A model generated the notes under the pieces. That model was not told the origin of the DNA, made no database searches, and worked only from the letters and a program-made list of their open reading frames with translations. Position numbers and translations under genes: made by a program. A stretch of 64,000 nt of DNA from Oscillospiraceae bacterium (GTDB taxonomy: Bacteria; Bacillota; Clostridia; Oscillospirales; Oscillospiraceae): the NCBI GenBank assembly GCA_017622995.1, contig JAGAQA010000053.1, positions 21,280 to 85,279 on the forward strand. Direction: 5' to 3'. Every line of letters begins with the position of its first letter. Position 1 is the stretch's first letter. This document shows, piece by piece, positions 1 through 64,000 of the stretch.

Positions 1-104
1 TGAGCCCGGATGAAACCATTGTGCGCCGGGGATTTCTCCGGGGCGAAAAGACAAACGCGGAGAAGCTGGGCGCGGAGCTGGCGCGGCGGCTGAAAGGAGA
101 ATAA
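1..104 (+). CDS. hemC: hydroxymethylbilane synthase, C-terminal end (partial)
   Basis: Only the last 33 codons are in the window, read in the frame that ends at the TAA at 102-104. The tail contains GFLRGEKTNAEKLGAELA, which resembles the C-terminus of porphobilinogen deaminase, the enzyme that links four porphobilinogens into hydroxymethylbilane. The next start codon follows two bases after the stop, and the next gene carries the following pathway step (HemD), so position in the operon supports the call. The bulk of the protein, including the dipyrromethane cofactor cysteine, lies upstream of the window. Confidence 0.75.
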   Translation, partial: SPDETIVRRGFLRGEKTNAEKLGAELARRLKGE

Positions 105-105
105 G

Positions 106-1584
106 ATGGGCAGCGTGATTTTGGTGGGGGCAGGCCCCGGAGATCCGGGGCTTCTGACCCAGAAGGGCCGTCAGGCCATTGAAAATGCCCAGGTGGTGGT
201 ATACGACCGGTTGGTGAGCCCCGCCATTCTGTCTCTTATCCCCAAGGACGCGGAAAAAATCAACGTGGGCAAGGAATCCAGCAACCATCTGGTGCCCCAG
301 GAGGAGATCAACCGGATCCTTCTGCGCAAGGCCCAGGAGGACAAGCGGGTGGTGCGGCTCAAGGGCGGCGATCCCTTCCTCTTTGGCCGGGGCGGCGAGG
401 AGCTGGAGCTGCTGGAAGCGGCAGGCATCCCCTTCCAGGTGGTGCCCGGTGTTACCTCCGCCCTGTCCGTACCTGCCTATGCGGGCATTCCGGTGACCCA
501 TCGGGATTTCTGCTCCTCGGTCCACATCATCACGGGCCATGCCAGGGCGGGGGCGGAGCTCAGCATCGACTTTGACGCACTGAAGCGCACCGGGGGAACC
601 CTGGTCTTTCTCATGGGCGTTACCAGCCTGCCCAAAATCTGCAAGGGACTGCTGGATGCCGGAATGGCCCCGGATATGCCCGCCGCCGTTGTGGAGCGGG
701 GCACGCTGCCCCGGCAGCGGAAGCTGGTCTCCACCCTGGAAAGGCTTCCCCTGGAGGCGGAAAAGGCCGGGGTGAAGAGCCCTGCCATCATTGTGGTGGG
801 CAAGGTCTGTTCCCTTTCCAACCGGTTTGACTGGTTTGACTGCCTTTCCCTGAAGGGAAAGACCGTGGTGGTCACCCGGCCGGAGGACCGCAGCGGAACC
901 CTGACCCAAAGGCTCCGGGAGCTGGGGGCGGAGGCTGTGGACTATCCCTGCATACGCACTGTGGCCAGGGAAGAAAACCCGGAGCTGGAGGAAGCCATCG
1001 GGAACCTTTCCCGGTATCGCTGCCTGGTGTTTACCAGTCCTGCCGGACCGGAGATTTTCTTCCGGCGTCTGCGGGCCGCGGGCAGGGATGCCCGGGCCCT
1101 CTCCGGGCTGACCCTGGCGGCCATCGGTCCCAAAACCGCCAAGGCCCTGGAAAAGCATGGGGTGACTGCGGACCTGGTGCCGGAAACCTACGATTCGGAC
1201 CACCTGGCAAAGGCGCTGGAAGCCGTGGAGGGCCCCGTGCTGCTGTGCCGGGCAAGCCGGGGGAGCACCGCCCTGCCGGAAATGCTGGAGAGGAAGGGGA
1301 TTCCCTTTGCGGACGTGCCCATTTACGACACGGTGTACACCGCCCCGGACCCCCAAAAGGTGGATGCGCTGCTGGGAGAAAAGCTCCTGGTCACCTTTAC
1401 CAGCGCCTCTACCGTCCGGGGCTTTGTGGAAAGCCTGCCGGGCAGAGATTTGAAGAACGTTATCGGCTGCTGCATCGGCAAACAGACGGAAGCGGAAGCA
1501 AAAAAATACGGGCTAACCACCGTGGTTTCTCAGGAAGCCACCATGGAATCCCTGATGGAAACGATTAAGGAAGTGCGTTTGTAA
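106..1584 (+). CDS. cobA-hemD: uroporphyrinogen-III C-methyltransferase / uroporphyrinogen-III synthase fusion
   Basis: A 492-residue bifunctional protein. Residues 1-240 are the SAM-dependent methyltransferase that makes precorrin-2 for siroheme and corrinoids: the N-terminal loop VGAGPGDPGLLT, VVYDRLVS near 35 and GGDPFLFGRGGEE near 87 are its SAM and substrate motifs. Residues from about 250 (LKGKTVVVTRPEDRSGTL onward) are uroporphyrinogen-III synthase, which closes hydroxymethylbilane with inversion of ring D. This fusion is common in Clostridia. Start chosen at ATG 106 behind AAGGAG at 93-98. The stop overlaps the hemB start (TAATG at 1582-1586), indicating translational coupling. The corrinoid branch is relevant because the window also encodes acetyl-CoA synthase, whose methyl donor is a corrinoid protein. 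Confidence 0.95.
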   Translation: MGSVILVGAGPGDPGLLTQKGRQAIENAQVVVYDRLVSPAILSLIPKDAEKINVGKESSNHLVPQEEINRILLRKAQEDKRVVRLKGGDPFLFGRGGEELELLEAAGIPFQVVPGVTSALSVPAYAGIPVTHRDFCSSVHIITGHARAGAELSIDFDALKRTGGTLVFLMGVTSLPKICKGLLDAGMAPDMPAAVVERGTLPRQRKLVSTLERLPLEAEKAGVKSPAIIVVGKVCSLSNRFDWFDCLSLKGKTVVVTRPEDRSGTLTQRLRELGAEAVDYPCIRTVAREENPELEEAIGNLSRYRCLVFTSPAGPEIFFRRLRAAGRDARALSGLTLAAIGPKTAKALEKHGVTADLVPETYDSDHLAKALEAVEGPVLLCRASRGSTALPEMLERKGIPFADVPIYDTVYTAPDPQKVDALLGEKLLVTFTSASTVRGFVESLPGRDLKNVIGCCIGKQTEAEAKKYGLTTVVSQEATMESLMETIKEVRL

Positions 1585-2567
1585 TGGAAATGACCATCCG
1601 TCCCCGCAGGCTCCGTTCCTGCGACAATCTGCGCCGCATGGTGCGGGAGACCCGGGTATCCCCCGAGAGCCTCATCTATCCCCTGTTCCTCATTGAGGGC
1701 AAAAACATCAAAGAGCCCATCCCCTCTCTGGAGGGCCAGTACCGCTATTCCCCGGACCGGGTCTGGGAGGAGATCGAAGAGTGCCTCAAGTGCGGTGTCC
1801 GCCGGGTGCTGCTGTTCGGCATTCCCGCCCATAAGGATGCCGTGGGCTCCTCTGCCTGGGACCCCCAGGGTGTGGTCCAGCAGGGCATCCGGGCCATCAA
1901 GGAAAAGTACCCGGAAATGTATATCATCACCGACGTGTGTATGTGTGAGTATACAGATCACGGCCACTGCGGCATCCTGTGCGATCACACCGTGGACAAC
2001 GACAAGACCCTGGAGGTTCTGGCGAAGACCGCCCTTTCCCATGTTCAGGCCGGCGCCGATATGGTAGCCCCCTCCGACATGATGGACGGCCGCATTGCCG
2101 CCATCCGTCATATTCTGGATGAAAACGGCTTTGTGAATACCCCCATCATGTCCTACTCCGCCAAGTATGCCTCCGCTTTCTACGGCCCCTTCCGGGACGC
2201 CGCCGGTTCCGCCCCTGCCTTTGGGGACCGCCGGGGCTACCAGATGGACCCCCACAACCGAAAGGAAGCCATGAAGGAGTGCGCTCTGGACGTGGAGGAG
2301 GGCGCCGACATTCTCATGGTCAAGCCCGCCCTGAGCTACCTGGATATTATCCGGGAGTGCAGCGATGCCTTTGACCTGCCCATGGCCGCCTACTCCGTCA
2401 GCGGAGAGTACGCCATGATCAAGGCTGCCGGGAAGCAGGGCCTCATCGACGAGCATCGGGTCATGTGCGAAAGCGCTCTGTCCATCTACCGGGCCGGGGC
2501 GGATATTCTCATCACCTACTTTGCAAAGGAGCTGGCCCAGGCCATGAAGAAAGGGGAGCTGGGTTAA
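1584..2567 (+). CDS. hemB: porphobilinogen synthase (delta-aminolevulinate dehydratase)
   Basis: A 327-residue cytoplasmic enzyme that condenses two 5-aminolevulinates into porphobilinogen. The zinc-site cysteines are visible in VCMCEYTDHGHCG (about 117-127), so this is the zinc-dependent form. The two Schiff-base lysines lie in SYSAKYASAFYGPFRDA (near 194) and MVKPALSYLDI (near 247). Length is typical of the family. The start overlaps the cobA-hemD stop and the stop abuts the hemL start, so the gene sits inside a tight tetrapyrrole operon in which substrate supply (hemL) and use (hemC, hemD) are co-expressed. Confidence 0.97.
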   Translation: MEMTIRPRRLRSCDNLRRMVRETRVSPESLIYPLFLIEGKNIKEPIPSLEGQYRYSPDRVWEEIEECLKCGVRRVLLFGIPAHKDAVGSSAWDPQGVVQQGIRAIKEKYPEMYIITDVCMCEYTDHGHCGILCDHTVDNDKTLEVLAKTALSHVQAGADMVAPSDMMDGRIAAIRHILDENGFVNTPIMSYSAKYASAFYGPFRDAAGSAPAFGDRRGYQMDPHNRKEAMKECALDVEEGADILMVKPALSYLDIIRECSDAFDLPMAAYSVSGEYAMIKAAGKQGLIDEHRVMCESALSIYRAGADILITYFAKELAQAMKKGELG

Positions 2568-3830
2568 ATGACACGTTCCGAAGCCCTCTTTGCCCAGGCC
2601 CAGACCGTCATGCCCGGCGGTGTCAACTCTCCCGTCCGTGCCTGCCGCAGTGTGGGCACCTATCCCCGTTTCCTGGAAAAGGGAAAGGGCAGCCACGTCT
2701 GGGACGTGGACGGAAACGAATATGTGGACTTCATCTGCTCCTGGGGCCCCCTGATCCTGGGCCACTGCCAGGAGGATGTGGAAAAGGCCGTGGCCGAATC
2801 CATTGGAAAGGGCCTGAGCTTTGGCGCTCCCACCGCCATTGAAGTGGAGATGGCGCAGCTTGTCTGCGAAATGACCGGCGTGGAAATGGTCCGCATGGTG
2901 AATTCCGGCACCGAGGCGGTGATGTCCGCCCTGCGCCTTGCCCGGGGGGCCACCGGCCGCAGCAAGATCATCAAGTTCGCGGGCTGCTACCACGGCCACT
3001 CTGATTCCATGCTGGTAAAAGCCGGTTCCGGCGCCCTGACCGGCGGCGCGCCGGACTCTGCCGGTGTGCCCAAGGAAATGGCGGAGGACACCCTGACGGC
3101 GGATTACAATGATCTTCCCAGCGTTCGTGCCCTGCTGGAAGCCAACCGGGGCCAGGTGGCCGCCGTCATCGTGGAGCCCGTGGCCGCCAATATGGGCGTG
3201 GTGCCCCCAAAGCCCGGCTTTTTGCAGGGCCTGCGGCAGCTGTGCGATGAATTCGGCTCTCTGCTGATTTTTGACGAGGTCATTACCGGCTTTCGGCTGG
3301 CCCCCGGCGGCGCCCAGGAATACTACGGCGTCCGGGCGGACCTGGTGACCTACGGCAAGATCATCGGCGGCGGTATGCCCGTGGGCGCCTACGGCGGAAG
3401 CCGGAAGCTCATGGAGCTGGTGGCACCCCTGGGCCCTGTGTACCAGGCGGGCACCCTGTCCGGCAATCCCGTTGCCATGGCGGCGGGCCTTACCCAGCTG
3501 AAGCTGCTGAAAGCCCACCCGGAGGTATACGAGCACCTGGAACGCCGGGGCGCCCTGCTGCAAGCAGGGCTGGAGGAAGCCCTGAAGGGAATGGATGCCC
3601 AGGTAAACCGGGTAGGGTCGATTCTCACCGTGTTCTTTACCAGGGAGCCGGTTACCGGCTATGCCCAGGCCAAAAGCTCCGACCTGGAGCAGTTCAAGCG
3701 CTGGTATCTGGGCCTGCTGAGCCAGGGCATCTATGCCGCCCCCAGCCAGTTTGAGGCCATGTTCCTGTCGGACGCCCATACGGACGCGGACATCCAAAAA
3801 GCAATCACCGCCGCCAAGAATATTTTCTAA
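2568..3830 (+). CDS. hemL: glutamate-1-semialdehyde 2,1-aminomutase
   Basis: A 420-residue PLP enzyme of the class III aminotransferase fold that converts glutamate-1-semialdehyde to 5-aminolevulinate, the last step of the C5 route. NSGTEAVMSALRLARG (near 113) binds the PLP phosphate, DEVITGFR (near 235) holds the aspartate that contacts the pyridine nitrogen, and TYGKIIGGGMPVGA (near 262) carries the Schiff-base lysine. The ATG begins at the base after the hemB stop with no gap. It is the last gene of the operon; hemA, the glutamyl-tRNA reductase, is not in the window and is presumably upstream. Confidence 0.97.
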   Translation: MTRSEALFAQAQTVMPGGVNSPVRACRSVGTYPRFLEKGKGSHVWDVDGNEYVDFICSWGPLILGHCQEDVEKAVAESIGKGLSFGAPTAIEVEMAQLVCEMTGVEMVRMVNSGTEAVMSALRLARGATGRSKIIKFAGCYHGHSDSMLVKAGSGALTGGAPDSAGVPKEMAEDTLTADYNDLPSVRALLEANRGQVAAVIVEPVAANMGVVPPKPGFLQGLRQLCDEFGSLLIFDEVITGFRLAPGGAQEYYGVRADLVTYGKIIGGGMPVGAYGGSRKLMELVAPLGPVYQAGTLSGNPVAMAAGLTQLKLLKAHPEVYEHLERRGALLQAGLEEALKGMDAQVNRVGSILTVFFTREPVTGYAQAKSSDLEQFKRWYLGLLSQGIYAAPSQFEAMFLSDAHTDADIQKAITAAKNIF

Positions 3831-3861
3831 ACACCGCCGCCCCCGCTTCAGAGGGCGATGG

Positions 3862-3907
3862 ACACAAGGCAGGAACAGTCACAGCTGTGACTGTTCCTGC
3901 CTTGTGT
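3862..3907. repeat. 46-bp perfect palindrome after hemL
   Basis: Two 23-base arms (3862-3884 and 3885-3907) are exact reverse complements with no spacer; the core is CAGTCACAGCTGTGACTG. As RNA it would fold into a very strong hairpin 31 bases after the hemL stop and could end the operon transcript, but no T-run follows, so an intrinsic terminator call is uncertain. A DNA-level role (protein site, cruciform) is possible. It lies 35 bp outside the mobile element. Confidence 0.85.
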
Positions 3908-3942
3908 ACGATGATGAATCTATGGGACCGAACAGATAAACA

Positions 3943-3956
3943 AATTGGGATTTGTC
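3943..3956. other. attL core of the mobile element
   Basis: AATTGGGATTTGTC, 13 of 14 bases identical to 12932-12945 in the same orientation. It lies outside the integrase gene, where a tyrosine-recombinase attachment site is expected. The sequence to its left is chromosomal (after hemL); to its right the AT-rich end of the element begins. The exact crossover bases cannot be fixed from one junction pair. Confidence 0.75.
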
Positions 3957-4031
3957 TAACATTTTCCTAAAAACCATTTGAAAATGGCTTTATAAGGCGG
4001 TTTTTCGATAGTTTTGCCTTTTGCCTTATCA

Positions 4032-4080
4032 GTTTTCCCTTGCTTTTTCCCTTATGGGTCAAAACAAGGGAAACTTTTTT
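4032..4080 (+). terminator. candidate terminator at the left end of the element
   Basis: The arms GTTTTCCCTTG (4032-4042) and CAAGGGAAAC (4065-4074) pair around a 22-base loop and are followed on the plus strand by six Ts (4075-4080). In that direction it would block chromosomal transcription from the heme operon from entering the element. It ends where the integrase stop codon lies on the other strand. Confidence 0.5.
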
Positions 4081-5374
4081 ACGCTCCTCCGGCTACCTTG
4101 TCGAGAAGCCGGGCGGAGTTTCGCTTTGCTTCCTTGGTAGAGTGGGCATAGATATTCATGGTAGTTCCCACATCGGAGTGGCCCAGCAGCTCCTGCACAT
4201 CCTTCGGTGCTGCGCCATAGGACAGCAGATTGGTGGTGAAGGTGTGTCTGAACAGATGGAAATGAAGGTCTCCAAGTTCCGGCATTCTCTTCCGTGCCGC
4301 CCGCAGGATGCTACTCACCGCAGAGGGAGATTCGTAGCTTCCGTCAGGTCGCAGGCACACAAGGGAAATTTCCTTGTATTCCGGCGGAACATCTTCTGAC
4401 CGCTGCGATGAGTATACCTCGTAGTAAGTACGGTTCTTTTCCTTGACCTCTTTGTAGTAGTTGAGGCTGTAAAGCTGACCATACTTCAGTCGGTTCCGAT
4501 TCTGCTCGTTCCTTGCGCTGCGCAGGATTTGCGCCAGAGTGTCACAGAAGTCAACTGTACGGATTTTCTTCCGCTTGGTAGTACCAATCTCCGTCTTATG
4601 CCGTTTCCCGTTGTAGCGGATACTGCGCCGTACTGTCAGACACTGTTTGTCCAGATCAATGTCCTGCCAACACAGTGCGCAGGCTTCTCCGATTCTCAGT
4701 CCTGTGTAGTACGCAATCTGTACCGGGAGTAAGGCTGGATTCTGCTTCTGTTCCAGAAAGTCTGTCAGCTTCCGATATTGCTCGTAGGTAAGGGTACTTT
4801 CGGCAGTCTCCTGGGCTTCCTCATCGAACAGGTCACAGCTTTCCTCCTGCGTTCGCCACACCACATACTCCATAGGATTGAAGTTCAGAAGTTTCTTGGG
4901 AAACACCGCAAATTTGAATGCCCGTTGAAGCACCGCCGAGAATTGCCGCAGATAACCCTTGCTCAGAGCTTTTGCCGTCCTTCCGTCGGCATTGGTTCCG
5001 CCGAAGCAGAGGTGATCTACATAGGCTTGCAGATGGTCTGTGGTGACGGATTTCAGCTTCCGCTCACTGATGGGGTGTTTCTTGATCCGGTCTACGACGG
5101 CAATGTAAGCCATGACCGTGCCGTTGCTCAGTTTTCCGGGCTTCAAATCTTCCTCAACCCACATATCCAGCAGACCGCCTACCGTCAGGTTGTCTGGCTT
5201 GGCTACGAATTTCTTGGCATCGTAGTCCTCCATCGCCTTGCGGAGCATTGCTTCCGTTTCTGCCTTGCTTTCTGTTCCGGGGAACTCTGCCTGTCTGCGG
5301 TTTCCGCTTTCATCCTCTACATAGAAGCGGTAATACCATTTCTTGCCCTTTTTTCTTACAGATCCTTTTGCCAT
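4079..5374 (-). CDS. int: tyrosine site-specific recombinase (integrase)
   Basis: A 431-residue phage-type integrase that would catalyse integration and excision of the surrounding element. The N-terminus (RKKGKKWYYRFYVED) resembles the arm-site-binding domain of Tn916-type integrases; residues about 60-170 form the core-binding helical domain. The catalytic domain shows the first arginine in YYTGLRIGEACALCW, the H-x-x-R box in HLFRHTFTTNLL, a histidine in LLGHSDVGTT and the nucleophile tyrosine in MNIYAHST close to the C-terminus. Length matches the family. AAAGGAG lies 14 bases before the ATG, a rather long spacing. It is the outermost gene of the element, 122 bp inside attL, and is transcribed toward it. 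Confidence 0.95.
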   Translation of the reverse strand: MAKGSVRKKGKKWYYRFYVEDESGNRRQAEFPGTESKAETEAMLRKAMEDYDAKKFVAKPDNLTVGGLLDMWVEEDLKPGKLSNGTVMAYIAVVDRIKKHPISERKLKSVTTDHLQAYVDHLCFGGTNADGRTAKALSKGYLRQFSAVLQRAFKFAVFPKKLLNFNPMEYVVWRTQEESCDLFDEEAQETAESTLTYEQYRKLTDFLEQKQNPALLPVQIAYYTGLRIGEACALCWQDIDLDKQCLTVRRSIRYNGKRHKTEIGTTKRKKIRTVDFCDTLAQILRSARNEQNRNRLKYGQLYSLNYYKEVKEKNRTYYEVYSSQRSEDVPPEYKEISLVCLRPDGSYESPSAVSSILRAARKRMPELGDLHFHLFRHTFTTNLLSYGAAPKDVQELLGHSDVGTTMNIYAHSTKEAKRNSARLLDKVAGGA

Positions 5375-5504
5375 AGATAATACTTTGTCTCCTTTCTTAT
5401 CCGTGGCAATCGGAACTGTGACATATGCTGTGCGTGAAATAATGTCACTGGTCGATTGTAGCTTTTACAATCGGCTTTCTTATTCTTTTGTCAAAGTACC
5501 ACGG

Positions 5505-6158
5505 TTAGTTGCTGCTTTTTTCTAAGCGGTCTCTGGCATCCAGGGGCAGTCTAAATATTTCACTGGTCACCCTGCCGCCCTTGCCTTTGTCATAGATATG
5601 TAGCAATCCATCCATGTAGCGCTTCATGTCCTCAATGATCGGCTCCGTCTCTTTTTGGTACACCTGCTCAACGATGGCACCGGATTCAATCGCGTACCGC
5701 ATCAAGGATTCTTTCAATCCTTCATCGGTGGCGATTTCATCTGCCTTCCTCATGGCTCTCGCAAAATGCACCGCATACACAGAGTACAGGTCGATGATGT
5801 TGCACAGGTGACCTGCGAGAAATTGTTGGTAGGCTTCGGTGCCAACCACGCTGTCCATTTCTTTCAGGAAGCTTTCCAGATGCTCATCGAGCTGCATTTT
5901 GCTTTTGGTGAAACCATCGTATTCTTTGTCCTCAGAAAGTCCGGTCAGCCATTCCGGGGTTGTTAGCAGGGCATCTGCCAGAGATATGATCAGATACCGT
6001 TTTTCCGGTTCGACACCTTTGGATTCATAGCGCTGAATGGTAGATTTGTTTACACCAAGACGTTTACCGAGATCGCCCATGGAGAGATTCAGTTCTGTTC
6101 TTCTCTCCTTGACCCTCTCACCGACTTGTTTTGCGGTGAATGTAATTGGTTCATCCAT
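5505..6158 (-). CDS. CI-like HTH repressor of the element
   Basis: A 217-residue protein with an XRE-type helix-turn-helix at about residues 10-65 (RRTELNLSMGDLGKRLGVNK, then STIQRYESKGVEP). The rest is a helical domain with no peptidase motif that I can see, so it does not look like a LexA-type self-cleaving repressor. The reading frame is open much further upstream, but GGAGGTG at about 6170-6176 sits correctly before ATG 6158, and everything upstream is promoter DNA. It diverges from the excisionase gene; the shared 184-bp region contains facing sigma-70 promoters and three regularly spaced CGTTGCAA sites, the likely operators. It probably keeps the element quiescent by repressing excisionase and mobilization genes. 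Confidence 0.85.
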   Translation of the reverse strand: MDEPITFTAKQVGERVKERRTELNLSMGDLGKRLGVNKSTIQRYESKGVEPEKRYLIISLADALLTTPEWLTGLSEDKEYDGFTKSKMQLDEHLESFLKEMDSVVGTEAYQQFLAGHLCNIIDLYSVYAVHFARAMRKADEIATDEGLKESLMRYAIESGAIVEQVYQKETEPIIEDMKRYMDGLLHIYDKGKGGRVTSEIFRLPLDARDRLEKSSN

Positions 6159-6182
6159 AGGCTTTTCACCTCCGTTGACATC

Positions 6183-6211
6183 ATTATAGCACATGCCGTT
6201 GCAATTTGCAA
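6183..6211 (-). promoter_or_regulatory. promoter of the CI-like repressor
   Basis: On the minus strand TTGCAA (6211-6206) and TATAAT (6188-6183) are separated by 17 bases. The -35 box overlaps the right end of the first CGTTGCAA site, which suggests autoregulation. Confidence 0.75.
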
Positions 6212-6312
6212 TAGTATTTTCCATAAAGTTTTCAGTTCGTTTACAAGAAGCGTTGCAAGATGAGTTGACAAGCAATGGCATTGTAAGTATAATAGTGGCA
6301 CGACCGTTGCAA
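6197..6312. promoter_or_regulatory. three CGTTGCAA operator-like sites at 54-bp intervals
   Basis: The octamer CGTTGCAA occurs at 6197-6204, 6251-6258 and 6305-6312, exactly 54 bp apart each time and in the same orientation. The second and third copies extend to CGTTGCAAGATGAG and CGTTGCAAAACGAG. They bracket the excisionase promoter and overlap the repressor promoter, as expected for operators of the neighbouring CI-like protein. A spacing near five helical turns puts all sites on one face of the DNA. Confidence 0.65.
6265..6293 (+). promoter_or_regulatory. consensus sigma-70 promoter of the excisionase
   Basis: TTGACA (6265-6270), a 17-base spacer and TATAAT (6288-6293): a perfect consensus. 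The predicted start is near 6300, 43 bases before the excisionase ATG. Such a strong promoter must normally be repressed; the flanking CGTTGCAA sites are suitable. Confidence 0.85.
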
Positions 6313-6342
6313 AACGAGTATTTCAGCAAGGAGGCAAGTAAA

Positions 6343-6558
6343 ATGAGTGTAGGCAAAATGGGACTGACCATCGAAGAAGCGGCGGAAACCACCGGGATCG
6401 GACGCAACACCATGCGAAAACTGATCGACTGGGGCAAGCTGCCTGTTCTGAAGGTAGGGCGCAAGACCATCATCCGAAAGGATGCCCTGGAGCGATTCAT
6501 GGAAGCCAACCAGGGACGAAACCTTTTGATCCAGAACGATGTGCGGAAGATCGAATGA
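6343..6558 (+). CDS. xis: excisionase-type HTH DNA-binding protein
   Basis: A 71-residue basic protein with the winged-helix layout of the excisionase (HTH_17/MerR-like) family: TIEEAAETTGIGRNTMRKLI, then WGKLPVLKVGRKTIIRKDAL. Proteins of this size and pattern bend DNA at attachment sites and steer the integrase toward excision. The frame is open upstream, but AAGGAGG at 6328-6334 fixes the ATG at 6343. It is separated from the integrase by the divergent repressor gene, so the integrase and excisionase are under separate promoters. Confidence 0.85.
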   Translation: MSVGKMGLTIEEAAETTGIGRNTMRKLIDWGKLPVLKVGRKTIIRKDALERFMEANQGRNLLIQNDVRKIE

Positions 6559-6655
6559 GAACCCTCTCAGAAGCCCTCGGCGCTTGAGAGCGAAATACAC
6601 CCCTCGCACAAATCTGACGATTTGTACAAGCGGTATTTCGCCCTGCCGGGAGCCT

Positions 6656-6773
6656 GTATCACAGCTTCGTGCGTAAAACTCAGCTATGATACAGTGGAAA
6701 TTGCAACCGCAATTTCCATTGCTGTTCCGGCTGCTGCGGCACTCAAAACAGCGCAACTGCCAACGGCAGTTGC
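6656..6773. other. candidate oriT: three successive hairpins before the relaxase
   Basis: The 327 bp between xis and the relaxase gene hold no convincing gene. They contain three inverted repeats in a row: 6656-6666 with 6682-6692 (10 of 11 paired), 6695-6704 with 6709-6718 (TGGAAATTGC/GCAATTTCCA, perfect) and 6753-6761 with 6765-6773 (GCAACTGCC/GGCAGTTGC, perfect). Clustered hairpins directly upstream of a Mob relaxase are typical of transfer origins, where the relaxase nicks. The nic site itself is not identifiable by eye. A small open frame across this region (6622-6867) has no ribosome site and was not called. Confidence 0.5.
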
Positions 6774-6885
6774 AAAAGAGGACGACGAGGGGACGGGGAG
6801 AACGAACGGGAGCAAGCACAACGGAGAACAAAAGGAATCGCAAACGAAAACATCAAAACGGCCGTAAGGGAAAAGGAGATGATAT

Positions 6886-8292
6886 ATGGCACGGCACAGC
6901 TTTATCCGAATGTCAAAGCTGCCGAATGTTAAGGGAAGAATCGACTATATTTCCAGCCCCGACAGGCAGGAAAATCTATACGCAACCTACCAAACCGCAG
7001 ACACGGAGTTCTGGAAAAACCTTGCCTTTGAATCTCAGCAGGAGTTCCAGCGCTTCGGTACAGAGGGGAAGTGCATTGAAGCAAGGGAGTTGATCATCGC
7101 TCTGCCAGAGGTGTACACCACCTTCGACCCGCAGGAAGTTCTGAAAGAATTTACAGAGGAATTCCATAAGCGGTACGGCGTGGAATGTGTCAGCGCACTC
7201 CATCACAACAAGCGCAAAACCAATTACCACATCCATCTGATATTCAGCGAACGGACACTTCTTCCAGAGCCGGATATTAAAATCGCCAGCCGCAGCGTGT
7301 TCTATGATGAAACAGGCAAGCGGGTACGCACCAAGAAAGAGATCACTGGAGAGGATGGGAAAATCAGGCCGGGCTGCACGGTCATTAAGAAAGGCGAGGT
7401 TTATGAGCAGCATATGTTCACGCCCAAGGATGAACGGTTCAAGGACAAAGGATTTCTTCATGGACTAAAAGAAATCTATACCGACCTGATCAACCGCCAT
7501 ATTTCTGATCCCACTCAGCACTTGAAAGTATTTGATCCCAATGGCGTGTACCTTCCCACCAAGAAGATCGGCAAAAACAATCCCATGGCAGCCCAGATCG
7601 AAGCAGACAATGCCGTAAGACAGGAATGGAACCGCACAGCGGATATGGCGCTGATTTCCGGTATTGCTGAGGAAACCATCATCGAACTGAAAAATGAGGA
7701 GATTCACAACAAGGCCGCTGAGTCTGTGACGAAGCATGGCTGGCTGCCGGAGTTGTTCCGCAAGATCGTCCACACAGCAAAGGAACTGCTGCAAGACCTG
7801 ATCCGGGACAAGGCTCTGCCGCCTAAGCCAGTGCTGAATATGGACATAGCAGAGTTCCGCAAAATGCAGAAACTGAAAATCCGTGTACAGGACAAAGTGG
7901 CTCACATCCGTCAGTTGCAGGGCACAGACCTGCCCAGGCTGAGAGCGCAGCTTGCCGATGTAAAGGGCATATTCAAAGGCAAGGAGCGAAAGGCTCTGGA
8001 ACAGGAGATTGAGAAACTGGAACAGGCCATCCGAAAGGAACAGGATGAGCTGCCCGGTATTCTGGAAGCGGACGGCTATCCCGATGTGCAGGTGTTCATG
8101 GCAACTTACCGCAAGGCGGAAGCTGTTGTCAGCCAGTACAACCGAGACCTCGCCCGGTGGGAGCAGGAGGTTCAGTCGAAAAAGAATCCCCCGAAGCCGC
8201 CGGAAAAGAAAAGTGTCCGGGATCAGCTTCGCAGGCTGCAAGAGGAGGGCAAGCGGACACCCCGGCGCAAATCCAGGGATTATGAACGGTAA
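6886..8292 (+). CDS. MobA/MobL-family relaxase
   Basis: A 468-residue mobilization protein that would nick oriT and lead the single strand into a recipient through a helper conjugation system. The N-terminal 200 residues are the nicking domain; HHNKRKTNYHIHLIFSER (about 105-122) matches the relaxase metal motif of three histidines, and a tyrosine-rich stretch near 24-35 (DYISSPDRQENLYATY) may hold the nucleophile. Residues about 330-420 are strongly charged and heptad-like (LRAQLADVKGIF, EQEIEKLEQAI), a probable coiled coil. Start ATG 6886 follows AAAGGAG by about 9 bases. Three hairpins immediately upstream are the likely oriT. No coupling protein or secretion genes are nearby. Confidence 0.9.
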   Translation: MARHSFIRMSKLPNVKGRIDYISSPDRQENLYATYQTADTEFWKNLAFESQQEFQRFGTEGKCIEARELIIALPEVYTTFDPQEVLKEFTEEFHKRYGVECVSALHHNKRKTNYHIHLIFSERTLLPEPDIKIASRSVFYDETGKRVRTKKEITGEDGKIRPGCTVIKKGEVYEQHMFTPKDERFKDKGFLHGLKEIYTDLINRHISDPTQHLKVFDPNGVYLPTKKIGKNNPMAAQIEADNAVRQEWNRTADMALISGIAEETIIELKNEEIHNKAAESVTKHGWLPELFRKIVHTAKELLQDLIRDKALPPKPVLNMDIAEFRKMQKLKIRVQDKVAHIRQLQGTDLPRLRAQLADVKGIFKGKERKALEQEIEKLEQAIRKEQDELPGILEADGYPDVQVFMATYRKAEAVVSQYNRDLARWEQEVQSKKNPPKPPEKKSVRDQLRRLQEEGKRTPRRKSRDYER

Positions 8293-8305
8293 CTTTGACA
8301 AAAAA

Positions 8306-8339
8306 CACCGCCCAGCGGAGCAAAATCCGCTGGGCGGTG
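8306..8339 (-). terminator. hairpin terminator, best read on the minus strand
   Basis: CACCGCCCAGCGGA (8306-8319) pairs perfectly with TCCGCTGGGCGGTG (8326-8339). On the minus strand the stem is followed by TGTTTTT; on the plus strand only a weak CTTAC follows. It lies 14 bases after the relaxase stop and may work in both directions. Confidence 0.65.
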
Positions 8340-8501
8340 CTTACATAGACAAAAATACGGTCAAGAGCCGGGAAATATGGAAATTATACGATGGGAGCGT
8401 TCCAAACGATGCGGACATCATCTAAGACAATCCCAGCGGAAAATGACCACATTTTCCCGGTTCAAGAGCCGAGAAAAATTTACGAAAATAGGAGGATTTT
8501 T

Positions 8502-8822
8502 ATGAGAACAGGCTTAACCAAAAAACAAAAGGTCACAGAACTGTATTTCAACGAAAAAGACAGCATTACAGAAATCTATACCCACAACACCAAGCTGAAA
8601 AAGCGACTGAAAGAATATGCCGCCAAATACCCGGAGCTGTGCCAGCAGACCGATGATGACGAACACGGCGGCCTGCGGTTTGAGATCGATAAAGCGAGGG
8701 TCAGTATTCGGCTAACTGCTCCCTATAGCAGGGAGCGTAGGTCGGCAGCCAGCGAGTTCGCCAAAAGGAAATATGTTCAGAACTTGACTGTTCAAGCCGA
8801 ACCAACAAGAGAACAACAATGA
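8502..8822 (+). CDS. small conserved mobile-element protein of unknown function
   Basis: A 106-residue hydrophilic protein starting at ATG 8502 behind GGAGG (8491-8495). It is rich in charged residues (KKQKVTELYFNEKDSITEIY at the N-terminus, REQQ at the end), with no signal peptide and no membrane segment. I do not recognise a characterised family. Its position just after the relaxase in a mobilizable element suggests a backbone gene rather than cargo; a DNA-binding or accessory role in mobilization is possible but unproven. Base composition is like the element backbone, in contrast to the AT-rich genes that follow. Confidence 0.7.
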   Translation: MRTGLTKKQKVTELYFNEKDSITEIYTHNTKLKKRLKEYAAKYPELCQQTDDDEHGGLRFEIDKARVSIRLTAPYSRERRSAASEFAKRKYVQNLTVQAEPTREQQ

Positions 8823-8993
8823 TTTTTTCTGATTATAAATTTCACCGCAAATCGCAAGTCACCCCGGATTATTCGATGATATCTTGAGAGTCGAATACGA
8901 TATCACTGACCTAACCATAGAAAGAATCACATCCCCTCTCGAACGAATCTATTTGAGTAGTTTTCGTGGGACATTTATGTACTTTTCGTATAT

Positions 8994-9050
8994 GCAAAGA
9001 ATCTTTGCTATACAAAAATAGCTATGTTGTGATAAACTTTACTTGAGGTG
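8994..9050 (+). promoter_or_regulatory. leader of the XRE-membrane regulator with a short dyad
   Basis: GCAAAGA (8994-9000) and TCTTTGC (9002-9008) form a 15-bp dyad about 50 bp before the next start codon, a possible autoregulatory operator. The ribosome site GAGGTG is at 9045-9050. The rest of the 234-bp gap from 8823 is AT-rich with no gene that I can support. Confidence 0.4.
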
Positions 9051-9056
9051 ATAACA

Positions 9057-9764
9057 ATGCTAAGCAAATCTATCGGGAAAAACATCAAGCAGTTTCGGAC
9101 AGCTAAAGGTATCTCACAAGAGGATTTAGCATCAGATCTCTTTGTCACTAGGCAGACCATATCGAACTATGAAACCGGTCGCTCTTTTCCGGATGTAGAT
9201 ATGCTCCAAAAAATCGCAATTGCACTAGATGTTGATCTACTTTGGCTTCTGTACGGGAGGCCAGCTTCTCACAATAAAAAAGCGAATGCAAAAACAGCCC
9301 TTTTCTTTGTGGGATTTTTTGTTGCGTTTTCCTGTGTCACATTACTCCTTTATTTGTACACTGAATCTTTAAAGCAAAGCAAATTTTTATTTATGCCAAA
9401 TATCATTGTACGCCTTATCTTTGTACCTGTCTGTTACACACTATTGGGTGCATCCATACTTCAAATTATTGACTACTTTTTAGGCATTACAAAGCCACAA
9501 AAGAAAGCAAAAAAGATAGGGGGAACTGTAATTATATGTGTTTTAGTTTTCAATATAATTATTGTGATGCCATATGTTATTTGGTGCTTTTTCGTCCTTT
9601 TCCTCAATATGACCTCCGCTGACAGCATTTCAATGATTTTTCCACCAATACCTATATATGAAGAAATTGCACTTTTCTTTCTCAAACTGATGTACTCGTC
9701 CCCTTTTGTATACATTCCGGTCGGTATGACTTTGTGGCTATTTTATCCTCCTAAAAAAGGATAA
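9057..9764 (+). CDS. XRE-family regulator with C-terminal membrane domain
   Basis: A 235-residue protein. Residues 5-60 are a clear XRE helix-turn-helix (QFRTAKGISQEDLASDLFVT, then RQTISNYETGRSFPDVDML). From about residue 80 there are four hydrophobic segments separated by short loops (FFVGFFVAFSCVTLLLYLY is the first), so the DNA-binding head is tethered to the membrane. GTG 9048 is in frame, but it lies inside the ribosome site, so ATG 9057 is chosen. Such membrane-anchored XRE proteins often control a neighbouring transport or surface function in response to envelope signals. Here the neighbours are two secreted proteins and a membrane protein of unknown function. The gene is AT-rich and probably acquired. 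Confidence 0.85.
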   Translation: MLSKSIGKNIKQFRTAKGISQEDLASDLFVTRQTISNYETGRSFPDVDMLQKIAIALDVDLLWLLYGRPASHNKKANAKTALFFVGFFVAFSCVTLLLYLYTESLKQSKFLFMPNIIVRLIFVPVCYTLLGASILQIIDYFLGITKPQKKAKKIGGTVIICVLVFNIIIVMPYVIWCFFVLFLNMTSADSISMIFPPIPIYEEIALFFLKLMYSSPFVYIPVGMTLWLFYPPKKG

Positions 9765-9827
9765 ATCAACCAATAAACTATCCATCGTCAATCCAATTAC
9801 ACAAAAATTTCAAAGGAGGGCACAAAC

Positions 9828-10526
9828 ATGAAAAAACATCTTTCAATTCTAATGGTAGTGTTAATGGTAATTTCCGCTTTTTCCCTTCCCATGAACGTAG
9901 AGGCTGTTGAATATACTCTCCCAGTTGATACTTCCTTTGTTGACTCTTCCCAGCTTTCTGTCACTCCTTGCAACGACGGCTTTACCGAAATTACGCTTAC
10001 TGGCATAGAGGAGCTTGCAATTCCCTCCACACGCTCATCAATCGATCCTTCTTATAAAGCAACATCGCTTACTTTCTTGGCCGAAACAGAAGAAGAAAAG
10101 AGCAACATTCTTTCTCGGATTGGCGAGATAAAAAGTAGCGGTGGTACAGTATATGATGATGACTGGTTTTTTGGAAGTTCTTGCTATATTTATATCTCTG
10201 TTACATATACGACAAGGAGCGCTTCGAATGGAACCGAAGCTCGAGTAAATTCCGTTACTACCCAGCACTCTGTTAACAGCGGAACTTCCGTCTCAAACGC
10301 TGTTCTACATCTCGCTTGTATTGGGACTTCTTCCGATTCAGGGGTCACTAATTTGGAAGAAGACGTAACAGTCACTACAACCCCTTATACGAATACGCTC
10401 ATGAACTCCTGGCCGTATATCCACACTGGCGGTCCCTGCCTTGGTGCGAATTACACCGTAACTGCAACAAGATCGTCAGGATCTTCTTCCACCCACACCG
10501 TTTCCGCTACAGTTTTTGCAAATTAA
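9828..10526 (+). CDS. secreted protein of unknown function (element cargo)
   Basis: A 232-residue protein with a classical signal peptide: MKK, a hydrophobic core (LSILMVVLMVISAFSLPM) and a probable cleavage after VEA near residue 27. The mature part is rich in Ser and Thr, mildly acidic and contains four cysteines (TPCNDG, GSSCYIY, HLACIGT, GGPCLGA), so disulfides are possible. No domain is recognised and there is no anchor motif. AAGGAGG lies at the proper distance before ATG 9828. It lies 63 bp after the membrane XRE regulator on the same strand and is followed by a terminator, so the two may be co-regulated. Base composition is far more AT-rich than the chromosome. A bacteriocin-like or surface role is speculation. 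Confidence 0.75.
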   Translation: MKKHLSILMVVLMVISAFSLPMNVEAVEYTLPVDTSFVDSSQLSVTPCNDGFTEITLTGIEELAIPSTRSSIDPSYKATSLTFLAETEEEKSNILSRIGEIKSSGGTVYDDDWFFGSSCYIYISVTYTTRSASNGTEARVNSVTTQHSVNSGTSVSNAVLHLACIGTSSDSGVTNLEEDVTVTTTPYTNTLMNSWPYIHTGGPCLGANYTVTATRSSGSSSTHTVSATVFAN

Positions 10527-10539
10527 TTATAAAGTCAAT

Positions 10540-10562
10540 GCCTCCGGCTAAATGCCGGAGGC
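10540..10562 (+). terminator. hairpin terminator after the secreted cargo gene
   Basis: GCCTCCGGC (10540-10548) pairs with GCCGGAGGC (10554-10562) around TAAAT, 14 bases after the stop. Only a short T tract follows (TTGATT). Confidence 0.75.
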
Positions 10563-10635
10563 TTGATTAAGTTCTAAAACTGGTATATGAATATGCACAA
10601 AAGGAGAAGTTGCATAGACAGAATTGCTCGAAATG

Positions 10636-11109
10636 TTATTCTATATCGAAGTATTCGCCAGAAATTGGATTAAAAAAAACTATGGACTTTTCATGAGTAT
10701 CCGAATTGGTGCAATTAAATACATATCCTTTGCTTACCGTAGAACTGAGAGGAGTTAATGTATCTATAACAGGATAGTTGCTATTTAGAGAGACCGAAAC
10801 ATTTTCACTAGAATTTTGAATGATGACTGCGGCCTTTGATGTGGAGTATACAGGGAGATTTACAAAAAACGCGGAAATTTCGATGACAACAATTATAGTA
10901 GTTAGCAACAATATTTTCCAACGCCTCCGAGATTCTTTTAATATGACGCAAAGGAATGCTGAAAGCATAAAGAGCACATGATAAAGGAGCATTGAAATAA
11001 TCCCGGAATACACTGTTTTGTTTATGATTAATAGGGTAGCATAAACAACACATGACAAAATAAGGCAAGCTCTACTAACCGCGGCTGTCAACTTCTGCTT
11101 GCTGGGCAT
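10636..11109 (-). CDS. small membrane protein of unknown function (element cargo)
   Basis: About 157 residues if started at ATG 11109, which overlaps the upstream secreted-protein gene by 35 bp; an in-frame ATG at 11121 is also possible and no good ribosome site favours either. There are three hydrophobic segments (CLILSCVVYATLLIINKTVY; SMLLYHVLFMLSAFLCVIL; LLLTTIIVVIEISAFFV), then an extracytoplasmic-looking tail of about 65 residues rich in Ser, Val and Asn. I do not recognise the family. Overlap with the upstream signal-peptide protein suggests translational coupling and a joint function. AT-rich like its neighbours. Confidence 0.6.
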   Translation of the reverse strand: MPSKQKLTAAVSRACLILSCVVYATLLIINKTVYSGIISMLLYHVLFMLSAFLCVILKESRRRWKILLLTTIIVVIEISAFFVNLPVYSTSKAAVIIQNSSENVSVSLNSNYPVIDTLTPLSSTVSKGYVFNCTNSDTHEKSIVFFNPISGEYFDIE

Positions 11110-11995
11110 TAGCCGCAATGGCATAGGCATCATGGCCCCTATTGTACTGGTATTCTGGCGTATCCAACTCCACGGTTTCTGTCTGATGGACAGTATCGGC
11201 AATAACAACCCATCGTTTTGTTATATAAGCATCGGGAAAAATATTTACTCCCTCAATAACAGGGGCATATCGAACCTTTTGTGTAGAGAAACAGACCGTA
11301 CCTGTAATAGCCTGGGTAATATAATCCGAAATGATCGCAGAGCCAAGTGCAATTACGATAGCTTTAACGGTTACGCCCCCCGTAATAAATACGGCTACAA
11401 CTGAAACAATGACACTAACAGCGGTGCCAGCACCAGCTTTTACCTGTTTTCCGCTATATCTATTTTGGTCAGGCTCTTCATCATAGTTTTTGTAATATAC
11501 AGAACATGGTTTGGAACCAGAAATCATCGAATTACTTGGCCTTGTCATTAGGAAGGACCAACCCTCAGGGGAGAATGCAGAAGAATAAAACTCCGGTGCT
11601 TCTTCCTTTTCACTAGCTTGGAAAGTAATATCAGAAATTACATCTGAATAAGCACAATTTTGAACAGATGGAATGAGACTATTTCTTGCACAGGAGGAAT
11701 ACTCGGTCCACAGGATAAGATCCCTATTAGGGGAAGAATATGCACGCTGTGTCAGAACGTCGTTTACATATAACTGGACGTATGTATCAGTTCCAATAAT
11801 CTCAAATTCGATATATACATTGTTGCCGGCATCATCAGTGTAGGAAGTATTGTGCGAATAATTAGATGGAAAAGATTTCTCAAACTCTGAAATAGAAGGG
11901 ATTTCGGAATTTGAAGCTTCCTGAGCAGAAGCCGGCAGTGCTATAGCAGATAGGAAAAGAGAAAAGCAGAGAAACAGGGACAATAATCTTTTCAT
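11075..11995 (-). CDS. secreted protein with hydrophobic Gly/Ala/Val core (element cargo)
   Basis: A 306-residue protein from ATG 11995, chosen because AAAGGAGG lies 8 bases upstream; the frame is open further. The signal peptide is MKRLLSLFLCFSLFLSAIAL with cleavage after ASA. The mature N-terminal 170 residues are soluble and Ser-rich. Residues about 200-250 are hydrophobic and Gly-rich (GAGTAVSVIVSVVAVFITGG, then VTVKAIVIALGSAIISDYI), like a pore-forming or bacteriocin-type helix pair. A soluble C-terminal tail follows. I do not recognise the family. The gene overlaps the membrane protein downstream, which could serve as partner or immunity protein; that is inference only. Confidence 0.75.
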   Translation of the reverse strand: MKRLLSLFLCFSLFLSAIALPASAQEASNSEIPSISEFEKSFPSNYSHNTSYTDDAGNNVYIEFEIIGTDTYVQLYVNDVLTQRAYSSPNRDLILWTEYSSCARNSLIPSVQNCAYSDVISDITFQASEKEEAPEFYSSAFSPEGWSFLMTRPSNSMISGSKPCSVYYKNYDEEPDQNRYSGKQVKAGAGTAVSVIVSVVAVFITGGVTVKAIVIALGSAIISDYITQAITGTVCFSTQKVRYAPVIEGVNIFPDAYITKRWVVIADTVHQTETVELDTPEYQYNRGHDAYAIAANAQQAEVDSRG

Positions 11996-12242
11996 TGAGA
12001 ATCCTCCTTTTGGATATGAGAAAGCAACTTCTATCGTGCAATAAAAGTCTATATTACATAACAACGCTTAGCAACCACGCTTTGGTAAAAAGAATGTACA
12101 ATGAAAGTAAAATTGAAGGGCTGGCACATCAATTCCATATTTGTCTATCCGCGCAGACTGTGAATTAGTAACAGTCGCTAAAGGCGAATATGCATTGCAA
12201 TCAATAATCAAACGAAGCTTCTTCCCTCAATATATACAGATC

Positions 12243-12279
12243 CCCCCCGCTGGACAAAATATGTCTGTCCAGCGGGGGG
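12243..12279 (-). terminator. strong hairpin downstream of tnpV
   Basis: CCCCCCGCTGGACA (12243-12256) pairs perfectly with TGTCCAGCGGGGGG (12266-12279). It sits 17 bases past the tnpV stop on the minus strand. No long T-run follows in either direction. The remaining gap from 11996 to 12240 is AT-rich and presumably holds the promoter of the secreted-protein gene; no clear gene was found in it. Confidence 0.7.
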
Positions 12280-12296
12280 AGTTCAGATTTTACGCA

Positions 12297-12674
12297 TTAT
12301 GAGAAAATGATTTCTGCGTTGACGATTTCTTCTGCCCGGTTACGGATATTGTTTATGCGCCCCACCCAAACCATCTGATTGTGTTCTTTAAACCCCTCGG
12401 TAATGCCTTCCCTTTCAGCTATTTGCTTCATCAGCAAATCAAACCTCGCGGCTGCCTGCTGGTCAATCTGAGCAATGTGACTGTTCAGCTTACCACCGAG
12501 AAGCAGCGTGTTGTACAACACCGGGCGATGCTCCTTGATGTAGCGTAGGTACCTCCGTCCCCACATCCCAATCGGCAGGGGATCAGCTTCCCCTAACACC
12601 AGACAAGGAATGTAATAATCACCTTGCAATTCATACCAAAGGCCGTTATAATTGTTGTAAACATACTTTTCCAT
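12297..12674 (-). CDS. TnpV family protein
   Basis: A 125-residue protein of the TnpV family, small proteins found in Clostridia mobile elements. The family pattern is clear: GDYYIPCLVL, then EHRPVLYNTLLLGGKLNSHI, a glutamine-rich helix (IDQQAAARFDLLMKQIAERE) and the end motif VWVGRINNIRNRAEEIV. Start ATG 12674 is preceded by GGAGG at good spacing; the frame is open a little further upstream, without a ribosome site. Its biochemical role is unknown. It is the last gene before attR, and its presence is independent support for a mobile element here. Confidence 0.85.
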   Translation of the reverse strand: MEKYVYNNYNGLWYELQGDYYIPCLVLGEADPLPIGMWGRRYLRYIKEHRPVLYNTLLLGGKLNSHIAQIDQQAAARFDLLMKQIAEREGITEGFKEHNQMVWVGRINNIRNRAEEIVNAEIIFS

Positions 12675-12931
12675 TATGAAATCCTCCAGAAGTTTATCTT
12701 CGCACATATGTCACAGTCCCCAGATTGCCACATCTTCTTATATCTTGTTACCAGTTTTTCCTTCCCTTAATTCTTCCCTCACGAGGGCAAAAATCAAGGG
12801 TAATACGATGTGAAATCATATAAGGGAATAAGGTGGGCAAACTGCGAAAAACCATTGAATTGCAAAGGCTTTTGAGGATTTCATTAACACCCTATAACGG
12901 GTATTAACAAGTTAAATGTTAGTAGTATTCC
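12675..12931. other. right end of the mobile element
   Basis: No gene is visible. The stretch is AT-rich and contains AAAAACCATTGAATTGCAAAGG, cited only by its first bases AAAAACCATT, which recalls AAAAACCATTTG near 3970 at the left end and may be an integrase arm site. A small inverted repeat around ACCCTATAACGGGT and AAATGTTAG (12914-12922), inverted relative to the left end, follow. These features are expected of a recombinase-bound terminus. Confidence 0.5.
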
Positions 12932-12945
12932 AATTGGAATTTGTC
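12932..12945. other. attR core of the mobile element
   Basis: AATTGGAATTTGTC, a direct repeat of attL (3943-3956) with one mismatch. It is simultaneously the left terminal repeat of the palindromic repeat at 12932-13096, so the element integrated inside that repeat. Confidence 0.75.
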
Positions 12946-13096
12946 GGGGAGATGCCTTCCCCTGGGGGAAGGTGCCCCAGTGCGCACACTGGGGCGGATG
13001 AGGGGCGGAACCAGGTAAGTTGTACCGCCCCACACCCGTCTCGCTGCGCGAGCCACCCTCTCCCAGGAGAGGGCTTCACCCCGCCAAATCCCAATT
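12932..13096. repeat. palindromic MITE-like repeat split by the mobile element
   Basis: The ends are near-inverted: the left AATTGGAATTTGTCGGGG and the complement of the right end, AATTGGGATTTGGCGGGG. The interior holds nested inverted segments (CCTTCCCCTGGGGGAAGG; ACACTGGGGC; CCCTCTCCCAGGAGAGGG). The base by which attR differs from attL is exactly the base needed to make the left end match the right, so the original left end is now at 3943, on the far side of the element. A short frame on the minus strand covers the whole unit but looks like a repeat shadow. Confidence 0.8.
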
Positions 13097-13159
13097 TATT
13101 TCATGCTTTCACGGAACAAGGTGCATTGGAAAACCGGAAAAACCTGCCGGTTATACAGA

Positions 13160-13194
13160 AAACGCCCGAAGAATTATGGATTCTTCGGGCGTTT
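13160..13194 (-). terminator. terminator of the ABC transporter operon
   Basis: AAACGCCCGAAGAAT (13160-13174) pairs with ATTCTTCGGGCGTTT (13180-13194), 15 perfect pairs with a 5-base loop, downstream of the permease stop on the minus strand. The closing T-rich end GTTTTC supports intrinsic termination. Confidence 0.85.
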
Positions 13195-13243
13195 GCAATC
13201 CTGCTTTGCGGATACCGGCTGGTTGGCGGCGGCATTCTGCGGT

Positions 13244-13861
13244 TTACCGGATTTCCATTTTTTCGTACATGCCTATGGACAGCCGCCAGCTGAGGACAAA
13301 GAGTCCGGCGCACAGAAGCACCATCACCGGCAGCACAGGCACCGGAAGCACAACCGACGCGGTCAGGTCCTGAACGGCAAAGCTGGAGCCGCAGGCGATG
13401 CACACGATGATGATGTACAGCAGCCGACCCTTTTCCACACCGAACCGGAAGAGAAAGGGCATACTGAGGCTGGAGGATAGGGTGCTCATCACCAGCAGGC
13501 TCACTGCCAGCACCGCAAGGGCGCTCCACTGCCCGGAGCCGGAAACGGAAATGCGGATGGCGGACAATCCCAGAACCAGCAGGGCCATTGGCAGGGTCAG
13601 CAGCAGGCACAGCAGGTATTTGGCGGTGACGATCTGGCTGCGGCGGAAGGGCAGAGCGGCGCAGTAGCTGTTCCACTTGGTGCGCTCGTCATAGGAAAGC
13701 AGCGTCATGGGCAGCATGCTGATCATCATGACGGGATAGATACAGAAGAAGAGATTCCCATCGGAAAAGGGAATGACCAGGGTGAAAACGCCCACGATCA
13801 GCAACAGGCTTTTGCAGTAGGCTTTGAGCTGATACAGGTCCTTTAATATCAGTGCTTTCAT
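13244..13861 (-). CDS. ABC-2 type transporter permease
   Basis: A 205-residue integral membrane protein with about six hydrophobic segments (for example LLLIVGVFTLVIPF and LLLTLPMALLVLGLSAI) and the N-terminus MKALILKDLYQLKAY typical of the ABC-2 membrane family next to YtrA-type regulators. The segment YDERTKWNSYCAALPFRRSQ is the cytoplasmic coupling-helix region seen in this family. It directly follows its ATPase with one base between stop and start, so the pair forms one exporter. The substrate is unknown; related systems often respond to cell-wall antibiotics or export peptides. Confidence 0.85.
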   Translation of the reverse strand: MKALILKDLYQLKAYCKSLLLIVGVFTLVIPFSDGNLFFCIYPVMMISMLPMTLLSYDERTKWNSYCAALPFRRSQIVTAKYLLCLLLTLPMALLVLGLSAIRISVSGSGQWSALAVLAVSLLVMSTLSSSLSMPFLFRFGVEKGRLLYIIIVCIACGSSFAVQDLTASVVLPVPVLPVMVLLCAGLFVLSWRLSIGMYEKMEIR

Positions 13862-14704
13862 TTATTCCGCCTCCTTACTCATGTAAATAAACAGATCTTC
13901 CATACTGATGGGGCTCACCTGGGTGCCGGACTGCACCGCGGAACGCTTTACCAGGGCCTCGGCAGAGTAGGGGGTCACCTTCTTGTGAAGGATGGCCTCC
14001 CGGGGGATGGCATCCAGCTGCTCCTTTGTGCAGTGGACCATGCCGTATTCTCCCAGAAGAAAGTCCTTTTCTTCATAGAGCATGATTTTTCCCTTGTGGA
14101 GGAAGGCAACGTAGTCGCAGAGCTTTTCCAGGTCGCTGACGATGTGGGAGGAGATGAGCACGGCGTTGTCCCCCTGACGGGCGAAGTCCAGCAGAATGTC
14201 CACCACCTGGTCCCGGGCCACCGGGTCCAGGCCGGAGGTGGCCTCGTCCAGCAGCAGCAGCCTTGCCTTGTGGCTCAGGGCCACGGCCAGCCCCAGCTTC
14301 ATTTTCATGCCCCGGGAGTAATCCTGAAAGCGCTTCTTTTCCGGCAGGGAAAACCTTTTCAGGAAGTCCTGATAGCCGCGGCTGTCCCAGTTTTTGTAGG
14401 TAAGGGCCATGATTTTTCCTACCTGCAGGGCGTTGAGGCACCCGGGAATGCCCACCTCGTCAAATACCACGCCGATGTCCTGCTTGGTAAGGGGGAGATT
14501 CTCCCGATTGTCTTTGCCCAGGATGGTGATGCTGCCCCCGTCCCGATGGAGCATGTCCAGAATCAGGCGGAGGGTGGTGGTTTTTCCTGCTCCGTTTTCT
14601 CCGATCAGTCCCAGAACGCAGCCGCCGGGCAGGGTCAGGGACAGACGATCCAGAGAAAAATCCGGATAGTGTTTGGTCAAATCTTTGATTTCCAGTGCGT
14701 TCAT
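13862..14704 (-). CDS. ABC transporter ATP-binding protein
   Basis: A 280-residue ATPase of the ABC-2 exporter class. Walker A is GENGAGKTTT (about 33-42), the signature is YSRGMKMKLGLA (about 133), Walker B is LLLLDEATSGLD (about 154) and the H-loop is in LISSHIVSDLE. The C-terminal 70 residues are the extra domain typical of this class. ATG 14704 overlaps the GntR stop as ATGA (14701-14704), a translational-coupling junction, and its ribosome site is inside the GntR gene. It energises the permease encoded next. Confidence 0.93.
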   Translation of the reverse strand: MNALEIKDLTKHYPDFSLDRLSLTLPGGCVLGLIGENGAGKTTTLRLILDMLHRDGGSITILGKDNRENLPLTKQDIGVVFDEVGIPGCLNALQVGKIMALTYKNWDSRGYQDFLKRFSLPEKKRFQDYSRGMKMKLGLAVALSHKARLLLLDEATSGLDPVARDQVVDILLDFARQGDNAVLISSHIVSDLEKLCDYVAFLHKGKIMLYEEKDFLLGEYGMVHCTKEQLDAIPREAILHKKVTPYSAEALVKRSAVQSGTQVSPISMEDLFIYMSKEAE

Positions 14705-15078
14705 GCTTGTTCCTCCAATGCAAAGCGAACCATTTCCAATACGTCTTCCCCGCTGAGGCCGCTTTCCGCGGCCAGGCGCAGGGCCTCGTCCAGATGCCAT
14801 TCGATTTTCTTCAGATGCTCCTCCCGCAGCAGCTCCACATTCCGGGGAGCCACATAGCAGCCCTTTGCCGGAATGGTGTAGAGAAAGCCCTCTTTTTCCA
14901 GCTCCTCGTAAGCCCGCTTGGTGGTAATAAAGCTGATGCGCAGGTCTTTGGCAAGCCCCCGGATGGAGGGAAGCATCTGGTTTTCCGCCAGCGCGCCGCT
15001 GATGATCTGCTGCTTGATCTGGGTGTAGATCTGATCATAGATGGGCGCGCCGCTTTTGTTGTCAATCAGAATATCCAT
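14701..15078 (-). CDS. GntR-family (YtrA-type) transcriptional regulator
   Basis: A 125-residue short GntR regulator: an N-terminal winged helix (IYDQIYTQIKQQIISGAL, then LPSIRGLAKDLRISFITTKR and AYEELEKEGFLYTIPAKGCY) and a short helical dimerisation tail of the YtrA type, with no ligand-binding domain. It is the first gene of the GntR-ATPase-permease operon and probably represses it. A near-consensus promoter with a dyad over its -10 box lies immediately upstream (15089-15129), fitting autorepression. Confidence 0.93.
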   Translation of the reverse strand: MDILIDNKSGAPIYDQIYTQIKQQIISGALAENQMLPSIRGLAKDLRISFITTKRAYEELEKEGFLYTIPAKGCYVAPRNVELLREEHLKKIEWHLDEALRLAAESGLSGEDVLEMVRFALEEQA

Positions 15079-15088
15079 GTGATCACCT

Positions 15089-15129
15089 CTGTATATGCTG
15101 AGTATATACAGTATTTACAGATTTGTCAA
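15089..15129 (-). promoter_or_regulatory. promoter and YtrA-type operator
   Basis: On the minus strand TTGACA (15129-15124), a 17-base spacer and TATACT (15106-15101). The dyad CTGTATAT-N7-ATATACAG (15089-15111) overlaps the -10 box and start point, an ideal repressor site for the GntR protein encoded downstream. Confidence 0.8.
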
Positions 15130-15146
15130 TAGGAAAAACAAAAAAA

Positions 15147-15189
15147 GCTTTGCCGCCGGAAGGGGCACAAATCCTTCCGGCGGCAAAGC
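15147..15189 (-). terminator. terminator of the LacI gene
   Basis: GCTTTGCCGCCGGAAGG (15147-15163) pairs perfectly over 17 bp with CCTTCCGGCGGCAAAGC (15173-15189); on the minus strand TTTTTTG follows. It lies 44 bases after the LacI stop. Confidence 0.9.
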
Positions 15190-15233
15190 AAAACAATATG
15201 GAGGCATAGAAACCCGGCATAAGCCGGTGGGGG

Positions 15234-16232
15234 TTACTTCAGCCTGGCAACGGAATCCCGGATCCGGACGCGCCCGGGGACCACAATCCGATCGGTCAGC
15301 GTGGTGCGGGGGCGCTCAATGAGGTCGATGATGCCTCTGGCGGCGGCCTTTCCCATGGCCCGGGTATCCTGGCAGTAGGTGGTCAGCCTGGGGGACAGGA
15401 TGTCGGCCAGCTGGACCCCGTCGTAGCCCATGACGGAAATATCCTGTGGGATCCGCAGGCCCTTTTCCCGGATGGCGTTGAGCCCGCCCACATAGGAGTA
15501 ATCATCGGGGAAGAAGATGCAGGTGGGCAGGTCCGGGCCGCTGAGCAGCTCCCGGGTCACCTTTTCGCAGACTTTCGCATCATGATACCGGCTTTCCCGC
15601 ACCAATGTGTCGTCAATATTGATGCCCAGGGCCTCACAGGCACGGTAGAATCCGGTGAGCCGGTTCTCGGTAACGGCGGTGCGCTCCCCGTGGATGTAGG
15701 CAAGCTTCCGGTGGCCGTTGATATAGGCGTAACGAACCAGGGCCTCCATGCCCTGCACATTGTCGGAGACCACCGACATACGGTTGTTGAACACATGGTC
15801 AATGGTGACCACGGGCAGGCTGGAATTCACCAGCTCCAGCACCTGGGGATCGGAAAAATCCACACAGGCAATGACCACGCCGTCCACACCCCGGTACTGG
15901 CAGTGCTGCAAATAGCTGGTTTGACCGCCTACGCTGCGGTTGATAAAGGTGACGTCATAGCCCCGGGATTCCACCTCCACCTTCAGGCTTTCCAGCATGG
16001 AGGAGAAGTATTCGTGGGCCAGACCGCTGTTCTGCTCGTCTACGAACAGAATGCCCACGTTAAAGGTACGGTTGGCCTTCAGCGCCCGGGCGGCGGAATT
16101 GGTTACATAACCCATCTCCGCGGCCACCTTATGGATTTTTTCCCGGGTTTCCTTGCCAATATCCGGCTGATCATTCAGCGCCTTGCTCACGGTAGCCACG
16201 GAGACGCCGCAGCGCCGGGCAATGTCTTTCAT
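15234..16232 (-). CDS. LacI-family transcriptional regulator
   Basis: A 332-residue repressor-type regulator. The N-terminal helix-turn-helix is MKDIARRCGVSVATVSKALN and the hinge is NSAARALKANRT. The periplasmic-binding-protein-like effector domain follows (VGILFVDEQNSGLAHEYFSS; ISVMGYDGVQLADILSP near 275). ATG 16232 aligns with family starts; a TTG at 16241, nine bases after GGAAGGAG, would add three residues and is equally plausible. It diverges from the cellobiose phosphorylase gene, with operator-like AATCGTTTTC sites between them, so it likely controls that gene in response to a sugar. It is a close paralog of the LacI protein at 24251-25300. Confidence 0.93.
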   Translation of the reverse strand: MKDIARRCGVSVATVSKALNDQPDIGKETREKIHKVAAEMGYVTNSAARALKANRTFNVGILFVDEQNSGLAHEYFSSMLESLKVEVESRGYDVTFINRSVGGQTSYLQHCQYRGVDGVVIACVDFSDPQVLELVNSSLPVVTIDHVFNNRMSVVSDNVQGMEALVRYAYINGHRKLAYIHGERTAVTENRLTGFYRACEALGINIDDTLVRESRYHDAKVCEKVTRELLSGPDLPTCIFFPDDYSYVGGLNAIREKGLRIPQDISVMGYDGVQLADILSPRLTTYCQDTRAMGKAAARGIIDLIERPRTTLTDRIVVPGRVRIRDSVARLK

Positions 16233-16322
16233 GGAAACCAATGAGGCACGCTCCTTCCCTTGCGGCACACAGGCAAAGCTCCTTTGAGGGGGAGAAAAGA
16301 GCCCTATGCCGCGGCATTTTCC

Positions 16323-16391
16323 GGGGAAGCTCCGAATCAACCGGCCGGGGCCGGAGGGCGAAGCTGCTGCCAATTGGATCAGAGCTTCCCT
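16323..16391. repeat. dispersed palindromic repeat, copy 1
   Basis: GGGGAAGCTCCGAATCAACC at the left end and CAGAGCTTCCCT at the right end are near-inverted. The same end sequences and a central CTGCGGCTGG-like block occur at 41181-41260 and 52252-52415. It lies in the 480-bp gap between the LacI and phosphorylase genes. Function unknown. Confidence 0.6.
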
Positions 16392-16403
16392 AAATCGTTT
16401 TCG
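16392..16403. promoter_or_regulatory. LacI operator-like site
   Basis: AAATCGTTTTCG is identical to 12 bases of the operator at 24054-24067 upstream of the paralogous LacI gene. Thirty-seven bases (16398-16434) also form a looser dyad, TTTTCGTAAA...TTTACGAAAA. Confidence 0.5.
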
Positions 16404-16668
16404 TAAAATAAGCATAGCGCATAATTTACGAAAAAGCAAGCGTAATCCGAAAAAATTTTGGTCAAAATACAAATAACCGGCGGCCTGCACAAAAGGGAAA
16501 CGGTGTTTCTAGAGGATTTGACCAGTGCTACGATACAAATTCTTACGAAAACTGCACAAAGACCTACCGCACCAGTTGGTGAATTTCCACGGAAAACCCT
16601 GGGACACAGAAAAACTATTGCATTTTTGTCCCCAATAATGTACTCTAAATGGGAAGTTCTCATTACTT

Positions 16669-16680
16669 AATCGTTTTCAA
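16669..16680. promoter_or_regulatory. second LacI operator-like site, before the phosphorylase
   Basis: TAATCGTTTTCAA (16668-16680) shares the core ATCGTTTTC with the other sites. It is 32 bases before the phosphorylase start, where a bound repressor would block transcription. Confidence 0.45.
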
Positions 16681-16711
16681 AGCGGTGGGAATAGAAAAGG
16701 AGGAAATGGAT

Positions 16712-19150
16712 ATGCAGTTCGGTTATTTTGATGACGCCCGCCGGGAGTATGTCATTAACACCCCCAAGACGCCGCTGCCCTGGATCAACTACCTGGGAAG
16801 CGAAGCATTTTTCGCGCTGGTGTCCAATACCGCAGGCGGCTACAGCTTCTATAAGGATGCGCGGCTGCGCCGGCTGACCCGTTATCGATACAACAACAGT
16901 CCCCTGGATTCAGACGGCTTCCACATTTATGTGCGCAATGCCGACGGAACCGTGTGGAATCCCGGCTGGCAGCCCACTCAGACGGAGCTGGATGCTTACC
17001 AGTGCCGTCACGGCCTGGGCTATACGGTTCTGGAGGGCAAAAAGAACGGAATTACCGCCAAACAGGAAATGATGGTCCCCCACGGCGACAACTGCCTGCT
17101 GATGCGCCTCACCGTAACCAACGGGACGGAATCCGCGCAAACGATTTCGGTCTTCCCCTATCTGGAATTCTGCCTGTGGGACGCCATGGACGATTCCTCC
17201 AATTTCCAGCGCAACTTCTCCACTGGTGAGGTGGAGGTTACCGACCGGGCCATCTATCACAAGACCGAGTACCGGGAGCGCCGGGACCACTATGCGGTCT
17301 TCTGGTCCGATACCCCCTTCGATGGCTTTGATACCACCCGGGATGCCTTTGTGGGCGTATACGGCGGCCCCCAGCTGCCCCAGGCGGTGAAGAACGGCCG
17401 CTGCACCGGCTCCGTGGCCCACGGCTGGGCTCCTGTGGGCGCCATGCAGTTTGACCTGACCCTGGAGCCCGGGAAGAGCAGCAGCATTCTGCTGGGCCTG
17501 GGCTACATCGAGAACCCCCAGGAGGAAAAGTTCGCGGCACCCGGCGTCATCAACAAGGTCCGCGCCGATGCCATGATGGAAAAATTTAATGCCCCCGGCC
17601 GGTTCGATGCCGCCATGGCCCAGCTGGCAGAGCACTGGCAGCAGCTCCTTTCCAACTACTCCGCCTCCACCGGTGACGAGAAGGTGGACCGGATGGTCAA
17701 CATTTGGAACCAGTACCAGTGCATGGTCACCTTTAATATGTCCCGTTCCGCCAGCTACTTCGAAAGCGGCATGGGCCGGGGCATGGGCTTCCGGGACTCC
17801 TGCCAGGATCTGTTGGGCTTTGTCCACATGATCCCCGAAAAGGCAAGAGAGCGGCTGCTGGATATTGCGGCCACCCAGTTCCCCGACGGCTCCGCCTACC
17901 ATCAGTACCAGCCCCTGACCAAGAAGGGCAACCTGGCCGTGGGCTCCGGCTTCAACGACGACCCCCTGTGGCTGGTGGCCGGTACCGATGCCTATCTGCG
18001 GGAAACCGGCGACTTCTCCATTCTGGAGGAGCAGGTGCCCTTCGACAATGACGAGAGCCTGGCCGCCCCCTTCATGGAGCACCTGCGCCGCAGCGTCAAC
18101 TATACCATGACCCACCTGGGACCCCATAAGCTGCCCCTCATCGGCCGGGCCGACTGGAACGACTGCCTGAACCTGAACTGCTTCTCCGCCCATCCCGGGG
18201 AGAGCTTCCAGATCACCGGTCCCAGCGAGGGCCCCGTGGCGGAAAGCGTGTTCATCGGCGGTATGTTTGTCAAGTACGGCAATGCTTATGTAAACCTGTG
18301 CCGCCACCTGGGTCTGGATCAGGAGGCCGATCAGGTAGCCGCTGCCGTGGCCGATATGGACAAGGCCTGCCTCACCGCCGGTTGGGACGGCGCCTGGTTC
18401 CGCCGGGCCTACGATGCCTACGGCGCGCCTGTTGGCAGCAAGGAGTGCAAGGAGGGGCAGATCTTCATCGAGCCCCAGGGCATGTGCGTCATGGCCGGTA
18501 TCGGCAAGGAAACCGGCCAGGCGGCTCTGGCCATGAAGAGCGTGGAAGAGCGGCTGGATACCAAGTACGGCATCGTGCTGCTGCAGCCTGCTTATACCGA
18601 GTATTACCTCAACCTGGGCGAAATCAGCTCCTATCCTCCCGGATACAAGGAGAATGCGGGCATCTTCTGCCATAACAATCCCTGGATTGTCTGCGCGGAA
18701 GCGGAGCTGGGCCACGGCGACCGGGCCTTCCAGGTCTACCGCCGCACCTGCCCCGCCTATACCGAGGCCATCAGCGAGATCCACCGCACCGAGCCCTATG
18801 TTTACAGCCAGATGATCGCGGGCATCGACGCTCCCAGCTTTGGCGAGGCCAAGAACTCCTGGCTTACCGGCACCGCTGCCTGGACCTTCCTGAGCATTTC
18901 TCAGGCCATTCTGGGCGTGGTGCCCACCCTGGACGGCCTGATGCTGGATCCCTGCGTTCCCAGCGACTGGAAGGAATTCACCGTCTGCAGAAAGTACCGG
19001 GGCGCGGATTACGAGATTCATGTGCGCAATCCCAAGGGCGTCCAGAAGGGTGTTGCCGCCGTCACCGTGGACGGAAAGCAGATTTCCGGCAATGTGCTGC
19101 CCATCGCGGCTGCCGGGACCAAGGTGACCGTGGAGGTAACACTGGGATAA
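16712..19150 (+). CDS. cellobiose phosphorylase (GH94)
   Basis: An 812-residue cytoplasmic enzyme that splits cellobiose with phosphate into glucose-1-phosphate and glucose. The N-terminus [20 protein letters not shown] followed by PLPWINYLG is characteristic of cellobiose phosphorylases, as is [13 protein letters not shown] near 65. The (alpha/alpha)6 barrel holds the general acid aspartate in [10 protein letters not shown] (about 480-490). Length equals the usual 810 or so. ATG 16712 is chosen over 16706 because AAAGGAGG ends at 16703. There is no signal peptide, so the enzyme works on imported disaccharide, fitting the sugar ABC transporter and GH3 genes 8-15 kb away. Chitobiose or other GH94 specificities cannot be excluded by eye. 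Confidence 0.9.
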
Positions 19151-19180
19151 CTTCTTTCACCGAAACAGAATGCGATTTGT

Positions 19181-19211
19181 CTGCCGCTCCAAAGGGAGCG
19201 GCAGATTTTTT
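19181..19211 (+). terminator. terminator of the cellobiose phosphorylase gene
   Basis: CTGCCGCTCC (19181-19190) pairs with GGAGCGGCAG (19195-19204), followed by ATTTTTT. A textbook intrinsic terminator 30 bases after the stop. Confidence 0.92.
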
Positions 19212-19231
19212 GTACCGGCTTTGCCGGAGTG

Positions 19232-19261
19232 TTGACAACCCCGCGGTGCTGCTGTTATAAT
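19232..19261 (+). promoter_or_regulatory. promoter of the ligase-decarboxylase-carrier-MBOAT operon
   Basis: TTGACA (19232-19237), an 18-base spacer and TATAAT (19256-19261). The start would be near 19268, leaving a leader of about 40 bases. The boxes match consensus perfectly, so the operon is likely expressed constitutively at a good level. Confidence 0.85.
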
Positions 19262-19308
19262 GATATACGTATTTTTGCGCCATTGAAGCCTGTGAAGGAT
19301 GAACAGAT

Positions 19309-20820
19309 ATGAATAACGTCTTACAATACCTCTGCGCCAGCGCCAGCCGCTATCCCCAGCGTACGGCGGTGCTGGATGACCGGAAAGCCTATACCTATGA
19401 AGCCTACTACGATCTGACCCGGCGCATCGGTTCCGGCCTTGCGGCGGTAACCGGCCAGCGGCAGCCTGTGGGCGTTTACATGGAAAAGTGCGCCGACGCG
19501 GTGGCGGTGTTCATGGGCGCGGTTTGGGCAGGCTGCTTCTATTCCTGCCTGAATACGGAGCTGCCCGGCGCCCGCCTGCAGCAGATTGTGTCCGTTTTGG
19601 AGCCCGAGGTCATTGTCACCCAGCAGTCCCTTCTGGACCGGGCCAGGGAGCTTTTTCCCCAGACTAGGCTCCTGACGGTGGAAAGCCTGTCCGAGGAAAA
19701 GGTGGACGCGGACCTGCTGGATCTGCGGCAGGCAAGGGCCATCGATACCGATGTGCTTTATGTAAACTTCACCTCCGGCTCCACCGGTGTGCCCAAGGGC
19801 ATCGCCGTGGGAAACCGCAGTGTCATGGATTTCATCGACTGCTTTGTGCCTCTGTTCGGCATTGACTGCACCGATGTGATTGCCAATCAGGCACCCTTTG
19901 ATTTTGACGTGTCCGTGAAGGACATCTATTCCGCCCTCCATGCAGGAGCGGCCCTGGCGGTGGTGCCCAGACGGCTCTTCTCCGCCCCCACCCAGCTCAT
20001 TGATTTCCTGTGCGACACCGGCACCACCACCATGATCTGGGCGGTGTCCGCCCTGTGCCTGATTACAGGCTTCCATGCCCTGGATTACCGGACCCCGGAG
20101 ACGGTGAAGAGAATCATCTACTCCGGCGAGGTCATGCCCCTGAAGGCTCTGAAGGAGTTCCGGAAGCACCTGCCCGATGTGCTGTATGTCAATGTCTACG
20201 GCCCCACGGAGATCACCTGCAACTGCACCTATCACATTCTGGAAAAGGACCGGGACTATGCGGACGGGGTGCCCATCGGTGTGCCCTTCCCCAACGAGGA
20301 TGTGTTCCTGCTGGATGGGGAGAATCGGCTGGTGGAAGACCCGGATACCGAGGGCGAGATCTGCGTCCGGGGCACCGCCCTGGCCCTGGGCTATTACCGC
20401 AATCCGGAGCAGAACCAGGCCCATTTCGTCCAGAATCCCCTGAATCCCAACTATCCGGAGCGGATTTACCGCACCGGCGACCTGGGGAAATACAACGACC
20501 GGGGAGAGCTGGTCTTCTCTGGCCGGAAGGATTTCCAGATCAAATACATGGGCCACCGCATCGAGCTGGAAGAGATTGAGCGGGCCATGAACACCATTGA
20601 CGGCGTGGAGCGGGCCTGTTGCCTGTTTGACGAAAAGCGCTCCCGGCTCAAGGGCTTCTATGTGGGCTCCATCGATAAGGATGCCCTCCACGCTGCCATG
20701 AAAAAGGATATGCCCGCCTTTATGGTTCCCGGCATTCTGCGGCAGGTGGAGGCCATGCCCCTGACCAAAAACGGAAAAATCGACCGGAAAAAGCTGGCGG
20801 AAATGGCGGGAGGAAGATAA
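19309..20820 (+). CDS. amino-acid adenylating ligase (DltA-like)
   Basis: A 503-residue member of the ANL adenylating family, closest in appearance to D-alanine:carrier-protein ligase DltA and free-standing NRPS adenylation domains. Visible motifs: NFTSGSTGVPKG (P-loop, near 151), FDFDVSVKDIYSAL (A4; the aspartate that binds an amino group is present), VNVYGPTEITC (A5), YRTGDLGKY (A7), GRKDFQIKYMGHRIELEEIE (A8 hinge) and NGKIDRKKL with the catalytic lysine (A10). It should activate an amino acid with ATP and load it on the carrier protein encoded two genes on. It leads a four-gene operon without dltD or dltX. The intervening PLP decarboxylase is not part of the classical dlt pathway, so the substrate may not be D-alanine. 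Confidence 0.85.
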   Translation: MNNVLQYLCASASRYPQRTAVLDDRKAYTYEAYYDLTRRIGSGLAAVTGQRQPVGVYMEKCADAVAVFMGAVWAGCFYSCLNTELPGARLQQIVSVLEPEVIVTQQSLLDRARELFPQTRLLTVESLSEEKVDADLLDLRQARAIDTDVLYVNFTSGSTGVPKGIAVGNRSVMDFIDCFVPLFGIDCTDVIANQAPFDFDVSVKDIYSALHAGAALAVVPRRLFSAPTQLIDFLCDTGTTTMIWAVSALCLITGFHALDYRTPETVKRIIYSGEVMPLKALKEFRKHLPDVLYVNVYGPTEITCNCTYHILEKDRDYADGVPIGVPFPNEDVFLLDGENRLVEDPDTEGEICVRGTALALGYYRNPEQNQAHFVQNPLNPNYPERIYRTGDLGKYNDRGELVFSGRKDFQIKYMGHRIELEEIERAMNTIDGVERACCLFDEKRSRLKGFYVGSIDKDALHAAMKKDMPAFMVPGILRQVEAMPLTKNGKIDRKKLAEMAGGR

Positions 20821-21984
20821 GTGACGGATATTACAAAGCTTTGCGACAGGGCCTACTATGTGTTTGACTTCCGCGTTCTGGAAAAGAGAGTGGCCTACCT
20901 GCGGGATTTGCTGGGAACGAATGTGGACATTGCCTACGCCATCAAGGCCAACCCCTTCCTGGTGGAGGGCCTTCGCAGTCAGGTGGAGCGGCTGGAAATC
21001 TGCTCCCCCGGCGAAAGCGAGATCTGCGACGGCCTGGGGATCGACCCCAAGATGACCGTGATTTCCGGCGTCAACAAGACCCCGGCCTTTATTGAAAAGC
21101 TGGTGAAAAACACCGACGGCCGGATCTATACCGTGGAGTCCCTGACCCAGTTTGCGCTGCTGGCCGCTCTGGCGGAAAAGTACGGCAAGCGCCTGAAGGT
21201 GCTGCTGCGGCTGACCAACGACAGCCAGTTCGGCATCAACGAAGAGGATATTGAGCACATCATCGAAAACCGGGAAAGGTATCCCTGGCTGGATTTCCGG
21301 GGCCTTCAGTTCTTCTCCGGAACCCAGAAGACTTCTCTCAAAAAGCTGAAGCGGGAGCTTGTCCACCTGGATGAACTCCTGCTCCGGCTGGAGGAACAGT
21401 ACGGCTACCGGTCACCGGAGCTGGAATACGGCACCGGCTTCCCGGTTGCCTACTTTGGCGAGGATCTGGAGGAGGAAGCCCTCATCACCGGCTTCCGGCA
21501 GCTGCTGGAGGAAATGCGGTGGCAGGGGCACATCACCCTGGAGCTGGGGCGGTCCATTGCCGCCTCCTGCGGCAGCTACTTTACCCATGTGGCGGATAAA
21601 AAGCGCAACCACGGTCAGAACTACCTGATTCTGGACGGCGGAATGCACCAGATGATCTATTTCGGCCAGTATATGGGCATGAAGCAGCCCCGGGTCACCC
21701 TCTGCGGCAAGGAGGACCGGGAGCCCACCGATCAATGGAACCTGTTCGGCAGCCTGTGCAGCATGAACGATATTCTGGTGAAGGCCCTGCCCCTGCCGGA
21801 GGTGGAGATCGGAGATACCCTGCGCTTCTACAATACCGGCGCCTACTGCGTCACCGAGGGCATGGCCTTGTTCCTCAGCCGGGATCTGCCCGCCGTTTAC
21901 CTCATCGATTTGGAAGGAAACCTGATCTGCGCGAGAAAGACCATGGAGACCTTCCCTCTCAATACACCCAATAAAGAGCTCTGA
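20821..21984 (+). CDS. PLP-dependent fold-III amino acid decarboxylase
   Basis: A 387-residue protein of the ornithine/DAP decarboxylase group (alanine racemase fold). The Schiff-base lysine is in YAIKANP (about 39-45), the PLP-phosphate motif is ELGRSIAASCG (about 240) and the trans-subunit cysteine and aspartate are in CSMND (about 317). FYNTGAY (about 337) holds the second PLP contact. The HIGS-type histidine of DAP decarboxylases is replaced in LQFFSGTQ, so substrate handling differs. It starts at GTG 20821, right after the ligase stop, with GGAGGAAG upstream. Placed between a ligase and its carrier protein, it recalls BtrK of butirosin synthesis, which decarboxylates glutamate while it is bound to the carrier BtrI. 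Free lysine, ornithine or DAP as substrate is the alternative. Confidence 0.85.
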   Translation: MTDITKLCDRAYYVFDFRVLEKRVAYLRDLLGTNVDIAYAIKANPFLVEGLRSQVERLEICSPGESEICDGLGIDPKMTVISGVNKTPAFIEKLVKNTDGRIYTVESLTQFALLAALAEKYGKRLKVLLRLTNDSQFGINEEDIEHIIENRERYPWLDFRGLQFFSGTQKTSLKKLKRELVHLDELLLRLEEQYGYRSPELEYGTGFPVAYFGEDLEEEALITGFRQLLEEMRWQGHITLELGRSIAASCGSYFTHVADKKRNHGQNYLILDGGMHQMIYFGQYMGMKQPRVTLCGKEDREPTDQWNLFGSLCSMNDILVKALPLPEVEIGDTLRFYNTGAYCVTEGMALFLSRDLPAVYLIDLEGNLICARKTMETFPLNTPNKEL

Positions 21985-21999
21985 AAGGAAACAAATCAT

Positions 22000-22227
22000 A
22001 TGAACGAACTGCTTGAAATTCTGAACGACATTCAGCCCGGTGTGGACTTTGAAAACGAGACCCACCTGATAGACAATCACCTGCTGGACTCCCTGTCCAT
22101 CATCTCCCTGGTTGCCGAGCTGGAGGATACCTTCGATATGACCATTCCCGCCGTGGAGATCATTCCCGACAACTTCAACTCCGCTGAGGCTATGATGGAG
22201 ATGATCCAGCGGCTTCAGGAAGACTGA
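22000..22227 (+). CDS. acyl/aminoacyl carrier protein (DltC-like)
   Basis: A 75-residue acidic four-helix carrier protein. The phosphopantetheine serine is in LLDSLSIISLVAELED (about 28-43, DSL motif). Length matches DltC and small stand-alone carrier proteins. AAAGGAAAC precedes ATG 22000, and the stop lies two bases before the MBOAT gene. It would carry the amino acid activated by the first gene, be the platform for the decarboxylase and hand the product to the MBOAT protein. Confidence 0.9.
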   Translation: MNELLEILNDIQPGVDFENETHLIDNHLLDSLSIISLVAELEDTFDMTIPAVEIIPDNFNSAEAMMEMIQRLQED

Positions 22228-22229
22228 GC

Positions 22230-23861
22230 ATGGATGTGCTCTCCCTGCTTCACGCAGGTGCTCACCCTGGCCTCACGGCCTTTTTCTCCCTGCACTACCT
22301 GGGCCTGTTTCTGCCCGCGGCGGTGATCCTCTTTTCCCTGACGCCGAAAAAGGGGAAAAAGTACACCCTGCTGCTTTTGAGCCTTGGGTTCTACTGGCTG
22401 ATCAGCGGTGTGCTCATCGGCTACCTGGCGGCATCCGTGGCGGTGCTCTGGGGCTGCGGACTGTGGATGAATTCCCTCCAGAAAAAGCGGGACATTGCGG
22501 TGAAAGCGGCGGAAAAACCGGACCGAAAGGCCATTAAGAAGAAGTACAACGGGTATTGCCGGCTGATTATGGGGCTGGCGGTGGCGGCACACATTGCCCT
22601 CATCCTGGTGCTCAAGTATTCCGGCTTCTTCCTGACCAACGTAAACGCCCTTTTCGGCACCGGGTTTGCCATCCCGGAGTATCTGAAGCCCCTGGGCCTT
22701 TCCTTCTTCATTCTGCAAAGCGTCTCCTATCTGGTGGACGTATACCGGCAGACCATCCCCGCAGACAGCAATCCCCTGAGACTGCTGCTGTTCGTCAGCT
22801 TCTTTCCCCAGATCGTGGAGGGCCCCATCTGCCGCTACAGCCAGACGGCCCAGCAGCTTTGGGAGGTTCAGCCCATCCGGTATGAAAACCTGACGGCGGG
22901 ACTGCAAAGAATCCTATGGGGCCTGATGAAGAAGTTGGTGGTGGCTGACCGGCTGAATCCCTTTGTGGAGGAGCTCTTTACCCATCACGCCGGTTACCCC
23001 GGCTGGCTGAGCCTTCTGGGAGCGGTGCTGTACACGGTGCAGCTCTACATGGATTTCTCCGGCTCCATGGACGCGGTCTGCGGCACGGCCCAGATTTTCG
23101 GTATTACCATGCCGGAAAACTTCCGCCGGCCCTTCTTCTCAAAGAGCATCTCCGAGTTCTGGAACCGCTGGCACATTACCCTGGGCACCTGGTTCCGGGA
23201 TTACATCTTCTATCCCGTTACCATGTCGGGGCCTATGAAGAAGCTTACCGGCTCTGCCAGAAAGAAGCTGGGCAACCATTTTGGCCCCCTGCTGGCAGGG
23301 TCCGTGGCCCTGCTCTGCGTCTGGTTTTCCAACGGCCTGTGGCACGGTGCCGCCTGGCACTACATCTTCTTTGGCCTGTACCACTTTGTGCTGATTCTGC
23401 TGGGCAACTGCTTTGCACCCTATCTGAAAAAGGCCAATGAGCGGCTGGGCTTTACCCCGGAAAACAAGCCTTTCCGGGTGTTCCAGATGCTGCGGACCTC
23501 GGCGCTGGTGGTGTTCGGCGAGCTGATCTTCCGGGCGGAGAACCTGGCCCAGGCCGGTGGGATGCTCAAAGCCATCTTTACGAATTTCGGGCCCCTGCGG
23601 GGCTGCTATTCCACGCTGAAAACCGCGCTGGAAGCCTCCGGCTGTGATGTGCTGGATCTGCTCATTGTGGCGGTGGCGGTGTGCATTGTGCTGGTTGTCA
23701 GCATTTTGCAGGAAAAGGGTGTGGAAATCCGGGGCAGCCTGAACCGGAAGCCCACGGCCCTTCGCTGGGCAGTGTGGTATGCCCTGATCCTCTTTATTCT
23801 GATTTTCGGCGCCTATGGCGTGGGCTACATCCCGGTAGACCCCATGTACGCGAATTTCTGA
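22230..23861 (+). CDS. MBOAT-family membrane O-acyltransferase (DltB/AlgI-like)
   Basis: A 543-residue polytopic membrane protein with about ten hydrophobic segments. SEFWNRWHITLGTWFRDYIF and the conserved histidine in FSNGLWHGAAWHYIFFGLYH are the MBOAT core. Family members DltB and AlgI pass an acyl group from a cytoplasmic carrier through the membrane to an outer polysaccharide or teichoic acid, usually with an SGNH/AlgX or DltD partner that is absent here. The gene is two bases after the carrier gene and ends at a strong terminator, so it closes the operon. The likely role is transfer of the aminoacyl or amine-bearing acyl group to a cell-envelope polymer; the acceptor is unknown. Confidence 0.88.
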   Translation: MDVLSLLHAGAHPGLTAFFSLHYLGLFLPAAVILFSLTPKKGKKYTLLLLSLGFYWLISGVLIGYLAASVAVLWGCGLWMNSLQKKRDIAVKAAEKPDRKAIKKKYNGYCRLIMGLAVAAHIALILVLKYSGFFLTNVNALFGTGFAIPEYLKPLGLSFFILQSVSYLVDVYRQTIPADSNPLRLLLFVSFFPQIVEGPICRYSQTAQQLWEVQPIRYENLTAGLQRILWGLMKKLVVADRLNPFVEELFTHHAGYPGWLSLLGAVLYTVQLYMDFSGSMDAVCGTAQIFGITMPENFRRPFFSKSISEFWNRWHITLGTWFRDYIFYPVTMSGPMKKLTGSARKKLGNHFGPLLAGSVALLCVWFSNGLWHGAAWHYIFFGLYHFVLILLGNCFAPYLKKANERLGFTPENKPFRVFQMLRTSALVVFGELIFRAENLAQAGGMLKAIFTNFGPLRGCYSTLKTALEASGCDVLDLLIVAVAVCIVLVVSILQEKGVEIRGSLNRKPTALRWAVWYALILFILIFGAYGVGYIPVDPMYANF

Positions 23862-23893
23862 GGCAAGGAAACGTCAAACGCGGCAAATTCCAT

Positions 23894-23922
23894 ATGCCCC
23901 TTCTCCGGAAGGGGCATTTTTC
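23894..23922 (+). terminator. terminator of the four-gene dlt-like operon
   Basis: ATGCCCCTTC (23894-23903) pairs with GAAGGGGCAT (23908-23917) around TCCG, followed by TTTTTC. It is 33 bases after the MBOAT stop. Confidence 0.9.
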
Positions 23923-24053
23923 TTTGAGAACAGGTCAAAAGCCCAATGCGGCGGTTTGCCCAAAAGGGGAAATCCTGGCGCCAAAGGACCCTTGTCCGCT
24001 TTTGCGCCGCCTGTTCACGGAAAGGAAAAACAGGTGTAACATTCTTGTAAAAT

Positions 24054-24221
24054 CGAAATCGTTTTCGAAAAATGGCTGTATTTGTCGCATTTCGTAACGA
24101 TAAGCTGTGCATTTTTAACGAAACAGAACCGTGCATTATGTCAAAACATACAAAACACAAAAAGCACACTTGACATTCTGTAGATAAAGTTTATAATGGC
24201 ATTGTAACGAAAACGATTTCG
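24054..24221 (+). promoter_or_regulatory. promoter with two LacI operators before the second LacI gene
   Basis: TTGACA (24170-24175), a 16-base spacer and TATAAT (24192-24197). The operator CGAAAACGATTTCG lies at 24208-24221 just past the -10 box, and its exact reverse complement CGAAATCGTTTTCG is at 24054-24067, 154 bp upstream. The arrangement suggests repression by DNA looping, most simply by the LacI protein encoded next. Confidence 0.8.
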
Positions 24222-24250
24222 AAACAGACGATTTGAAAGAGGCGGTATGA

Positions 24251-25300
24251 ATGCCAACCCTCAGAGACGTGGCCACCGCCTGCGGGGTGTCCCCGGCTAC
24301 GGTCAGCAAGGCACTGAACAATGCCCCTGATGTGGGCCAGGAAACAGCCCAGCGAATTCGTCAGCGGGCCAAGGAATTGGGCTATCACCCCAATGCCGTT
24401 GCCCGGACGCTGAAGACCAATCGCAGTTACAGCATCGGCGTCCTCTTTGAAGACGAGATGCACAGCGGCCTGACCCACGAGTTCTTTTCCAGCGTACTGG
24501 ACGCACTTAAGAACGGCGTGGAGTCAAGAGGCTACGATGTCACGTTCATCAGCAGAAACCTGGGCGCCGCCTCTATGAGCTACCTGGATCACTGCCGTTA
24601 CCGCAATTGCGACGGCGTGGTGATTGCCAACGTGGATTTCCGGGACCCTTCGGTGGCGGAACTGGTTGCCAGCGGCATTCCGGCGGTGACCATCGATTAT
24701 GTGTTCGATGGAACCAGCGCGGTGATGTCCGACAACGCCAGGGGAATGCGGGAGCTGGTTACCTATGTGCACAGCCAGGGCCACAGGGATTTCGCCCTGA
24801 TCCATGGTGAGGAAACGGCGGTGACCAGGGTCCGGATGGCATCCTTCTACAGGACCTGCCGGGATCTTGGCATCACAGTCCGGCCGGATCTGGTAATCAG
24901 AGGACAGTTCAACAATCCCGAAGCTTGCGGCCTGGTAACGAGATCCATTCTGGAGCGCCGGGATCGCCCCACCTGCATTTTTTATCCCGATGACATCGCC
25001 CTCCTGGGCGGCATGACCGAGATTGAACGCTGGGGGCTCCGGATTCCGGAAGACATCAGCGTGGCAGGCTACGATGGGATTAAGCTCAGCCGGTTCCTTC
25101 GCCCGGAGCTTACGACCCTTTGCCAGGATACCCAGGCAATGGGATCTGAGGCGGCAAGACTGCTGACCCAGGCCATTGAGGAAAATAAGGCGTTTATGCC
25201 TCAGGTCGTTATGGTTCCGGGGTCCCTGCAGCCCGGCGGCACCGTGGCAAAGCTCCATTCCCAGAGCACCGGTATTGAAGCCGGGAACAAACGGTACTAA
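24251..25300 (+). CDS. LacI-family transcriptional regulator, sugar-locus type
   Basis: A 349-residue regulator. The HTH is TLRDVATACGVSPATVSKAL, the hinge is NAVARTLKTNRS and the effector domain contains IGVLFEDEMHSGLTHEFFSS and ISVAGYDGIKLSRFLRPEL near 280. It is a clear paralog of the protein at 15234-16232; long runs match (VESRGYDVTFI, TCIF.PDD, TTLCQDTQAMG-like). It lies 46 bp upstream of a sugar-binding lipoprotein gene and is preceded by paired operators, so it probably controls itself and the downstream ABC-YesL-GH3 genes. The inducer is probably an oligosaccharide or its breakdown product. Confidence 0.93.
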   Translation: MPTLRDVATACGVSPATVSKALNNAPDVGQETAQRIRQRAKELGYHPNAVARTLKTNRSYSIGVLFEDEMHSGLTHEFFSSVLDALKNGVESRGYDVTFISRNLGAASMSYLDHCRYRNCDGVVIANVDFRDPSVAELVASGIPAVTIDYVFDGTSAVMSDNARGMRELVTYVHSQGHRDFALIHGEETAVTRVRMASFYRTCRDLGITVRPDLVIRGQFNNPEACGLVTRSILERRDRPTCIFYPDDIALLGGMTEIERWGLRIPEDISVAGYDGIKLSRFLRPELTTLCQDTQAMGSEAARLLTQAIEENKAFMPQVVMVPGSLQPGGTVAKLHSQSTGIEAGNKRY

Positions 25301-25346
25301 GCGCTTTCCAAGCGTTCGGTATAATTAATAACGGAGGATGAACAAA

Positions 25347-26768
25347 ATGAAAAAACTGCTCGCAATGCTCCTGGCTTGTGTGATGGTTTTCGGTCTGTGC
25401 GCTTGCTCCAGCAGCAGCGCTCCCGCTGCCACCCAGGCCCCCGCTGCCGAGGCTCCCAAGGCTGAGGCTCCCGCTGCCGAGGCTCCCGCTGCCGACGGCT
25501 CCAAGGTCACCATCAACGTCATGTCCTTTACCGATGAGGTTCCCGGCATGATCGCCAAGTACATGGAAGCCCATCCCGATGTGGCTGCCAAGTACGATGT
25601 GAACACCACCATCATCGCTACCACTGACGGTCTGTACCAGCCCGCTCTGGACCAGGCTCTGCAGGCCGGCGGCGCTGACGCTCCCGACATCTACTGCGCT
25701 GAGTCCGCTTTCGTTCTGAAGTACTGCCAGGGCGATGCCGCTGAGTTCGCCGCTACTTACGAAGATCTGGGCATCGACGTCGCTGCCGCTACCAAGGCTG
25801 CTGACATCGCTCAGTACACCATCGACATCGGCACCCGTCCCTCCGACGGCAAGCTGGTGGGTCTGGGCTACCAGGCAACCGGCGGCGCCTTCATCTATCG
25901 CCGCTCCATCGCCAAGGACGTTTGGGGTTCCGACGATCCCGCTGTCGTCGCTGAGAAGATCGGCGCCGGCTCCGGCAGCTGGGACAAGTTCTTTGAGGCT
26001 GCTAAGGAACTGAAGGCCAAGGGCTACGCCATTGTTTCCGGTGACGGCGACATCTGGCACGCTGTTGAGAACTCCTCCCCCACCGGCTGGATTGTTGACG
26101 GCGCTCTGAACATCGACCCCGCCCGTGAAGCATTCCTGGATCTGTCCAAGACCCTGATGGACAACGGTTATCACCATGACTCCGTGGACTGGCAGGAAGG
26201 CTGGTTCGCTGACATGAAGAAGGACGGCGGCGTGTTCGGCTTCTACGGCCCCGCTTGGCTGATCAACTACACCATCGCTCCCAACTGCGGCGAAGGCGAC
26301 AACTCCTCCGCTGGCGACTGGGCTGTCTGCGCTCCCAACATCGGCTTCTTCTGGGGCGGCACTTGGGTCCTGGCTGGCAAGACCTGCGTTGGCACCGAGA
26401 AGCAGCAGGTTGTTGCTGACATCATCAAGTGGATCACTCTGGACTGCGATGAGAACTCCCTGCAGTACGCATGGGCAAACGGCACTCTGAATGGCCCTGG
26501 CGGCACCAAGGATACCGTTGCTTCCGGTACCGTTATGGCTATGTCCAATGGCGAGATGGAATTCCTGGGCGGCCAGAACATGTTCGATGTGTTCGTGCCT
26601 GCTAACCAGTACGCCAATGGTAAGAACCTGACCCAGTACGACGAGACCATCAACACCGCTTGGCGTGAGGCTGTCCGTGCTTACACTGCCGGCACCATGA
26701 CTCGTGACGAGGCCATTTCTTCCTTCAAGACCGCTGTCGGCGACAAGCTGGACATCATCGTGAAGTAA
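25347..26768 (+). CDS. sugar ABC transporter substrate-binding lipoprotein
   Basis: A 473-residue extracytoplasmic solute-binding protein of the carbohydrate (CUT1) type. The lipoprotein signal is MKKLLAMLLACVMVFGLCAC with the lipobox LCAC; the cysteine is residue 20. An Ala/Pro/Glu repeat linker follows (APAAEAPKAEAPAAEAP), then the two-lobed binding domain with a Trp-rich C-terminal half. ATG 25347 is favoured over 25338 because GGAGG ends at 25337. Codon use is strongly biased (GCT, AAG, CTG, ATC), as in highly expressed genes. A terminator follows the gene, which would keep permease levels below binder levels. The substrate is inferred to be a beta-glucoside or cello-oligosaccharide from the two GH3 genes downstream. 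Confidence 0.92.
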   Translation: MKKLLAMLLACVMVFGLCACSSSSAPAATQAPAAEAPKAEAPAAEAPAADGSKVTINVMSFTDEVPGMIAKYMEAHPDVAAKYDVNTTIIATTDGLYQPALDQALQAGGADAPDIYCAESAFVLKYCQGDAAEFAATYEDLGIDVAAATKAADIAQYTIDIGTRPSDGKLVGLGYQATGGAFIYRRSIAKDVWGSDDPAVVAEKIGAGSGSWDKFFEAAKELKAKGYAIVSGDGDIWHAVENSSPTGWIVDGALNIDPAREAFLDLSKTLMDNGYHHDSVDWQEGWFADMKKDGGVFGFYGPAWLINYTIAPNCGEGDNSSAGDWAVCAPNIGFFWGGTWVLAGKTCVGTEKQQVVADIIKWITLDCDENSLQYAWANGTLNGPGGTKDTVASGTVMAMSNGEMEFLGGQNMFDVFVPANQYANGKNLTQYDETINTAWREAVRAYTAGTMTRDEAISSFKTAVGDKLDIIVK

Positions 26769-26800
26769 GTAAAGGTTCCCAACCAGTATCCAAACCTTGC

Positions 26801-26831
26801 GGGGGGATAGCAGCCGCTATCCCCCCTTTTT
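26801..26831 (+). terminator. internal terminator after the binding protein
   Basis: GGGGGGATAGC (26801-26811) pairs with GCTATCCCCCC (26816-26826), then TTTTT. Partial read-through here would give the usual excess of binding protein over permeases. Confidence 0.9.
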
Positions 26832-26858
26832 GAAAGGATAGAAGGCCTGAATCCGGGT

Positions 26859-26906
26859 CCGGATAGGAAAAGCAGATCGGAGTTCCGGTCTTTTTTTCCT
26901 ATCCGG
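26859..26906 (+). other. second long hairpin before the permease genes
   Basis: CCGGATAGGAAAA (26859-26871) pairs with TTTTCCTATCCGG (26894-26906); an inner stem AGATCGG/CCGGTCT adds to it. There is no T-run after it, so it may stabilise the upstream or downstream message or regulate read-through. Confidence 0.6.
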
Positions 26907-26944
26907 TCCGCGGAGCAAAATCCATTCCGAGGAGCGCAAGAACC

Positions 26945-27856
26945 ATGGAAAACACAAAAAAACACGGCTTTAGCTATGCAAAGTATGGCTACTTGTTCAG
27001 CATCCCCTTTGTTGTGATCTTTCTGATCTTCCACCTGTATCCCACCATCAATACTGCGATTTTGGGCTTTACCGACTGCAAGGGCCTGGGCAACACCACC
27101 TGGCACTTCCTGCAGGGCGATATTTTCCGGAACTTCAAGACCGTTCTGGCCAGCGATACCTTCCGCCTTGCCCTGAAGAACACCCTTGTTCTGTGGATTG
27201 TCAACTTTATCCCCCAGATGTGTCTGGCACTGCTGCTGACGGCCTGGTTCACCAGCCGCCGGAACAAAATCAGAGGCCAGGGCTTCTTTAAGGTTGTCTT
27301 CTACATGCCCAATATCATCACCGCGGCAACCGTGGCCATCCTGTTCAATGCCCTGTTTGCCTACCCCAAGGGCCCCGTTAACGACCTGCTGGTATCCTGG
27401 GGCATTCTGGAAAATTCCTTTAACTTCCAGGTGAGCCAGACGGCAGCCCGGCTGACCGTTTCCTTCATCCAGTTCTGGATGTGGTATGGCTATACCATGA
27501 TCATCCTGATTTCCGGCGTTCTGGGCATCAACCCCGAGATCTTCGAGGCTGCCGAAATCGACGGCGCCAACAACTGGCAGATGTTCTGGCAGATCACCAT
27601 TCCCAATCTGAAGACCATCATGATCTACACCCTGATCACCTCCATGATCGGTGGTTTGAGCATGTACGATATTCCCAAGATGTACCTGGCCGGCGGCCCC
27701 AACCGCGCCACCACCACTGTCAGCGTATTCATCTACGACCAGGCCTTTGCCGGCAGCTACATGTACAACCGTGCCGCGGCAGCGTCCATGATCCTGTTCC
27801 TGATCATTGCCGCCTGCTCCGCAGTTGTGTTCTACATGATGCGGGATAAAGACTGA
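26945..27856 (+). CDS. sugar ABC transporter permease (MalF-type)
   Basis: A 303-residue inner-membrane protein with six hydrophobic segments (YLFSIPFVVIFLIFHLYPTI is the first). The EAA loop that contacts the ATPase is EAAEIDGANNWQMFWQITIP (near 203). It pairs with the next gene, 14 bp away, to form the CUT1 permease heterodimer. No ATPase gene is in the locus; such systems in Firmicutes commonly share a MsmK-type ATPase encoded elsewhere. Confidence 0.95.
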   Translation: MENTKKHGFSYAKYGYLFSIPFVVIFLIFHLYPTINTAILGFTDCKGLGNTTWHFLQGDIFRNFKTVLASDTFRLALKNTLVLWIVNFIPQMCLALLLTAWFTSRRNKIRGQGFFKVVFYMPNIITAATVAILFNALFAYPKGPVNDLLVSWGILENSFNFQVSQTAARLTVSFIQFWMWYGYTMIILISGVLGINPEIFEAAEIDGANNWQMFWQITIPNLKTIMIYTLITSMIGGLSMYDIPKMYLAGGPNRATTTVSVFIYDQAFAGSYMYNRAAAASMILFLIIAACSAVVFYMMRDKD

Positions 27857-27870
27857 GAGGAGGCTATCTT

Positions 27871-28722
27871 ATGTCTAGATTACATAGCCGTAAAGAAAAT
27901 CCCGTCGTAAAGACGCTGATTTACATCGTTCTGATTTTCCTGACCATTTTGAGCCTGTTCCCCTTTGTCATCATGGTCGTGAACTCCACCCGGAATACCC
28001 CTGAGATTCAGACCCACGCCGTTTCTCTGATTCCCTCCAAGTATCTGCTTCAGAACTGGGCAGTGTTCGGCGGCAAGACCTTTAACCCCGGCCGTGGTTT
28101 CATGAACTCCTTCATTATCTCTGCCGGCGCTACAATTTGCACCGTTTACTTCTCCACTCTGACCGCCTATGCGCTGGTTGCCTACCGCTGGAAGATGCGG
28201 GACGCGTTCCTGACGCTGATTCTGTGCGTCATGATGATTCCTCCCACGGTTACCTCCATCGGTACCTATCAGTTCATGTACAAGATCGGTATGACAAACA
28301 ACCTGCTGGCGCTGATTATACCTGCCATTGCGGCGCCGTCCTCTGTGTTTTTCATGCGTCAGTTCATGCTGGCATCCCTGCCTCTGGAGCTGCTGGATTC
28401 CGCCAGAATCGACGGCTCCAAGGAGTTCCGCACCTTCAACCAGATTGCCATGCCCATCATGAAGCCCGCTATGGCCACCCAGGCGATCTTCTGCTTCGTC
28501 AACAGCTGGAATCAGCTGTTCCTGCCCAGCATTCTGCTGACCAGAAATGAGCTGTACACCATGCCCATCATGGTATCCCAGCTGAAGGGTGACATCTACA
28601 AGGTTGAGTACGGCGCGGTTTACCTGGGCCTGACCCTGACCGTTCTGCCCCTGTTCATCATCTACTTTGCACTGTCTAAGTACATCATTGCCGGTGTCGC
28701 GTTGGGTGGCGTGAAAGGATGA
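27871..28722 (+). CDS. sugar ABC transporter permease (MalG-type)
   Basis: A 283-residue membrane protein with six hydrophobic segments; the EAA loop is LDSARIDGSKEFRTFNQIAM followed by PIMKP (near 185). GAGAGGAGG precedes the ATG. It ends in the ATGA overlap with the YesL gene (28719-28722). It forms the carbohydrate channel with the preceding permease. Confidence 0.95.
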   Translation: MSRLHSRKENPVVKTLIYIVLIFLTILSLFPFVIMVVNSTRNTPEIQTHAVSLIPSKYLLQNWAVFGGKTFNPGRGFMNSFIISAGATICTVYFSTLTAYALVAYRWKMRDAFLTLILCVMMIPPTVTSIGTYQFMYKIGMTNNLLALIIPAIAAPSSVFFMRQFMLASLPLELLDSARIDGSKEFRTFNQIAMPIMKPAMATQAIFCFVNSWNQLFLPSILLTRNELYTMPIMVSQLKGDIYKVEYGAVYLGLTLTVLPLFIIYFALSKYIIAGVALGGVKG

Positions 28723-29405
28723 GATGGGAAGCGAAGTATCCGTTCCTGGCAAAAATCGTGGACGGACTTCGGTTTCTGGGAGACCTTTTAGCGGTGAATC
28801 TGCTGTGGCTGTTTACGTCACTGCCGATTGTCACCGTCGGAGCCGCAAGCAGCGCAGCTTATGCTGTGCTGCTTCGGTATGTCCGGGAGGGAGATGTCCC
28901 GATACTGAAGACTTATTTTCAATCCTTAAGGGAGAACTTCTTACAGGCAACGGCGCTGTGGCTGATTTCCATTGCCATGGCCTTTGTGGTGTATGTGGAC
29001 TGGCGGTTTGCAGGAACTATGGAGGGCAGTTTGCATACCCTGTATCTGGCCCTTTCTGTGGTGCTCTGCGCCGCCATCGCGGTGATGCTCACCCTGGCCA
29101 TCCCCATTCAGTCCTACTACCGCAACAGCCTGAAGAACATCATCAAGAATGCCTTCGCCATGGCATTCTGCGCCCCGGGCTGGATGCTGCTGATCTGGCT
29201 GGTTTGGGCGGCTTTGGCGGCCTTTTGCCTGCTGGTGCCCTTCAACATCGTGCTCAGCGCAGGATCCCTTTTCATTATGTGGGGGTTTTCCATCCCGGCA
29301 TGGCTTGCCAGCAAAATCACACTGCGGATTTTCCGCATTTTTGACCCCAACCTGAAAAAAACGGAGGAGACAAATGAATCGAGCGGAAGCGAAGAAGAAA
29401 GCTGA
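28719..29405 (+). CDS. YesL-like membrane protein (DUF624)
   Basis: A 228-residue protein with about five membrane segments (LLAVNLLWLFTSLPIVTVGA; LYLALSVVLCAAIAVMLTLA). The N-terminal pattern (FLGDLLAVNLLWLFTSLPIV) is the DUF624/YesL signature. These proteins occur beside CUT1 sugar transporters of Firmicutes but have no settled function. The start overlaps the permease stop by four bases, and the end overlaps the GH3 start by 32 bp, so it is embedded in the operon. The C-terminal tail is short and very acidic (ESSGSEEES). Confidence 0.88.
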   Translation: MRWEAKYPFLAKIVDGLRFLGDLLAVNLLWLFTSLPIVTVGAASSAAYAVLLRYVREGDVPILKTYFQSLRENFLQATALWLISIAMAFVVYVDWRFAGTMEGSLHTLYLALSVVLCAAIAVMLTLAIPIQSYYRNSLKNIIKNAFAMAFCAPGWMLLIWLVWAALAAFCLLVPFNIVLSAGSLFIMWGFSIPAWLASKITLRIFRIFDPNLKKTEETNESSGSEEES

Positions 29406-31458
29406 AGCCTTGGTTGCCCAGATGGATGTTCTGGAGGCCGCCAGCCAGCTGCGCTTTGATGCACCGGCCATTGACCGGCTGGGCATCCCCGAATATAACT
29501 GGTGGAACGAAGCCCTCCACGGTGTTGCCCGGGGCGGTACGGCAACCAGCTTCCCCCAGGCCATCGCCATGGCTGCCGCCTTTGACGAGGACCTGATCCG
29601 CCGTCTGGGCGATGTGGCAGCCACCGAGGGCCGGGCCAAGTATAACGCACTGGCCCCCAAGGGTGACCGGGACATCTACCACGGCCTGACCTTCTGGAGC
29701 CCCAATATCAATATTTTCCGTGACCCCCGCTGGGGCCGGGGCCACGAGACCTACGGCGAAGACCCCTACCTGACTACGGTTTTGGGCAAGGCGTACATCC
29801 GTGGTTTGCAGGGCCAGGGGGAGTATCTGAAAACCGCTGCCTGCGCCAAGCATTTTGCGGTTCATTCCGGCCCCGAGGCGCTGCGCCACAGCTTCAATGT
29901 GGATATTTCCCGGAGGGATATGGAGGACACCTACCTGCCTGCCTTTGAAGCGGCGGTTAAGGAAGCGGACGTGGAGTCCGTCATGGGTGCCTACAACGCC
30001 GTCAACGGCGCTCCCTGCAACGGAAGCACCGAGCTGCTGAAGGATATTCTTCGGGAGGAGTGGGGGTTCCAGGGCCATGTGGTGTCCGACTGCTGGGCAG
30101 TCCGGGACTTCCACGAAAACCACCATGTAACCGATACCCCTGCTGAGTCCACCGCCATGGCGCTGAAAGCCGGCTGTGACCTGAACTGCGGCTGTACCTA
30201 TCGCTGCCTGATCACCGCTCTGCACCAGGGGCTGGTGACGGAGGAAGACATCCGCAAGGCCGCCGTCCGGCTGTTCACCACCCGGTATCTGCTGGGCATT
30301 ATGGAGGGCCAGCACACCGACTTCGATGAAATTCCCTACAGCGTCGTTGAATGCGGGGAGCACCTGGCAACCGCCCGGGAGGCGGCGGAGAAGGGCTGTG
30401 TGTTGCTGAAAAACAACGGCATCCTGCCTTTGGACAAGAGCAAGCTCAGAACCGTTGCGGTGGTTGGCCCCAACGCGGACAGCCGGGTGGCCCTCATCGG
30501 CAACTACCATGGCACCGCCAGCCGTTACACTACCGTTCTGGAGGGCATTCAGGACGAGTTGGGCCAGGAGGTACGGGTGCTCTATTCTCAGGGCTGCCAC
30601 CTGTTCAAGGATCGTGTAGAGAATCTGGGCAAGCCCGATGACCGTCTGGCGGAGGCCGTGACGGTAACGGAGCTGGCGGATGTAACCGTGCTGGTGCTGG
30701 GCCTGGACGAAACCCTGGAGGGCGAGGAAGGGGACACCGGCAACGCCGATGCCTCCGGAGATAAGCTGAGCCTGCTGCTGCCGGAACCCCAGCGGAAGCT
30801 GGCGGATGCGGTGCTTGCCACCGGCAAGCCTGTGATCCTGTGCCTGATGGCCGGTTCCTCCATCGACATTTCCGCCATTGCGGATAAGTGCGCCGGTGTG
30901 CTGCTGCTGTGGTATCCCGGCGCCCAGGGCGGAAAGACCGCTGCCGACATACTCTTCGGCAGGGTGTCTCCCTCCGGCAAGCTGCCCGTGACCTTCTATC
31001 ACAATGAAGATCTGGAGAAAATGCCCCCCTTCGAGGATTACACCATGAAGAACCGAACCTACCGGTATTTCGAGTCCCCGCCTCTGTATCCCTTCGGATA
31101 CGGCCTGACCTACGGCGATGTGACGGTCACTGCAGCCGGGAAATGCGGCCAGGGCATCCGGGCCACCCTTTGCAATTCCGGTTCCCGGGACACGGAAGAG
31201 GTGGTTCAGGTGTATGTCCAGAACGAAGGAAGCACCCTGACACCCAGAAATCCCCGGCTGTGCGCCTTCCGGAGAGTGGCGGTTCCCGCCGGACAGACGG
31301 TTTCCGTGGAGCTGATCCCCGATGCCAGAACCCTGCTGGCAGTGGATGCCGACGGCAAACGGATCGAAGACGGCACCCCTGTCTTCTATGTGGGCCTGGG
31401 ACAGCCGGATCCGCGCACCAGGCAGCTTACCGGAAAGAAATCCATTCCGGTGAAGTAA
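29374..31458 (+). CDS. glycoside hydrolase family 3 (beta-xylosidase/beta-glucosidase type)
   Basis: A 694-residue exo-glycosidase without signal peptide. The N-terminal TIM barrel has YNWWNEALHGVARG (near 45), KHFAVHSGPEALRHSFN (near 163) and the nucleophile aspartate in HVVSDCWAVRD (near 232). The second alpha/beta domain (ENGCVLLKNNGILPL-type, near 345) and C-terminal fibronectin-like domain (GYGLTYGDVTV; EEVVQVYVQNEGS) follow in standard order. The WNEALHG and HSGPE..RHSFN pattern is common among GH3 beta-xylosidases, so xylo-oligosaccharides are as likely as cello-oligosaccharides. GGAGGAG lies upstream of ATG 29374. It is the last gene of the ABC operon and would act on imported oligosaccharides. 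Confidence 0.92.
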   Translation: MNRAEAKKKAEALVAQMDVLEAASQLRFDAPAIDRLGIPEYNWWNEALHGVARGGTATSFPQAIAMAAAFDEDLIRRLGDVAATEGRAKYNALAPKGDRDIYHGLTFWSPNINIFRDPRWGRGHETYGEDPYLTTVLGKAYIRGLQGQGEYLKTAACAKHFAVHSGPEALRHSFNVDISRRDMEDTYLPAFEAAVKEADVESVMGAYNAVNGAPCNGSTELLKDILREEWGFQGHVVSDCWAVRDFHENHHVTDTPAESTAMALKAGCDLNCGCTYRCLITALHQGLVTEEDIRKAAVRLFTTRYLLGIMEGQHTDFDEIPYSVVECGEHLATAREAAEKGCVLLKNNGILPLDKSKLRTVAVVGPNADSRVALIGNYHGTASRYTTVLEGIQDELGQEVRVLYSQGCHLFKDRVENLGKPDDRLAEAVTVTELADVTVLVLGLDETLEGEEGDTGNADASGDKLSLLLPEPQRKLADAVLATGKPVILCLMAGSSIDISAIADKCAGVLLLWYPGAQGGKTAADILFGRVSPSGKLPVTFYHNEDLEKMPPFEDYTMKNRTYRYFESPPLYPFGYGLTYGDVTVTAAGKCGQGIRATLCNSGSRDTEEVVQVYVQNEGSTLTPRNPRLCAFRRVAVPAGQTVSVELIPDARTLLAVDADGKRIEDGTPVFYVGLGQPDPRTRQLTGKKSIPVK

Positions 31459-31463
31459 ACAGA

Positions 31464-31497
31464 AAAGGGCTGCCCCGCACAAAAACGGGACAGCCCT
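31464..31497. terminator. bidirectional terminator between GH3 and mgtC
   Basis: AAGGGCTGCCCCG (31465-31477) pairs, with one G-U, with CGGGACAGCCCTT around ACAAAAA. It follows the GH3 stop directly and serves the convergent mgtC-like gene; Ts follow in both directions. Confidence 0.8.
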
Positions 31498-31512
31498 TAT
31501 TGCAATGGTTCC

Positions 31513-31926
31513 TCAGTTTTCCTTGTGGGGGAAATGCTCCAACAGGACAATGAGCACGGTGGTAAAACCGGCCACGATGTACATACCGGCTCCCACCGTC
31601 AGGCCGATGGCAACGGTGGCCAGCAGCCCTGCGGAGGTGGTGAGCCCCACGGTTTCCTTGTGGTCGGCCCGGATGATGCCGATGCCCAGAAAACCGAAGG
31701 AGGTGATCACCCCGGCGGCAATCCGGGAGGCATCCACCCGCATGGTGTCCATCACATCCGCGAAGCCGTACTTGGACAGAATCATCATCAGCGCCGAGCT
31801 GGCGGCGATGATCATATGGGTCCGCAGGCCCGCCCGCTTGCCGTGGCGCTCCCGCTCCCAGCCGATCAGAGCGCCGCAGGCCACGGCGGCCAGAATCCGC
31901 AGGGTATATAGGAGTTCTTGCATCAT
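31513..31926 (-). CDS. MgtC/SapB-family membrane protein
   Basis: A 137-residue integral membrane protein with four or five hydrophobic segments. The MgtC/SapB signature is clear: ALIGWERERHGKRAGLRTHM (near 20-40) and GVITSFGFLGIGIIRADH (near 72-90). It consists of the membrane domain only, lacking the C-terminal cytoplasmic domain of longer MgtC proteins. GGGAGG precedes ATG 31926. It is convergent with the GH3 operon and diverges from the second GH3 gene, so it is not obviously part of the sugar locus. Family members are linked to growth at low magnesium and to envelope stress; the role here is unknown. Confidence 0.9.
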   Translation of the reverse strand: MMQELLYTLRILAAVACGALIGWERERHGKRAGLRTHMIIAASSALMMILSKYGFADVMDTMRVDASRIAAGVITSFGFLGIGIIRADHKETVGLTTSAGLLATVAIGLTVGAGMYIVAGFTTVLIVLLEHFPHKEN

Positions 31927-32048
31927 TGGGGAACCTCCCTTCCGGAATTCATTACTTACAATTTACCACATTTTTACGAAAATGGCAATGGAAAGACGAA
32001 GAAACCTCTTCCCAATCTATGGGGGAAACCATCATAAGGAGACAAACA

Positions 32049-34445
32049 ATGGAAGAAAAAAATGAAGAGCTGATTTTTCAGGACGAACTGGCACAGACCC
32101 TGCACAAGGCCGTTCTGGGGGAACCGGAGCAGGACCCGGTGATGTCCGCGGCATGCCGAAAGGCCGCCTGCGACGGTCTGGTGCTGCTGAAAAATGAGGG
32201 GGTGCTGCCCCTGGATAAGCAGTCCTCCACCGCCTATTTCGGCCGGGTCCAGAACGACTATTTCTATGTGGGCTACGGCTCCGGCGGCGATGTGAACCCC
32301 AACTATCTGGTAAGCCCCATGGCTGCCCTCCGGGATCGGGGAGACATTGTCTACGATCAGGAGCTGGCGGGACTCTATGCCGATTGGTGCGCCTGCCATG
32401 TTCCCCAGGTCTGTGACTGGGCCCAGTGGCCCACCTGTCATCCGGAAATGCCTCTGAGGGATGACCAGGTCCGCAGGGCGGCGCAGAAAAGCGAAACCGC
32501 GGTGGTGATTCTGGGCAGAGCTATGGGCGAAAGCATGGACAATTCCGCGACAAAGGGCGGCTACTACCTGACGGATGAGGAACGGGGGCTGCTGGAACAG
32601 GTGACCCGGGAATTCAAGGAAACCGTTGTGGTCATCGACGCGGGCAATATCATTGACCTGAGCTGGACAAGGGAATATGACCTTCAGGCGGTGCTCTACG
32701 CCTTCCAGGGCGGCATGGAGTCCGGCAACGGGGTGATCGACGTACTCTACGGCGACGCGGAGCCCGGCGGCAAGCTGACGGACACCATCCCCGCGCACTA
32801 TGAGGACGCGCCTACCTATGGCAATTTCGGCGGATTGGACCAAAACACCTATGCCGAAGACATCTATGTGGGCTACCGCTACTATGAGACCTTCGCGCCG
32901 GAAAAGGTGCTCTACCCCTTCGGCTTCGGACTGAGCTACACCACCTTCCGCCTGGAAACCCGGGGGAGAATGGAAGAGGACTGCCTGGTGCTGGACGTGA
33001 CGGTGAGCAATACCGGCGCCCGTCCCGGCAGGGAAGTGGTCCAGGTCTATGCCCAGCCGCCCCAGGGACAGCTGGGAAAGCCCCTGCGGAATCTGGCGGC
33101 CTTCCGGAAAACCGGCAGGCTTGCCCCGGGAGAAACCCAGACCCTTTCCTTCCGGATCGCGCCGGAGGAGCTGGCTTCCTACGACGATTCCGGCGTTACC
33201 GGAAATCCCCATGCCTATGTGCTGGAGGCCGGAGAATATACCCTCTATGTGGGCACGGATGTGCGCACCGCGGAGCCTGCCTTCAGCTGGAAGCTGGAAC
33301 AGCTCCGGGTTGTCCGGCAGCTCAGAGCCCAGGCTTCGCCCACGGCGGATTTCAAACGCCTGCGGCCAAAGGCCCAGGGGGAAGGGTTCGTTCCGGAATA
33401 CGAGCCGGTTCCCAGGGCGTCGTCTCACAGAAAAGCGGACATCCTGGCAAAAATGCCCCGGGAGATTCCCTTTACCGGGGACAAGGGCATCCGGTTCCGG
33501 GATGTGTGTGCCGGGAAAGCCGGGGTGGACGCGTTTGTAGCCCAGCTGACCCCGGAAGAGCTGGACGCCATCACCCGGGGTGAGGGGGAAATGGACAGCC
33601 CCTTCGGCGCCAAGGGCAACGCGGGGATGCTGGGCGGCACCTCCCAAGCCCTGCGGGACAAGGGCGTGCCCACCATTACCACCACCGACGGTCCCTCCGG
33701 AATCCGGGTGTGCTACTATACCGCTCTGCTTCCCTGCGGCACGGCGCTGGCCAGTGCCTGGGACCCGGAGGCAACGGAGGCTCTGGGCCGTCTCTTTGGT
33801 CAGGAAATGGTGAAAAAAGGCTCCGACATCCTGCTGGGACCGGGCCTCAACATCCACAGAGATCCCCTGTGCGGCCGGAATTTTGAATACTTCTCCGAGG
33901 ACCCCCTGCTCTCCGGCAAAATGGCGGCGGCTATGGTCCGGGGCATACAGTCCGTGAAGGGCCGCAGTGCCTGTCCCAAGCATTTTGCCTGCAACAATCA
34001 GGAGACCAACCGGGCCCACAACGATTCCCGGCTTTCCATGCGGGCTCTGCGGGAGATCTATCTTCGGGGCTTTGAAATCTGCGTGAAGGAGTCGGCTCCC
34101 CTGACCCTGATGACCTCCTACAACCAGATCAACGGTGTCTGGGGTCACTATCAGTACGAGCTGGTGACCAACATCCTCCGGGAGGAGTGGGGCTTTGACG
34201 GGCTGGTAATGACCGACTGGTGGATGCAGCCCTGCGGCGATCCGGATTTCCCCAGCCTTCGCAACGATGCCTACCGGGTGCGGGCCCAGGTGGATGTGCT
34301 GATGCCCGGCGGCGTGGGCTTCGGCAGGGGAGAGGGAGACGGCAGCCTGCTGGAATCCTACCGGGCGGAAGACGGCATCACCCTGGCGGAAATGCAGCGC
34401 AGCGCCAAAAATGTGCTGACGCTTTGCGCTAGGCTGAAGGGATGA
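32049..34445 (+). CDS. circularly permuted glycoside hydrolase family 3 beta-glucosidase
   Basis: A 798-residue GH3 enzyme with its domains in swapped order. The alpha/beta sandwich domain comes first (KAACDGLVLLKNEGVLPL, residues about 40-57), then the fibronectin-like domain (YPFGFGLSYTTFRLETRG, near 290; EVVQVYAQPPQG, near 333), and the TIM barrel last. The barrel shows TDGPSGIRVCYY near 550, the Lys-His of CPKHFACNNQETNR near 640 and the nucleophile aspartate in GLVMTDWWMQP near 720. This permuted layout is known for rumen Firmicutes beta-glucosidases such as that of Ruminococcus albus. ATG 32049 follows AAGGAG; the frame is open upstream without a ribosome site. There is no signal peptide, so it is cytoplasmic and probably cleaves imported beta-glucosides. 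Confidence 0.92.
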   Translation: MEEKNEELIFQDELAQTLHKAVLGEPEQDPVMSAACRKAACDGLVLLKNEGVLPLDKQSSTAYFGRVQNDYFYVGYGSGGDVNPNYLVSPMAALRDRGDIVYDQELAGLYADWCACHVPQVCDWAQWPTCHPEMPLRDDQVRRAAQKSETAVVILGRAMGESMDNSATKGGYYLTDEERGLLEQVTREFKETVVVIDAGNIIDLSWTREYDLQAVLYAFQGGMESGNGVIDVLYGDAEPGGKLTDTIPAHYEDAPTYGNFGGLDQNTYAEDIYVGYRYYETFAPEKVLYPFGFGLSYTTFRLETRGRMEEDCLVLDVTVSNTGARPGREVVQVYAQPPQGQLGKPLRNLAAFRKTGRLAPGETQTLSFRIAPEELASYDDSGVTGNPHAYVLEAGEYTLYVGTDVRTAEPAFSWKLEQLRVVRQLRAQASPTADFKRLRPKAQGEGFVPEYEPVPRASSHRKADILAKMPREIPFTGDKGIRFRDVCAGKAGVDAFVAQLTPEELDAITRGEGEMDSPFGAKGNAGMLGGTSQALRDKGVPTITTTDGPSGIRVCYYTALLPCGTALASAWDPEATEALGRLFGQEMVKKGSDILLGPGLNIHRDPLCGRNFEYFSEDPLLSGKMAAAMVRGIQSVKGRSACPKHFACNNQETNRAHNDSRLSMRALREIYLRGFEICVKESAPLTLMTSYNQINGVWGHYQYELVTNILREEWGFDGLVMTDWWMQPCGDPDFPSLRNDAYRVRAQVDVLMPGGVGFGRGEGDGSLLESYRAEDGITLAEMQRSAKNVLTLCARLKG

Positions 34446-34620
34446 GATCCCCAGGGCAATGGACATTGTTAACAAAACAGAAGCACAGAATTTGTGCACT
34501 GTCCACGAGAATCCTGACTCCAATGGATTTTTCTCCCTAATCTGGAGGAAATTGCGACGGTAAGGAGAGAATAACGCAACAAACTTGATGCGATAATTGC
34601 GTTACAGGCGTAAAAATCAA

Positions 34621-34734
34621 ATTGGATCCAATTTCTGTCGTTTTGTACAAAAATTGGATCCAATTTTTAGAAAACATCCCAAGTTGACGAAATTGGATCC
34701 AATGTGTACAATAAAGCCATAGATTGGATCCAAT
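34621..34734 (+). promoter_or_regulatory. promoter with four ATTGGATCCAAT palindromic operators
   Basis: The perfect 12-bp palindrome ATTGGATCCAAT occurs at 34621-34632, 34653-34664, 34692-34703 and 34723-34734. The promoter TTGACG (34684-34689), 17-base spacer, TACAAT (34707-34712) encloses the third copy in its spacer, and the fourth lies just past the start point. Binding there must block transcription of the sugar-acid cluster. The FCD-type GntR protein at 39119 is the obvious candidate. The rest of the 350-bp gap after the GH3 gene shows nothing else. Confidence 0.85.
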
Positions 34735-34795
34735 CATTCGGAAACGGGTTCGCGGCCCAAACTCCCCCCACATAAAACAAAAAGGAGTCAAAACA

Positions 34796-35803
34796 ATGGA
34801 AAAGAAGAAATTCAGCTTGTTTGCCTGGATGCAAAAGATCCCCGGCGGTATTATCCTGGTTCCCCTGTTCATCGGTATTTTTATGAACACCTTCTTCCCT
34901 CAGGCACTTCAGATCGGCGGCTTCACCACCGGCATGTTCAAGACAGGCACCGGCTGCCTGCTGGGCCTGTTCCTGATGCTCAACGGCGCTGCCATTAACG
35001 TTCGCCACATCGGCCAGCCCTTCTACAGAGGCTTCGTGCTCACCGCTATGAAATTCGTCCTGGGCGTTGCTCTGGGCCTGCTGGTCAGCCTGCTGTGCGG
35101 CAAGGCCGGTCTGCTGGGAATCACCCCCATGGCCATCATCGCGGCCATCACAAACTCCGCCGGCGGCGAGTATCTGGCTCTGGCAAAGGAGTACGGCACC
35201 CCCGATGACGCCGGCGCCATCTCCCTGCTGTCCCTGAACGACGGTCCTTTCTTCACCATGGTTGCCATGGGCGCTGCCGGTCTGGCAAGCATTCCCTTCA
35301 TGACCTTCGTCGCAACCCTGGTTCCCCTGATTCTGGGCATCATTTGGGGCAACCTGGACAAGGAATTCCGCAAGCACGCTGCCGCTGCTCTGCCCATTGT
35401 CTGCTTCTTTATGATGATCCCCATCGGCGCCGGCATGACCCTGAGAGGCCTTGTCAAGGGCGGTATCGGCGGCGTGATCCTGGCCGTTATCTCCGCTCTC
35501 AGCGCTTATGTCTTCTACTACCTGTACCAGCTGTGCCTGCCCAAGAAGCAGAGAAACGCCATGGGCGCTGCAATCGGCACCACCGCTGCCAACGCCACCT
35601 CCGTTCCTGCCGCTCTGGCTGAGGCCGACACCACCCTGGCTCCCTTCGCCGAGGCCGCTACCGCCCAGGTTACCGTAGCCGCTCTGGTTACCGCCTTCAC
35701 CGCTCCCATCATCACCGCTCAGCTGGACAAGAAGATGCGGGCCAAGAAGCAGGGCATGTACTCCGATGAGGCTGTTGCCGAGCGTGAGGCTGCCGCGAAA
35801 TAA
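34796..35803 (+). CDS. 2-keto-3-deoxygluconate permease family transporter (KdgT-like)
   Basis: A 335-residue polytopic carrier of the KdgT family, which imports 2-keto-3-deoxygluconate and related sugar acids by ion symport. About ten hydrophobic segments are visible; IPGGIILVPLFIGIFMNTFF at residues 15-34, NSAGGEYLALAKEYG near 121 and SLLSLNDGPFFTM near 143 are family-typical. AAGGAG (34782-34787) fixes ATG 34796. It is the first gene of the catabolic cluster and indicates that the substrate is an acidic sugar or its lactone. Since the enzymes downstream are not the KDG aldolase route, the real cargo is probably a different sugar acid. Confidence 0.88.
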   Translation: MEKKKFSLFAWMQKIPGGIILVPLFIGIFMNTFFPQALQIGGFTTGMFKTGTGCLLGLFLMLNGAAINVRHIGQPFYRGFVLTAMKFVLGVALGLLVSLLCGKAGLLGITPMAIIAAITNSAGGEYLALAKEYGTPDDAGAISLLSLNDGPFFTMVAMGAAGLASIPFMTFVATLVPLILGIIWGNLDKEFRKHAAAALPIVCFFMMIPIGAGMTLRGLVKGGIGGVILAVISALSAYVFYYLYQLCLPKKQRNAMGAAIGTTAANATSVPAALAEADTTLAPFAEAATAQVTVAALVTAFTAPIITAQLDKKMRAKKQGMYSDEAVAEREAAAK

Positions 35804-35887
35804 ATCCCTTCGTTTCTTCCGGGCCCCGAAGGGCTCGAGGAATCATACAGTCAACATCAACAATATTTATAGAAAGAGGTAATCATT

Positions 35888-36973
35888 ATGGCATTGACGA
35901 TCAGACCCCTCTGCTCCGGTTACATCCCCACCAAGCCTCTGGAGTACTGGTATCATTTCTCCTGCTCCAAGTTCATCGAAAAGTTTGGCCTGACCAATGA
36001 GCTGGACCAGCTGCCCGACTTCACCTTCCTGATTGAGGGTGGTGAGAAGCTGATCCTGGTGGACACCGGCATGTCCTGGAACGAGCACGCCGACAAGTAC
36101 CATCACGGTCCTTCCATGCAGCGGCCCGGCATTGACGACATCGAGTCCCGGCTGAAGCAGGTGGGCTACACTCCCGCCGATGTGGACATCGTCATCTTCA
36201 CCCATATGCACTGGGACCACGTCTTCTACATTGAGAAGTTCGTGAACGCCGAGTTCATCGTCAACCAGGTTGAGTGGGACTACGCCCACAACCCCGTGTC
36301 CCTGCACTTCAAGAGCTACTGCCGTCCCATCATCTGCAAGGATGGCGATGTGACCTACAAGAACGAGTTCATCGCTCCCTATGACATCGTGGACGAGGAA
36401 GCCGGCATCAACGTGCCCGCCCGCTTCAGAACCGTTCGCGGCGAAGTGGAAATCGCCCCCGGCGTTATCGTCTTCGAGACCTTCGGTCACTCCCCCGGAT
36501 CCATGTCCGTGCAGGTTGAGACCGCTGACGGTCCCTACTTCTGCGTTGGCGATGCCGTGTTCGTCATGGGCAACATCGACGCTCCCCAGGAAATGGTTGA
36601 CAAGCTGCACTACGACATCTGCCCTCCCGGCCGCTATGTGGACATGGTCGCCGCCTGGGAAGGCATTCGGGAGTTCCTGCGCCGCTGCAACCGCCGCGGT
36701 GTTGACCCCTACAAGCACCTGCTGCTGGCACACGACGTGATCCTGTCCGCCGCTGTGGAAGCCTATGAGGATGACCACGACAACAAGCTGCCCGTTATCG
36801 GCGATCCCGACAGCGACTTCGTCTTCGAGAAGTACTCCAAGGCCATCATTGCCAAGGAATCCGCTGCCAAGGGCACCGATCCCGCCGCTGTGGAGCTGAA
36901 GTACTTCGGCGCCAAGGCTGCCTCCAAGCCCTGGGCTGAGAGAGCCAAGGAAATCGGCGGCATCGAGCTGTAA
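35888..36973 (+). CDS. metallo-beta-lactamase-fold hydrolase, probable lactonase
   Basis: A 361-residue MBL-fold enzyme. The zinc motif is FTHMHWDHVF (HxHxDH, near 99); further ligands are the histidine in FGHSPGSMSV near 200, the aspartate in VGDAVF near 221 and the histidine in LLLAHDVIL near 280. It resembles the N-acyl homoserine lactonase branch of the superfamily. In a sugar-acid cluster behind a KdgT permease, opening a sugar lactone is the natural role; acyl-homoserine lactone cleavage is less likely here. AAAGAGG precedes ATG 35888. Confidence 0.88.
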   Translation: MALTIRPLCSGYIPTKPLEYWYHFSCSKFIEKFGLTNELDQLPDFTFLIEGGEKLILVDTGMSWNEHADKYHHGPSMQRPGIDDIESRLKQVGYTPADVDIVIFTHMHWDHVFYIEKFVNAEFIVNQVEWDYAHNPVSLHFKSYCRPIICKDGDVTYKNEFIAPYDIVDEEAGINVPARFRTVRGEVEIAPGVIVFETFGHSPGSMSVQVETADGPYFCVGDAVFVMGNIDAPQEMVDKLHYDICPPGRYVDMVAAWEGIREFLRRCNRRGVDPYKHLLLAHDVILSAAVEAYEDDHDNKLPVIGDPDSDFVFEKYSKAIIAKESAAKGTDPAAVELKYFGAKAASKPWAERAKEIGGIEL

Positions 36974-37138
36974 TCCTTCTTCCTGCAAATCCTCGATTCT
37001 TCTATAAAGCAGACAGCCGCTGGCTCCGCTCTTGGCGGCCGGCGGTTGTTTGCGTCTTCCCGGCAAATGGTTCCTGCCATTTTTTCCCGCGGCGGAGGCA
37101 GAGCTTCCGCACACCGATCAATTAAAGGAGAAAGACAT

Positions 37139-38413
37139 ATGAAAACCATATGTATCATTGAGAGCTGCGATACCAAGTATGTAGAAGCCGCCTACATGAA
37201 GGAGCTGGTGGAGAAGGCCGGGCTGAAGGCTCTGGTGCTGAACACCGCTACCGGCCCCGTGGCCTGCGCCAACCCCGATGACAATGGCAAGGTTGTGGAT
37301 GTGACCCGGGAGGAGATTGCGCTGGCCTACGGAACCCCCTGGAGTGAAATGGAGCCCAAGACCAAGGGCGAAAAGATCGAATATATGCGTTCCGCCGTCA
37401 CCGACTACCTGGACAAGCTGTACAAGGCCGGAAAGATCCATGGCATTGTATCCGTAGGCGGCCTGCAGAACACCACCATGGCCACCTCTGCCATGTCCGT
37501 GCTGCCCATCGGCTTCCCCAAGGTGATGGCCACCACCGTGGCCAGCGGCACCAAGCAGTTCCAGCTGGTTGTGGGTGAAAAGGACATCGTTGCCATGCCC
37601 ACCATCTGCGACTGCACCGGCATGAACATCATTACCCGCCGGCTCATTGCCAACGCCGTCAGCTGCTGCATCGGCATGGTGGAGCACGCCGGTGAGCCCA
37701 TCCGTAAGGGCGACAAGCCGGTAATCGGCCTGACCCTGATGGGCGTGACCAACAACGGCTGTATGGCGGCTGTCCAGAAGCTGGAAGAGGCCGGTTATGA
37801 GGTCCTGGGCTTCCACGCCACCGGCGTGGGCGGCGGCGTCATGGAAAAGATGGCCGAGGAGGGCCTCATCGACGGTGTCTGCGACCTGACCCAGCACGAG
37901 ATCACCAACGAGTATTTCGGCGGCGGCTTCTCCTACGGCCCCGGCGCTGCCATCCGTCTGCTGAAGACCACTGCCAACAAGGTGCCCCTGGTGGTATCCC
38001 TGGGCGGTATCGACTTTGTGGACTACAATGTGAAGGAAGCGGACGCCGCCGTCCCCGGCTGGCAGCAAAGACCTCTCTACTACCACAATGCCACCACCGT
38101 TCACATCAAGATCAACGAGAAGGAAGCCCGGGACATCGGCATGATCGTTGCCAACCGGCTGAACTCCTCCGACCATAAGGTCAAGCTTCTGGTGCCCACC
38201 GACGGTATGCGTCACAACACCACCAAGGGCGAGGCCCTCTACGATGCCGCCGCGGACAAGGCACTCATCGATACCATCAAGGCAAACGTGGGCCCCCATG
38301 TGGAAGTGATTGAGATCGAGGGCAACCTGGACACCCCCGCCTGGGGCGAAAAGGCAGCGGAAATCATGCTGCAGGTGATGGCGGAAGCCGGCATCCCCGG
38401 CAAGAAAGACTGA
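37139..38413 (+). CDS. Tm-1-like ATP-binding protein (UPF0261)
   Basis: A 424-residue protein of the UPF0261/Tm-1-like group: the N-terminus MKTICIIESCDTKYVEAAY, GIVSVGGLQNTTMATSAM near 102, VMATTVASGT near 125 and KPVIGLTLMGVTNNGCM near 196 are family-typical. The family is named for an ATP-binding domain, but its reaction in bacteria is not established to my knowledge. AAAGGAG fixes ATG 37139. It sits between the hydrolase and a class II aldolase, 15 bp before the latter. In this context it could be the missing phosphorylating enzyme of the pathway. The 165-bp gap upstream contains an imperfect GC-rich hairpin (about 37009-37048). Confidence 0.85.
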   Translation: MKTICIIESCDTKYVEAAYMKELVEKAGLKALVLNTATGPVACANPDDNGKVVDVTREEIALAYGTPWSEMEPKTKGEKIEYMRSAVTDYLDKLYKAGKIHGIVSVGGLQNTTMATSAMSVLPIGFPKVMATTVASGTKQFQLVVGEKDIVAMPTICDCTGMNIITRRLIANAVSCCIGMVEHAGEPIRKGDKPVIGLTLMGVTNNGCMAAVQKLEEAGYEVLGFHATGVGGGVMEKMAEEGLIDGVCDLTQHEITNEYFGGGFSYGPGAAIRLLKTTANKVPLVVSLGGIDFVDYNVKEADAAVPGWQQRPLYYHNATTVHIKINEKEARDIGMIVANRLNSSDHKVKLLVPTDGMRHNTTKGEALYDAAADKALIDTIKANVGPHVEVIEIEGNLDTPAWGEKAAEIMLQVMAEAGIPGKKD

Positions 38414-38428
38414 TAGGAGGCAATATCA

Positions 38429-39049
38429 ATGAGCTACTATACCGAAGAAACCAGAAAGATGGCCCGGGAGCTGGCAGAAGCCTGCCATGAGGCTTTCGGC
38501 ATGATCCAGACCGGCACCGGCGGAAACGTCAGCGCCCGGATCCCCGGCGAGAACCTGATGCTGGTCAAGGCCAGCGGCGGCTCCCTGGGCAGCGCTACCG
38601 AGGAGAGCTTCCTGGTCTGCGACTTTGAGGGCAATCTGGTGGAAGGCACCGGCAAGCCCACCCGTGAGGCATTCCTCCACGGCTACATCTACAAGGTCCG
38701 GCCCGATGTAAACGCCGTAGTCCACTGCCATTCTCCCTACGCTGTGGCTTGGAGCTCCACCAAGACCGCCCTTCCTTGCTGCACCTATCATTCCGCCATG
38801 AAGATGGGCAAGGAGCTGCCCACGCTGGATGTCCATGCAGCTATGGTTCGGGAGCAGGATCTGCCCATTGTCAAGGAAATGCTGGATGCTAACCCCAGCC
38901 TGGAAGGCTTCCTGCTGGCCAATCACGGCGCCGTCGCCATGGGAAAGAAGCCCATGGCCGCGGAATACTGTGCGGAGCTCATTGAGGAAACCGCTCAGAT
39001 TGCCGTTCTGCGCAAGCAGCTGGGCACCCTGGCACCTCTTGATTTTTAA
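38429..39049 (+). CDS. class II aldolase/adducin family protein
   Basis: A 206-residue zinc enzyme of the class II aldolase family, which includes fuculose-phosphate aldolase, ribulose-phosphate 4-epimerase and 3-oxo-tetronate-4-phosphate decarboxylase (OtnC). TGTGGNVSARIPG (near 28) and SGGSLG bind phosphate, VVHCHSPYA (near 98) has two metal histidines, NHGAVAMG (near 170) gives the third, and E of TREAFLHGYIY is the usual catalytic acid. Either aldol cleavage or decarboxylation of a phosphorylated 3-keto acid would suit. With tetrose-phosphate isomerases downstream, decarboxylation to a tetrulose phosphate is attractive. TAGGAGG precedes the ATG. Confidence 0.9.
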   Translation: MSYYTEETRKMARELAEACHEAFGMIQTGTGGNVSARIPGENLMLVKASGGSLGSATEESFLVCDFEGNLVEGTGKPTREAFLHGYIYKVRPDVNAVVHCHSPYAVAWSSTKTALPCCTYHSAMKMGKELPTLDVHAAMVREQDLPIVKEMLDANPSLEGFLLANHGAVAMGKKPMAAEYCAELIEETAQIAVLRKQLGTLAPLDF

Positions 39050-39095
39050 GGGCTGATTGTATATAATAGTATCCGGGGTACGCCCCGGATACTAT
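39039..39095 (+). promoter_or_regulatory. promoter of the GntR gene with a 30-bp palindrome at the start point
   Basis: TTGATT (39039-39044), a 17-base spacer and TATAAT (39062-39067). ATAGTATCCGGGG (39066-39078) and CCCCGGATACTAT (39083-39095) are perfect inverted arms around TACG, covering the predicted start near 39074. It can be an autoregulatory operator or a 5' mRNA hairpin. With no T-run after it, a terminator for the aldolase gene is less likely. Confidence 0.6.
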
Positions 39096-39118
39096 ATATG
39101 TAGAAAGTTTGGGAGATT

Positions 39119-39835
39119 ATGGCTGAAGATCAATTGTCAGAAGAATCGGCACTGGAATCCACCACCGAAAAAACTGCGGATCAGGTGCTGGACATGATCA
39201 TGGATTATGTGGCCGATGGTACCATTCAGATGGGAGACCGATTGAACACAGCCAAGCTGGCCAAAATGATGGGCACCAGCCGGATGCCGGTGCGGGAGGC
39301 CCTCAGCGTTCTGGTGCAGAAACGCCTGGCCTACAACGTGAAGAATGCGGGAATGCGCATGGTGGAGCTCAGTGATGACGAATTTGTGGAGATCTACCGG
39401 ATTCGTCAGCTGCTGGAGCCGGAGGCTGCCTACCTGGCCTGCAAAAATGCCACACCGGAGGACATCGCAAACCTGGAACAGCTGTTCGCGGAGCATGAGG
39501 CCGCTGTGGCGGCAGACCCTGTAAGCCCCAAGCTGGTGCACAAGTGCAATCGGGCATTCCATTTCGGAATCTACCGGGCGGCCCACCGGGAGCACCTGAC
39601 TGGTGTGATCGGCGACCTGTGGGATCAGCTGTCCTTTGCCAAGCTCCTGTACGGAGAGGCGCTGCTCAACAACCCGGAAAACCGTGTGGCTTTGGTGAAA
39701 GAGCACCGCTACTACCTGGACTGCGTCAAAAACGGCTGGGCAGGGGATATGCGTGCCGCCGTGTACAATTGTATTGAAGAAAAAATCAGAAAATACGCTT
39801 CCCATGATGACAGCCGCCTGAAGAGCTACTTCTGA
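39119..39835 (+). CDS. GntR-family regulator, FCD subfamily
   Basis: A 238-residue regulator. The N-terminal winged helix contains LNTAKLAKMMGTSRMPVREA and LSVLVQKRLAYNVKNAG (about 42-75). The C-terminal all-helical FCD domain shows EIYRIRQLLEPEAAYLA (about 90) and the metal/ligand histidines in FHFGIYRAAHREHL (about 143) and VKEHRYYLDCV. FCD proteins usually sense sugar acids or other organic acids and repress catabolic operons, which matches the cluster. The four ATTGGATCCAAT sites upstream of the permease gene are its probable targets. It lies in the middle of the cluster under its own promoter. Confidence 0.92.
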   Translation: MAEDQLSEESALESTTEKTADQVLDMIMDYVADGTIQMGDRLNTAKLAKMMGTSRMPVREALSVLVQKRLAYNVKNAGMRMVELSDDEFVEIYRIRQLLEPEAAYLACKNATPEDIANLEQLFAEHEAAVAADPVSPKLVHKCNRAFHFGIYRAAHREHLTGVIGDLWDQLSFAKLLYGEALLNNPENRVALVKEHRYYLDCVKNGWAGDMRAAVYNCIEEKIRKYASHDDSRLKSYF

Positions 39836-39887
39836 GGGAAAGCGAACACAGTGCCGAAGCAATATCGGCGGAAAAGGAGAGAAACTT

Positions 39888-40325
39888 ATGAAAATCGCCA
39901 TGGGCTGTGACCCCAACGCAACGGGTTTCATGAATGAATGCGCTGAATTTGTCCGGGGCCTGGGCCACGAGGTAACCCTGTTCCCCAGTGAGGATCCCAT
40001 CTACGCCCGGGTAGCCATTGCCGTGGGTGAGGCGGTCGCCGCCAAGCAGTATGACCGGGGCATCCTGTTCTGCGGCACCGGCATCGGTGTGATGCTGGCT
40101 GCCAACAAGGTCAAGGGCGTTCTGGCTGCCAATGTGCTGAATGTTTATTCCGCCAAGCGCGCCTGCCTGAGCAACAACTGCAATGTCATCACTCTGGGCA
40201 GCCAGGTTACCGGCAATATGCTGGCCAAGGAACTGATCGCCGCCTATCTGGACTGCACCTATGTTTACAACGAGCGCTCCGGCAAGAAGGTGGATGCCAT
40301 TCTCGAGTACGAGAACCAGCACTGA
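39888..40325 (+). CDS. RpiB/LacAB-family sugar-phosphate isomerase, probably tetrulose-phosphate type
   Basis: A 145-residue RpiB-fold isomerase. The catalytic cysteine is in FCGTGIGVMLAANK (near 65). However the Asp-His pair of ribose-5-phosphate isomerase B (SDHAG) is changed to CDPNATG at the N-terminus, and the histidine of the HNDAN motif is replaced in CLSNNCNVITLG (near 100). Such changes are seen in family members with other substrates, such as D-erythrulose-4-phosphate isomerase (DerI/EryI). The next gene is a TIM homolog and then transketolase, so conversion between erythrulose-4-phosphate and erythrose-4-phosphate is the best guess. AAAGGAGAG precedes the ATG. Ribose-phosphate activity cannot be excluded. 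Confidence 0.8.
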   Translation: MKIAMGCDPNATGFMNECAEFVRGLGHEVTLFPSEDPIYARVAIAVGEAVAAKQYDRGILFCGTGIGVMLAANKVKGVLAANVLNVYSAKRACLSNNCNVITLGSQVTGNMLAKELIAAYLDCTYVYNERSGKKVDAILEYENQH

Positions 40326-40341
40326 TCAAGGGGGATCACCC

Positions 40342-41133
40342 ATGAAGAAGCTGTATTTCGGCACCAACCTGAAGATGTATAAAAACATCGCGGATACCGT
40401 TTCCTACCTTCAGAAGCTGGTGGAAAACACCAAAGACATCAGCCGGGAAGAGATCGAACTGTTTGTCATCCCTTCCTTCACCACCCTGCAGAGCGCCACG
40501 GAAAAGGTGGACAGAGCCTATGTAAAGCTGGGCGCCCAGAATATGTGCTGGGAGGAGCAGGGCCAGTTCACCGGTGAAATCAGCCCCCTGATGCTGGGGG
40601 AGCTGGGGCTGGATCTGGTGATGATCGGTCATTCCGAGCGCCGCCATGTATTCGGCGAGACCGACTACGAGGAAAACAAAAAGGTGCTGTGCGCCCTGAA
40701 TCACGGCTTCACCACCCTGCTGTGCATCGGTGAAACCGACCAGGAAAAAGAATACGGCATCAGCAACGAGGTTCTGCGGACCCAGTTGATTGCCGGCTTC
40801 CACGGAGTCACCCCGGAAATGGCCGGAAAGCTTTGGGTGGCTTATGAGCCTGTCTGGGCCATCGGCGTCAACGGCAAGCCCGCCTCTGTGGAGTACGCGG
40901 AAGAGAAGCATCAGGTCATCAAGCAGTGCCTGGTGGAGCTGTTCGGTGAGGAAGTGGGTCTGTCCATCCCCGTTCTGTACGGCGGCAGCGTAAACCCCGG
41001 CAACGCCAACCAGCTCATTGCCCAGCCCTCCATTGACGGCCTGTTTACCGGCCGCAGCGCATGGCAGGCGGATGCTTTTGATAAGCTCATCCGGGATGCC
41101 ATGGCTTCTGCCGCTGCCTGCGGAAAGCACTGA
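40342..41133 (+). CDS. triosephosphate isomerase family protein, probable catabolic paralog
   Basis: A 263-residue TIM-barrel isomerase. FGTNLKMYKN holds the catalytic lysine, MIGHSERRHVFGE the histidine (near 98) and VAYEPVWAIG the glutamate (near 172); GGSVNPGNA and GLFTGRSA bind phosphate near the C-terminus. NLKM instead of NWKM, its position away from gap/pgk and its pairing with an RpiB homolog point to a paralog such as L-erythrulose-1-phosphate isomerase (LerI/EryH) rather than the glycolytic enzyme. The start is ATG 40342 behind AAGGGGG, 16 bases after the isomerase gene. Confidence 0.82.
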   Translation: MKKLYFGTNLKMYKNIADTVSYLQKLVENTKDISREEIELFVIPSFTTLQSATEKVDRAYVKLGAQNMCWEEQGQFTGEISPLMLGELGLDLVMIGHSERRHVFGETDYEENKKVLCALNHGFTTLLCIGETDQEKEYGISNEVLRTQLIAGFHGVTPEMAGKLWVAYEPVWAIGVNGKPASVEYAEEKHQVIKQCLVELFGEEVGLSIPVLYGGSVNPGNANQLIAQPSIDGLFTGRSAWQADAFDKLIRDAMASAAACGKH

Positions 41134-41180
41134 GAAGAATCTGTGACCGCTGGGATTTGGCCTGTCTTCAGGGGCCTTTC

Positions 41181-41260
41181 GGGAAGCTCTGAATCAACCG
41201 TCTGCGGCTGGGCCGGAAGCTTCTGCCGCCGGTGACCGCCGGTTTCACCAGAGCTTCCCC
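41181..41260. repeat. dispersed palindromic repeat, copy 2
   Basis: GGGAAGCTCTGAATCAACC at the left and CAGAGCTTCCCC at the right are inverted; the middle contains GTCTGCGGCTGGGCCGG and GCCGCCGGTGACCGCCGG. Related copies are at 16323-16391 and 52252-52415. It fills most of the 215-bp gap between the TIM-like and transketolase genes. Confidence 0.65.
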
Positions 41261-41348
41261 CGAAAACGCATTGTTGTGGAATTCTGTAAGGCGGCCCCTT
41301 TGGGTATCCTTACGGTTGCCAATATAAAAGAAGGGTGTGTAATACATT

Positions 41349-42200
41349 ATGACCTCAGAAGAAAGAAAGCAGCTGCAGCTTGAGGCCGTGAAGGTGCGGG
41401 AGGGCATCCTCACCGCTACCCACGGCGCCAAGTCTGGCCACCCCGGCGGAAGCCTCTCCGCTGCGGATATGTTTACCTATCTGTATTTCAAGGAAATGCG
41501 TCTGGACCCCAAGAACCCCAGATGGGAGGATCGGGACCGTTTTGTGCTGTCCAAGGGCCACACCGCTCCCGGCCTGTACAGCGCCCTGGCAAACCGGGGC
41601 TTCTTCCCGGTGGAGGATCTGCCCACGCTGCGGCACATTGATTCCTACCTCCAGGGCCATCCCAACATGAACACCGTTCCCGGTGTGGATATGTCCACCG
41701 GCTCTCTGGGCCAGGGCCTGTCCGCCGCTGCCGGTATGGCAAAGGGCGCCAAGTTCCTGAACAAGGACGTGAATGTCTACTCCATCGTGGGTGACGGCGA
41801 GCTGGCCGAGGGCCAGATCTGGGAGGCCACCATGTTTGCCGCCCACTATCACCTGGACAACCTGTGCATCATCGTTGACCTGAACGGCCTGCAGATCGAC
41901 GGCCGCACCTGCGATGTTATGAACACCGCTCCCGTGGACAAGAAGTTTGAGGCCTTCGGCTGCGATGTGGTTACCATTGACGGCCACTGCTTCGACGATA
42001 TTGAAAAGGCAATGGAAAAATTCCATGCCAACCACGGCACCGGCAAGCCCACTGCCGTCCTGATGACCACCGTCAAGGGCAAGGGCATTTCCTACATGGA
42101 AAATCAGGCCGGCTGGCACGGCAAGGCACCCAATGACGATGAGTACGCGCAGGCAATGGCGGAACTGTCCGCTGCACGCAGCGCGATTGAGGAGGGCTAA
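41349..42200 (+). CDS. transketolase, N-terminal subunit
   Basis: A 283-residue thiamine-diphosphate subunit. The N-terminal half of transketolase is shown by GAKSGHPGGSLSAADM (near 27), SKGHTAPGLYSALA (near 60) and the ThDP-magnesium motif VGDGELAEGQIWEA...DLNGLQIDG (about 143-185). Split transketolases of this size are common in anaerobes. The partner starts 3 bp after the stop. In this cluster it would use erythrose-4-phosphate or another keto-sugar phosphate made by the preceding isomerases; a specialised substrate, as in apulose-4-phosphate transketolase, is possible. The ribosome site is weak and rather far from ATG 41349. Confidence 0.93.
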   Translation: MTSEERKQLQLEAVKVREGILTATHGAKSGHPGGSLSAADMFTYLYFKEMRLDPKNPRWEDRDRFVLSKGHTAPGLYSALANRGFFPVEDLPTLRHIDSYLQGHPNMNTVPGVDMSTGSLGQGLSAAAGMAKGAKFLNKDVNVYSIVGDGELAEGQIWEATMFAAHYHLDNLCIIVDLNGLQIDGRTCDVMNTAPVDKKFEAFGCDVVTIDGHCFDDIEKAMEKFHANHGTGKPTAVLMTTVKGKGISYMENQAGWHGKAPNDDEYAQAMAELSAARSAIEEG

Positions 42201-42203
42201 ATC

Positions 42204-43145
42204 ATGGCAGACGTAAAGAAAATCGCAACCCGTGACAGCTACGGCAACGCGCTGAAGGAGCTGGGCGACGAGTTTGACAACGTGGTTGTTCTGGACGCCG
42301 ACCTGGCCGGTGCCACCAAGACCGGTACCTTCAAGAAGGCCCACCCCGACCGCTTCTTTGACTGCGGCATTCAGGAAGCCAACATGGTAAACGTGGCAGC
42401 CGGTCTGTCCACCATGGGCGTGGTTCCCTTCGCCGCTACCTTTGCCATGTTTGCCGCGGGCCGTGCCTACGAGCAGATCCGCAACACCATCGGCTATCCC
42501 CACCTGAATGTGAAGATCGGCGCTACCCACGGCGGTATCTCCGTGGGCGAAGACGGTGCGTCCCATCAGTGCTGCGAGGATTTCGCCCTGATGCGCACCA
42601 TCCCCGGCATGACCGTTATGTGCCCCGCTGATGATGTGGAAGCCCGGGCGATGGTCAAAGCAGCCTACAAGATGGAGGGCCCCTGCTATATGCGCTTTGG
42701 CCGGGCTGCTACCCCCGTGTTCCATGAGGAAGGCTTTGACTTCCAAATCGGCAAGGGTGAAGTGCTGAAGGACGGCAAGGATGTTGCCATCATCGCCAAC
42801 GGCATCATGGTTCCCGAAGCCATTGAGGCTGGTAAGGCTCTGGCGGAAGCCGGTATCGATGCCATGGTCATCAACATGGCCACCATCAAGCCCCTGGACG
42901 AGGAGCTGGTTCTGGCAGCTGCCAAGAAGTGCGGCAGGATCGTCACTGTGGAAGAGCACAACGTGATCGGCGGCCTGGGCGAAGCCGTCTGCGGCTTCCT
43001 GAGCGAGAACTACCCGGTGCCTGTCAAGCGCATCGGCGTCAACGATGAATTCGGCCACTCCGGCCCCGCCGCTGCTCTGCTGAAGGCCTTCGGCCTGTGC
43101 GCGGACAACATCGTCGCCACCACCAAGGCATTTCTGGGTAAGTAA
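42204..43145 (+). CDS. transketolase, C-terminal subunit
   Basis: A 313-residue partner subunit with the pyrimidine-binding and C-terminal domains. The catalytic glutamate that activates ThDP is in FDCGIQEANMVNVAAG (near 57); THGGISVGEDGASHQ (near 110) and GPCYMRFGRAATP (near 157) are typical. GAGGAG at 42190 serves as ribosome site. Together with the preceding gene it makes a complete enzyme. Codon use is biased as in well-expressed genes. A strong terminator 16 bases after the stop closes the sugar-acid cluster. Confidence 0.94.
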   Translation: MADVKKIATRDSYGNALKELGDEFDNVVVLDADLAGATKTGTFKKAHPDRFFDCGIQEANMVNVAAGLSTMGVVPFAATFAMFAAGRAYEQIRNTIGYPHLNVKIGATHGGISVGEDGASHQCCEDFALMRTIPGMTVMCPADDVEARAMVKAAYKMEGPCYMRFGRAATPVFHEEGFDFQIGKGEVLKDGKDVAIIANGIMVPEAIEAGKALAEAGIDAMVINMATIKPLDEELVLAAAKKCGRIVTVEEHNVIGGLGEAVCGFLSENYPVPVKRIGVNDEFGHSGPAAALLKAFGLCADNIVATTKAFLGK

Positions 43146-43161
43146 GCAACTGATTACACAC

Positions 43162-43197
43162 AAAAATCCGAACCGCTTTGCGCGGTTCGGATTTTTT
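43162..43197 (+). terminator. terminator of the sugar-acid cluster
   Basis: AAAAATCCGAACCGC (43162-43176) pairs with GCGGTTCGGATTTTT (43182-43196) around TTTGC, with one more T following. Confidence 0.93.
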
Positions 43198-43233
43198 GTG
43201 CCATTCAGAAAATGAGAATGGGTTACTTTTGTG

Positions 43234-43286
43234 AATTGACAATTGACAATTGACAGTTGACAATGAAGGAATCCCCTTCGGGGATA
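43234..43286 (+). repeat. AATTGAC tandem plus hairpin repeat, copy 1
   Basis: Four tandem 7-mers (AATTGAC three times, then AGTTGAC; 43234-43261) are followed by AATGAAGGA and the mini-hairpin ATCCCCTTCGGGGAT. The same composite module recurs at 43562-43606, 43671-43714, 54212-54262 and 54327-54381. Confidence 0.85.
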
Positions 43287-43395
43287 GATTCAAAAATTAT
43301 GGAATCAGCAGGATCATTGAATGATTTCAGAAATTTTTGGTTGCAAATACGAATCAAAAGCTCAAAAGGAAGGTCCATACAGGAAATCGCTCCAG

Positions 43396-43561
43396 TTTGT
43401 CATCCTGAGCGAGCGCAGCGAGTCGAAGGATCTTCTGCGCTCGCCCCGCAGTACAGTCAAATTACCGGAAAGATCCTTCGACTGTGCGCTTCGCGCTCCG
43501 CTCAGGATGACATACGTTTCTGTGATTCCGGCGTTTACCGTATTTAGGATCTTGATTCGCA
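43396..43561 (+). repeat. 166-bp dispersed repeat, copy A
   Basis: It begins TTTGTCATCCTGAGCGAGCG and ends near TTGATTCGCA. It is matched as a reverse complement, also 166 bp, by 49951-50116, with roughly one mismatch in eight or nine bases by eye. Within it, GTCATCCTGAGCG-type and CGCTCAGGATGAC-type ends form an internal inverted repeat. The pair flanks the cooS-cooC-acsB operon and the nucleotidyltransferase gene. Confidence 0.85.
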
Positions 43562-43606
43562 TGGACAATTGACAGTTGACAATGAAGGAATCCCCATCTG
43601 GGGATG
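43562..43606 (+). repeat. AATTGAC plus hairpin repeat, copy 2
   Basis: GGACAATTGACAGTTGACAA followed by TGAAGGA and the hairpin ATCCCCATCTGGGGAT, directly after repeat copy A. Confidence 0.8.
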
Positions 43607-43670
43607 AAGAAAATAGTCTTATAAACCAGAAGTTTTCCAAGAATTTTCCAGGATTCCTAACAAAATGATT

Positions 43671-43714
43671 CCAATCATCCCGAAGGGATACCATAATTGT
43701 CAATTGTCAATTGA
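43671..43714 (-). repeat. AATTGAC plus hairpin repeat, copy 3 (inverted)
   Basis: The hairpin ATCCCGAAGGGAT (43677-43689) is followed by ATTGTCAATTGTCAATTG, the reverse complement of the module at 43234. Confidence 0.8.
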
Positions 43715-43750
43715 ACCAACTCCTTCTTTATCGAAGCACCCCCGAGGGGC

Positions 43751-43778
43751 AAAAAAATCCCCCGCCGGGAGGCGGGGG
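43751..43778 (-). terminator. terminator of the cooS-cooC-acsB operon
   Basis: On the minus strand CCCCCGCC, the loop TCCC and GGCGGGGG form a stem (43778-43759) followed by ATTTTTTT. It lies about 12 bases after the acsB stop. Confidence 0.9.
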
Positions 43779-43790
43779 ACAGGGAAGAAA

Positions 43791-45923
43791 TTACATATCG
43801 AAGGGCTCCATGCTGAGAACGGGGTGGCCCTTCTCGGCCAGGAAGTTCATCAGCTCTTCGGGATCCTCGGTGCAGACGGTTTCGTCGGCGATCATGTCGG
43901 TGAAGTTCTCCACACCGTACAGCTCCAGAGCGGTGGCATCCAGCCGCTCACGAACGGCTTCCTTCAGCTCCTTGGGCATCCAGACGATACGGCCGGGGCC
44001 GCCTTCGGCTGCGATGAACTTCTTGGAGGAGATGAACTGCTTGCCGTGGCCCATAAAGCCGGGGGTCTGAACGCCGCCGCCGGTCATGGAGGCCATTTCG
44101 GAGAAGGTCATGCCCAGAGGCGTCATACCGGCATGCTCACGGCAGGTGATGACAACGCCCATGGAAACAGGCTCCACGCCGCAGATACACTCGAAGCAGC
44201 CGCAGGAGGTCATGGGATCCTGGAACAGGGAGTACAGGGTCACGTGCTCCAGCGCGCCGTGAGAGTACTTGGCAACAGCCTCGTCCACATCCTCGTAACG
44301 GCCCAGCTTCTCGTCGATGCAGCGCTCCTTGGGAACGATCTGGCAGGGACCGGTGGGATCCAGCTCATTGGTGGCCTTGGCATCCAGCCAGGACACGGCG
44401 CCGCAGAGGCCCAGACGCTCGGGGGTAACAATACATACATGGCTGGGGGAGAAGGCCTGGCACATGATGCAGGTGTAGTAAACGGGAACGGACTCGTCGG
44501 TCATGGACTTCAGACGGTCGTCACGCTTGTTGAACACGGCGTTGGCGGCAGCCCGCAGCTCCTTGTTCTTCTCGGCGTCCACAACGATGGTAACCTGGCA
44601 CTTGTCCACAACGGCCTCGAACTCGCTCTTCAGCTTGGCGTACAGAACCTCGCCGATGTGCTTGAACTTGAAGCCGGCCTCGAAGTCAGCCTTGCTGATA
44701 CGGATACGGATCATATCACGCTGACCGGTGTGCATCACGCCTTCGATGCAGTTCAGGTAGGAGTGGAACTTACGCTCCATGACGGACTCGAAGTCAGGCT
44801 GCATGGCCTTGCCGGCCACGTCCACGGTGTAGCTGAGGGAGATCTTGGAGCCCACGGGGATCTCGTCGATTTCGGGGCCAACCACGGTGATCTTGTGATC
44901 CTCGACCTCGGAGGCTTCCTTGGTATGTACCAGCTCGAAGCAGTCCACACGGGAGCCGTCCACTTCCACCTGCATATCGCCGCGGCGGATGATTTCGCCT
45001 TCGAAGGCGGAAGCAAAGGACACGGGAATGTCGATGTTGGTGATCTTGATCTTGATGTCCCGGGCCTCCAGAGAGGTGGCGTTCCACTTGGAGGTATCCA
45101 GCTGCTGAATCAGGCTCTTGGGAACACGGAACATGTTCTCGGTTTCGTTGGAAACAACGGGGAAGCCCAGGCAGATGGCGCCGGCGCCGTAGGAAACGAT
45201 TTCGTCGGACAGGGGCTTGTAAGCGTTAACAAAGGCACGAACACGGTCCATGGTGTACTTTGCCAGCGCGGGGAAGTCGCCGGGGGTGATGTTGCCGAAG
45301 ATCAGAGCGGCACGCAGAGCCACGGAAACCACGTGGATAACGCTCTGCATCTCGTAGCCCAGAGGCACCACGCGGACGTTGGTGCCGGTCTTGTAGCCGG
45401 CCTCGGCCAGCTGACGGATGCCCTCGCCGGTGACGGTGACCAGGATGCCCTGGCCCTGGTAGCTCTTCACCAGAGAAACCATTTCCTCGGTGGTGTCGGC
45501 CTTGCCCAGGATAACGGCAACGCCGGGAATATCGCCGGTAACCAGAGGCACGCCCAGCTCACGCACGAAGGCGTCGGACAGGTGGCCGCACTCGGGAGCC
45601 TCGTAGGGAGTTGCGCCATGGATGTACTTCAGAGCTTCCAGGAACTCTGCGCACAGAGCGGAAGCGATGCCGGATTCAAAAGCGTCGTACAGACGGTTGT
45701 TCCGAGTCATCTTGGCCTTGATGGTAGCCATAGCGGCCTTCATCTCGCCCAGGGTGGTGATCTTTTCGCCGGTAACTGCGTAGTAGCAGGGCAGGCTGTA
45801 GGCGGTGTCGGGGAAGGACACGGCCTCGCCCTCGCCGTACTGGGCGATGGCTTCGTCAATGGCGGCTACGGTACGGTCGTAGTTGTAGTCGTTACCGCCG
45901 AAAACTCTTTCAAAAAGTGTCAC
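43791..45923 (-). CDS. acsB: CO-methylating acetyl-CoA synthase (CODH/ACS subunit)
   Basis: A 710-residue acetyl-CoA synthase that joins CO, a corrinoid-bound methyl group and CoA into acetyl-CoA. A-cluster cysteines are visible in YTCIMCQAFSPSHVCIV (near 497), LGLCGAVSW (near 518) and MTSCGCFECICGVEP (near 587), which together bind the [4Fe-4S]-nickel-nickel centre. The N-terminal domain that docks with CO dehydrogenase is present, and length is close to that of the acetogen enzyme. It is the last gene of the cooS-cooC-acsB operon. The corrinoid protein (acsCD), methyltransferase (acsE) and folate genes are not in the window. Confidence 0.95.
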   Translation of the reverse strand: MTLFERVFGGNDYNYDRTVAAIDEAIAQYGEGEAVSFPDTAYSLPCYYAVTGEKITTLGEMKAAMATIKAKMTRNNRLYDAFESGIASALCAEFLEALKYIHGATPYEAPECGHLSDAFVRELGVPLVTGDIPGVAVILGKADTTEEMVSLVKSYQGQGILVTVTGEGIRQLAEAGYKTGTNVRVVPLGYEMQSVIHVVSVALRAALIFGNITPGDFPALAKYTMDRVRAFVNAYKPLSDEIVSYGAGAICLGFPVVSNETENMFRVPKSLIQQLDTSKWNATSLEARDIKIKITNIDIPVSFASAFEGEIIRRGDMQVEVDGSRVDCFELVHTKEASEVEDHKITVVGPEIDEIPVGSKISLSYTVDVAGKAMQPDFESVMERKFHSYLNCIEGVMHTGQRDMIRIRISKADFEAGFKFKHIGEVLYAKLKSEFEAVVDKCQVTIVVDAEKNKELRAAANAVFNKRDDRLKSMTDESVPVYYTCIMCQAFSPSHVCIVTPERLGLCGAVSWLDAKATNELDPTGPCQIVPKERCIDEKLGRYEDVDEAVAKYSHGALEHVTLYSLFQDPMTSCGCFECICGVEPVSMGVVITCREHAGMTPLGMTFSEMASMTGGGVQTPGFMGHGKQFISSKKFIAAEGGPGRIVWMPKELKEAVRERLDATALELYGVENFTDMIADETVCTEDPEELMNFLAEKGHPVLSMEPFDM

Positions 45924-45934
45924 GGTTTTTCCTC

Positions 45935-46705
45935 CTATTTTTCGTCACGATCCAGGATCGCCTTAATGTTCCGAATTTCCTCGATTGCCGTGGGGCTGAA
46001 ATCGTAGGGAGATTTTCCCTGACGGTCCGCGTCCATGATCTCCGGATTGTAGTGGATGAACCCCAGAAAATCCTCTGCCGGAATGGCCGCCCGGATGAAG
46101 GCCTCATCCTTTTCGTCGCGGATTTTGTTGGCAACCACCCGAACCTGTTTGACACCCAGGTCGGCGGCCAGCCGCTTCACATTCCGGTAGGTCTGTACGG
46201 ACCGGGCACCGGGCTCAATGACCACGATGAACTGATCCATGTTTGCAGCAGTGCCGCGGCCCAGATGCTCCAGGCCCGCCTCCATGTCCATAATGACCAC
46301 ATCGTTTTTCCGGTAGGTCAGGGTGGACAGGATGGACTTGAGCATCACGTGCTCGGGGCAAACGCAGCCGGAGCCGCCCACATCCACCGTACCCATGACC
46401 AACAGCTTTACGCCGTTGATCTCCTTGGAGTACTTCTCCGGGATGTCTGCCACATAGGGGTTCAGCTTATAGAATCGGTTGGCATCGGTGGCGCCGGTGC
46501 GCTCTTCTACAAGCGTGCGCATTTTGGAGATGGGGACGATGGCATCCACTTCCTCCTGGCTCAGGCCCAGGGCCAGACCCAGGTTCGCGTCGGGATCCAC
46601 GTCCGCCGCCAGGACCGTACGGCCTTCATCGGCGTACAGTCTGGCCAGGGTGGAGGACAGGGTGGTTTTTCCCACGCCGCCCTTTCCGGTAATCGCTACT
46701 TTCAT
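45935..46705 (-). CDS. cooC: CO dehydrogenase maturation ATPase
   Basis: A 256-residue deviant P-loop ATPase of the MinD/CooC family that inserts nickel into CO dehydrogenase or acetyl-CoA synthase. The P-loop is KVAITGKGGVGKTTLSSTLA at the N-terminus, with the extra lysine of the deviant Walker A; the switch is VDPDANLG (near 41), and the nickel-binding cysteine pair is in GSGCVCPEH (near 110). It lies between cooS and acsB with gaps of 16 and 11 bases, so it is translated with its targets. Confidence 0.93.
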   Translation of the reverse strand: MKVAITGKGGVGKTTLSSTLARLYADEGRTVLAADVDPDANLGLALGLSQEEVDAIVPISKMRTLVEERTGATDANRFYKLNPYVADIPEKYSKEINGVKLLVMGTVDVGGSGCVCPEHVMLKSILSTLTYRKNDVVIMDMEAGLEHLGRGTAANMDQFIVVIEPGARSVQTYRNVKRLAADLGVKQVRVVANKIRDEKDEAFIRAAIPAEDFLGFIHYNPEIMDADRQGKSPYDFSPTAIEEIRNIKAILDRDEK

Positions 46706-46721
46706 GAATGAAGGACCTCGC

Positions 46722-48626
46722 TTAGATGCCCAGTGCTGCGCGCTTGGCTTCGATGCAGGCGATCATCTTGTCGCCCAGGGAGTCGATGTCGGTATCCACA
46801 ACGAACTTGGCCTCGACCCATTCTTTGATGCCGTCTTCGCCCTGGAGCAGGCGGGTGACTTCGCTGGAGCCCTTGGAGTAGGGATCAACGCCCAGGAAGG
46901 TCTCAATACCGGTGCCCACAACGTAGTTGCCGATGGAAACGGCCTTCTCGGACATCCATTCGGGAGCGCAGCCAACAACGGGAACCTGGGAGATGTTGAT
47001 ACCCCAATCCTTGGCGATGTCGGCGGCCAGGATCATCATACGGGAAATATCCACGCAGGAGCCCATGTGCAGAACAGGAGGAATGCCGGCCAGCTCGCAG
47101 ACACGCTTCAGACCCGCGCCGCAGTATTCCTTGGCCTGGACAGGATCCATCAGGCCGGCCTTGGCGGCAGCCTGAGCGGAGCAGCCGGTGGTGATGACGA
47201 TGATGTCGTTCTCCAGCATCTTCTTCATCAGGCCGATGTGAGCGGTGTCGGGACGAACCTTGGGGTTGTTGCAGCCGACCATGGCCACAGCGCCCCGGAG
47301 AACACCGGAGTGGACACACTCGATCAGAGGCTTGGTGGTGCCGAACTCGTCCAGCTGGGAGTTGGCAACGCCGTCCAGAACCTTCTTGATGGCCTCGACG
47401 GAGTAGCCTACACGGGCCTTCTGCTTCTGGTTGGGGATGTTGACCAGCTCGGGCTTCCGGTTCTTGAAGTTCTCAATGGCCATCTTCACGATTGCCTTGG
47501 CGTTCTCGCCGGCGCTGGCGGGGGAGAACTGGATGAACTCGGAATCGGGAATCCGGGCGATGGGGGAGGTGGTGATGAATTTGGTGTGGAAGCACTTGCT
47601 GAGGGGTCCCAGAGCGGGGAAGATACACTGAACGTCCACCACGATGGCTTCGCAGGCGCCGGTGAGCACCACGTTCTCCTGGTTCAGGTAGTTGCCGGCC
47701 ATGGGAATGCCGTGACGCATGGCAACCTCGTTGGAGGTGCAGCAGACACCAGAAATGGTGATGCCCTTGGCGCCCATTTCCTTGGCGTAGGCGATCATCT
47801 CGGGATCGTTGGCGTAGTAGACGATCATTTCGGACAGGGAGGGATCATGGCCGTGAACAACGATGTTGACGTTGTCCTTCTCCATAACGCCGATGTTGGC
47901 CTCGGTGTCGATGGGACGGGGGGTGCCGAACATAACGTCACTAAACTCGGTGCCCATCATGGAGCCGCCCCAGCCGTCGGACAGACCTGCCCGCAGGGAC
48001 TGACGGATCAGCGCCTCAGCCAGAGAGGAGCAGCCCATGTGGGTCATGTGCATGGACTGGGAAACTTCCCGGTCAATGGCCCGGGGCTCGATGCCGGCGT
48101 TGTGCCACAGTTCCTGGGTATGCTCGGGAGCGCGCTTCAGGAAACGCTGGGTGCCGAAGGGCTTGCCGTATTCCAGCAGACCGACCTCGGCCATCTCGTG
48201 GGCCAGATCATAGATGTCCTTGCCCTCGGTCTCCACGCCCCACTCCTTGGCGATGCGGATCAGCTTCTCGGGATCCTTGACCTGATAGTTGCCGCCTTCC
48301 TTGGTTTCGTGCAGGGTGTGCATAATTTCACGGCCGTGGTCGGAGTGCGTTGCGGCGCCGCCGGCGGTGAAAATCAGATAGTTACGGGCGACGATGCCAT
48401 GAACATCGCAGCCGCAGATGCCCCGGGGTGCCTTAGGGGTAATACGGCAGGGGCCCATGGAGCAGATCCGGCAGCAGGTACCGCTTTCGCCGAAGCCGCA
48501 GTGAGGGGTCTGGTTTTTGACACGCTGCTGCCAGGTGTCAGCGCCAACTTTCTGTGCCGTTTCCAGCAGAGAATTGGTGGCCGCTTCCATCTCCTCGATG
48601 GTAGTAGTAAATGCCCAATCCTTCAA
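46722..48626 (-). CDS. cooS: anaerobic carbon monoxide dehydrogenase, catalytic subunit
   Basis: A 634-residue nickel-iron-sulfur enzyme that interconverts CO2 and CO. The B- and D-cluster cysteines are in HCGFGESGTCCRICSMGPCR (near 47-66) and RGICGCDVHG (near 73); C-cluster ligands appear in THMGCSSLAEA (a histidine and a cysteine near 195), SGVCCTSNEV, GACEAIVVD (near 330), VGCNNPKV, TGCSAQA and HMGSCVDISR (near 530). Length is typical. It is the first gene of an operon with cooC and acsB and has a near-consensus promoter. Together they provide CO for acetyl-CoA synthesis, or run in reverse. Confidence 0.95.
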   Translation of the reverse strand: MKDWAFTTTIEEMEAATNSLLETAQKVGADTWQQRVKNQTPHCGFGESGTCCRICSMGPCRITPKAPRGICGCDVHGIVARNYLIFTAGGAATHSDHGREIMHTLHETKEGGNYQVKDPEKLIRIAKEWGVETEGKDIYDLAHEMAEVGLLEYGKPFGTQRFLKRAPEHTQELWHNAGIEPRAIDREVSQSMHMTHMGCSSLAEALIRQSLRAGLSDGWGGSMMGTEFSDVMFGTPRPIDTEANIGVMEKDNVNIVVHGHDPSLSEMIVYYANDPEMIAYAKEMGAKGITISGVCCTSNEVAMRHGIPMAGNYLNQENVVLTGACEAIVVDVQCIFPALGPLSKCFHTKFITTSPIARIPDSEFIQFSPASAGENAKAIVKMAIENFKNRKPELVNIPNQKQKARVGYSVEAIKKVLDGVANSQLDEFGTTKPLIECVHSGVLRGAVAMVGCNNPKVRPDTAHIGLMKKMLENDIIVITTGCSAQAAAKAGLMDPVQAKEYCGAGLKRVCELAGIPPVLHMGSCVDISRMMILAADIAKDWGINISQVPVVGCAPEWMSEKAVSIGNYVVGTGIETFLGVDPYSKGSSEVTRLLQGEDGIKEWVEAKFVVDTDIDSLGDKMIACIEAKRAALGI

Positions 48627-48663
48627 AGTGATTTCCTCCTAATTAAGTAATTCTTTCCTGTAT

Positions 48664-48730
48664 GATACGATGGTATTGCCGAACCATACTGTATCGATAA
48701 TATTGTACCAATAGAATTGTGGAATGTCAA
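48664..48730 (-). promoter_or_regulatory. cooS promoter with a leader dyad
   Basis: On the minus strand TTGACA (48730-48725), a 17-base spacer and TACAAT (48707-48702). Immediately downstream, the leader contains the dyad GATAC-N-ATGGT-N8-ACCAT-N3-GTATC (48664-48695 on the plus strand). This could be an operator for a redox or CO-responsive regulator, or an mRNA hairpin. GGAGG is close to the cooS start. Confidence 0.75.
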
Positions 48731-48882
48731 TCGGCGATTCTGCCACATTTCACATATTTTTCCCCATCCCCCCCAGGGGGTTTTTGTTCAATTCGGCCGG
48801 ATACAAAACCTGAGGAACAAAAAAACCGGCGGCAAGGAGTTTTTTGCATCTTTTCGCAGAAAAAACAATTTGAGGGTTCTTG

Positions 48883-48911
48883 TTGAAAATTTTCTGATAA
48901 CATGGTATTCT
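48883..48911 (+). promoter_or_regulatory. probable promoter of the nucleotidyltransferase gene
   Basis: TTGAAA (48883-48888), a 17-base spacer and TATTCT (48906-48911), about 55 bases before the TTG start codon. Confidence 0.55.
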
Positions 48912-48966
48912 ATAGAAAATACCCTGCTGATGGAGCTTCGGTTTGGGTGAAAAGGAGGATACCCCT

Positions 48967-49869
48967 TTGAAAAAGACGACCCTGGTTATCATGGCGGCTG
49001 GTATCGGCAGCCGGTATGGCGGCGGGATTAAGCAGCTGGCCAAGGTGGACGAATCCGGCCACATCATCATGGACTATTCCATTCACGACGCCATTGAGGC
49101 GGGTTTCAATCAGATTCTGTTCATCATCCGCAGGGATATTGAGGAAGACTTCCGGGAGGTCATCGGGAACCGGATCGAAAAAATGTGCGCCGCCCATGGG
49201 GTGGAGGTGGGCTACTGCTTCCAGTCCCTGACGGACATTCCCGGCGTTCTGCCGGAGGGCCGCACCAAGCCCTGGGGCACCGGTCAGGCGGTGCTGGCAG
49301 CCCGGGAGTACATTGATTCCCCCTTCGCGGTGATCAATGCCGATGACTACTACGGCAAGAGCATCTACGGGGAGCTTCACGATTATCTCTGCGCCGATCA
49401 CGCCGACAACGCCTTCTGCATGGCGGGCTTTATTCTGAAGAACACGCTGTCTGAAAACGGCGGCGTGACCCGGGGCATCTGCCAGGTGCGGGACGGATTC
49501 CTCACCGACGTGGTGGAGACCAAAAACATTTTGAGCAATGCCCAGGCTGACGGTGTGCAGCTGGATCCCGACTGCTTTGTGTCTATGAACATGTGGGGCC
49601 TGACCCCGGCCTTCCTGAACACACTGGACGAGAATTTCAGGGTGTTCTTCGAGACGGAGGTCCCCGGCAATCCCCTGAAGGCGGAATACCTGCTGCCCAT
49701 CCTCATTGGACGGCTGCTGCAAAAGAAGGAGCTGACGGTTCAGGTGCTGCCCACCCGCGATAAGTGGTTTGGCATGACCTATCCCGCCGACAAGCAGGCG
49801 GTTACCGAGAGCTTCCGGGAGCTGATTGATGCCGGTGTGTATCAAAAGGACCTGTACAGCGATCTGTAA
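48967..49869 (+). CDS. sugar-phosphate nucleotidyltransferase
   Basis: A 300-residue nucleotidyltransferase. The N-terminal loop TLVIMAAGIGSRYGGGIKQL is the nucleotide-binding signature of NTP:sugar-1-phosphate transferases; WGTGQAVLAA (near 100) and FAVINADDYYG (near 118; aspartates bind metal) follow. The C-terminal half lacks the hexapeptide repeats of GlmU/GlgC. Substrate is unclear: UTP-glucose-1-phosphate or a related hexose or hexosamine phosphate. The start is a TTG at 48967, chosen because AAAGGAGG (48951-48958) lies 8 bases upstream and no ATG is suitable. It is monocistronic, between a promoter and a terminator. Confidence 0.82.
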   Translation: MKKTTLVIMAAGIGSRYGGGIKQLAKVDESGHIIMDYSIHDAIEAGFNQILFIIRRDIEEDFREVIGNRIEKMCAAHGVEVGYCFQSLTDIPGVLPEGRTKPWGTGQAVLAAREYIDSPFAVINADDYYGKSIYGELHDYLCADHADNAFCMAGFILKNTLSENGGVTRGICQVRDGFLTDVVETKNILSNAQADGVQLDPDCFVSMNMWGLTPAFLNTLDENFRVFFETEVPGNPLKAEYLLPILIGRLLQKKELTVQVLPTRDKWFGMTYPADKQAVTESFRELIDAGVYQKDLYSDL

Positions 49870-49876
49870 AAAACGC

Positions 49877-49904
49877 AACCCCCAGGATGCACATCCTGGG
49901 GGTT
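49877..49904 (+). terminator. terminator of the nucleotidyltransferase gene
   Basis: AACCCCCAGGAT (49877-49888) pairs perfectly with ATCCTGGGGGTT (49893-49904) around GCAC, 8 bases after the stop; the T tract is weak. Confidence 0.8.
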
Positions 49905-49950
49905 CTCTGCTGGGCGCTGTTCGGAAACGGGAGCTTTTGCGAATTGAAAA

Positions 49951-50116
49951 TGTGAATCAAGAGCCCAAATACGGTAAACGCTGGAATCACAGAACCGTAT
50001 GTCATCCTGAGCGGAGCGCGAAGCGCGCAGTCGAAGGATCTTTTCGGTGATTTGACCGTACTGCTGGGCAAACGTAGAGGATCTTTCGACTCGCTGCGCT
50101 CGCTCAGGATGACAAA
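49951..50116 (-). repeat. 166-bp dispersed repeat, copy B (inverted relative to A)
   Basis: The reverse complement aligns along its whole length with 43396-43561, including unique-looking tails (TACGGTAAACGCTGGAATCA on the plus strand). A partial AATTGAC-type tail (ATTGTTAATTGTCAACTG, 50164-50181) follows 47 bp later, as in copy A. Nothing else was recognised in the 340-bp gap before the PatB gene. Confidence 0.85.
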
Positions 50117-50208
50117 TCCGTTCGTACTCCGGTTATACGCAACATTTGGGACCTTAATTCGCATTGTTAATTGTCAACTGAAACAAATCCCCCTTTGACT
50201 GCCGCGCC

Positions 50209-51411
50209 TTATACAAATACGTATTCCTGCATCCGGCGGAAGGCCTCCTGGACCCTTGCCAGGGGCAGGGCCAGGTTCATGCGGACGCAGTTCGCCCCAT
50301 GGAAGGGACGGCCGTCCTGGATGGCCACGCCCACATCCCAGCAGCGCTTCAGAAGGGTATCCAGGGTTACGCCGTGGGCCTCGCACCAGCCGGTGCAGTC
50401 GGCGAACAGCATATAGGTGCCCTGGGGCTTTTGCAGGGTAACCCCGGGGAAGTGCTCCGCGATAAAGCCGCAGGCAAAGTCCACATTCCGGGTCAGCACC
50501 TGCCGCAGCTCATCCAGCCACTGGTGTCCCTCGGGCTTGTAGGCGCCGATCAGGGCGTGCATACTCAGCACATTCATTTCGTTGAAGTGGGAAAGCTCCT
50601 GCTCCTTTTCAAACCGGTGCCGGAGCCAGGGATTGTAGATGACGCAGTAGCTGCCCACCAGACCGGCCAGGTTAAAGGTCTTGCTGGGGGCGTACATGGC
50701 GGCGGTGCGCATTTTCGCGTCCTCGGAAATGCTCTGGGTGGGGATATGCCTGTAGCCTTCCAGGGTCAGGTCGGACCAGATTTCGTCGGAGATCACATAT
50801 ACATCGTACTTCCGGAAGAGGTCCATGGCCTTTTCCAGCTCCCAGCGCTCCCAGACCCGGCCGCAGGGATTGTGGGGGGAGCAGAGGATGGCGCAGTGAA
50901 TGCGCTCCTCGCTCAGACGCCGCTCCATATCCTGGTAGTCCATGCGCCAGATGCCCTGATCATCCTTTACAAGGGGAGAGTGGACCAGCTCATAGCCGTT
51001 GTCCCCCAGAGCGTGGGTGAAGCCTACATAGGTGGGGGCGTGGACCAGAATCTTGTCGCCCCTGGAGCAGAGCACGTTGGCCATAGCCACCACGCCGCCC
51101 AGAACACCATTTACATAACAAATATGCTCCGGGGTCAGAGCTTCCACGCCGTTGCGGCTGCGCTGCCAGGAGCGGATGCTGTCATAGTATTCGTCCCTGG
51201 GCGAAAAGTAGCCGAAAAGGGGATGCTCCAGCCGCTCCCGTATGGCCTGGGGAATGGTGGGCACCGTGGCGAAATTCATATCCGCCACCCACATGGGAAT
51301 CAGATCAAAGCCCTCCTTGGGGGGCTGGGGGCAGGAGCCGTCCTTGCGCAGATCCACGGCCAGGGCATCCCTGCCGCGGCGGTCATAAACGGTTGTAAAA
51401 TCGTATTTCAT
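50209..51411 (-). CDS. PatB/MalY-type PLP-dependent C-S lyase or aminotransferase
   Basis: A 400-residue fold-I PLP enzyme of the MalY/PatB group, usually cystathionine or cysteine-S-conjugate beta-lyases. IPMWVADMNFATVP (near 38-51) is the group signature; CSPHNPCGRVW (near 177) binds the cofactor, VISDEIWSDL follows and the Schiff-base lysine is in YAPSKTFNLAGL (near 243). It lies 18 bases downstream of a Crp/Fnr-type regulator on the same strand, so the two are probably co-transcribed and the regulator may sense sulfur or redox status. AGAAGGA precedes the ATG. Confidence 0.9.
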   Translation of the reverse strand: MKYDFTTVYDRRGRDALAVDLRKDGSCPQPPKEGFDLIPMWVADMNFATVPTIPQAIRERLEHPLFGYFSPRDEYYDSIRSWQRSRNGVEALTPEHICYVNGVLGGVVAMANVLCSRGDKILVHAPTYVGFTHALGDNGYELVHSPLVKDDQGIWRMDYQDMERRLSEERIHCAILCSPHNPCGRVWERWELEKAMDLFRKYDVYVISDEIWSDLTLEGYRHIPTQSISEDAKMRTAAMYAPSKTFNLAGLVGSYCVIYNPWLRHRFEKEQELSHFNEMNVLSMHALIGAYKPEGHQWLDELRQVLTRNVDFACGFIAEHFPGVTLQKPQGTYMLFADCTGWCEAHGVTLDTLLKRCWDVGVAIQDGRPFHGANCVRMNLALPLARVQEAFRRMQEYVFV

Positions 51412-51429
51412 GGTATTCCTTCTTTCTGT

Positions 51430-52122
51430 TTAGCCCACATCCTTGCTGAGCTTTTCCAGGGACAGGATGCGGAAGGTGTCTTTATAGTAGTCCAGGATTC
51501 CCTCGCTTTTCATCCGGCCGATCTCCCGGGACAGGGCGCTGCGGTTGGCCCCCAGGAAATCCGCCAGGTCCTCCCGGGTGCCCCCCAGGGAGAAGGTCAG
51601 GCTGCCGGTGCGGCAGTATTCGTCATACAGCCGCATGGCGATTCGCTGGCGCAGGGATTTGGCGGAGAGGTACAGGGTTCTCTGCCGCTGGGCCCAGAAT
51701 TTCATGGCGATCTCGCTGACCAGGTTTTCCCGGAGCTTGGTGTGCCAGCTGCAGCAGTCGTCGCAGCCGGACATGATCCGGTGAAAGGGGAGAAACAGCA
51801 GCTCCGAATCCTCGGAAGCCACCACATACACCGGGCTTTTGCTGCCGGGGGTGGCCATCAGAACGTCCCCTACCAGGGCGCCGGCCCGGTGGTTGGCCAT
51901 GAGCAGATGCTCCCCGGAGGCGTTGACGGATTCGGCCCGCAGGGCGCCGGACAGCACCAGGGCGCAGGCGTGGAGGGTATCGCCGATGTTCCACACCAGG
52001 GTATTCTTTTCATAATGCTCCTGCCGGGCATTCAGGCAGCCCAGCATGGCATCGATCTGGTCCGGCTGGATACCGGCAAACAGGCCGGAACCGAGCAGAA
52101 CCCCACGCTGCTGTTGATTCAC
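51430..52122 (-). CDS. Crp/Fnr-family transcriptional regulator
   Basis: A 230-residue regulator with an N-terminal cyclic-nucleotide-like beta-barrel (NTLVWNIGDTLHACALVLSG near 39-58) and a C-terminal winged helix (GGTREDLADFLGANRSALSR near 181-200). No N-terminal cysteine cluster of FNR is present; CDDCC near 125 is at an unusual place. The start is a GTG at 52122 because GGAGG (52131-52135) fits it; the frame is open further upstream through AT-rich DNA. It precedes the PatB-like gene and likely regulates it and itself. Confidence 0.88.
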   Translation of the reverse strand: MNQQQRGVLLGSGLFAGIQPDQIDAMLGCLNARQEHYEKNTLVWNIGDTLHACALVLSGALRAESVNASGEHLLMANHRAGALVGDVLMATPGSKSPVYVVASEDSELLFLPFHRIMSGCDDCCSWHTKLRENLVSEIAMKFWAQRQRTLYLSAKSLRQRIAMRLYDEYCRTGSLTFSLGGTREDLADFLGANRSALSREIGRMKSEGILDYYKDTFRILSLEKLSKDVG

Positions 52123-52251
52123 AGGCAGACCTCCTTTTTGTTGCGCAGGCAACGAAGAGTGCAGCTTCAGTATAGTATGAAAAGGGCGAAAAGTCAACGG
52201 GATTCCCGAAAACCCCTTGACAAATTCCGGAAAATATGCGACCCTTTGCTA

Positions 52252-52415
52252 AGGAACCTCTGAATAAATCACCTGCGGCTGGACGGCGAATCTTTTATCC
52301 CATCCGTGCAGTTCTAAAAATGGGAAATACACAAAGTATTCCCCCATTTTTAGAACTTTCGGCTGAGACAAAATCTTCTGCCGCCAGCTCTTGCTGATTT
52401 ATTCAGAGGTTCCCT
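52252..52415. repeat. dispersed palindromic repeat, copy 3 (long form)
   Basis: The ends AGGAACCTCTGAATAAATCA and TGATTTATTCAGAGGTTCCCT are inverted; an inner pair AGTTCTAAAAATGGG/CCCATTTTTAGAACT makes the whole 164 bp one large hairpin. The ends and ACCTGCGGCTGG block relate it to 16323-16391 and 41181-41260. It fills the gap between the divergent Crp and MFS genes and may contain or affect their promoters. Confidence 0.8.
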
Positions 52416-52447
52416 AAAGAATTTCAAAGAGAGAAAAGAGAAATGCT

Positions 52448-53617
52448 ATGCGCCAACGTCATTTGACTGCCCGCTATGGGCTGATCCACGGCAGCTACTG
52501 GATGGTGTTTGCCGCTGTTTCCGGCTATGTAAGCCTGTATCTGCTGGAGCTGGGCTTTTCCAGCGGAGACGTGGGGGCCCTGATTGCTCTGGCGGGCCTG
52601 CTTTCCGCGGTCTGCCAGCCCCTGGCCGCCGCCTACGCGGACAGGCCCGACAGCCTGAGCCTGCGGACCATCAATCTGATGGTTGCGGGGGCAGCGGCGG
52701 TTTGCGGCGGAACGCTGATTTTTGTGCGGTCCTCCAGGGTGCTGACCCTGCTGTTTTACGGCCTGACCCTGGCTCTGCTGCAGCTGTCCAACCCTCTGGT
52801 CAACGCCCTGGGCGTTACCAGCATCAACTGCGGCTGCAAACTCAACTACGGCGTATCCAAAAGCGTCAGCTCCGTGACCTTCGCGGCGGCCTCCTTTTTG
52901 CTGGGCAGATTGACGGCAAGCCTGGGGGGCCGGGTGGTTCCCTGGGCCATGGTCCTGTTTTACGGACTGTTCCTTTTGAGCCTGGCCCTGTACCCCTGCC
53001 AGCGGGCCCCCCTGCCGGAGGGCAGCGGAAAGGCCGCGTCCCTTTTGACCGTCTTCCGGAAATACCCCCGGTTTATGGCCATGCTGGGAGGCTGTGTGCT
53101 GCTGTTTATCAGCCACATTCTGTTGAACAATTTCACCCTGCAAATCATCCGCACCAAGGGCGGCGGCAGCAGTGAGATGGGGGTGGCCATGGCCATTGCG
53201 GCCCTTTCGGAGCTGCCCACCATGCTGCTGTTCAGCTTCCTTCTGAAGAAAAAGGGCAGCTGGTTCTGGATGCGGCTCACGGGCTTCTTCTTCATCCTGA
53301 AGAGCCTGGGAAGCTACCTGTGTACCGGTGTGGGGAGCTTCTATGCCGTGCAGCTGATTCAGATGCTGGCCTGGGCCGTCATCGCCGTGGCCTCCGTCTA
53401 TTACATCAACGCGGTTATGGAGCCGGAGGACGCGGTGAAGGGCCAGGCTCTGTACACCATGGCCTACACCCTGGGCTCCGTGCTGGGTGCGCTGCTGGGG
53501 GGCTGGATCATCGATGCCCTGGGGGTGGATGCCATGCTGCTGTTCGGCACCGCCTCGGCCATTGTGGGCACCGCCGTTGTGTGCCGCTTTACGCAGAAGG
53601 CCACGGATCGGGTATAA
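52448..53617 (+). CDS. major facilitator superfamily transporter
   Basis: A 389-residue protein with 12 predicted membrane segments in two six-helix halves separated by a loop near 185-205 (PCQRAPLPEGSGKAASLLTV). YGLIHGSYWMVFAAVSGYVS at the N-terminus resembles the LacY/NupG-like MFS_1 group. The intracellular loop between helices 2 and 3 (AAAYADRPDSLSLR) has the usual charged pattern. The substrate cannot be read from the sequence. It stands alone between a palindromic repeat and the next promoter. Confidence 0.85.
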   Translation: MRQRHLTARYGLIHGSYWMVFAAVSGYVSLYLLELGFSSGDVGALIALAGLLSAVCQPLAAAYADRPDSLSLRTINLMVAGAAAVCGGTLIFVRSSRVLTLLFYGLTLALLQLSNPLVNALGVTSINCGCKLNYGVSKSVSSVTFAAASFLLGRLTASLGGRVVPWAMVLFYGLFLLSLALYPCQRAPLPEGSGKAASLLTVFRKYPRFMAMLGGCVLLFISHILLNNFTLQIIRTKGGGSSEMGVAMAIAALSELPTMLLFSFLLKKKGSWFWMRLTGFFFILKSLGSYLCTGVGSFYAVQLIQMLAWAVIAVASVYYINAVMEPEDAVKGQALYTMAYTLGSVLGALLGGWIIDALGVDAMLLFGTASAIVGTAVVCRFTQKATDRV

Positions 53618-53653
53618 AATCTTAAACAATCCGTTAATTCTGGCTCGGTAAGG

Positions 53654-53681
53654 TTGCATTTCCCGCCGGGCGCAATATAAT
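53654..53681 (+). promoter_or_regulatory. promoter of the zinc-ribbon membrane protein
   Basis: TTGCAT (53654-53659), a 16-base spacer and TATAAT (53676-53681), about 50 bases before the start codon. Confidence 0.7.
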
Positions 53682-53730
53682 AGAGCCAGGTGTAAACACC
53701 GATTGATCGACTTTTTTAAGGTGGTAACTT

Positions 53731-54144
53731 ATGGAGAAATTCAGCCCTTGGCTGAGGCAGGTGGGAAATCGCTTCCGTGCCGGATTATATCGCTTTATGT
53801 CCGGCCGCTATGGTGCGGACCGGCTGAATATGGTCATTCTGTGCTGCGGCCTGGCTGCCAGTGTGTTGTCCTCTCTGTTTGCCGGAAAGGCTGTGGGAAC
53901 CCTATTCTGGTTTTTGAGCTACGGCCTGATGATCTGGGCCATTTTCCGGGCTCTTTCCCGGAATACCTTCAAGCGGTATCAGGAGAACCGGAAATTCCTG
54001 CTGTTCTTTGACCGGCTGAAGGACCGGAACAACCGCTATTTCGACTGCCCCAAGTGCCGCCAGACGGTGCGGGTTCCCCGGGGCAAGGGCAAAATTTCCA
54101 TCACCTGCCCCCGGTGCAAAGAGCGCTTTATCCGAAAGACATAA
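53731..54144 (+). CDS. small membrane protein with C-terminal zinc ribbon
   Basis: A 137-residue protein. Two hydrophobic segments (NMVILCCGLAASVLSSLFAG and TLFWFLSYGLMIWAIFRAL, residues about 33-75) are followed by a basic stretch and a zinc ribbon made of FDCPKCRQTVRVP and ITCPRCKERFIRKT (two CxxC pairs at about 107-131). The architecture is conserved in Clostridia, but no function is known to me. It is monocistronic, with its own promoter and terminator. Confidence 0.8.
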   Translation: MEKFSPWLRQVGNRFRAGLYRFMSGRYGADRLNMVILCCGLAASVLSSLFAGKAVGTLFWFLSYGLMIWAIFRALSRNTFKRYQENRKFLLFFDRLKDRNNRYFDCPKCRQTVRVPRGKGKISITCPRCKERFIRKT

Positions 54145-54148
54145 GCTT

Positions 54149-54179
54149 CGGCCCTCCCGACTTCGGGAGGGCCGTTTGT
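54149..54179 (+). terminator. terminator of the zinc-ribbon protein gene
   Basis: CGGCCCTCCCG (54149-54159) pairs with CGGGAGGGCCG (54164-54174), followed by TTTGTT. Confidence 0.92.
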
Positions 54180-54211
54180 TATGGGAGGGATACGCCGGGA
54201 GGGGGATACTG

Positions 54212-54262
54212 AATTGACAATTGACAATGAACAATTGACAATGATGGTATCCCTTCGGGATA
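54212..54262 (+). repeat. AATTGAC plus hairpin repeat, copy 4
   Basis: AATTGACAATTGACAATGAA, then CAATTGACAATGATGG, then the hairpin TATCCCTTCGGGATA (54248-54262). Same module as at 43234 and 43671. Confidence 0.85.
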
Positions 54263-54326
54263 ATTCAAATTAGTTGGTTGGGACGTGTGGTAATCACACA
54301 GAAAACTTCCGGTTTCAGATTTTTTA

Positions 54327-54381
54327 ATCATCCCCGCAGGGGATTCCTCAACTGTCAATTATCAATTGTCAATTGTCAATT
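54327..54381 (-). repeat. AATTGAC plus hairpin repeat, copy 5 (inverted)
   Basis: The hairpin ATCCCCGCAGGGGAT (54330-54344) followed by CTGTCAATTATCAATTGTCA and more AATTGTC units. Facing copy 4, it makes the 170-bp interval itself a loose inverted repeat. Confidence 0.85.
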
Positions 54382-54403
54382 CAAAAAAAGTTCAGCCTCC
54401 GGT

Positions 54404-55531
54404 CTATAGTGTTCCCAAAAAGTCTTCCATATTGTCAAGCCCCGCTTTCAGCTCTTCGTCGCCGTAGCAGTAGGACAGGCGGATGTAGCCTTCCGCGCCG
54501 AAGCAGACTCCGGGGACCGCGGCAAGACGCCCTTCCCGAATCATCCGGGTGCAGAATTCCCAGGAGGGGATACCGTATTTGGAGATGTCCGGGAACACAT
54601 AGAAGGCCCCCTCCGGGGTGGGGAAGGACAAGCCCATGCCCTCCAGCCGGGAAAGCACATAGGAGCGCCGTTTCGCGTAAATTTGCCGCATGGGCTCCGT
54701 GTCCACTTCCAGGGCCTTCTGGGCGGCGGCCTGGACAAAGGTGGGCACCGCCGCGATCTGGGCGGCGCTGAGGAGCAGCAGTCGTTCCAGGGTTTCCTCC
54801 GGGGCCACCAGGTAGCCCACCCGCCAGCCGGTCATGGCATAGGGCTTGGAAAAGCTCTGGCACAGCAGCACCCGGTTCCGGAGGGCAGGCTCCAGGGAAA
54901 GATCCGGCACCTCCGTATAAGCCAGGGCGCCGTAAACATTGTCGCAGATCAGCCAGCAGTCGGGGGCCTCCCGGAGGGCGGCGGAAACGGCGGAGAGGCT
55001 GTCCCTGTTCAGCACTACGCCGGTGGGGTTGTTGGGGGAGTTGAGGACGATGGCCCGGGTCCGGGGCGTAAGGACTTTTTTAAGGGCCCGTTCCTCAATC
55101 TGAAACCCGGTTTTGGTCAGATCCAGAAATACGCTCCTGCCGCCGGCGGCTTTAACGATGCTGTCGTAAAGGGAGAAGGCCGGGGTGGGGATGATCACCT
55201 CGTCCCCGGGGTTCAGAATGCCGGTCAGGGCGATGTTCAGGGCCTGGGTGGCGCCGATGGTGACCAGCACCTCGGATTCCCTGGTGGGCCGTCCCCGGCG
55301 GGCTTCAAAGGCCGCAATGGCCCGGCGCAGGCCCTCCGTTCCCTGGTTGGGGGCGTAGTGGGTCAGCCCGTCTTTGAGGGCCTGGGCGGCGGCCTCCTTG
55401 ATGGGCTCCGGGGTGGACAGGTCCGGTTCCCCAATGGTGAGCATCCGGCAGTCGGGGGTCTGCCGGGCAAGATTGGTAAAGACCCGGATGCCGCTGCGCT
55501 CCAGAGCATCCAGCTTGTGATTCAGCTTCAT
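54404..55531 (-). CDS. patA: class I aminotransferase, probable N-acetyl-LL-diaminopimelate aminotransferase
   Basis: A 375-residue fold-I aminotransferase. IGEPDLSTPEPIKEAAAQAL (near 33), NSPNNPTGVV (near 165, cofactor and carboxylate binding), the Schiff-base lysine in CQSFSKPYAMTGWRVGYLV (near 228) and the carboxylate-binding arginine in YIRLSYCYG (near 350) are all present. It overlaps an M20 deacetylase gene (ATGA at 55528-55531) that in turn diverges from dapH. The three would make the acetylated branch of lysine/diaminopimelate synthesis, so this enzyme should transaminate N-acetyl-2-amino-6-oxopimelate. Without that context it would be called only an aspartate-type aminotransferase. 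Confidence 0.85.
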   Translation of the reverse strand: MKLNHKLDALERSGIRVFTNLARQTPDCRMLTIGEPDLSTPEPIKEAAAQALKDGLTHYAPNQGTEGLRRAIAAFEARRGRPTRESEVLVTIGATQALNIALTGILNPGDEVIIPTPAFSLYDSIVKAAGGRSVFLDLTKTGFQIEERALKKVLTPRTRAIVLNSPNNPTGVVLNRDSLSAVSAALREAPDCWLICDNVYGALAYTEVPDLSLEPALRNRVLLCQSFSKPYAMTGWRVGYLVAPEETLERLLLLSAAQIAAVPTFVQAAAQKALEVDTEPMRQIYAKRRSYVLSRLEGMGLSFPTPEGAFYVFPDISKYGIPSWEFCTRMIREGRLAAVPGVCFGAEGYIRLSYCYGDEELKAGLDNMEDFLGTL

Positions 55532-56616
55532 ACAAAGGATTCTGCCAGGTCTTCAAAGAACCGGACGCCTTTCAAAAGAATGTCTTCGTTAAAATCGAAG
55601 GTGTCGGAATGGAGGGGGGCGGTGTCGCCGGTGCCCAGGAAGAAGAACATTCCGGGCAGGGATTTCTGGTACCAGGAGAAATCCTCGGCGGTCATGGAGG
55701 GGGCATCCAGCTCAAAGAAGCCCACTGCCCTGCGGACCCGCCGGTGCAGAGCCGGGGGATTCATGACGGCGGGGTAGCCCTCCGTCATGTAAACATTGAC
55801 GGTGCAGCCGTAGGCCCGCTCAATATCCTTGGCGATGGACACGATCCCTGCCCGGATGGAGAAGAATACGTCGTCCTGGAAGGCCCGCAGAGAGCCCTCC
55901 ATATGGGTGTGGTCAGACAGGGCGTTGCACACGGTGCCGCTTTCAAACTTTCCGAATTTCAGCAGCCGGAAGATGGTTTTGGGCAGGGCGCCCTCCAGCT
56001 TCATGACCCTCTGGTAGAAGTCCACACCGGCGGCCAGGGCATCCACGCCCTCCTGTGCCTTGGCGATATGGGCGGATTTGCCGTATACATCCACCCGGAC
56101 CTCGCAGGAGCGGGCCATCATTTCGTTACAGCGGCTGGCGATCATGCCCTCCGGCAGCTGGGGCCACAGGTGCAGTCCGAAAATGGCCTGGACCTGATAG
56201 CGGCGGAAGATTCCCGTGGCGCACAGCTGCTTGGCGCCGCCGGTGGTCTCCTCCGCGGGCTGGAAGACCAGCAGCACATTGTGGGGCAGGGCTTCCTTTT
56301 TGCTCAGGCGGCGGGCCAGCTCCAGCAGGATGGCCATATGTCCGTCGTGGCCGCAGGCGTGCATACAGCCCTTGTGGGCGGAGGCGTAGGGCACCTTGTT
56401 CTTTTCCAGAATGGGCAGCGCGTCGGCATCCGCCCGAAAGGCGACGGCATCCTTCCGGCCAAAGTCAAAAAAGGCGCACAGGGCGCTTTCCATGGGGGAG
56501 AATACCGAACAGTTCAGCCCGTCCAGGGCGTTTTCCAGATAGGCCATGGTCTGGGGCAGGGTGCTGTCCAGCTCGGGAATCCGGTGCAGCGCCCGGCGGT
56601 CGTCGATCAGTTGCAT
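55528..56616 (-). CDS. M20 amidohydrolase, probable N-acetyldiaminopimelate deacetylase
   Basis: A 362-residue M20D metallopeptidase. HACGHDGHMAILLELARRL (near 88) gives two metal ligands, QPAEETTGGAKQL (near 122) the catalytic and metal glutamates, and FGLHLWPQLPEG (near 147) the histidine; the lid domain follows. The family includes hippurate, indole-acetyl-amino-acid and N-acetyl-diaminopimelate hydrolases. The coupled aminotransferase and divergent dapH make the last the best choice: release of LL-diaminopimelate for lysine and peptidoglycan. A perfect-consensus promoter precedes it. Confidence 0.87.
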   Translation of the reverse strand: MQLIDDRRALHRIPELDSTLPQTMAYLENALDGLNCSVFSPMESALCAFFDFGRKDAVAFRADADALPILEKNKVPYASAHKGCMHACGHDGHMAILLELARRLSKKEALPHNVLLVFQPAEETTGGAKQLCATGIFRRYQVQAIFGLHLWPQLPEGMIASRCNEMMARSCEVRVDVYGKSAHIAKAQEGVDALAAGVDFYQRVMKLEGALPKTIFRLLKFGKFESGTVCNALSDHTHMEGSLRAFQDDVFFSIRAGIVSIAKDIERAYGCTVNVYMTEGYPAVMNPPALHRRVRRAVGFFELDAPSMTAEDFSWYQKSLPGMFFFLGTGDTAPLHSDTFDFNEDILLKGVRFFEDLAESFV

Positions 56617-56643
56617 AGTATCGCCTCCGATGTGGTTTCCTTT

Positions 56644-56672
56644 ATTATAGTTCCGGAAGAAGACCCTGTCAA
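56644..56672 (-). promoter_or_regulatory. consensus promoter of the deacetylase-aminotransferase operon
   Basis: On the minus strand TTGACA (56672-56667), a 17-base spacer and TATAAT (56649-56644). Confidence 0.88.
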
Positions 56673-56679
56673 TTTTTCC

Positions 56680-56708
56680 TTGTGCTTTTTGTGAAAAAGT
56701 GATAACAT
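56680..56708 (+). promoter_or_regulatory. promoter of dapH
   Basis: TTGTGC (56680-56685), a 17-base spacer and TAACAT (56703-56708). It is back to back with the consensus promoter of the deacetylase operon, so one regulator between them could control both. Confidence 0.6.
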
Positions 56709-56738
56709 AGCAGAAAACAAAAAAGGAGTGCTGTTGCC

Positions 56739-57434
56739 ATGATGAACGCAGAGCAGATCATCGCCTATATCCGGGACGCGGAGAAAAAGACCCCGGTGAA
56801 GGTTTATGTCTGGGAAAAGGAGCCGGTTTCCTTCCCCAATTGCCGGGAGTTCCCCGCGGGGGCGGGCTGTAAGATCGTGTTCGGCGACTGGAAGGATGTA
56901 CAGCCCGTGCTGGAAAGCCACGAATTTGCCCATCTGGAAATCGAAAACAACTGCCGCAATTCCGCCATTCCCATGCTGGATATGAAGAATATCCCTGCCC
57001 GGATTGAGCCCGGCGCCATCATCCGGGAGCAGGTGACCATCGGGAAAAACGCGGTGATTATGATGGGGGCCATTCTGAACATCGGCGCCGTGGTAGGCGA
57101 CGGCACCATGATCGATATGGGCGCCGTGCTGGGGGGCCGGGCCACCGTGGGAAGAAATTGCCATGTGGGCGCCGGCGCGGTGCTGGCAGGGGTGGTAGAG
57201 CCCGCCTCCGCCACCCCTGTTGTTGTGGAAGACAATGTGCTCATCGGCGCCAACGCCGTGGTCATTGAGGGCTGCCGCATCGGCCATGACGCGGTGGTGG
57301 CGGCAGGCGCCGTGGTGGTGGGCGACGTGGAGCCCAATACGGTGGTCGCGGGCTGTCCCGCCCGGGTGATCAAGCGCAAGGACGAAAAGACCGCCTCCAA
57401 GACCGCCCTGATCGACGCTCTGCGCACCCTGTAA
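56739..57434 (+). CDS. dapH: tetrahydrodipicolinate N-acetyltransferase
   Basis: A 231-residue left-handed beta-helix acyltransferase that acetylates tetrahydrodipicolinate in the acetylase route to diaminopimelate. The N-terminal 75 residues ([32 protein letters not shown]) are the DapH-specific domain. Hexapeptide repeats follow from about 85 ([20 protein letters not shown], then [20 protein letters not shown]), with the loop [14 protein letters not shown] and the C-terminal [20 protein letters not shown] lies 9 bases before ATG 56739. It diverges from the deacetylase and aminotransferase genes that complete the pathway. Confidence 0.95.
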
Positions 57435-57513
57435 AGATTGTCACATTTTTGCCCGATAGGAATAGCATGGATTGAGCGGCAAAGCTCAAATAAAGCATTC
57501 GGAGGGAAAAAAT

Positions 57514-57648
57514 ATGTGCGGTAACAACGGTTTCTGCGGCGGTAACATCTGGTGGATCATCATCCTGGTTCTCCTGTTCTGCTGCTGCGGCGGTCACGAC
57601 TGCGGCTGCGAGCGCGGCAACGGCGGCAACGGCTGCGGCTGCTACTAA
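57514..57648 (+). CDS. 44-residue Cys/Gly-rich single-pass microprotein
   Basis: A short gene with ATG 57514, seven bases after CGGAGGG (57500-57506), stop TAA, and its own terminator. The product has a Cys/Gly/Asn head (MCGNNGFCGG), one hydrophobic segment (NIWWIIILVLLFCCC) and a tail of Gly, Asn and Cys (DCGCERGNGGNGCGCY); nine residues are cysteine. It resembles the YjcZ-type small sporulation proteins of Firmicutes in design, not in exact sequence. Likely roles are a spore-coat or envelope microprotein; a metal-binding peptide is an alternative. Confidence 0.7.
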   Translation: MCGNNGFCGGNIWWIIILVLLFCCCGGHDCGCERGNGGNGCGCY

Positions 57649-57673
57649 GCAGGGCGTATACAAATGATAATCA

Positions 57674-57699
57674 CCCCGGGGCCCTGGCCCCGGGGCTTT
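57674..57699 (+). terminator. terminator after the microprotein gene
   Basis: CCCCGGGGC (57674-57682) pairs with GCCCCGGGG (57687-57695), followed by CTTTT. Confidence 0.88.
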
Positions 57700-57748
57700 T
57701 GTGCCTGCCGGGCAGCTCCTGATTTTCCACTCTTTTCGTCCCAAATGC

Positions 57749-57777
57749 TTGCAAACAAATTTTTCCTGTGGTAGAAT
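57749..57777 (+). promoter_or_regulatory. promoter of the large surface-protein gene
   Basis: TTGCAA (57749-57754), a 17-base spacer and TAGAAT (57772-57777), 73 bases before the start codon. Confidence 0.7.
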
Positions 57778-57955
57778 ACCATCAGAATAGTATGGCGGCC
57801 TGTACCCGGAGCACGGAGCCGTCAGGTTTTCCTGGAAAGGAGCAATCCATATGAACATCAGACAAACGGTGCATATCCCCCGGCGGGTGCTGTCCCTGGC
57901 GCTGTGCGCGGCCATGGTGCTGACCCTGCTGCCCCTGCCCATCCGGGCGGAGGGC

Positions 57956-58330
57956 ATCTGCGAACACCACCCGGAACACACGGCGGACTGCGGCTATCAG
58001 GCGGCAATGGAGGGGCAGGACTGCACCCACAGCCATGACGATTCCTGCGGCTATCAGGAGGCCAGCCCCTGCACCCACAGCCATGACGCAAGCTGCGGCT
58101 ATCGGGAGGCAAGCAACTGCACCCATCAGCATACCGAGGAATGCGGGGAAAATGGGGAAAGCTGAACCCACAGCCATGATGAAGGCTGCGGCTATCAGGA
58201 GGCAGAAAACTGTACCCACAGCCACGATGAAAGCTGCGGCTATCGGGAAGCAAGAAGCTGCACCCATGTCCATAACGATACCTGCGGCTATATGGAAGCT
58301 GCGGCGGGCAGCCCCTGCACCTACCAGTGC
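57956..58330 (+). repeat. seven tandem Cys/His units in the surface protein
   Basis: Units of 16 codons (one of 15) with the pattern C-T-H-x-H-[DN]-x-x-C-G-Y-x-E-A. The leading cysteine codons fall at 58022, 58070, 58118, [58163 = TGA], 58211 and 58259, exactly in register. The CxHxH...C spacing suggests metal binding. Confidence 0.85.
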
Positions 58331-60189
58331 AAACTCTGTGCCCAGCAGGAAAACGCTCAGGACCTCTGCGCCCACGGAAACGCCCCGGATGCCTGCGAAG
58401 ACTGCGCCTCCGATGCCCGGGTTGCCTCCGTGCAGAAGCTGATTGACGCCCTGCCGGAAACGGTGACGGAGGAAAACAGGGAGGCAGCCCAGTCTGCCCT
58501 TTCCGCGGTGGACACGGCCAAGTCTGCCCTGGCGGAAGCGGAGCAGGAAAAGCTGACCCTGACCCGCTACACCGCCCTGAAGGAACTGCTGGCAGAGCCG
58601 GATTCCCCCAATACCGGCAAGGTGATCACCGGCTGGGAATGGATTGAGGATGAGGAACTCGCAATCATCGACCCGGAGACCGGCCTTGCCCATCTGCCCT
58701 TTGCCAGCCCCGAAAGAATCGCCTATTTTGAGGATGTGGCCGGGCTGCTGCCTGTGGCGATTCTGGCGGACGGGGAGGAACTGACCCTTGGGGATTGGCT
58801 CTGCGAGGACTACCCCATGGAATCCGGCGCTTATGAGGGCGAGTACGTCTTTACTGCCACCCTGCCCGAGGGCTATGTCCTTGCCGACGGCACCAACGTC
58901 CTGCGCCTGACCGTGGTCCTGGGCGACCCGGAGGGGGAGCCTGTGGCAATGATGGGGATTACGCTGGAACAACCGACAGAGGATTATTGGGAGGACGGTT
59001 TTCATTTTTATAAACTTTACAAAAAAGAACATCTGTACTGGTTTGCCAACGAAGTCAACAACCCCAACAAATTAAACAGTAATTACCTCTCTGCCGTACT
59101 GATGAACGACATCACCGTCAATCCCGGCGTGCTGGACGCCAATGGCAATCTGAACAGCGGCAGCTTTGAGGTCTGGACGCCCATTGGAACTAGCTATAAA
59201 AGTAAATCGTACTGCGGCAAATTCGACGGGCAGGGGCATACCATCTCGGGACTATACATTAAAGATTCAAACGAAGGTCATATCGGTCTGTTCGGTGATG
59301 TGGATTCCTGTAGTATTACCCGGCTGGGCGTGGTAGATTCCTATTTTGGTGGCAAAGATGCAGTTGGCGGACTTTGCGGATCAGTCACGGGCAACGCAGC
59401 CATCAAATACTGCTACACCACCGCAACCGTAACCGGAAACAGTAATGTGGGTACCTTCTGCGGTTACGCAGCCGACGGAGCAAGAATCTACTACTGTTAC
59501 AGTGCGGGCAGAGTTGGCAGCGACTATGGTGCCTTTTGTGGGACAACGGCGCGTATGACCAACTGCTATGCGTTGTCCAATACGAATTCTATCGGTAGCA
59601 ATGACAAGGTGAACTACAAAACCATGGCTGCTTTCAAAAGCGGCGAAGTAACCTATGGAATGACGAAAACCGAGGAGACACCCGGTTGGAGACAGACCAT
59701 TGGCACGCATGACTTTCCCCAGTGCACCACTAAGGGCGATGTCGTCTATTGCGCAACGGTCGATGGCACTGTCAACTATCACAATCATACCGGTGATACC
59801 TGCACCATGTGCGATGTGCCCACTTTTGAAAATGGTCATTATACCATTCTCACAAAGAAGCAGCTTTACTGGTTTGCCGATTACGTCAGAAAAGGGCATC
59901 CCGATGCCAGTGCATGGGTGGACAAGGACATCACGGTAGACGAAGATTGGGTTCCGATTGGCAGTGACGGGAGCTACACAGGCGAATTTCAAGGCACGAG
60001 AAAATATATCACCATCAGCGGCATTCCGGCAGGAAGCAGCCTGCTGGGCCCCGTAAACCAGGATGTGACAATTCGGAATTTTAAGATTGCGGGCGGCGGG
60101 AGCCTGTGTACGGACAACTTTGGCCGGATTGAAAGTTGTTTCGCGATTGGTGGCCCAGTGGTCCATGGCAAAAACCAAGGGACGATCAA

Positions 60190-60900
60190 GGATAGCGGGG
60201 TATCCAACGGCAAGCTGATTGCAGGTGACAACAGCGGCAGCATCGAGGCCTGCACGGCTTCCAATAACAGTGTGCTGGTTGCCGGCAAAAACATCAGCGA
60301 TGCGGTCTCGGGCTGTACGGCTTCCAATAACAGTGTACTGATTGCCGGCGACAACAGCGGTAAGCTAACGGACTGTACTGCTTCCGATGCCAGTAAGCTG
60401 ATTGGCGGCAACAACAGCGGTGATATCACGAACTGCAAGGTTGAGAGTTCCGAAAGTTCGTATGCTTCCGAAAGTATGCTGATTGCCAAGGACAACAGCG
60501 GCAATCTAACGAACTGCACTGTTTCCACAGGCGATGCGCTGATTGCCGGCAATAATAACGGGGGTACGATCACGAACTGTAAGGTTACCTTCGGCAATAA
60601 GCTGATTGGCGGCGACAACAGTGGCACGATCACGGGCTGCTCTGTTTCCGATAGTATCGACGTGAAGCTGGTTGCCGGCGCCAACTCCGGCACCATCCAA
60701 AAGAGCTATGCCGCCGGCAGCACCAGCGCCAGTCTGTGTGAATCCAACAACAGCAAAATCATCAATTGCTACGCCACCGCCACCTCCGGCAGCGCAAAGC
60801 TGTGCGGCAGCAACAGCGGCACCATCGCGAATTGCTTTGCCGCCGGTGAAAGCGGAACGGTTCTGTGCGGCGGCAGCACCAGTGGTGTTACCAACTGCTA
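60190..60900 (+). repeat. beta-helix repeat array in the surface protein
   Basis: About ten imperfect units of roughly 22-26 residues built on the pattern LIAGDNSG-x-I/L-T-x-CT-x-S (for example VLIAGDNSGKLTDCTASDA). Each turn carries Asn/Ser ladders and one cysteine, typical of right-handed parallel beta-helices in adhesins. DNA repeats are moderate, so unit number could vary by recombination. Confidence 0.75.
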
Positions 60901-63900
60901 CTATCGGGCAGGCACCAGCGCCAATACGGTGGGCGGAACAACCCTTACGACGGATGCACCCTTCGCCAGCGGTGAGGTTGCCTACCGGCTGAACCAGGGA
61001 ACCGATACGTATCCCGGCGGCGTCTGGGGACAGAATATTGGTGCGTCCGATAACCCTTGCCCGGTACTGTATGAAAAAACGGTATACTATCATGTGGATG
61101 CCAATCCTCAGTACCACAATCACAACAAATACTGCAATATCTGCACACCAATGCCAGATTATGTAAATAACGTCTGGCAGATTAAGAATGTGGACGATCT
61201 GTACTGGTTTGCGCAGTATGTAATAGGAAACATTACGCCAGGTGACACCTACACCTACGATGCGGTACTCGTAAACGATATCACCGTGAACCATAACGTT
61301 CTGAATCCTGACGGCACGCTTTCAGCGGACACTGACAAATTCATGGTGTGGACGCCCATCGGAGATACTTATAAGGGATTTACAGGAACCTTCAATGGCA
61401 ACCATAAAACCATTTCCGGATTGTATGTGAACACTTCGGATAAAAGCTATATTGGTTTGTTTGGCGTTTTGGAAAGTGGCGCAACGGTTAAAGATCTAAC
61501 GATCCGGGATTCCTATTTCGGAGGCACCTCATACGTTGGCAGTATCTGTGGAAAGTCTTCCGGCAATGTGGAAAACTGCACCAATAGCGGCACGGTCAGC
61601 GGCGGAAGTTTTGTTGGCGGCGTGCTCGGTAATTCTACCGAGAGCTCCCAGGTAAGCAGCTGCGGTAACACAGGAAATGTCTCTGGTACAGGCAAAGGTG
61701 TCGGCGGCGTATTTGGCAGCTGCTCCGGCGGCTCGGTGAGTAACTGCTATAACACCGGCAGCATCACCAGTACCAGCTACTTTGTCGGCGGCGTGGGCGG
61801 ATACAATGAAGCTACGGTCACTGCCTGCTATAATACCGGTATGGTCAGCAGCAGTAATAACAATCAAGTCGGCGGTGTGATCGGCAGGAATGTCGGCGAC
61901 GTCACTGCCTGCTATAATACCGGCGCGATCAGCGGCAACAATTATGTTGGCGGCGTGTGCGGCTATGTGTCCGGTGGCACGGTTAATGCCTGCTATAGTA
62001 CCGGCACGGTCAGCGGCAGCAGTGATGTTGGCGGCGTGTGCGGCACTAGCTCTAGGGATAGTAATCAAACCCCTAAGATCAGCAACTGCTACTATAACAA
62101 CGAACTCTATTCCGGTAATGGGTTTGGATCATCCTACAATTCCACTGTCGAGAACGTCTCCGGCAAAACCACCAAGGAATTTGCCAGCGGTGAGGTAGCC
62201 TACCTGCTCAACGGCAGCACGGATAACGGAACCTGGAAGCAGAATATTGATAAGGCAGGCGCTTCCCGGGACGAAACCCCCAACTTCACCGGCGCTGCGG
62301 TGTATCAGGCCACCAGCGGCGAGTGTACTCCTGGCTATACCAACAATACAAGTCTTGAAAAAAATCACGTATTTGAGGACCATATCTGCGTCTTCTGTGA
62401 TAAGCGGGATCAGGACCCCATCACCGTCACTGGCATCAAGGCCAATGATAAGACCTATGACGGCAGTGTCGAGGCACAACTGAATACCACCAATATGAAG
62501 CTGAGCAACGTTCAGGATGGACACACTGTCACCGTCTCCGCCGCCGGCGTCTTTGACAATGCCAATGCGGGAACGGGCAAAACCGTTACCATCACCCTGA
62601 CGCTGGGTGGTGCTGACAGTGACAATTACTACCTTGAAAGTGAAACCATCACCACTCAGGCGGACATTACCAAAAAACCGGTGACCGCCGTTGTCACCGT
62701 GACGCCCAAGACCTACGACGGCACCAATACCGCCACGGTCAACGCCGAAGTAAAGGAAGGTCTGGTCTCCGGCGACAGCATCACCATCACCGGCCTTACC
62801 GGCACCTTTGACACTGCCACCGCGGGAACGGGCAAAACCGTCACAGTCAACGCGGCGGGCAAGTCCATCACCGGCACCGGCGCAACCAACTACGCTGTGA
62901 CCATCCCCGACACCGCCCCGGGAACCATCACCAAGGCCCAGGCAACCATTACTGTGGCAGAGGGGAAAGACGCTTACAGCAAGACCTACGGCGACCCCGC
63001 GTTCCAACTGGAGGGCATTACGGACAACAGCAGCGATGCGGATGTAACCTATGCCGTGACCGAGGGCACGGGCGTCGTGAGCGTGTCCGACAGCGGTCAG
63101 GTCACCATCCTGAAAGCCGGAACCGCCACCATCACCCTGTCCCTGCCGGAAAGCGACAACTATCTGGAAGCTACGAGCCAGACGATCCGCATCGACGTAG
63201 CAAAGAAGGTCGGAACCGTCAATATCACCGGCGACCCCAGCAAGACCTATGACGGACAGCCCGCCGCCCTGACAGAAGAAATGTTCAGCGTCACCGAAGA
63301 CGGCGGAAGAATCCCCTCCGTGGCGTACAAGGAAAAAACCGCGGAGGACAGCGCCTACACCGGCACTGCCCCCACAAACGCGGGCGACTACATCCTGCGG
63401 GTCACGCTGGCAGAGACGGACAATTACGCGGAGGTTATGGAAACCAAGGAGTTCACCATCAGCCCCAGATCCGTCACCGTCAGCGGCATCACCGCCGATG
63501 GCAAGACCTATGACGGCAAAACGACAGCCACGCTGAAATACGATGGTGTTACGTTTACCGGCAAGCTGGGGAGCGACAGCCTGACCGTCACCGGCACCGG
63601 CGAATTTACCGACGCAAACGTAGGCGAAAACAAAACCGTCACCATCACCAACCTGACCTTGGGCGGTGCCAGCAAGGATAACTACACCCTGAGCAGCACG
63701 ACCGCCACAGCCACCGCTACCATCACCAAGGCCGCCTCCTCCGTGACCACGGCTCCCGCAGACGCCAGGAGCCTGTACACCGGCGGAAACGTTCCTCTGA
63801 TTGAAGCGGGTGATGCCGAGGGCGGCACTATGATGTACCGGCTGGGTGAAAACGGTCCGTGGACCGAACTGCTTCCCCAGGCGGCTGCCCACGGCGAATA

Positions 63901-64000
63901 CACCGTCTACTACTATGTAAAGGGTGACGGCAACCACGAAGACACCGCCCAGCAGTCCCTCAAGGCCCGGATTCTGCCCTTTGAGATTACTGCCCAGCCC

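Follow-up and report, generated by a model that had tools for sequence, protein, structure and literature searches.

The window analysed here is a stretch of 64,000 nucleotides from an Oscillospiraceae bacterium (assembly GCA_017622995.1, contig JAGAQA010000053.1). Four intact genes with uninterrupted reading frames lie tightly packed on its plus strand, and the operon outlined in a preliminary description of this DNA is borne out in its coordinates, strand and open frames. The first gene (19309..20820) encodes an AMP-binding adenylating ligase, as judged from its ORF, profile scores and pocket alignment. The second (20821..21984) encodes a fold-III PLP decarboxylase, assigned below to the BtrK/VinO carrier-dependent group, and its GTG start abuts the ligase stop with zero gap. 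A carrier protein with a DSL phosphopantetheine site follows (22000..22227; ORF, profile scores and alignment), and the last gene (22230..23861; ORF, profiles and motif) encodes an MBOAT acyltransferase that ends in the acyl-shuttle motif PMYANF. The codons of this hexapeptide, which includes Tyr540, occupy plus-strand positions 23841..23858; the motif is as given in the accessible part of PMC12148441. The ligase sequence FDFDVSV (its Asp being Asp200) and the DSL motif of the carrier were found as described before, and alignment of the fold-III decarboxylase shows its PLP lysine (Lys42) and catalytic cysteine (Cys313).

The predicted consensus promoter is also present, as a sigma-70-type element TTGACA-18-TATAAT on the plus strand (19232..19261) with 12/12 matches and a TG before the -10 box. 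A terminator-like hairpin on the same strand (23894..23917) closes the operon, slightly outside the end at 23861 given in the preliminary description. Another terminator-like hairpin (19179..19206, plus strand) stands 3' of the upstream GH94 gene and parts it from the operon. In the 5.3 kb scanned, promoter-like sites number 4 (2.2 expected from shuffles) and terminator-like sites 9 (5.7 expected), and weight is therefore placed only on the strongest ones.

The gene set is conserved as a unit. We collected 29 decarboxylase loci, from 28 genomes and Pseudoflavonifractor MSJ-30, keeping out two LysA proteins above cut-off (G078, 5e-24; G141, 8e-21). The neighbourhood search proposed earlier found the ligase, decarboxylase, carrier and MBOAT genes together at 25/29 loci. 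A fifth gene, encoding an SGNH-like protein, is present in 24 of these 25 complete units, the sole exception being this window, and the pairwise distances of the five unit proteins correlate with r of 0.84-0.94. The four incomplete loci are varied. In G646, the decarboxylase (208 bits) lies in a different neighbourhood with a poor ligase match about 4 kb off and neither MBOAT nor SGNH matched there; it is counted among the 29 loci and not as a unit. No MBOAT was found within the stretch examined in G095 and G647, and the contig of G247 stops right after the decarboxylase. Plasmid-borne relatives of the decarboxylase are all distant (<60% identity in 58/58 records). A Paenibacillus ligase with 35% identity has GNAT and KAS III proteins among its cluster neighbours, and the unit profiles match neither a decarboxylase nor an MBOAT in that cluster. 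In several genera, a VanR/VanS-like two-component system adjoins the unit. We did not find the gene set described in the literature searched, which comprised titles and abstract openings, with subscription journals and bioRxiv mostly outside its coverage.

Lys42 and Cys313 are conserved in 29/29 aligned decarboxylases. In a phylogenetic tree that took in 23 of the 28 unit rows, the unit decarboxylases form one clade (support 100/100), which is placed beside VinO-like enzymes (about 89/90 to 92/92; the joining branch is not starred) and is split from LysA (about 100/99 to 99/99). The position of BtrK itself is not settled in this tree. BtrK is the top PDB match of a profile built from eight unit decarboxylases; as a single query, the window decarboxylase matches diaminopimelate decarboxylase 2yxx (1.9e-24) and BtrK (3.1e-24) equally well. 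Its best NCBIfam model is TIGR03099. The motifs Rxx[LM]Y and CE[SN], which we take to mark the distal site of LysA, are absent from the unit rows and present in 3/3 LysA-like rows, one of which, from the window's genome, scores under the LysA cut-off. Assignment of the PLP enzyme as LysA was ruled out by these missing motifs, the separate clade, the score of 143.8 bits against the LysA model (cut-off 297.9) and a separate LysA-like gene in the same genome, itself below that cut-off at 270.5 bits. These comparisons support the placement of the unit decarboxylases among carrier-dependent enzymes (BtrK, VinO-like), as first proposed. Decarboxylation of carrier-bound substrates has precedents in VinO (accessible part of PMC11284099) and in BtrK and BolN (accessible part of PMC7756342).

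The ligase scores 319 bits against the amino acid adenylation model, above the cut-off of 317.4, and falls far below the cut-offs of the DltA models (TIGR01734, 264.5 against 559.85; NF003417, 268.8 against 476). Its pocket numbering rests on the alignment, the accessible part of PMC11253843 and the numbering of GrsA. The position equivalent to GrsA 239 is basic throughout the unit ligases (Lys in 26/28, Arg in 2/28), and the amino-binding Asp is lost in two of the 28 (G513 and G389). At the position of the D-Ala-selecting Cys, which is Cys269 in Bacillus cereus DltA (accessible part of PMC11253843), the unit ligases have Ser (27/28) or Val (1/28). The two DltA-like control rows have Cys (L092) and Ala (L093) there, and the latter shows that this Cys is not universal among DltA-like rows. 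The beta13-beta14 loop, mostly TCNC, is ungapped and of full length as in the DltA-like rows; the shortened K/R loop of VinN-type beta-carboxyl ligases is absent from the aligned unit ligases, whereas two VinN-like and two exosortase-A ligases have a gap at this loop. Bulky residues at positions 236 and 301 are a criterion for VinN-type ligases; the unit ligases have Val at 236 (25/28) and Ser at 301 (27/28), residues that presumably occur in alpha enzymes too. According to the accessible part of PMC11253843, selection for beta-specificity in engineered TycA yielded Val236, and the VinN residue matching position 301 is Ser299. The suggested inspection of the substrate pocket thus yielded a basic residue and the loss of the D-Ala Cys, and failed to reveal a VinN-like beta-carboxyl loop. 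Since the short loop is missing, an Asp or Glu loaded through its side-chain carboxyl is suggested by the decarboxylase, not by the ligase.

The phosphopantetheine Ser of the carrier is kept in 28/28 sequences, and the window carrier scores 34.7 and 20.1 bits against the DltC models (cut-offs 68 and 52.35). The MBOAT protein scores 185.6 bits against the DltB model (cut-off 375); His315 and His372 are conserved in 25/25 unit MBOATs, and all 25 have YxxF at the extreme C-terminus. The first position of the motif is Pro in 17 of them, including that of the window, Phe in six and Leu in two. In MBOAT-SGNH acyltransferases, the MBOAT protein characteristically carries the shuttle motif FXYXXF at its C-terminus (accessible part of PMC12148441). 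The YxxF ending is absent from two DltB-like controls, and it is not specific to the unit, as it also ends the four other MBOATs of the window's genome.

No SGNH match lies within the window. A strong homologue is encoded on another contig of the same genome (C39, 9645-10589) and is 57% identical to the SGNH-like protein of MSJ-30, a lower value than the 73-88% of the remaining operon proteins. The in-cluster match in G915 is weak (42 bits). The family is assigned from motifs and Pfam matches below cut-off, and the SGNH fold is accordingly a putative one; an alignment profile retrieved two chance-level PDB matches (0.3 and 0.81), both to unrelated proteins, and neither Pfam DltD nor any NCBIfam model matched the five SGNH-like proteins checked. 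Homologues at 1e-10 occur in 36/150 genomes of the taxonomic family, so that the protein family is not unit-specific. Matches at least as good as 1e-59 are confined to five genomes (G000, G128, G076, G066 and G145), all of which carry the unit. The remaining two unit-locus genomes of the same 150-genome sample fit less well: G061 has only a weak match, located away from its unit, and none of the homologue matches comes from G095.

The window's genome gave no DltD match. A match is present in 1/27 unit-locus genomes (G646 left out) and in 11/245 genomes of the window's class. Because DltD is this rare class-wide, its absence from 26/27 unit-locus genomes says little, and we dropped the idea that missing DltD marks replacement of dlt by the unit. 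The preliminary description had noted that DltD is lacking, which is true of this locus. It does not apply to the system as a whole, given the SGNH-like gene in 24/25 units and the homologue on C39.

We propose, with a probability of about 0.6, that the operon encodes a carrier-fed MBOAT-SGNH pathway that places a decarboxylated acidic amino acid on an envelope acceptor. The ligase would adenylate an acidic amino acid and load it onto the carrier, and the PLP enzyme would decarboxylate the bound cargo to an omega-aminoacyl thioester. A beta-alanyl group from Asp is our first guess, GABA from Glu the second, and a lysyl group is less likely. The MBOAT would then transfer this group through the membrane to the Tyr of its own C-terminal hexapeptide, from which the SGNH-family partner would relay it to an acceptor outside; in the window's genome, this partner would be supplied in trans from C39. 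A more specific version is put forward tentatively, at somewhat less than even odds: a third feed for MBOAT-SGNH export, in which Asp or Glu cargo is decarboxylated on the carrier to beta-alanyl or GABA, the omega-amino acid is ester-linked to a Bacillota envelope polymer in place of D-alanine, a DltX-type shuttle is fused to the MBOAT, and the product, probably positively charged, serves as an inducible charge modification. The earlier interpretation along these lines is strengthened by the conserved unit, the BtrK/VinO-type ancestry, the basic pocket without the D-Ala Cys and the shuttle-bearing MBOAT; its lack of a DltD-type partner did not stand.

Judged from sequence comparison, the best reading is a new hybrid variant rather than a dlt operon. 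The unit shares with the dlt operon (DltABCD, DltX) a ligase, a DSL carrier, an MBOAT that would accept an aminoacyl group from the carrier and a putative SGNH-type partner, and differs in its added decarboxylase, the shuttle motif on the MBOAT itself, the low DltA, DltB and DltC scores and the altered D-Ala pocket. With PatA/PatB and other MBOAT-SGNH acyltransferases it has in common the C-terminal YxxF and, in 24/25 units but not in this window, an in-cluster gene for a putative SGNH protein. Those pathways, Dlt apart, have no carrier protein (accessible part of PMC12148441) and would draw on acyl-CoA as donor, whereas the gene content of the unit suggests a carrier protein as donor. The systems BtrI/BtrK (butirosin), VinN/VinL/VinO (vicenistatin) and BolO/BolC/BolN (bolagladin) likewise combine a free-standing loaded carrier with on-carrier decarboxylation by a related PLP enzyme, as predicted for the unit from its genes. 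Their products are antibiotics or lipopeptides, VinN-like ligases are of another type than the ungapped unit ligase, and the unit joins its trio to two further proteins, one predicted for export and one for transfer. The exosortase-A ligase and decarboxylase (TIGR03098 and TIGR03099) also form an adjacent pair in a cell-surface context, as on Sinorhizobium meliloti pSymB, where an MBOAT is absent from the annotated genes and profile matches of the stretch. The window proteins score 180.4 (cut-off 592.35) and 175.5 (cut-off 478.45) against these models, and the exosortase-A ligase has the gapped loop.

Two alternatives concern the cargo and the order of steps, and we regard both as unlikely. 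Meso-DAP, or a similar diamino diacid, might be loaded via one alpha-carboxyl and, once carrier-bound, lose the carboxyl group of its opposite end, with export of a lysyl-type thioester. The canonical Asp235, ungapped loop and basic pocket residue of the ligase agree with this, and the decarboxylase would be expected to lack the LysA distal motifs if that end were tethered. However, the Trp at pocket position 278 in 28/28 unit ligases suggests a short pocket, and the nearest functional relatives use side-chain-linked Asp- or Glu-type thioesters. To our knowledge, loading of meso-DAP followed by on-carrier decarboxylation has no precedent. Alternatively, and with no better prospects, the PLP enzyme could act first on the free amino acid and the ligase load the finished omega-amino acid, as with IdnL3 and IdnL1 in incednine synthesis (accessible part of PMC11284099). 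The basic pocket residue is better suited to a substrate that retains a second carboxylate, and the clustering with VinO-like enzymes also speaks against this order.

That the product ends on a small lipid or secondary metabolite is still less probable. Ligase-decarboxylase pairs are known from secondary metabolism and from exosortase-A glycan clusters, but the pairing of a shuttle-motif MBOAT with an SGNH gene is the arrangement seen in polymer acylation (accessible part of PMC12148441), and no polyketide or peptide assembly genes were recognised by eye in the ORF lists flanking complete units other than that of G915. It is similarly improbable that the unit is a D-alanylation system that has diverged and carries an accessory decarboxylase: the DltA, DltB and DltC models all match and the ligase loop is DltA-like, but every Dlt score is far under its curated cut-off, the D-Ala Cys is replaced by Ser in 27/28 ligases (one of two DltA-like controls lacks it too), and the decarboxylase is clustered and co-diverging with the ligase.

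D-Alanylation is the textbook route by which Gram-positive bacteria reduce the negative charge of their envelope. Despite this status, a DltD match is missing from 234/245 sampled genomes of the window's class. The proposed carrier-fed pathway would unite two mechanisms so far kept apart, the carrier-fed Dlt system and the shuttle-fused MBOAT of PatA. If true, a conserved alternative with other chemistry would mean a new envelope substituent.

In the window (G000:C44:21280-85279; host genome, 2.55 Mb in 66 contigs), four open frames arranged head to tail encode a ligase (19309-20820), a decarboxylase (20821-21984), a carrier (22000-22227), and an MBOAT protein (22230-23861), with the Pfam domains AMP-binding, Orn/DAP/Arg decarboxylase, PP-binding, and MBOAT, respectively. 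The operon is preceded by a perfect TTGACA-18-TATAAT promoter (19232-19261) and followed by a hairpin whose tail is rich in T (23894-23917); the extent and four-gene composition given in the preliminary description are correct. Directly upstream, a gene for a GH94 family phosphorylase (16649-19150) is followed by a terminator-like hairpin (19179-19206). Two LacI-type regulator genes, at 15234-16490 (minus strand) and 24251-25300 (plus strand), flank the phosphorylase gene and the operon and face outward; the right one was assigned by Pfam and the left one by eye, and their mutual likeness was judged by eye rather than by alignment. This flanking pair and the apparent sugar ABC transporter that the right regulator precedes suggest a carbohydrate locus into which the operon may have been inserted.

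The gene set was searched for in overlapping genome samples with a decarboxylase sequence, or a profile of eight decarboxylases, as the query. Matches were present in 9 of 150 genomes of the family at 1e-20 and, at 1e-60, in 17 of 394 genomes of the order, 15 of 391 of the class, and 4 of 398 of the phylum. Matches in G078 and G141 were LysA and were excluded, leaving 28 genomes and, with Pseudoflavonifractor sp. MSJ-30, 29 loci. All four genes occur together in 25 of these, so that the neighbourhood proposed for a search across Firmicutes is indeed kept as a unit, with the carrier first, the carrier before the decarboxylase, the decarboxylase first, or the MBOAT first. The locus in G646 is not a unit, and in G247 the contig stops right behind the decarboxylase gene. 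G095 (L016, 2071-5686) and G647 (L076, 6949-10170) have the ligase, decarboxylase, and carrier genes with no MBOAT gene in the stretch read, perhaps representing another use of this trio; in G095, the decarboxylase and carrier genes are separated by a gene for a hexapeptide-repeat transferase. The spread is patchy: the order sample includes four genomes of the same genus, two of which also belong to the family sample, and none has the unit. Pairwise distances of the five proteins, including the SGNH-like protein described below, correlate with r of 0.84 to 0.94, and every correlation reaches the limit set by 999 permutations; shared species history also contributes to these values.

In seven of the 29 loci (G208, G273, G247, G301, G504, G748, and G853), a homologue of the G208 response regulator is encoded no more than 4 kb from the unit; several other loci have too short a flank to judge. 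Six of the seven also have a homologous kinase, and G748 has a VanS-like kinase. Two regulators were compared with NCBIfam models, and both scored best against the VanR group, under the cut-off. The window operon has LacI-type regulators on both sides instead of such a response regulator.

A profile of eight unit decarboxylases identified BtrK as the top PDB match (2.8e-52), with diaminopimelate decarboxylases behind; the window enzyme alone gave no separation between 2yxx (1.9e-24) and BtrK (3.1e-24). In an IQ-TREE analysis of 35 rows, from which five near-copies of unit rows had been removed, the 23 unit rows form a single clade (100/100), and the carrier-dependent decarboxylases are separate from LysA (100/99). 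The unit clade adjoins one Streptomyces relative and two enzymes (L088 and L089) that we call VinO-like from their neighbours, an AMP-binding protein, methylaspartate mutase, and type I polyketide synthase (89/90, branch not starred). The tree leaves BtrK without a fixed position, and the LysA candidate of G000 has a very long branch. The PLP Lys, the catalytic Cys, and the Glu, Gly, and Arg of the ExGR motif are conserved in all 29 decarboxylases. Three of three LysA-like rows have the Rxx[LM]Y and CE[SN] motifs; the unit enzymes have H/N-Q/H..Y..GQ-type and C[STA] sequences in their place.

In GrsA numbering, which we presume for part of the pocket, the 28 ligases have Asp235 (26/28), Val236 (25/28), Lys239 (26/28; Arg in two), Trp278 (28/28), Ser301 (27/28), Cys330 (25/28), and Asn331 (25/28). 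The basic residue sits where the side chain lies and speaks for a substrate that carries a second acid group. In the ligases of G513 (L065) and G389 (L067), Ile stands in place of the amino-binding Asp and Arg in place of the pocket Lys, which hints at another substrate; the acidic-substrate reading does not explain this loss of Asp. In the alignment, a gap of three columns, with K-R or F-R, follows the YGxTE motif of VinN-like and exosortase-A ligases; the unit ligases have no such gap, and neither do two DltA-like rows, which are so named from the adjoining DltD and DltB-like genes. A midpoint-rooted FastTree drawing places the unit ligases together; a Paenibacillus ligase and the DltA-like rows are closer to them than the VinN-like ones are. 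The two enzymes give different hints: the decarboxylase kinship points to a side-chain-linked Asp or Glu, which the ligase does not confirm.

At 1e-60 the ligase has a single plasmid match, in a Paenibacillus cellulosilyticus cluster (L094, 7301-13307) that also encodes a related carrier, GNAT, KAS III, SDR, and an aminoglycoside-acetyltransferase-like protein; unit profiles found neither decarboxylase nor MBOAT in it. On S. meliloti pSymB (L085, 6307-9122), an exosortase-A-associated ligase and a decarboxylase are located among glycosyltransferases. This ligase shows the VinN-like gapped loop, so the substrate of the pair may also be loaded via its side chain.

The unit MBOATs comprise 512-571 residues, compared with 377 and 381 in two DltB-like controls. 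All 25 end in YxxF (PMYANF in the window), with Pro (17), Phe (6), or Leu (2) at the first position of the C-terminal motif. The four other MBOATs of G000 likewise end in FxYxxF, so that this ending is characteristic of the MBOAT type and is not specific to the unit. Passages of one paper report that N. gonorrhoeae PatA ends in FIYANF, that acyl-Tyr was shown on PatA, that PatB takes the acyl group from such a peptide to chitopentaose, and that DltX bears the same motif and serves DltB; they also state that shuttle-fused MBOAT pathways are without a carrier protein (PMC12148441). The unit would combine a shuttle-fused MBOAT with a carrier protein.

An SGNH-like protein of 302 to 384 residues is encoded in the cluster of 24 of the 25 complete units, 3' of the MBOAT gene in 23 and immediately before the ligase gene in MSJ-30. 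These proteins have an N-terminal hydrophobic stretch (by eye) and block I (GDS) and block V (D..H) motifs; among 27 aligned rows, including three unlinked copies from G000, the block I Gly and Ser are present in all and the block V His in 26. Pfam gives hints of GDSL lipases (0.0058 and 0.068, under the cut-off, in two of five unit proteins), so that the SGNH-like label is based on the motifs, the position of the gene, and its pairing with an MBOAT. Of the complete units, the one in the window is the sole one without this gene in the cluster. G000 encodes a homologue at C39:9657-10580 (57%, 6.7e-112) and others at C39:10627-11562 (41%) and C10:6147-6980 (41%). Among the 150 family genomes, five give matches of 1e-59 or better, and all five have the unit (next best, 1e-24); G061 and G095, which have unit loci, gave none at this level. 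The strong C39 homologue and the confinement of such matches to unit genomes suggest that the partner of the window operon has most likely moved elsewhere in the genome and not been lost, the first C39 gene being the likely displaced partner. The absence of a DltD-like step noted in the preliminary description therefore holds for the window locus and not for the units at large. The C39 genes form a tandem pair (L032, 9645-11649) with no directly adjacent MBOAT gene; the nearest is about 4.4 kb off, with another gene beside it. On C10 (L035, 4766-6971), the start of the SGNH-like gene and the end of a gene for a fold-I Orn/Lys/Arg decarboxylase (PF01276) are no more than about 5 bases apart, giving a second decarboxylase/SGNH neighbourhood within G000.

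We propose a pathway in which an acidic amino acid is most likely loaded onto the carrier in an ATP-dependent manner and would be decarboxylated there. The MBOAT would then move the acyl group to its own C-terminal Tyr, outside, and the SGNH-like protein would hand it to an acceptor. Passages of the cited papers report carrier-bound decarboxylation for VinO (PMC11284099) and BtrK and propose it for BolN, where beta-alanine did not rescue the deletion (PMC7756342). Given the carrier route, we place a beta-alanyl group somewhat above GABA, and lysyl third. A sulfatase-domain protein on C50 of G000 (28.8 bits, cut-off 25, partial frame) might be a lipoteichoic acid synthase. For each of Dlt, VinN ligases, and LysA, the unit lacks defining features that were tested. 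As proposed here, it resembles Dlt in its carrier-bound aminoacyl donor and VinN/L/O in its chemistry, and it shares with PatAB the shuttle and the partner; we classify this hybrid as a variant.
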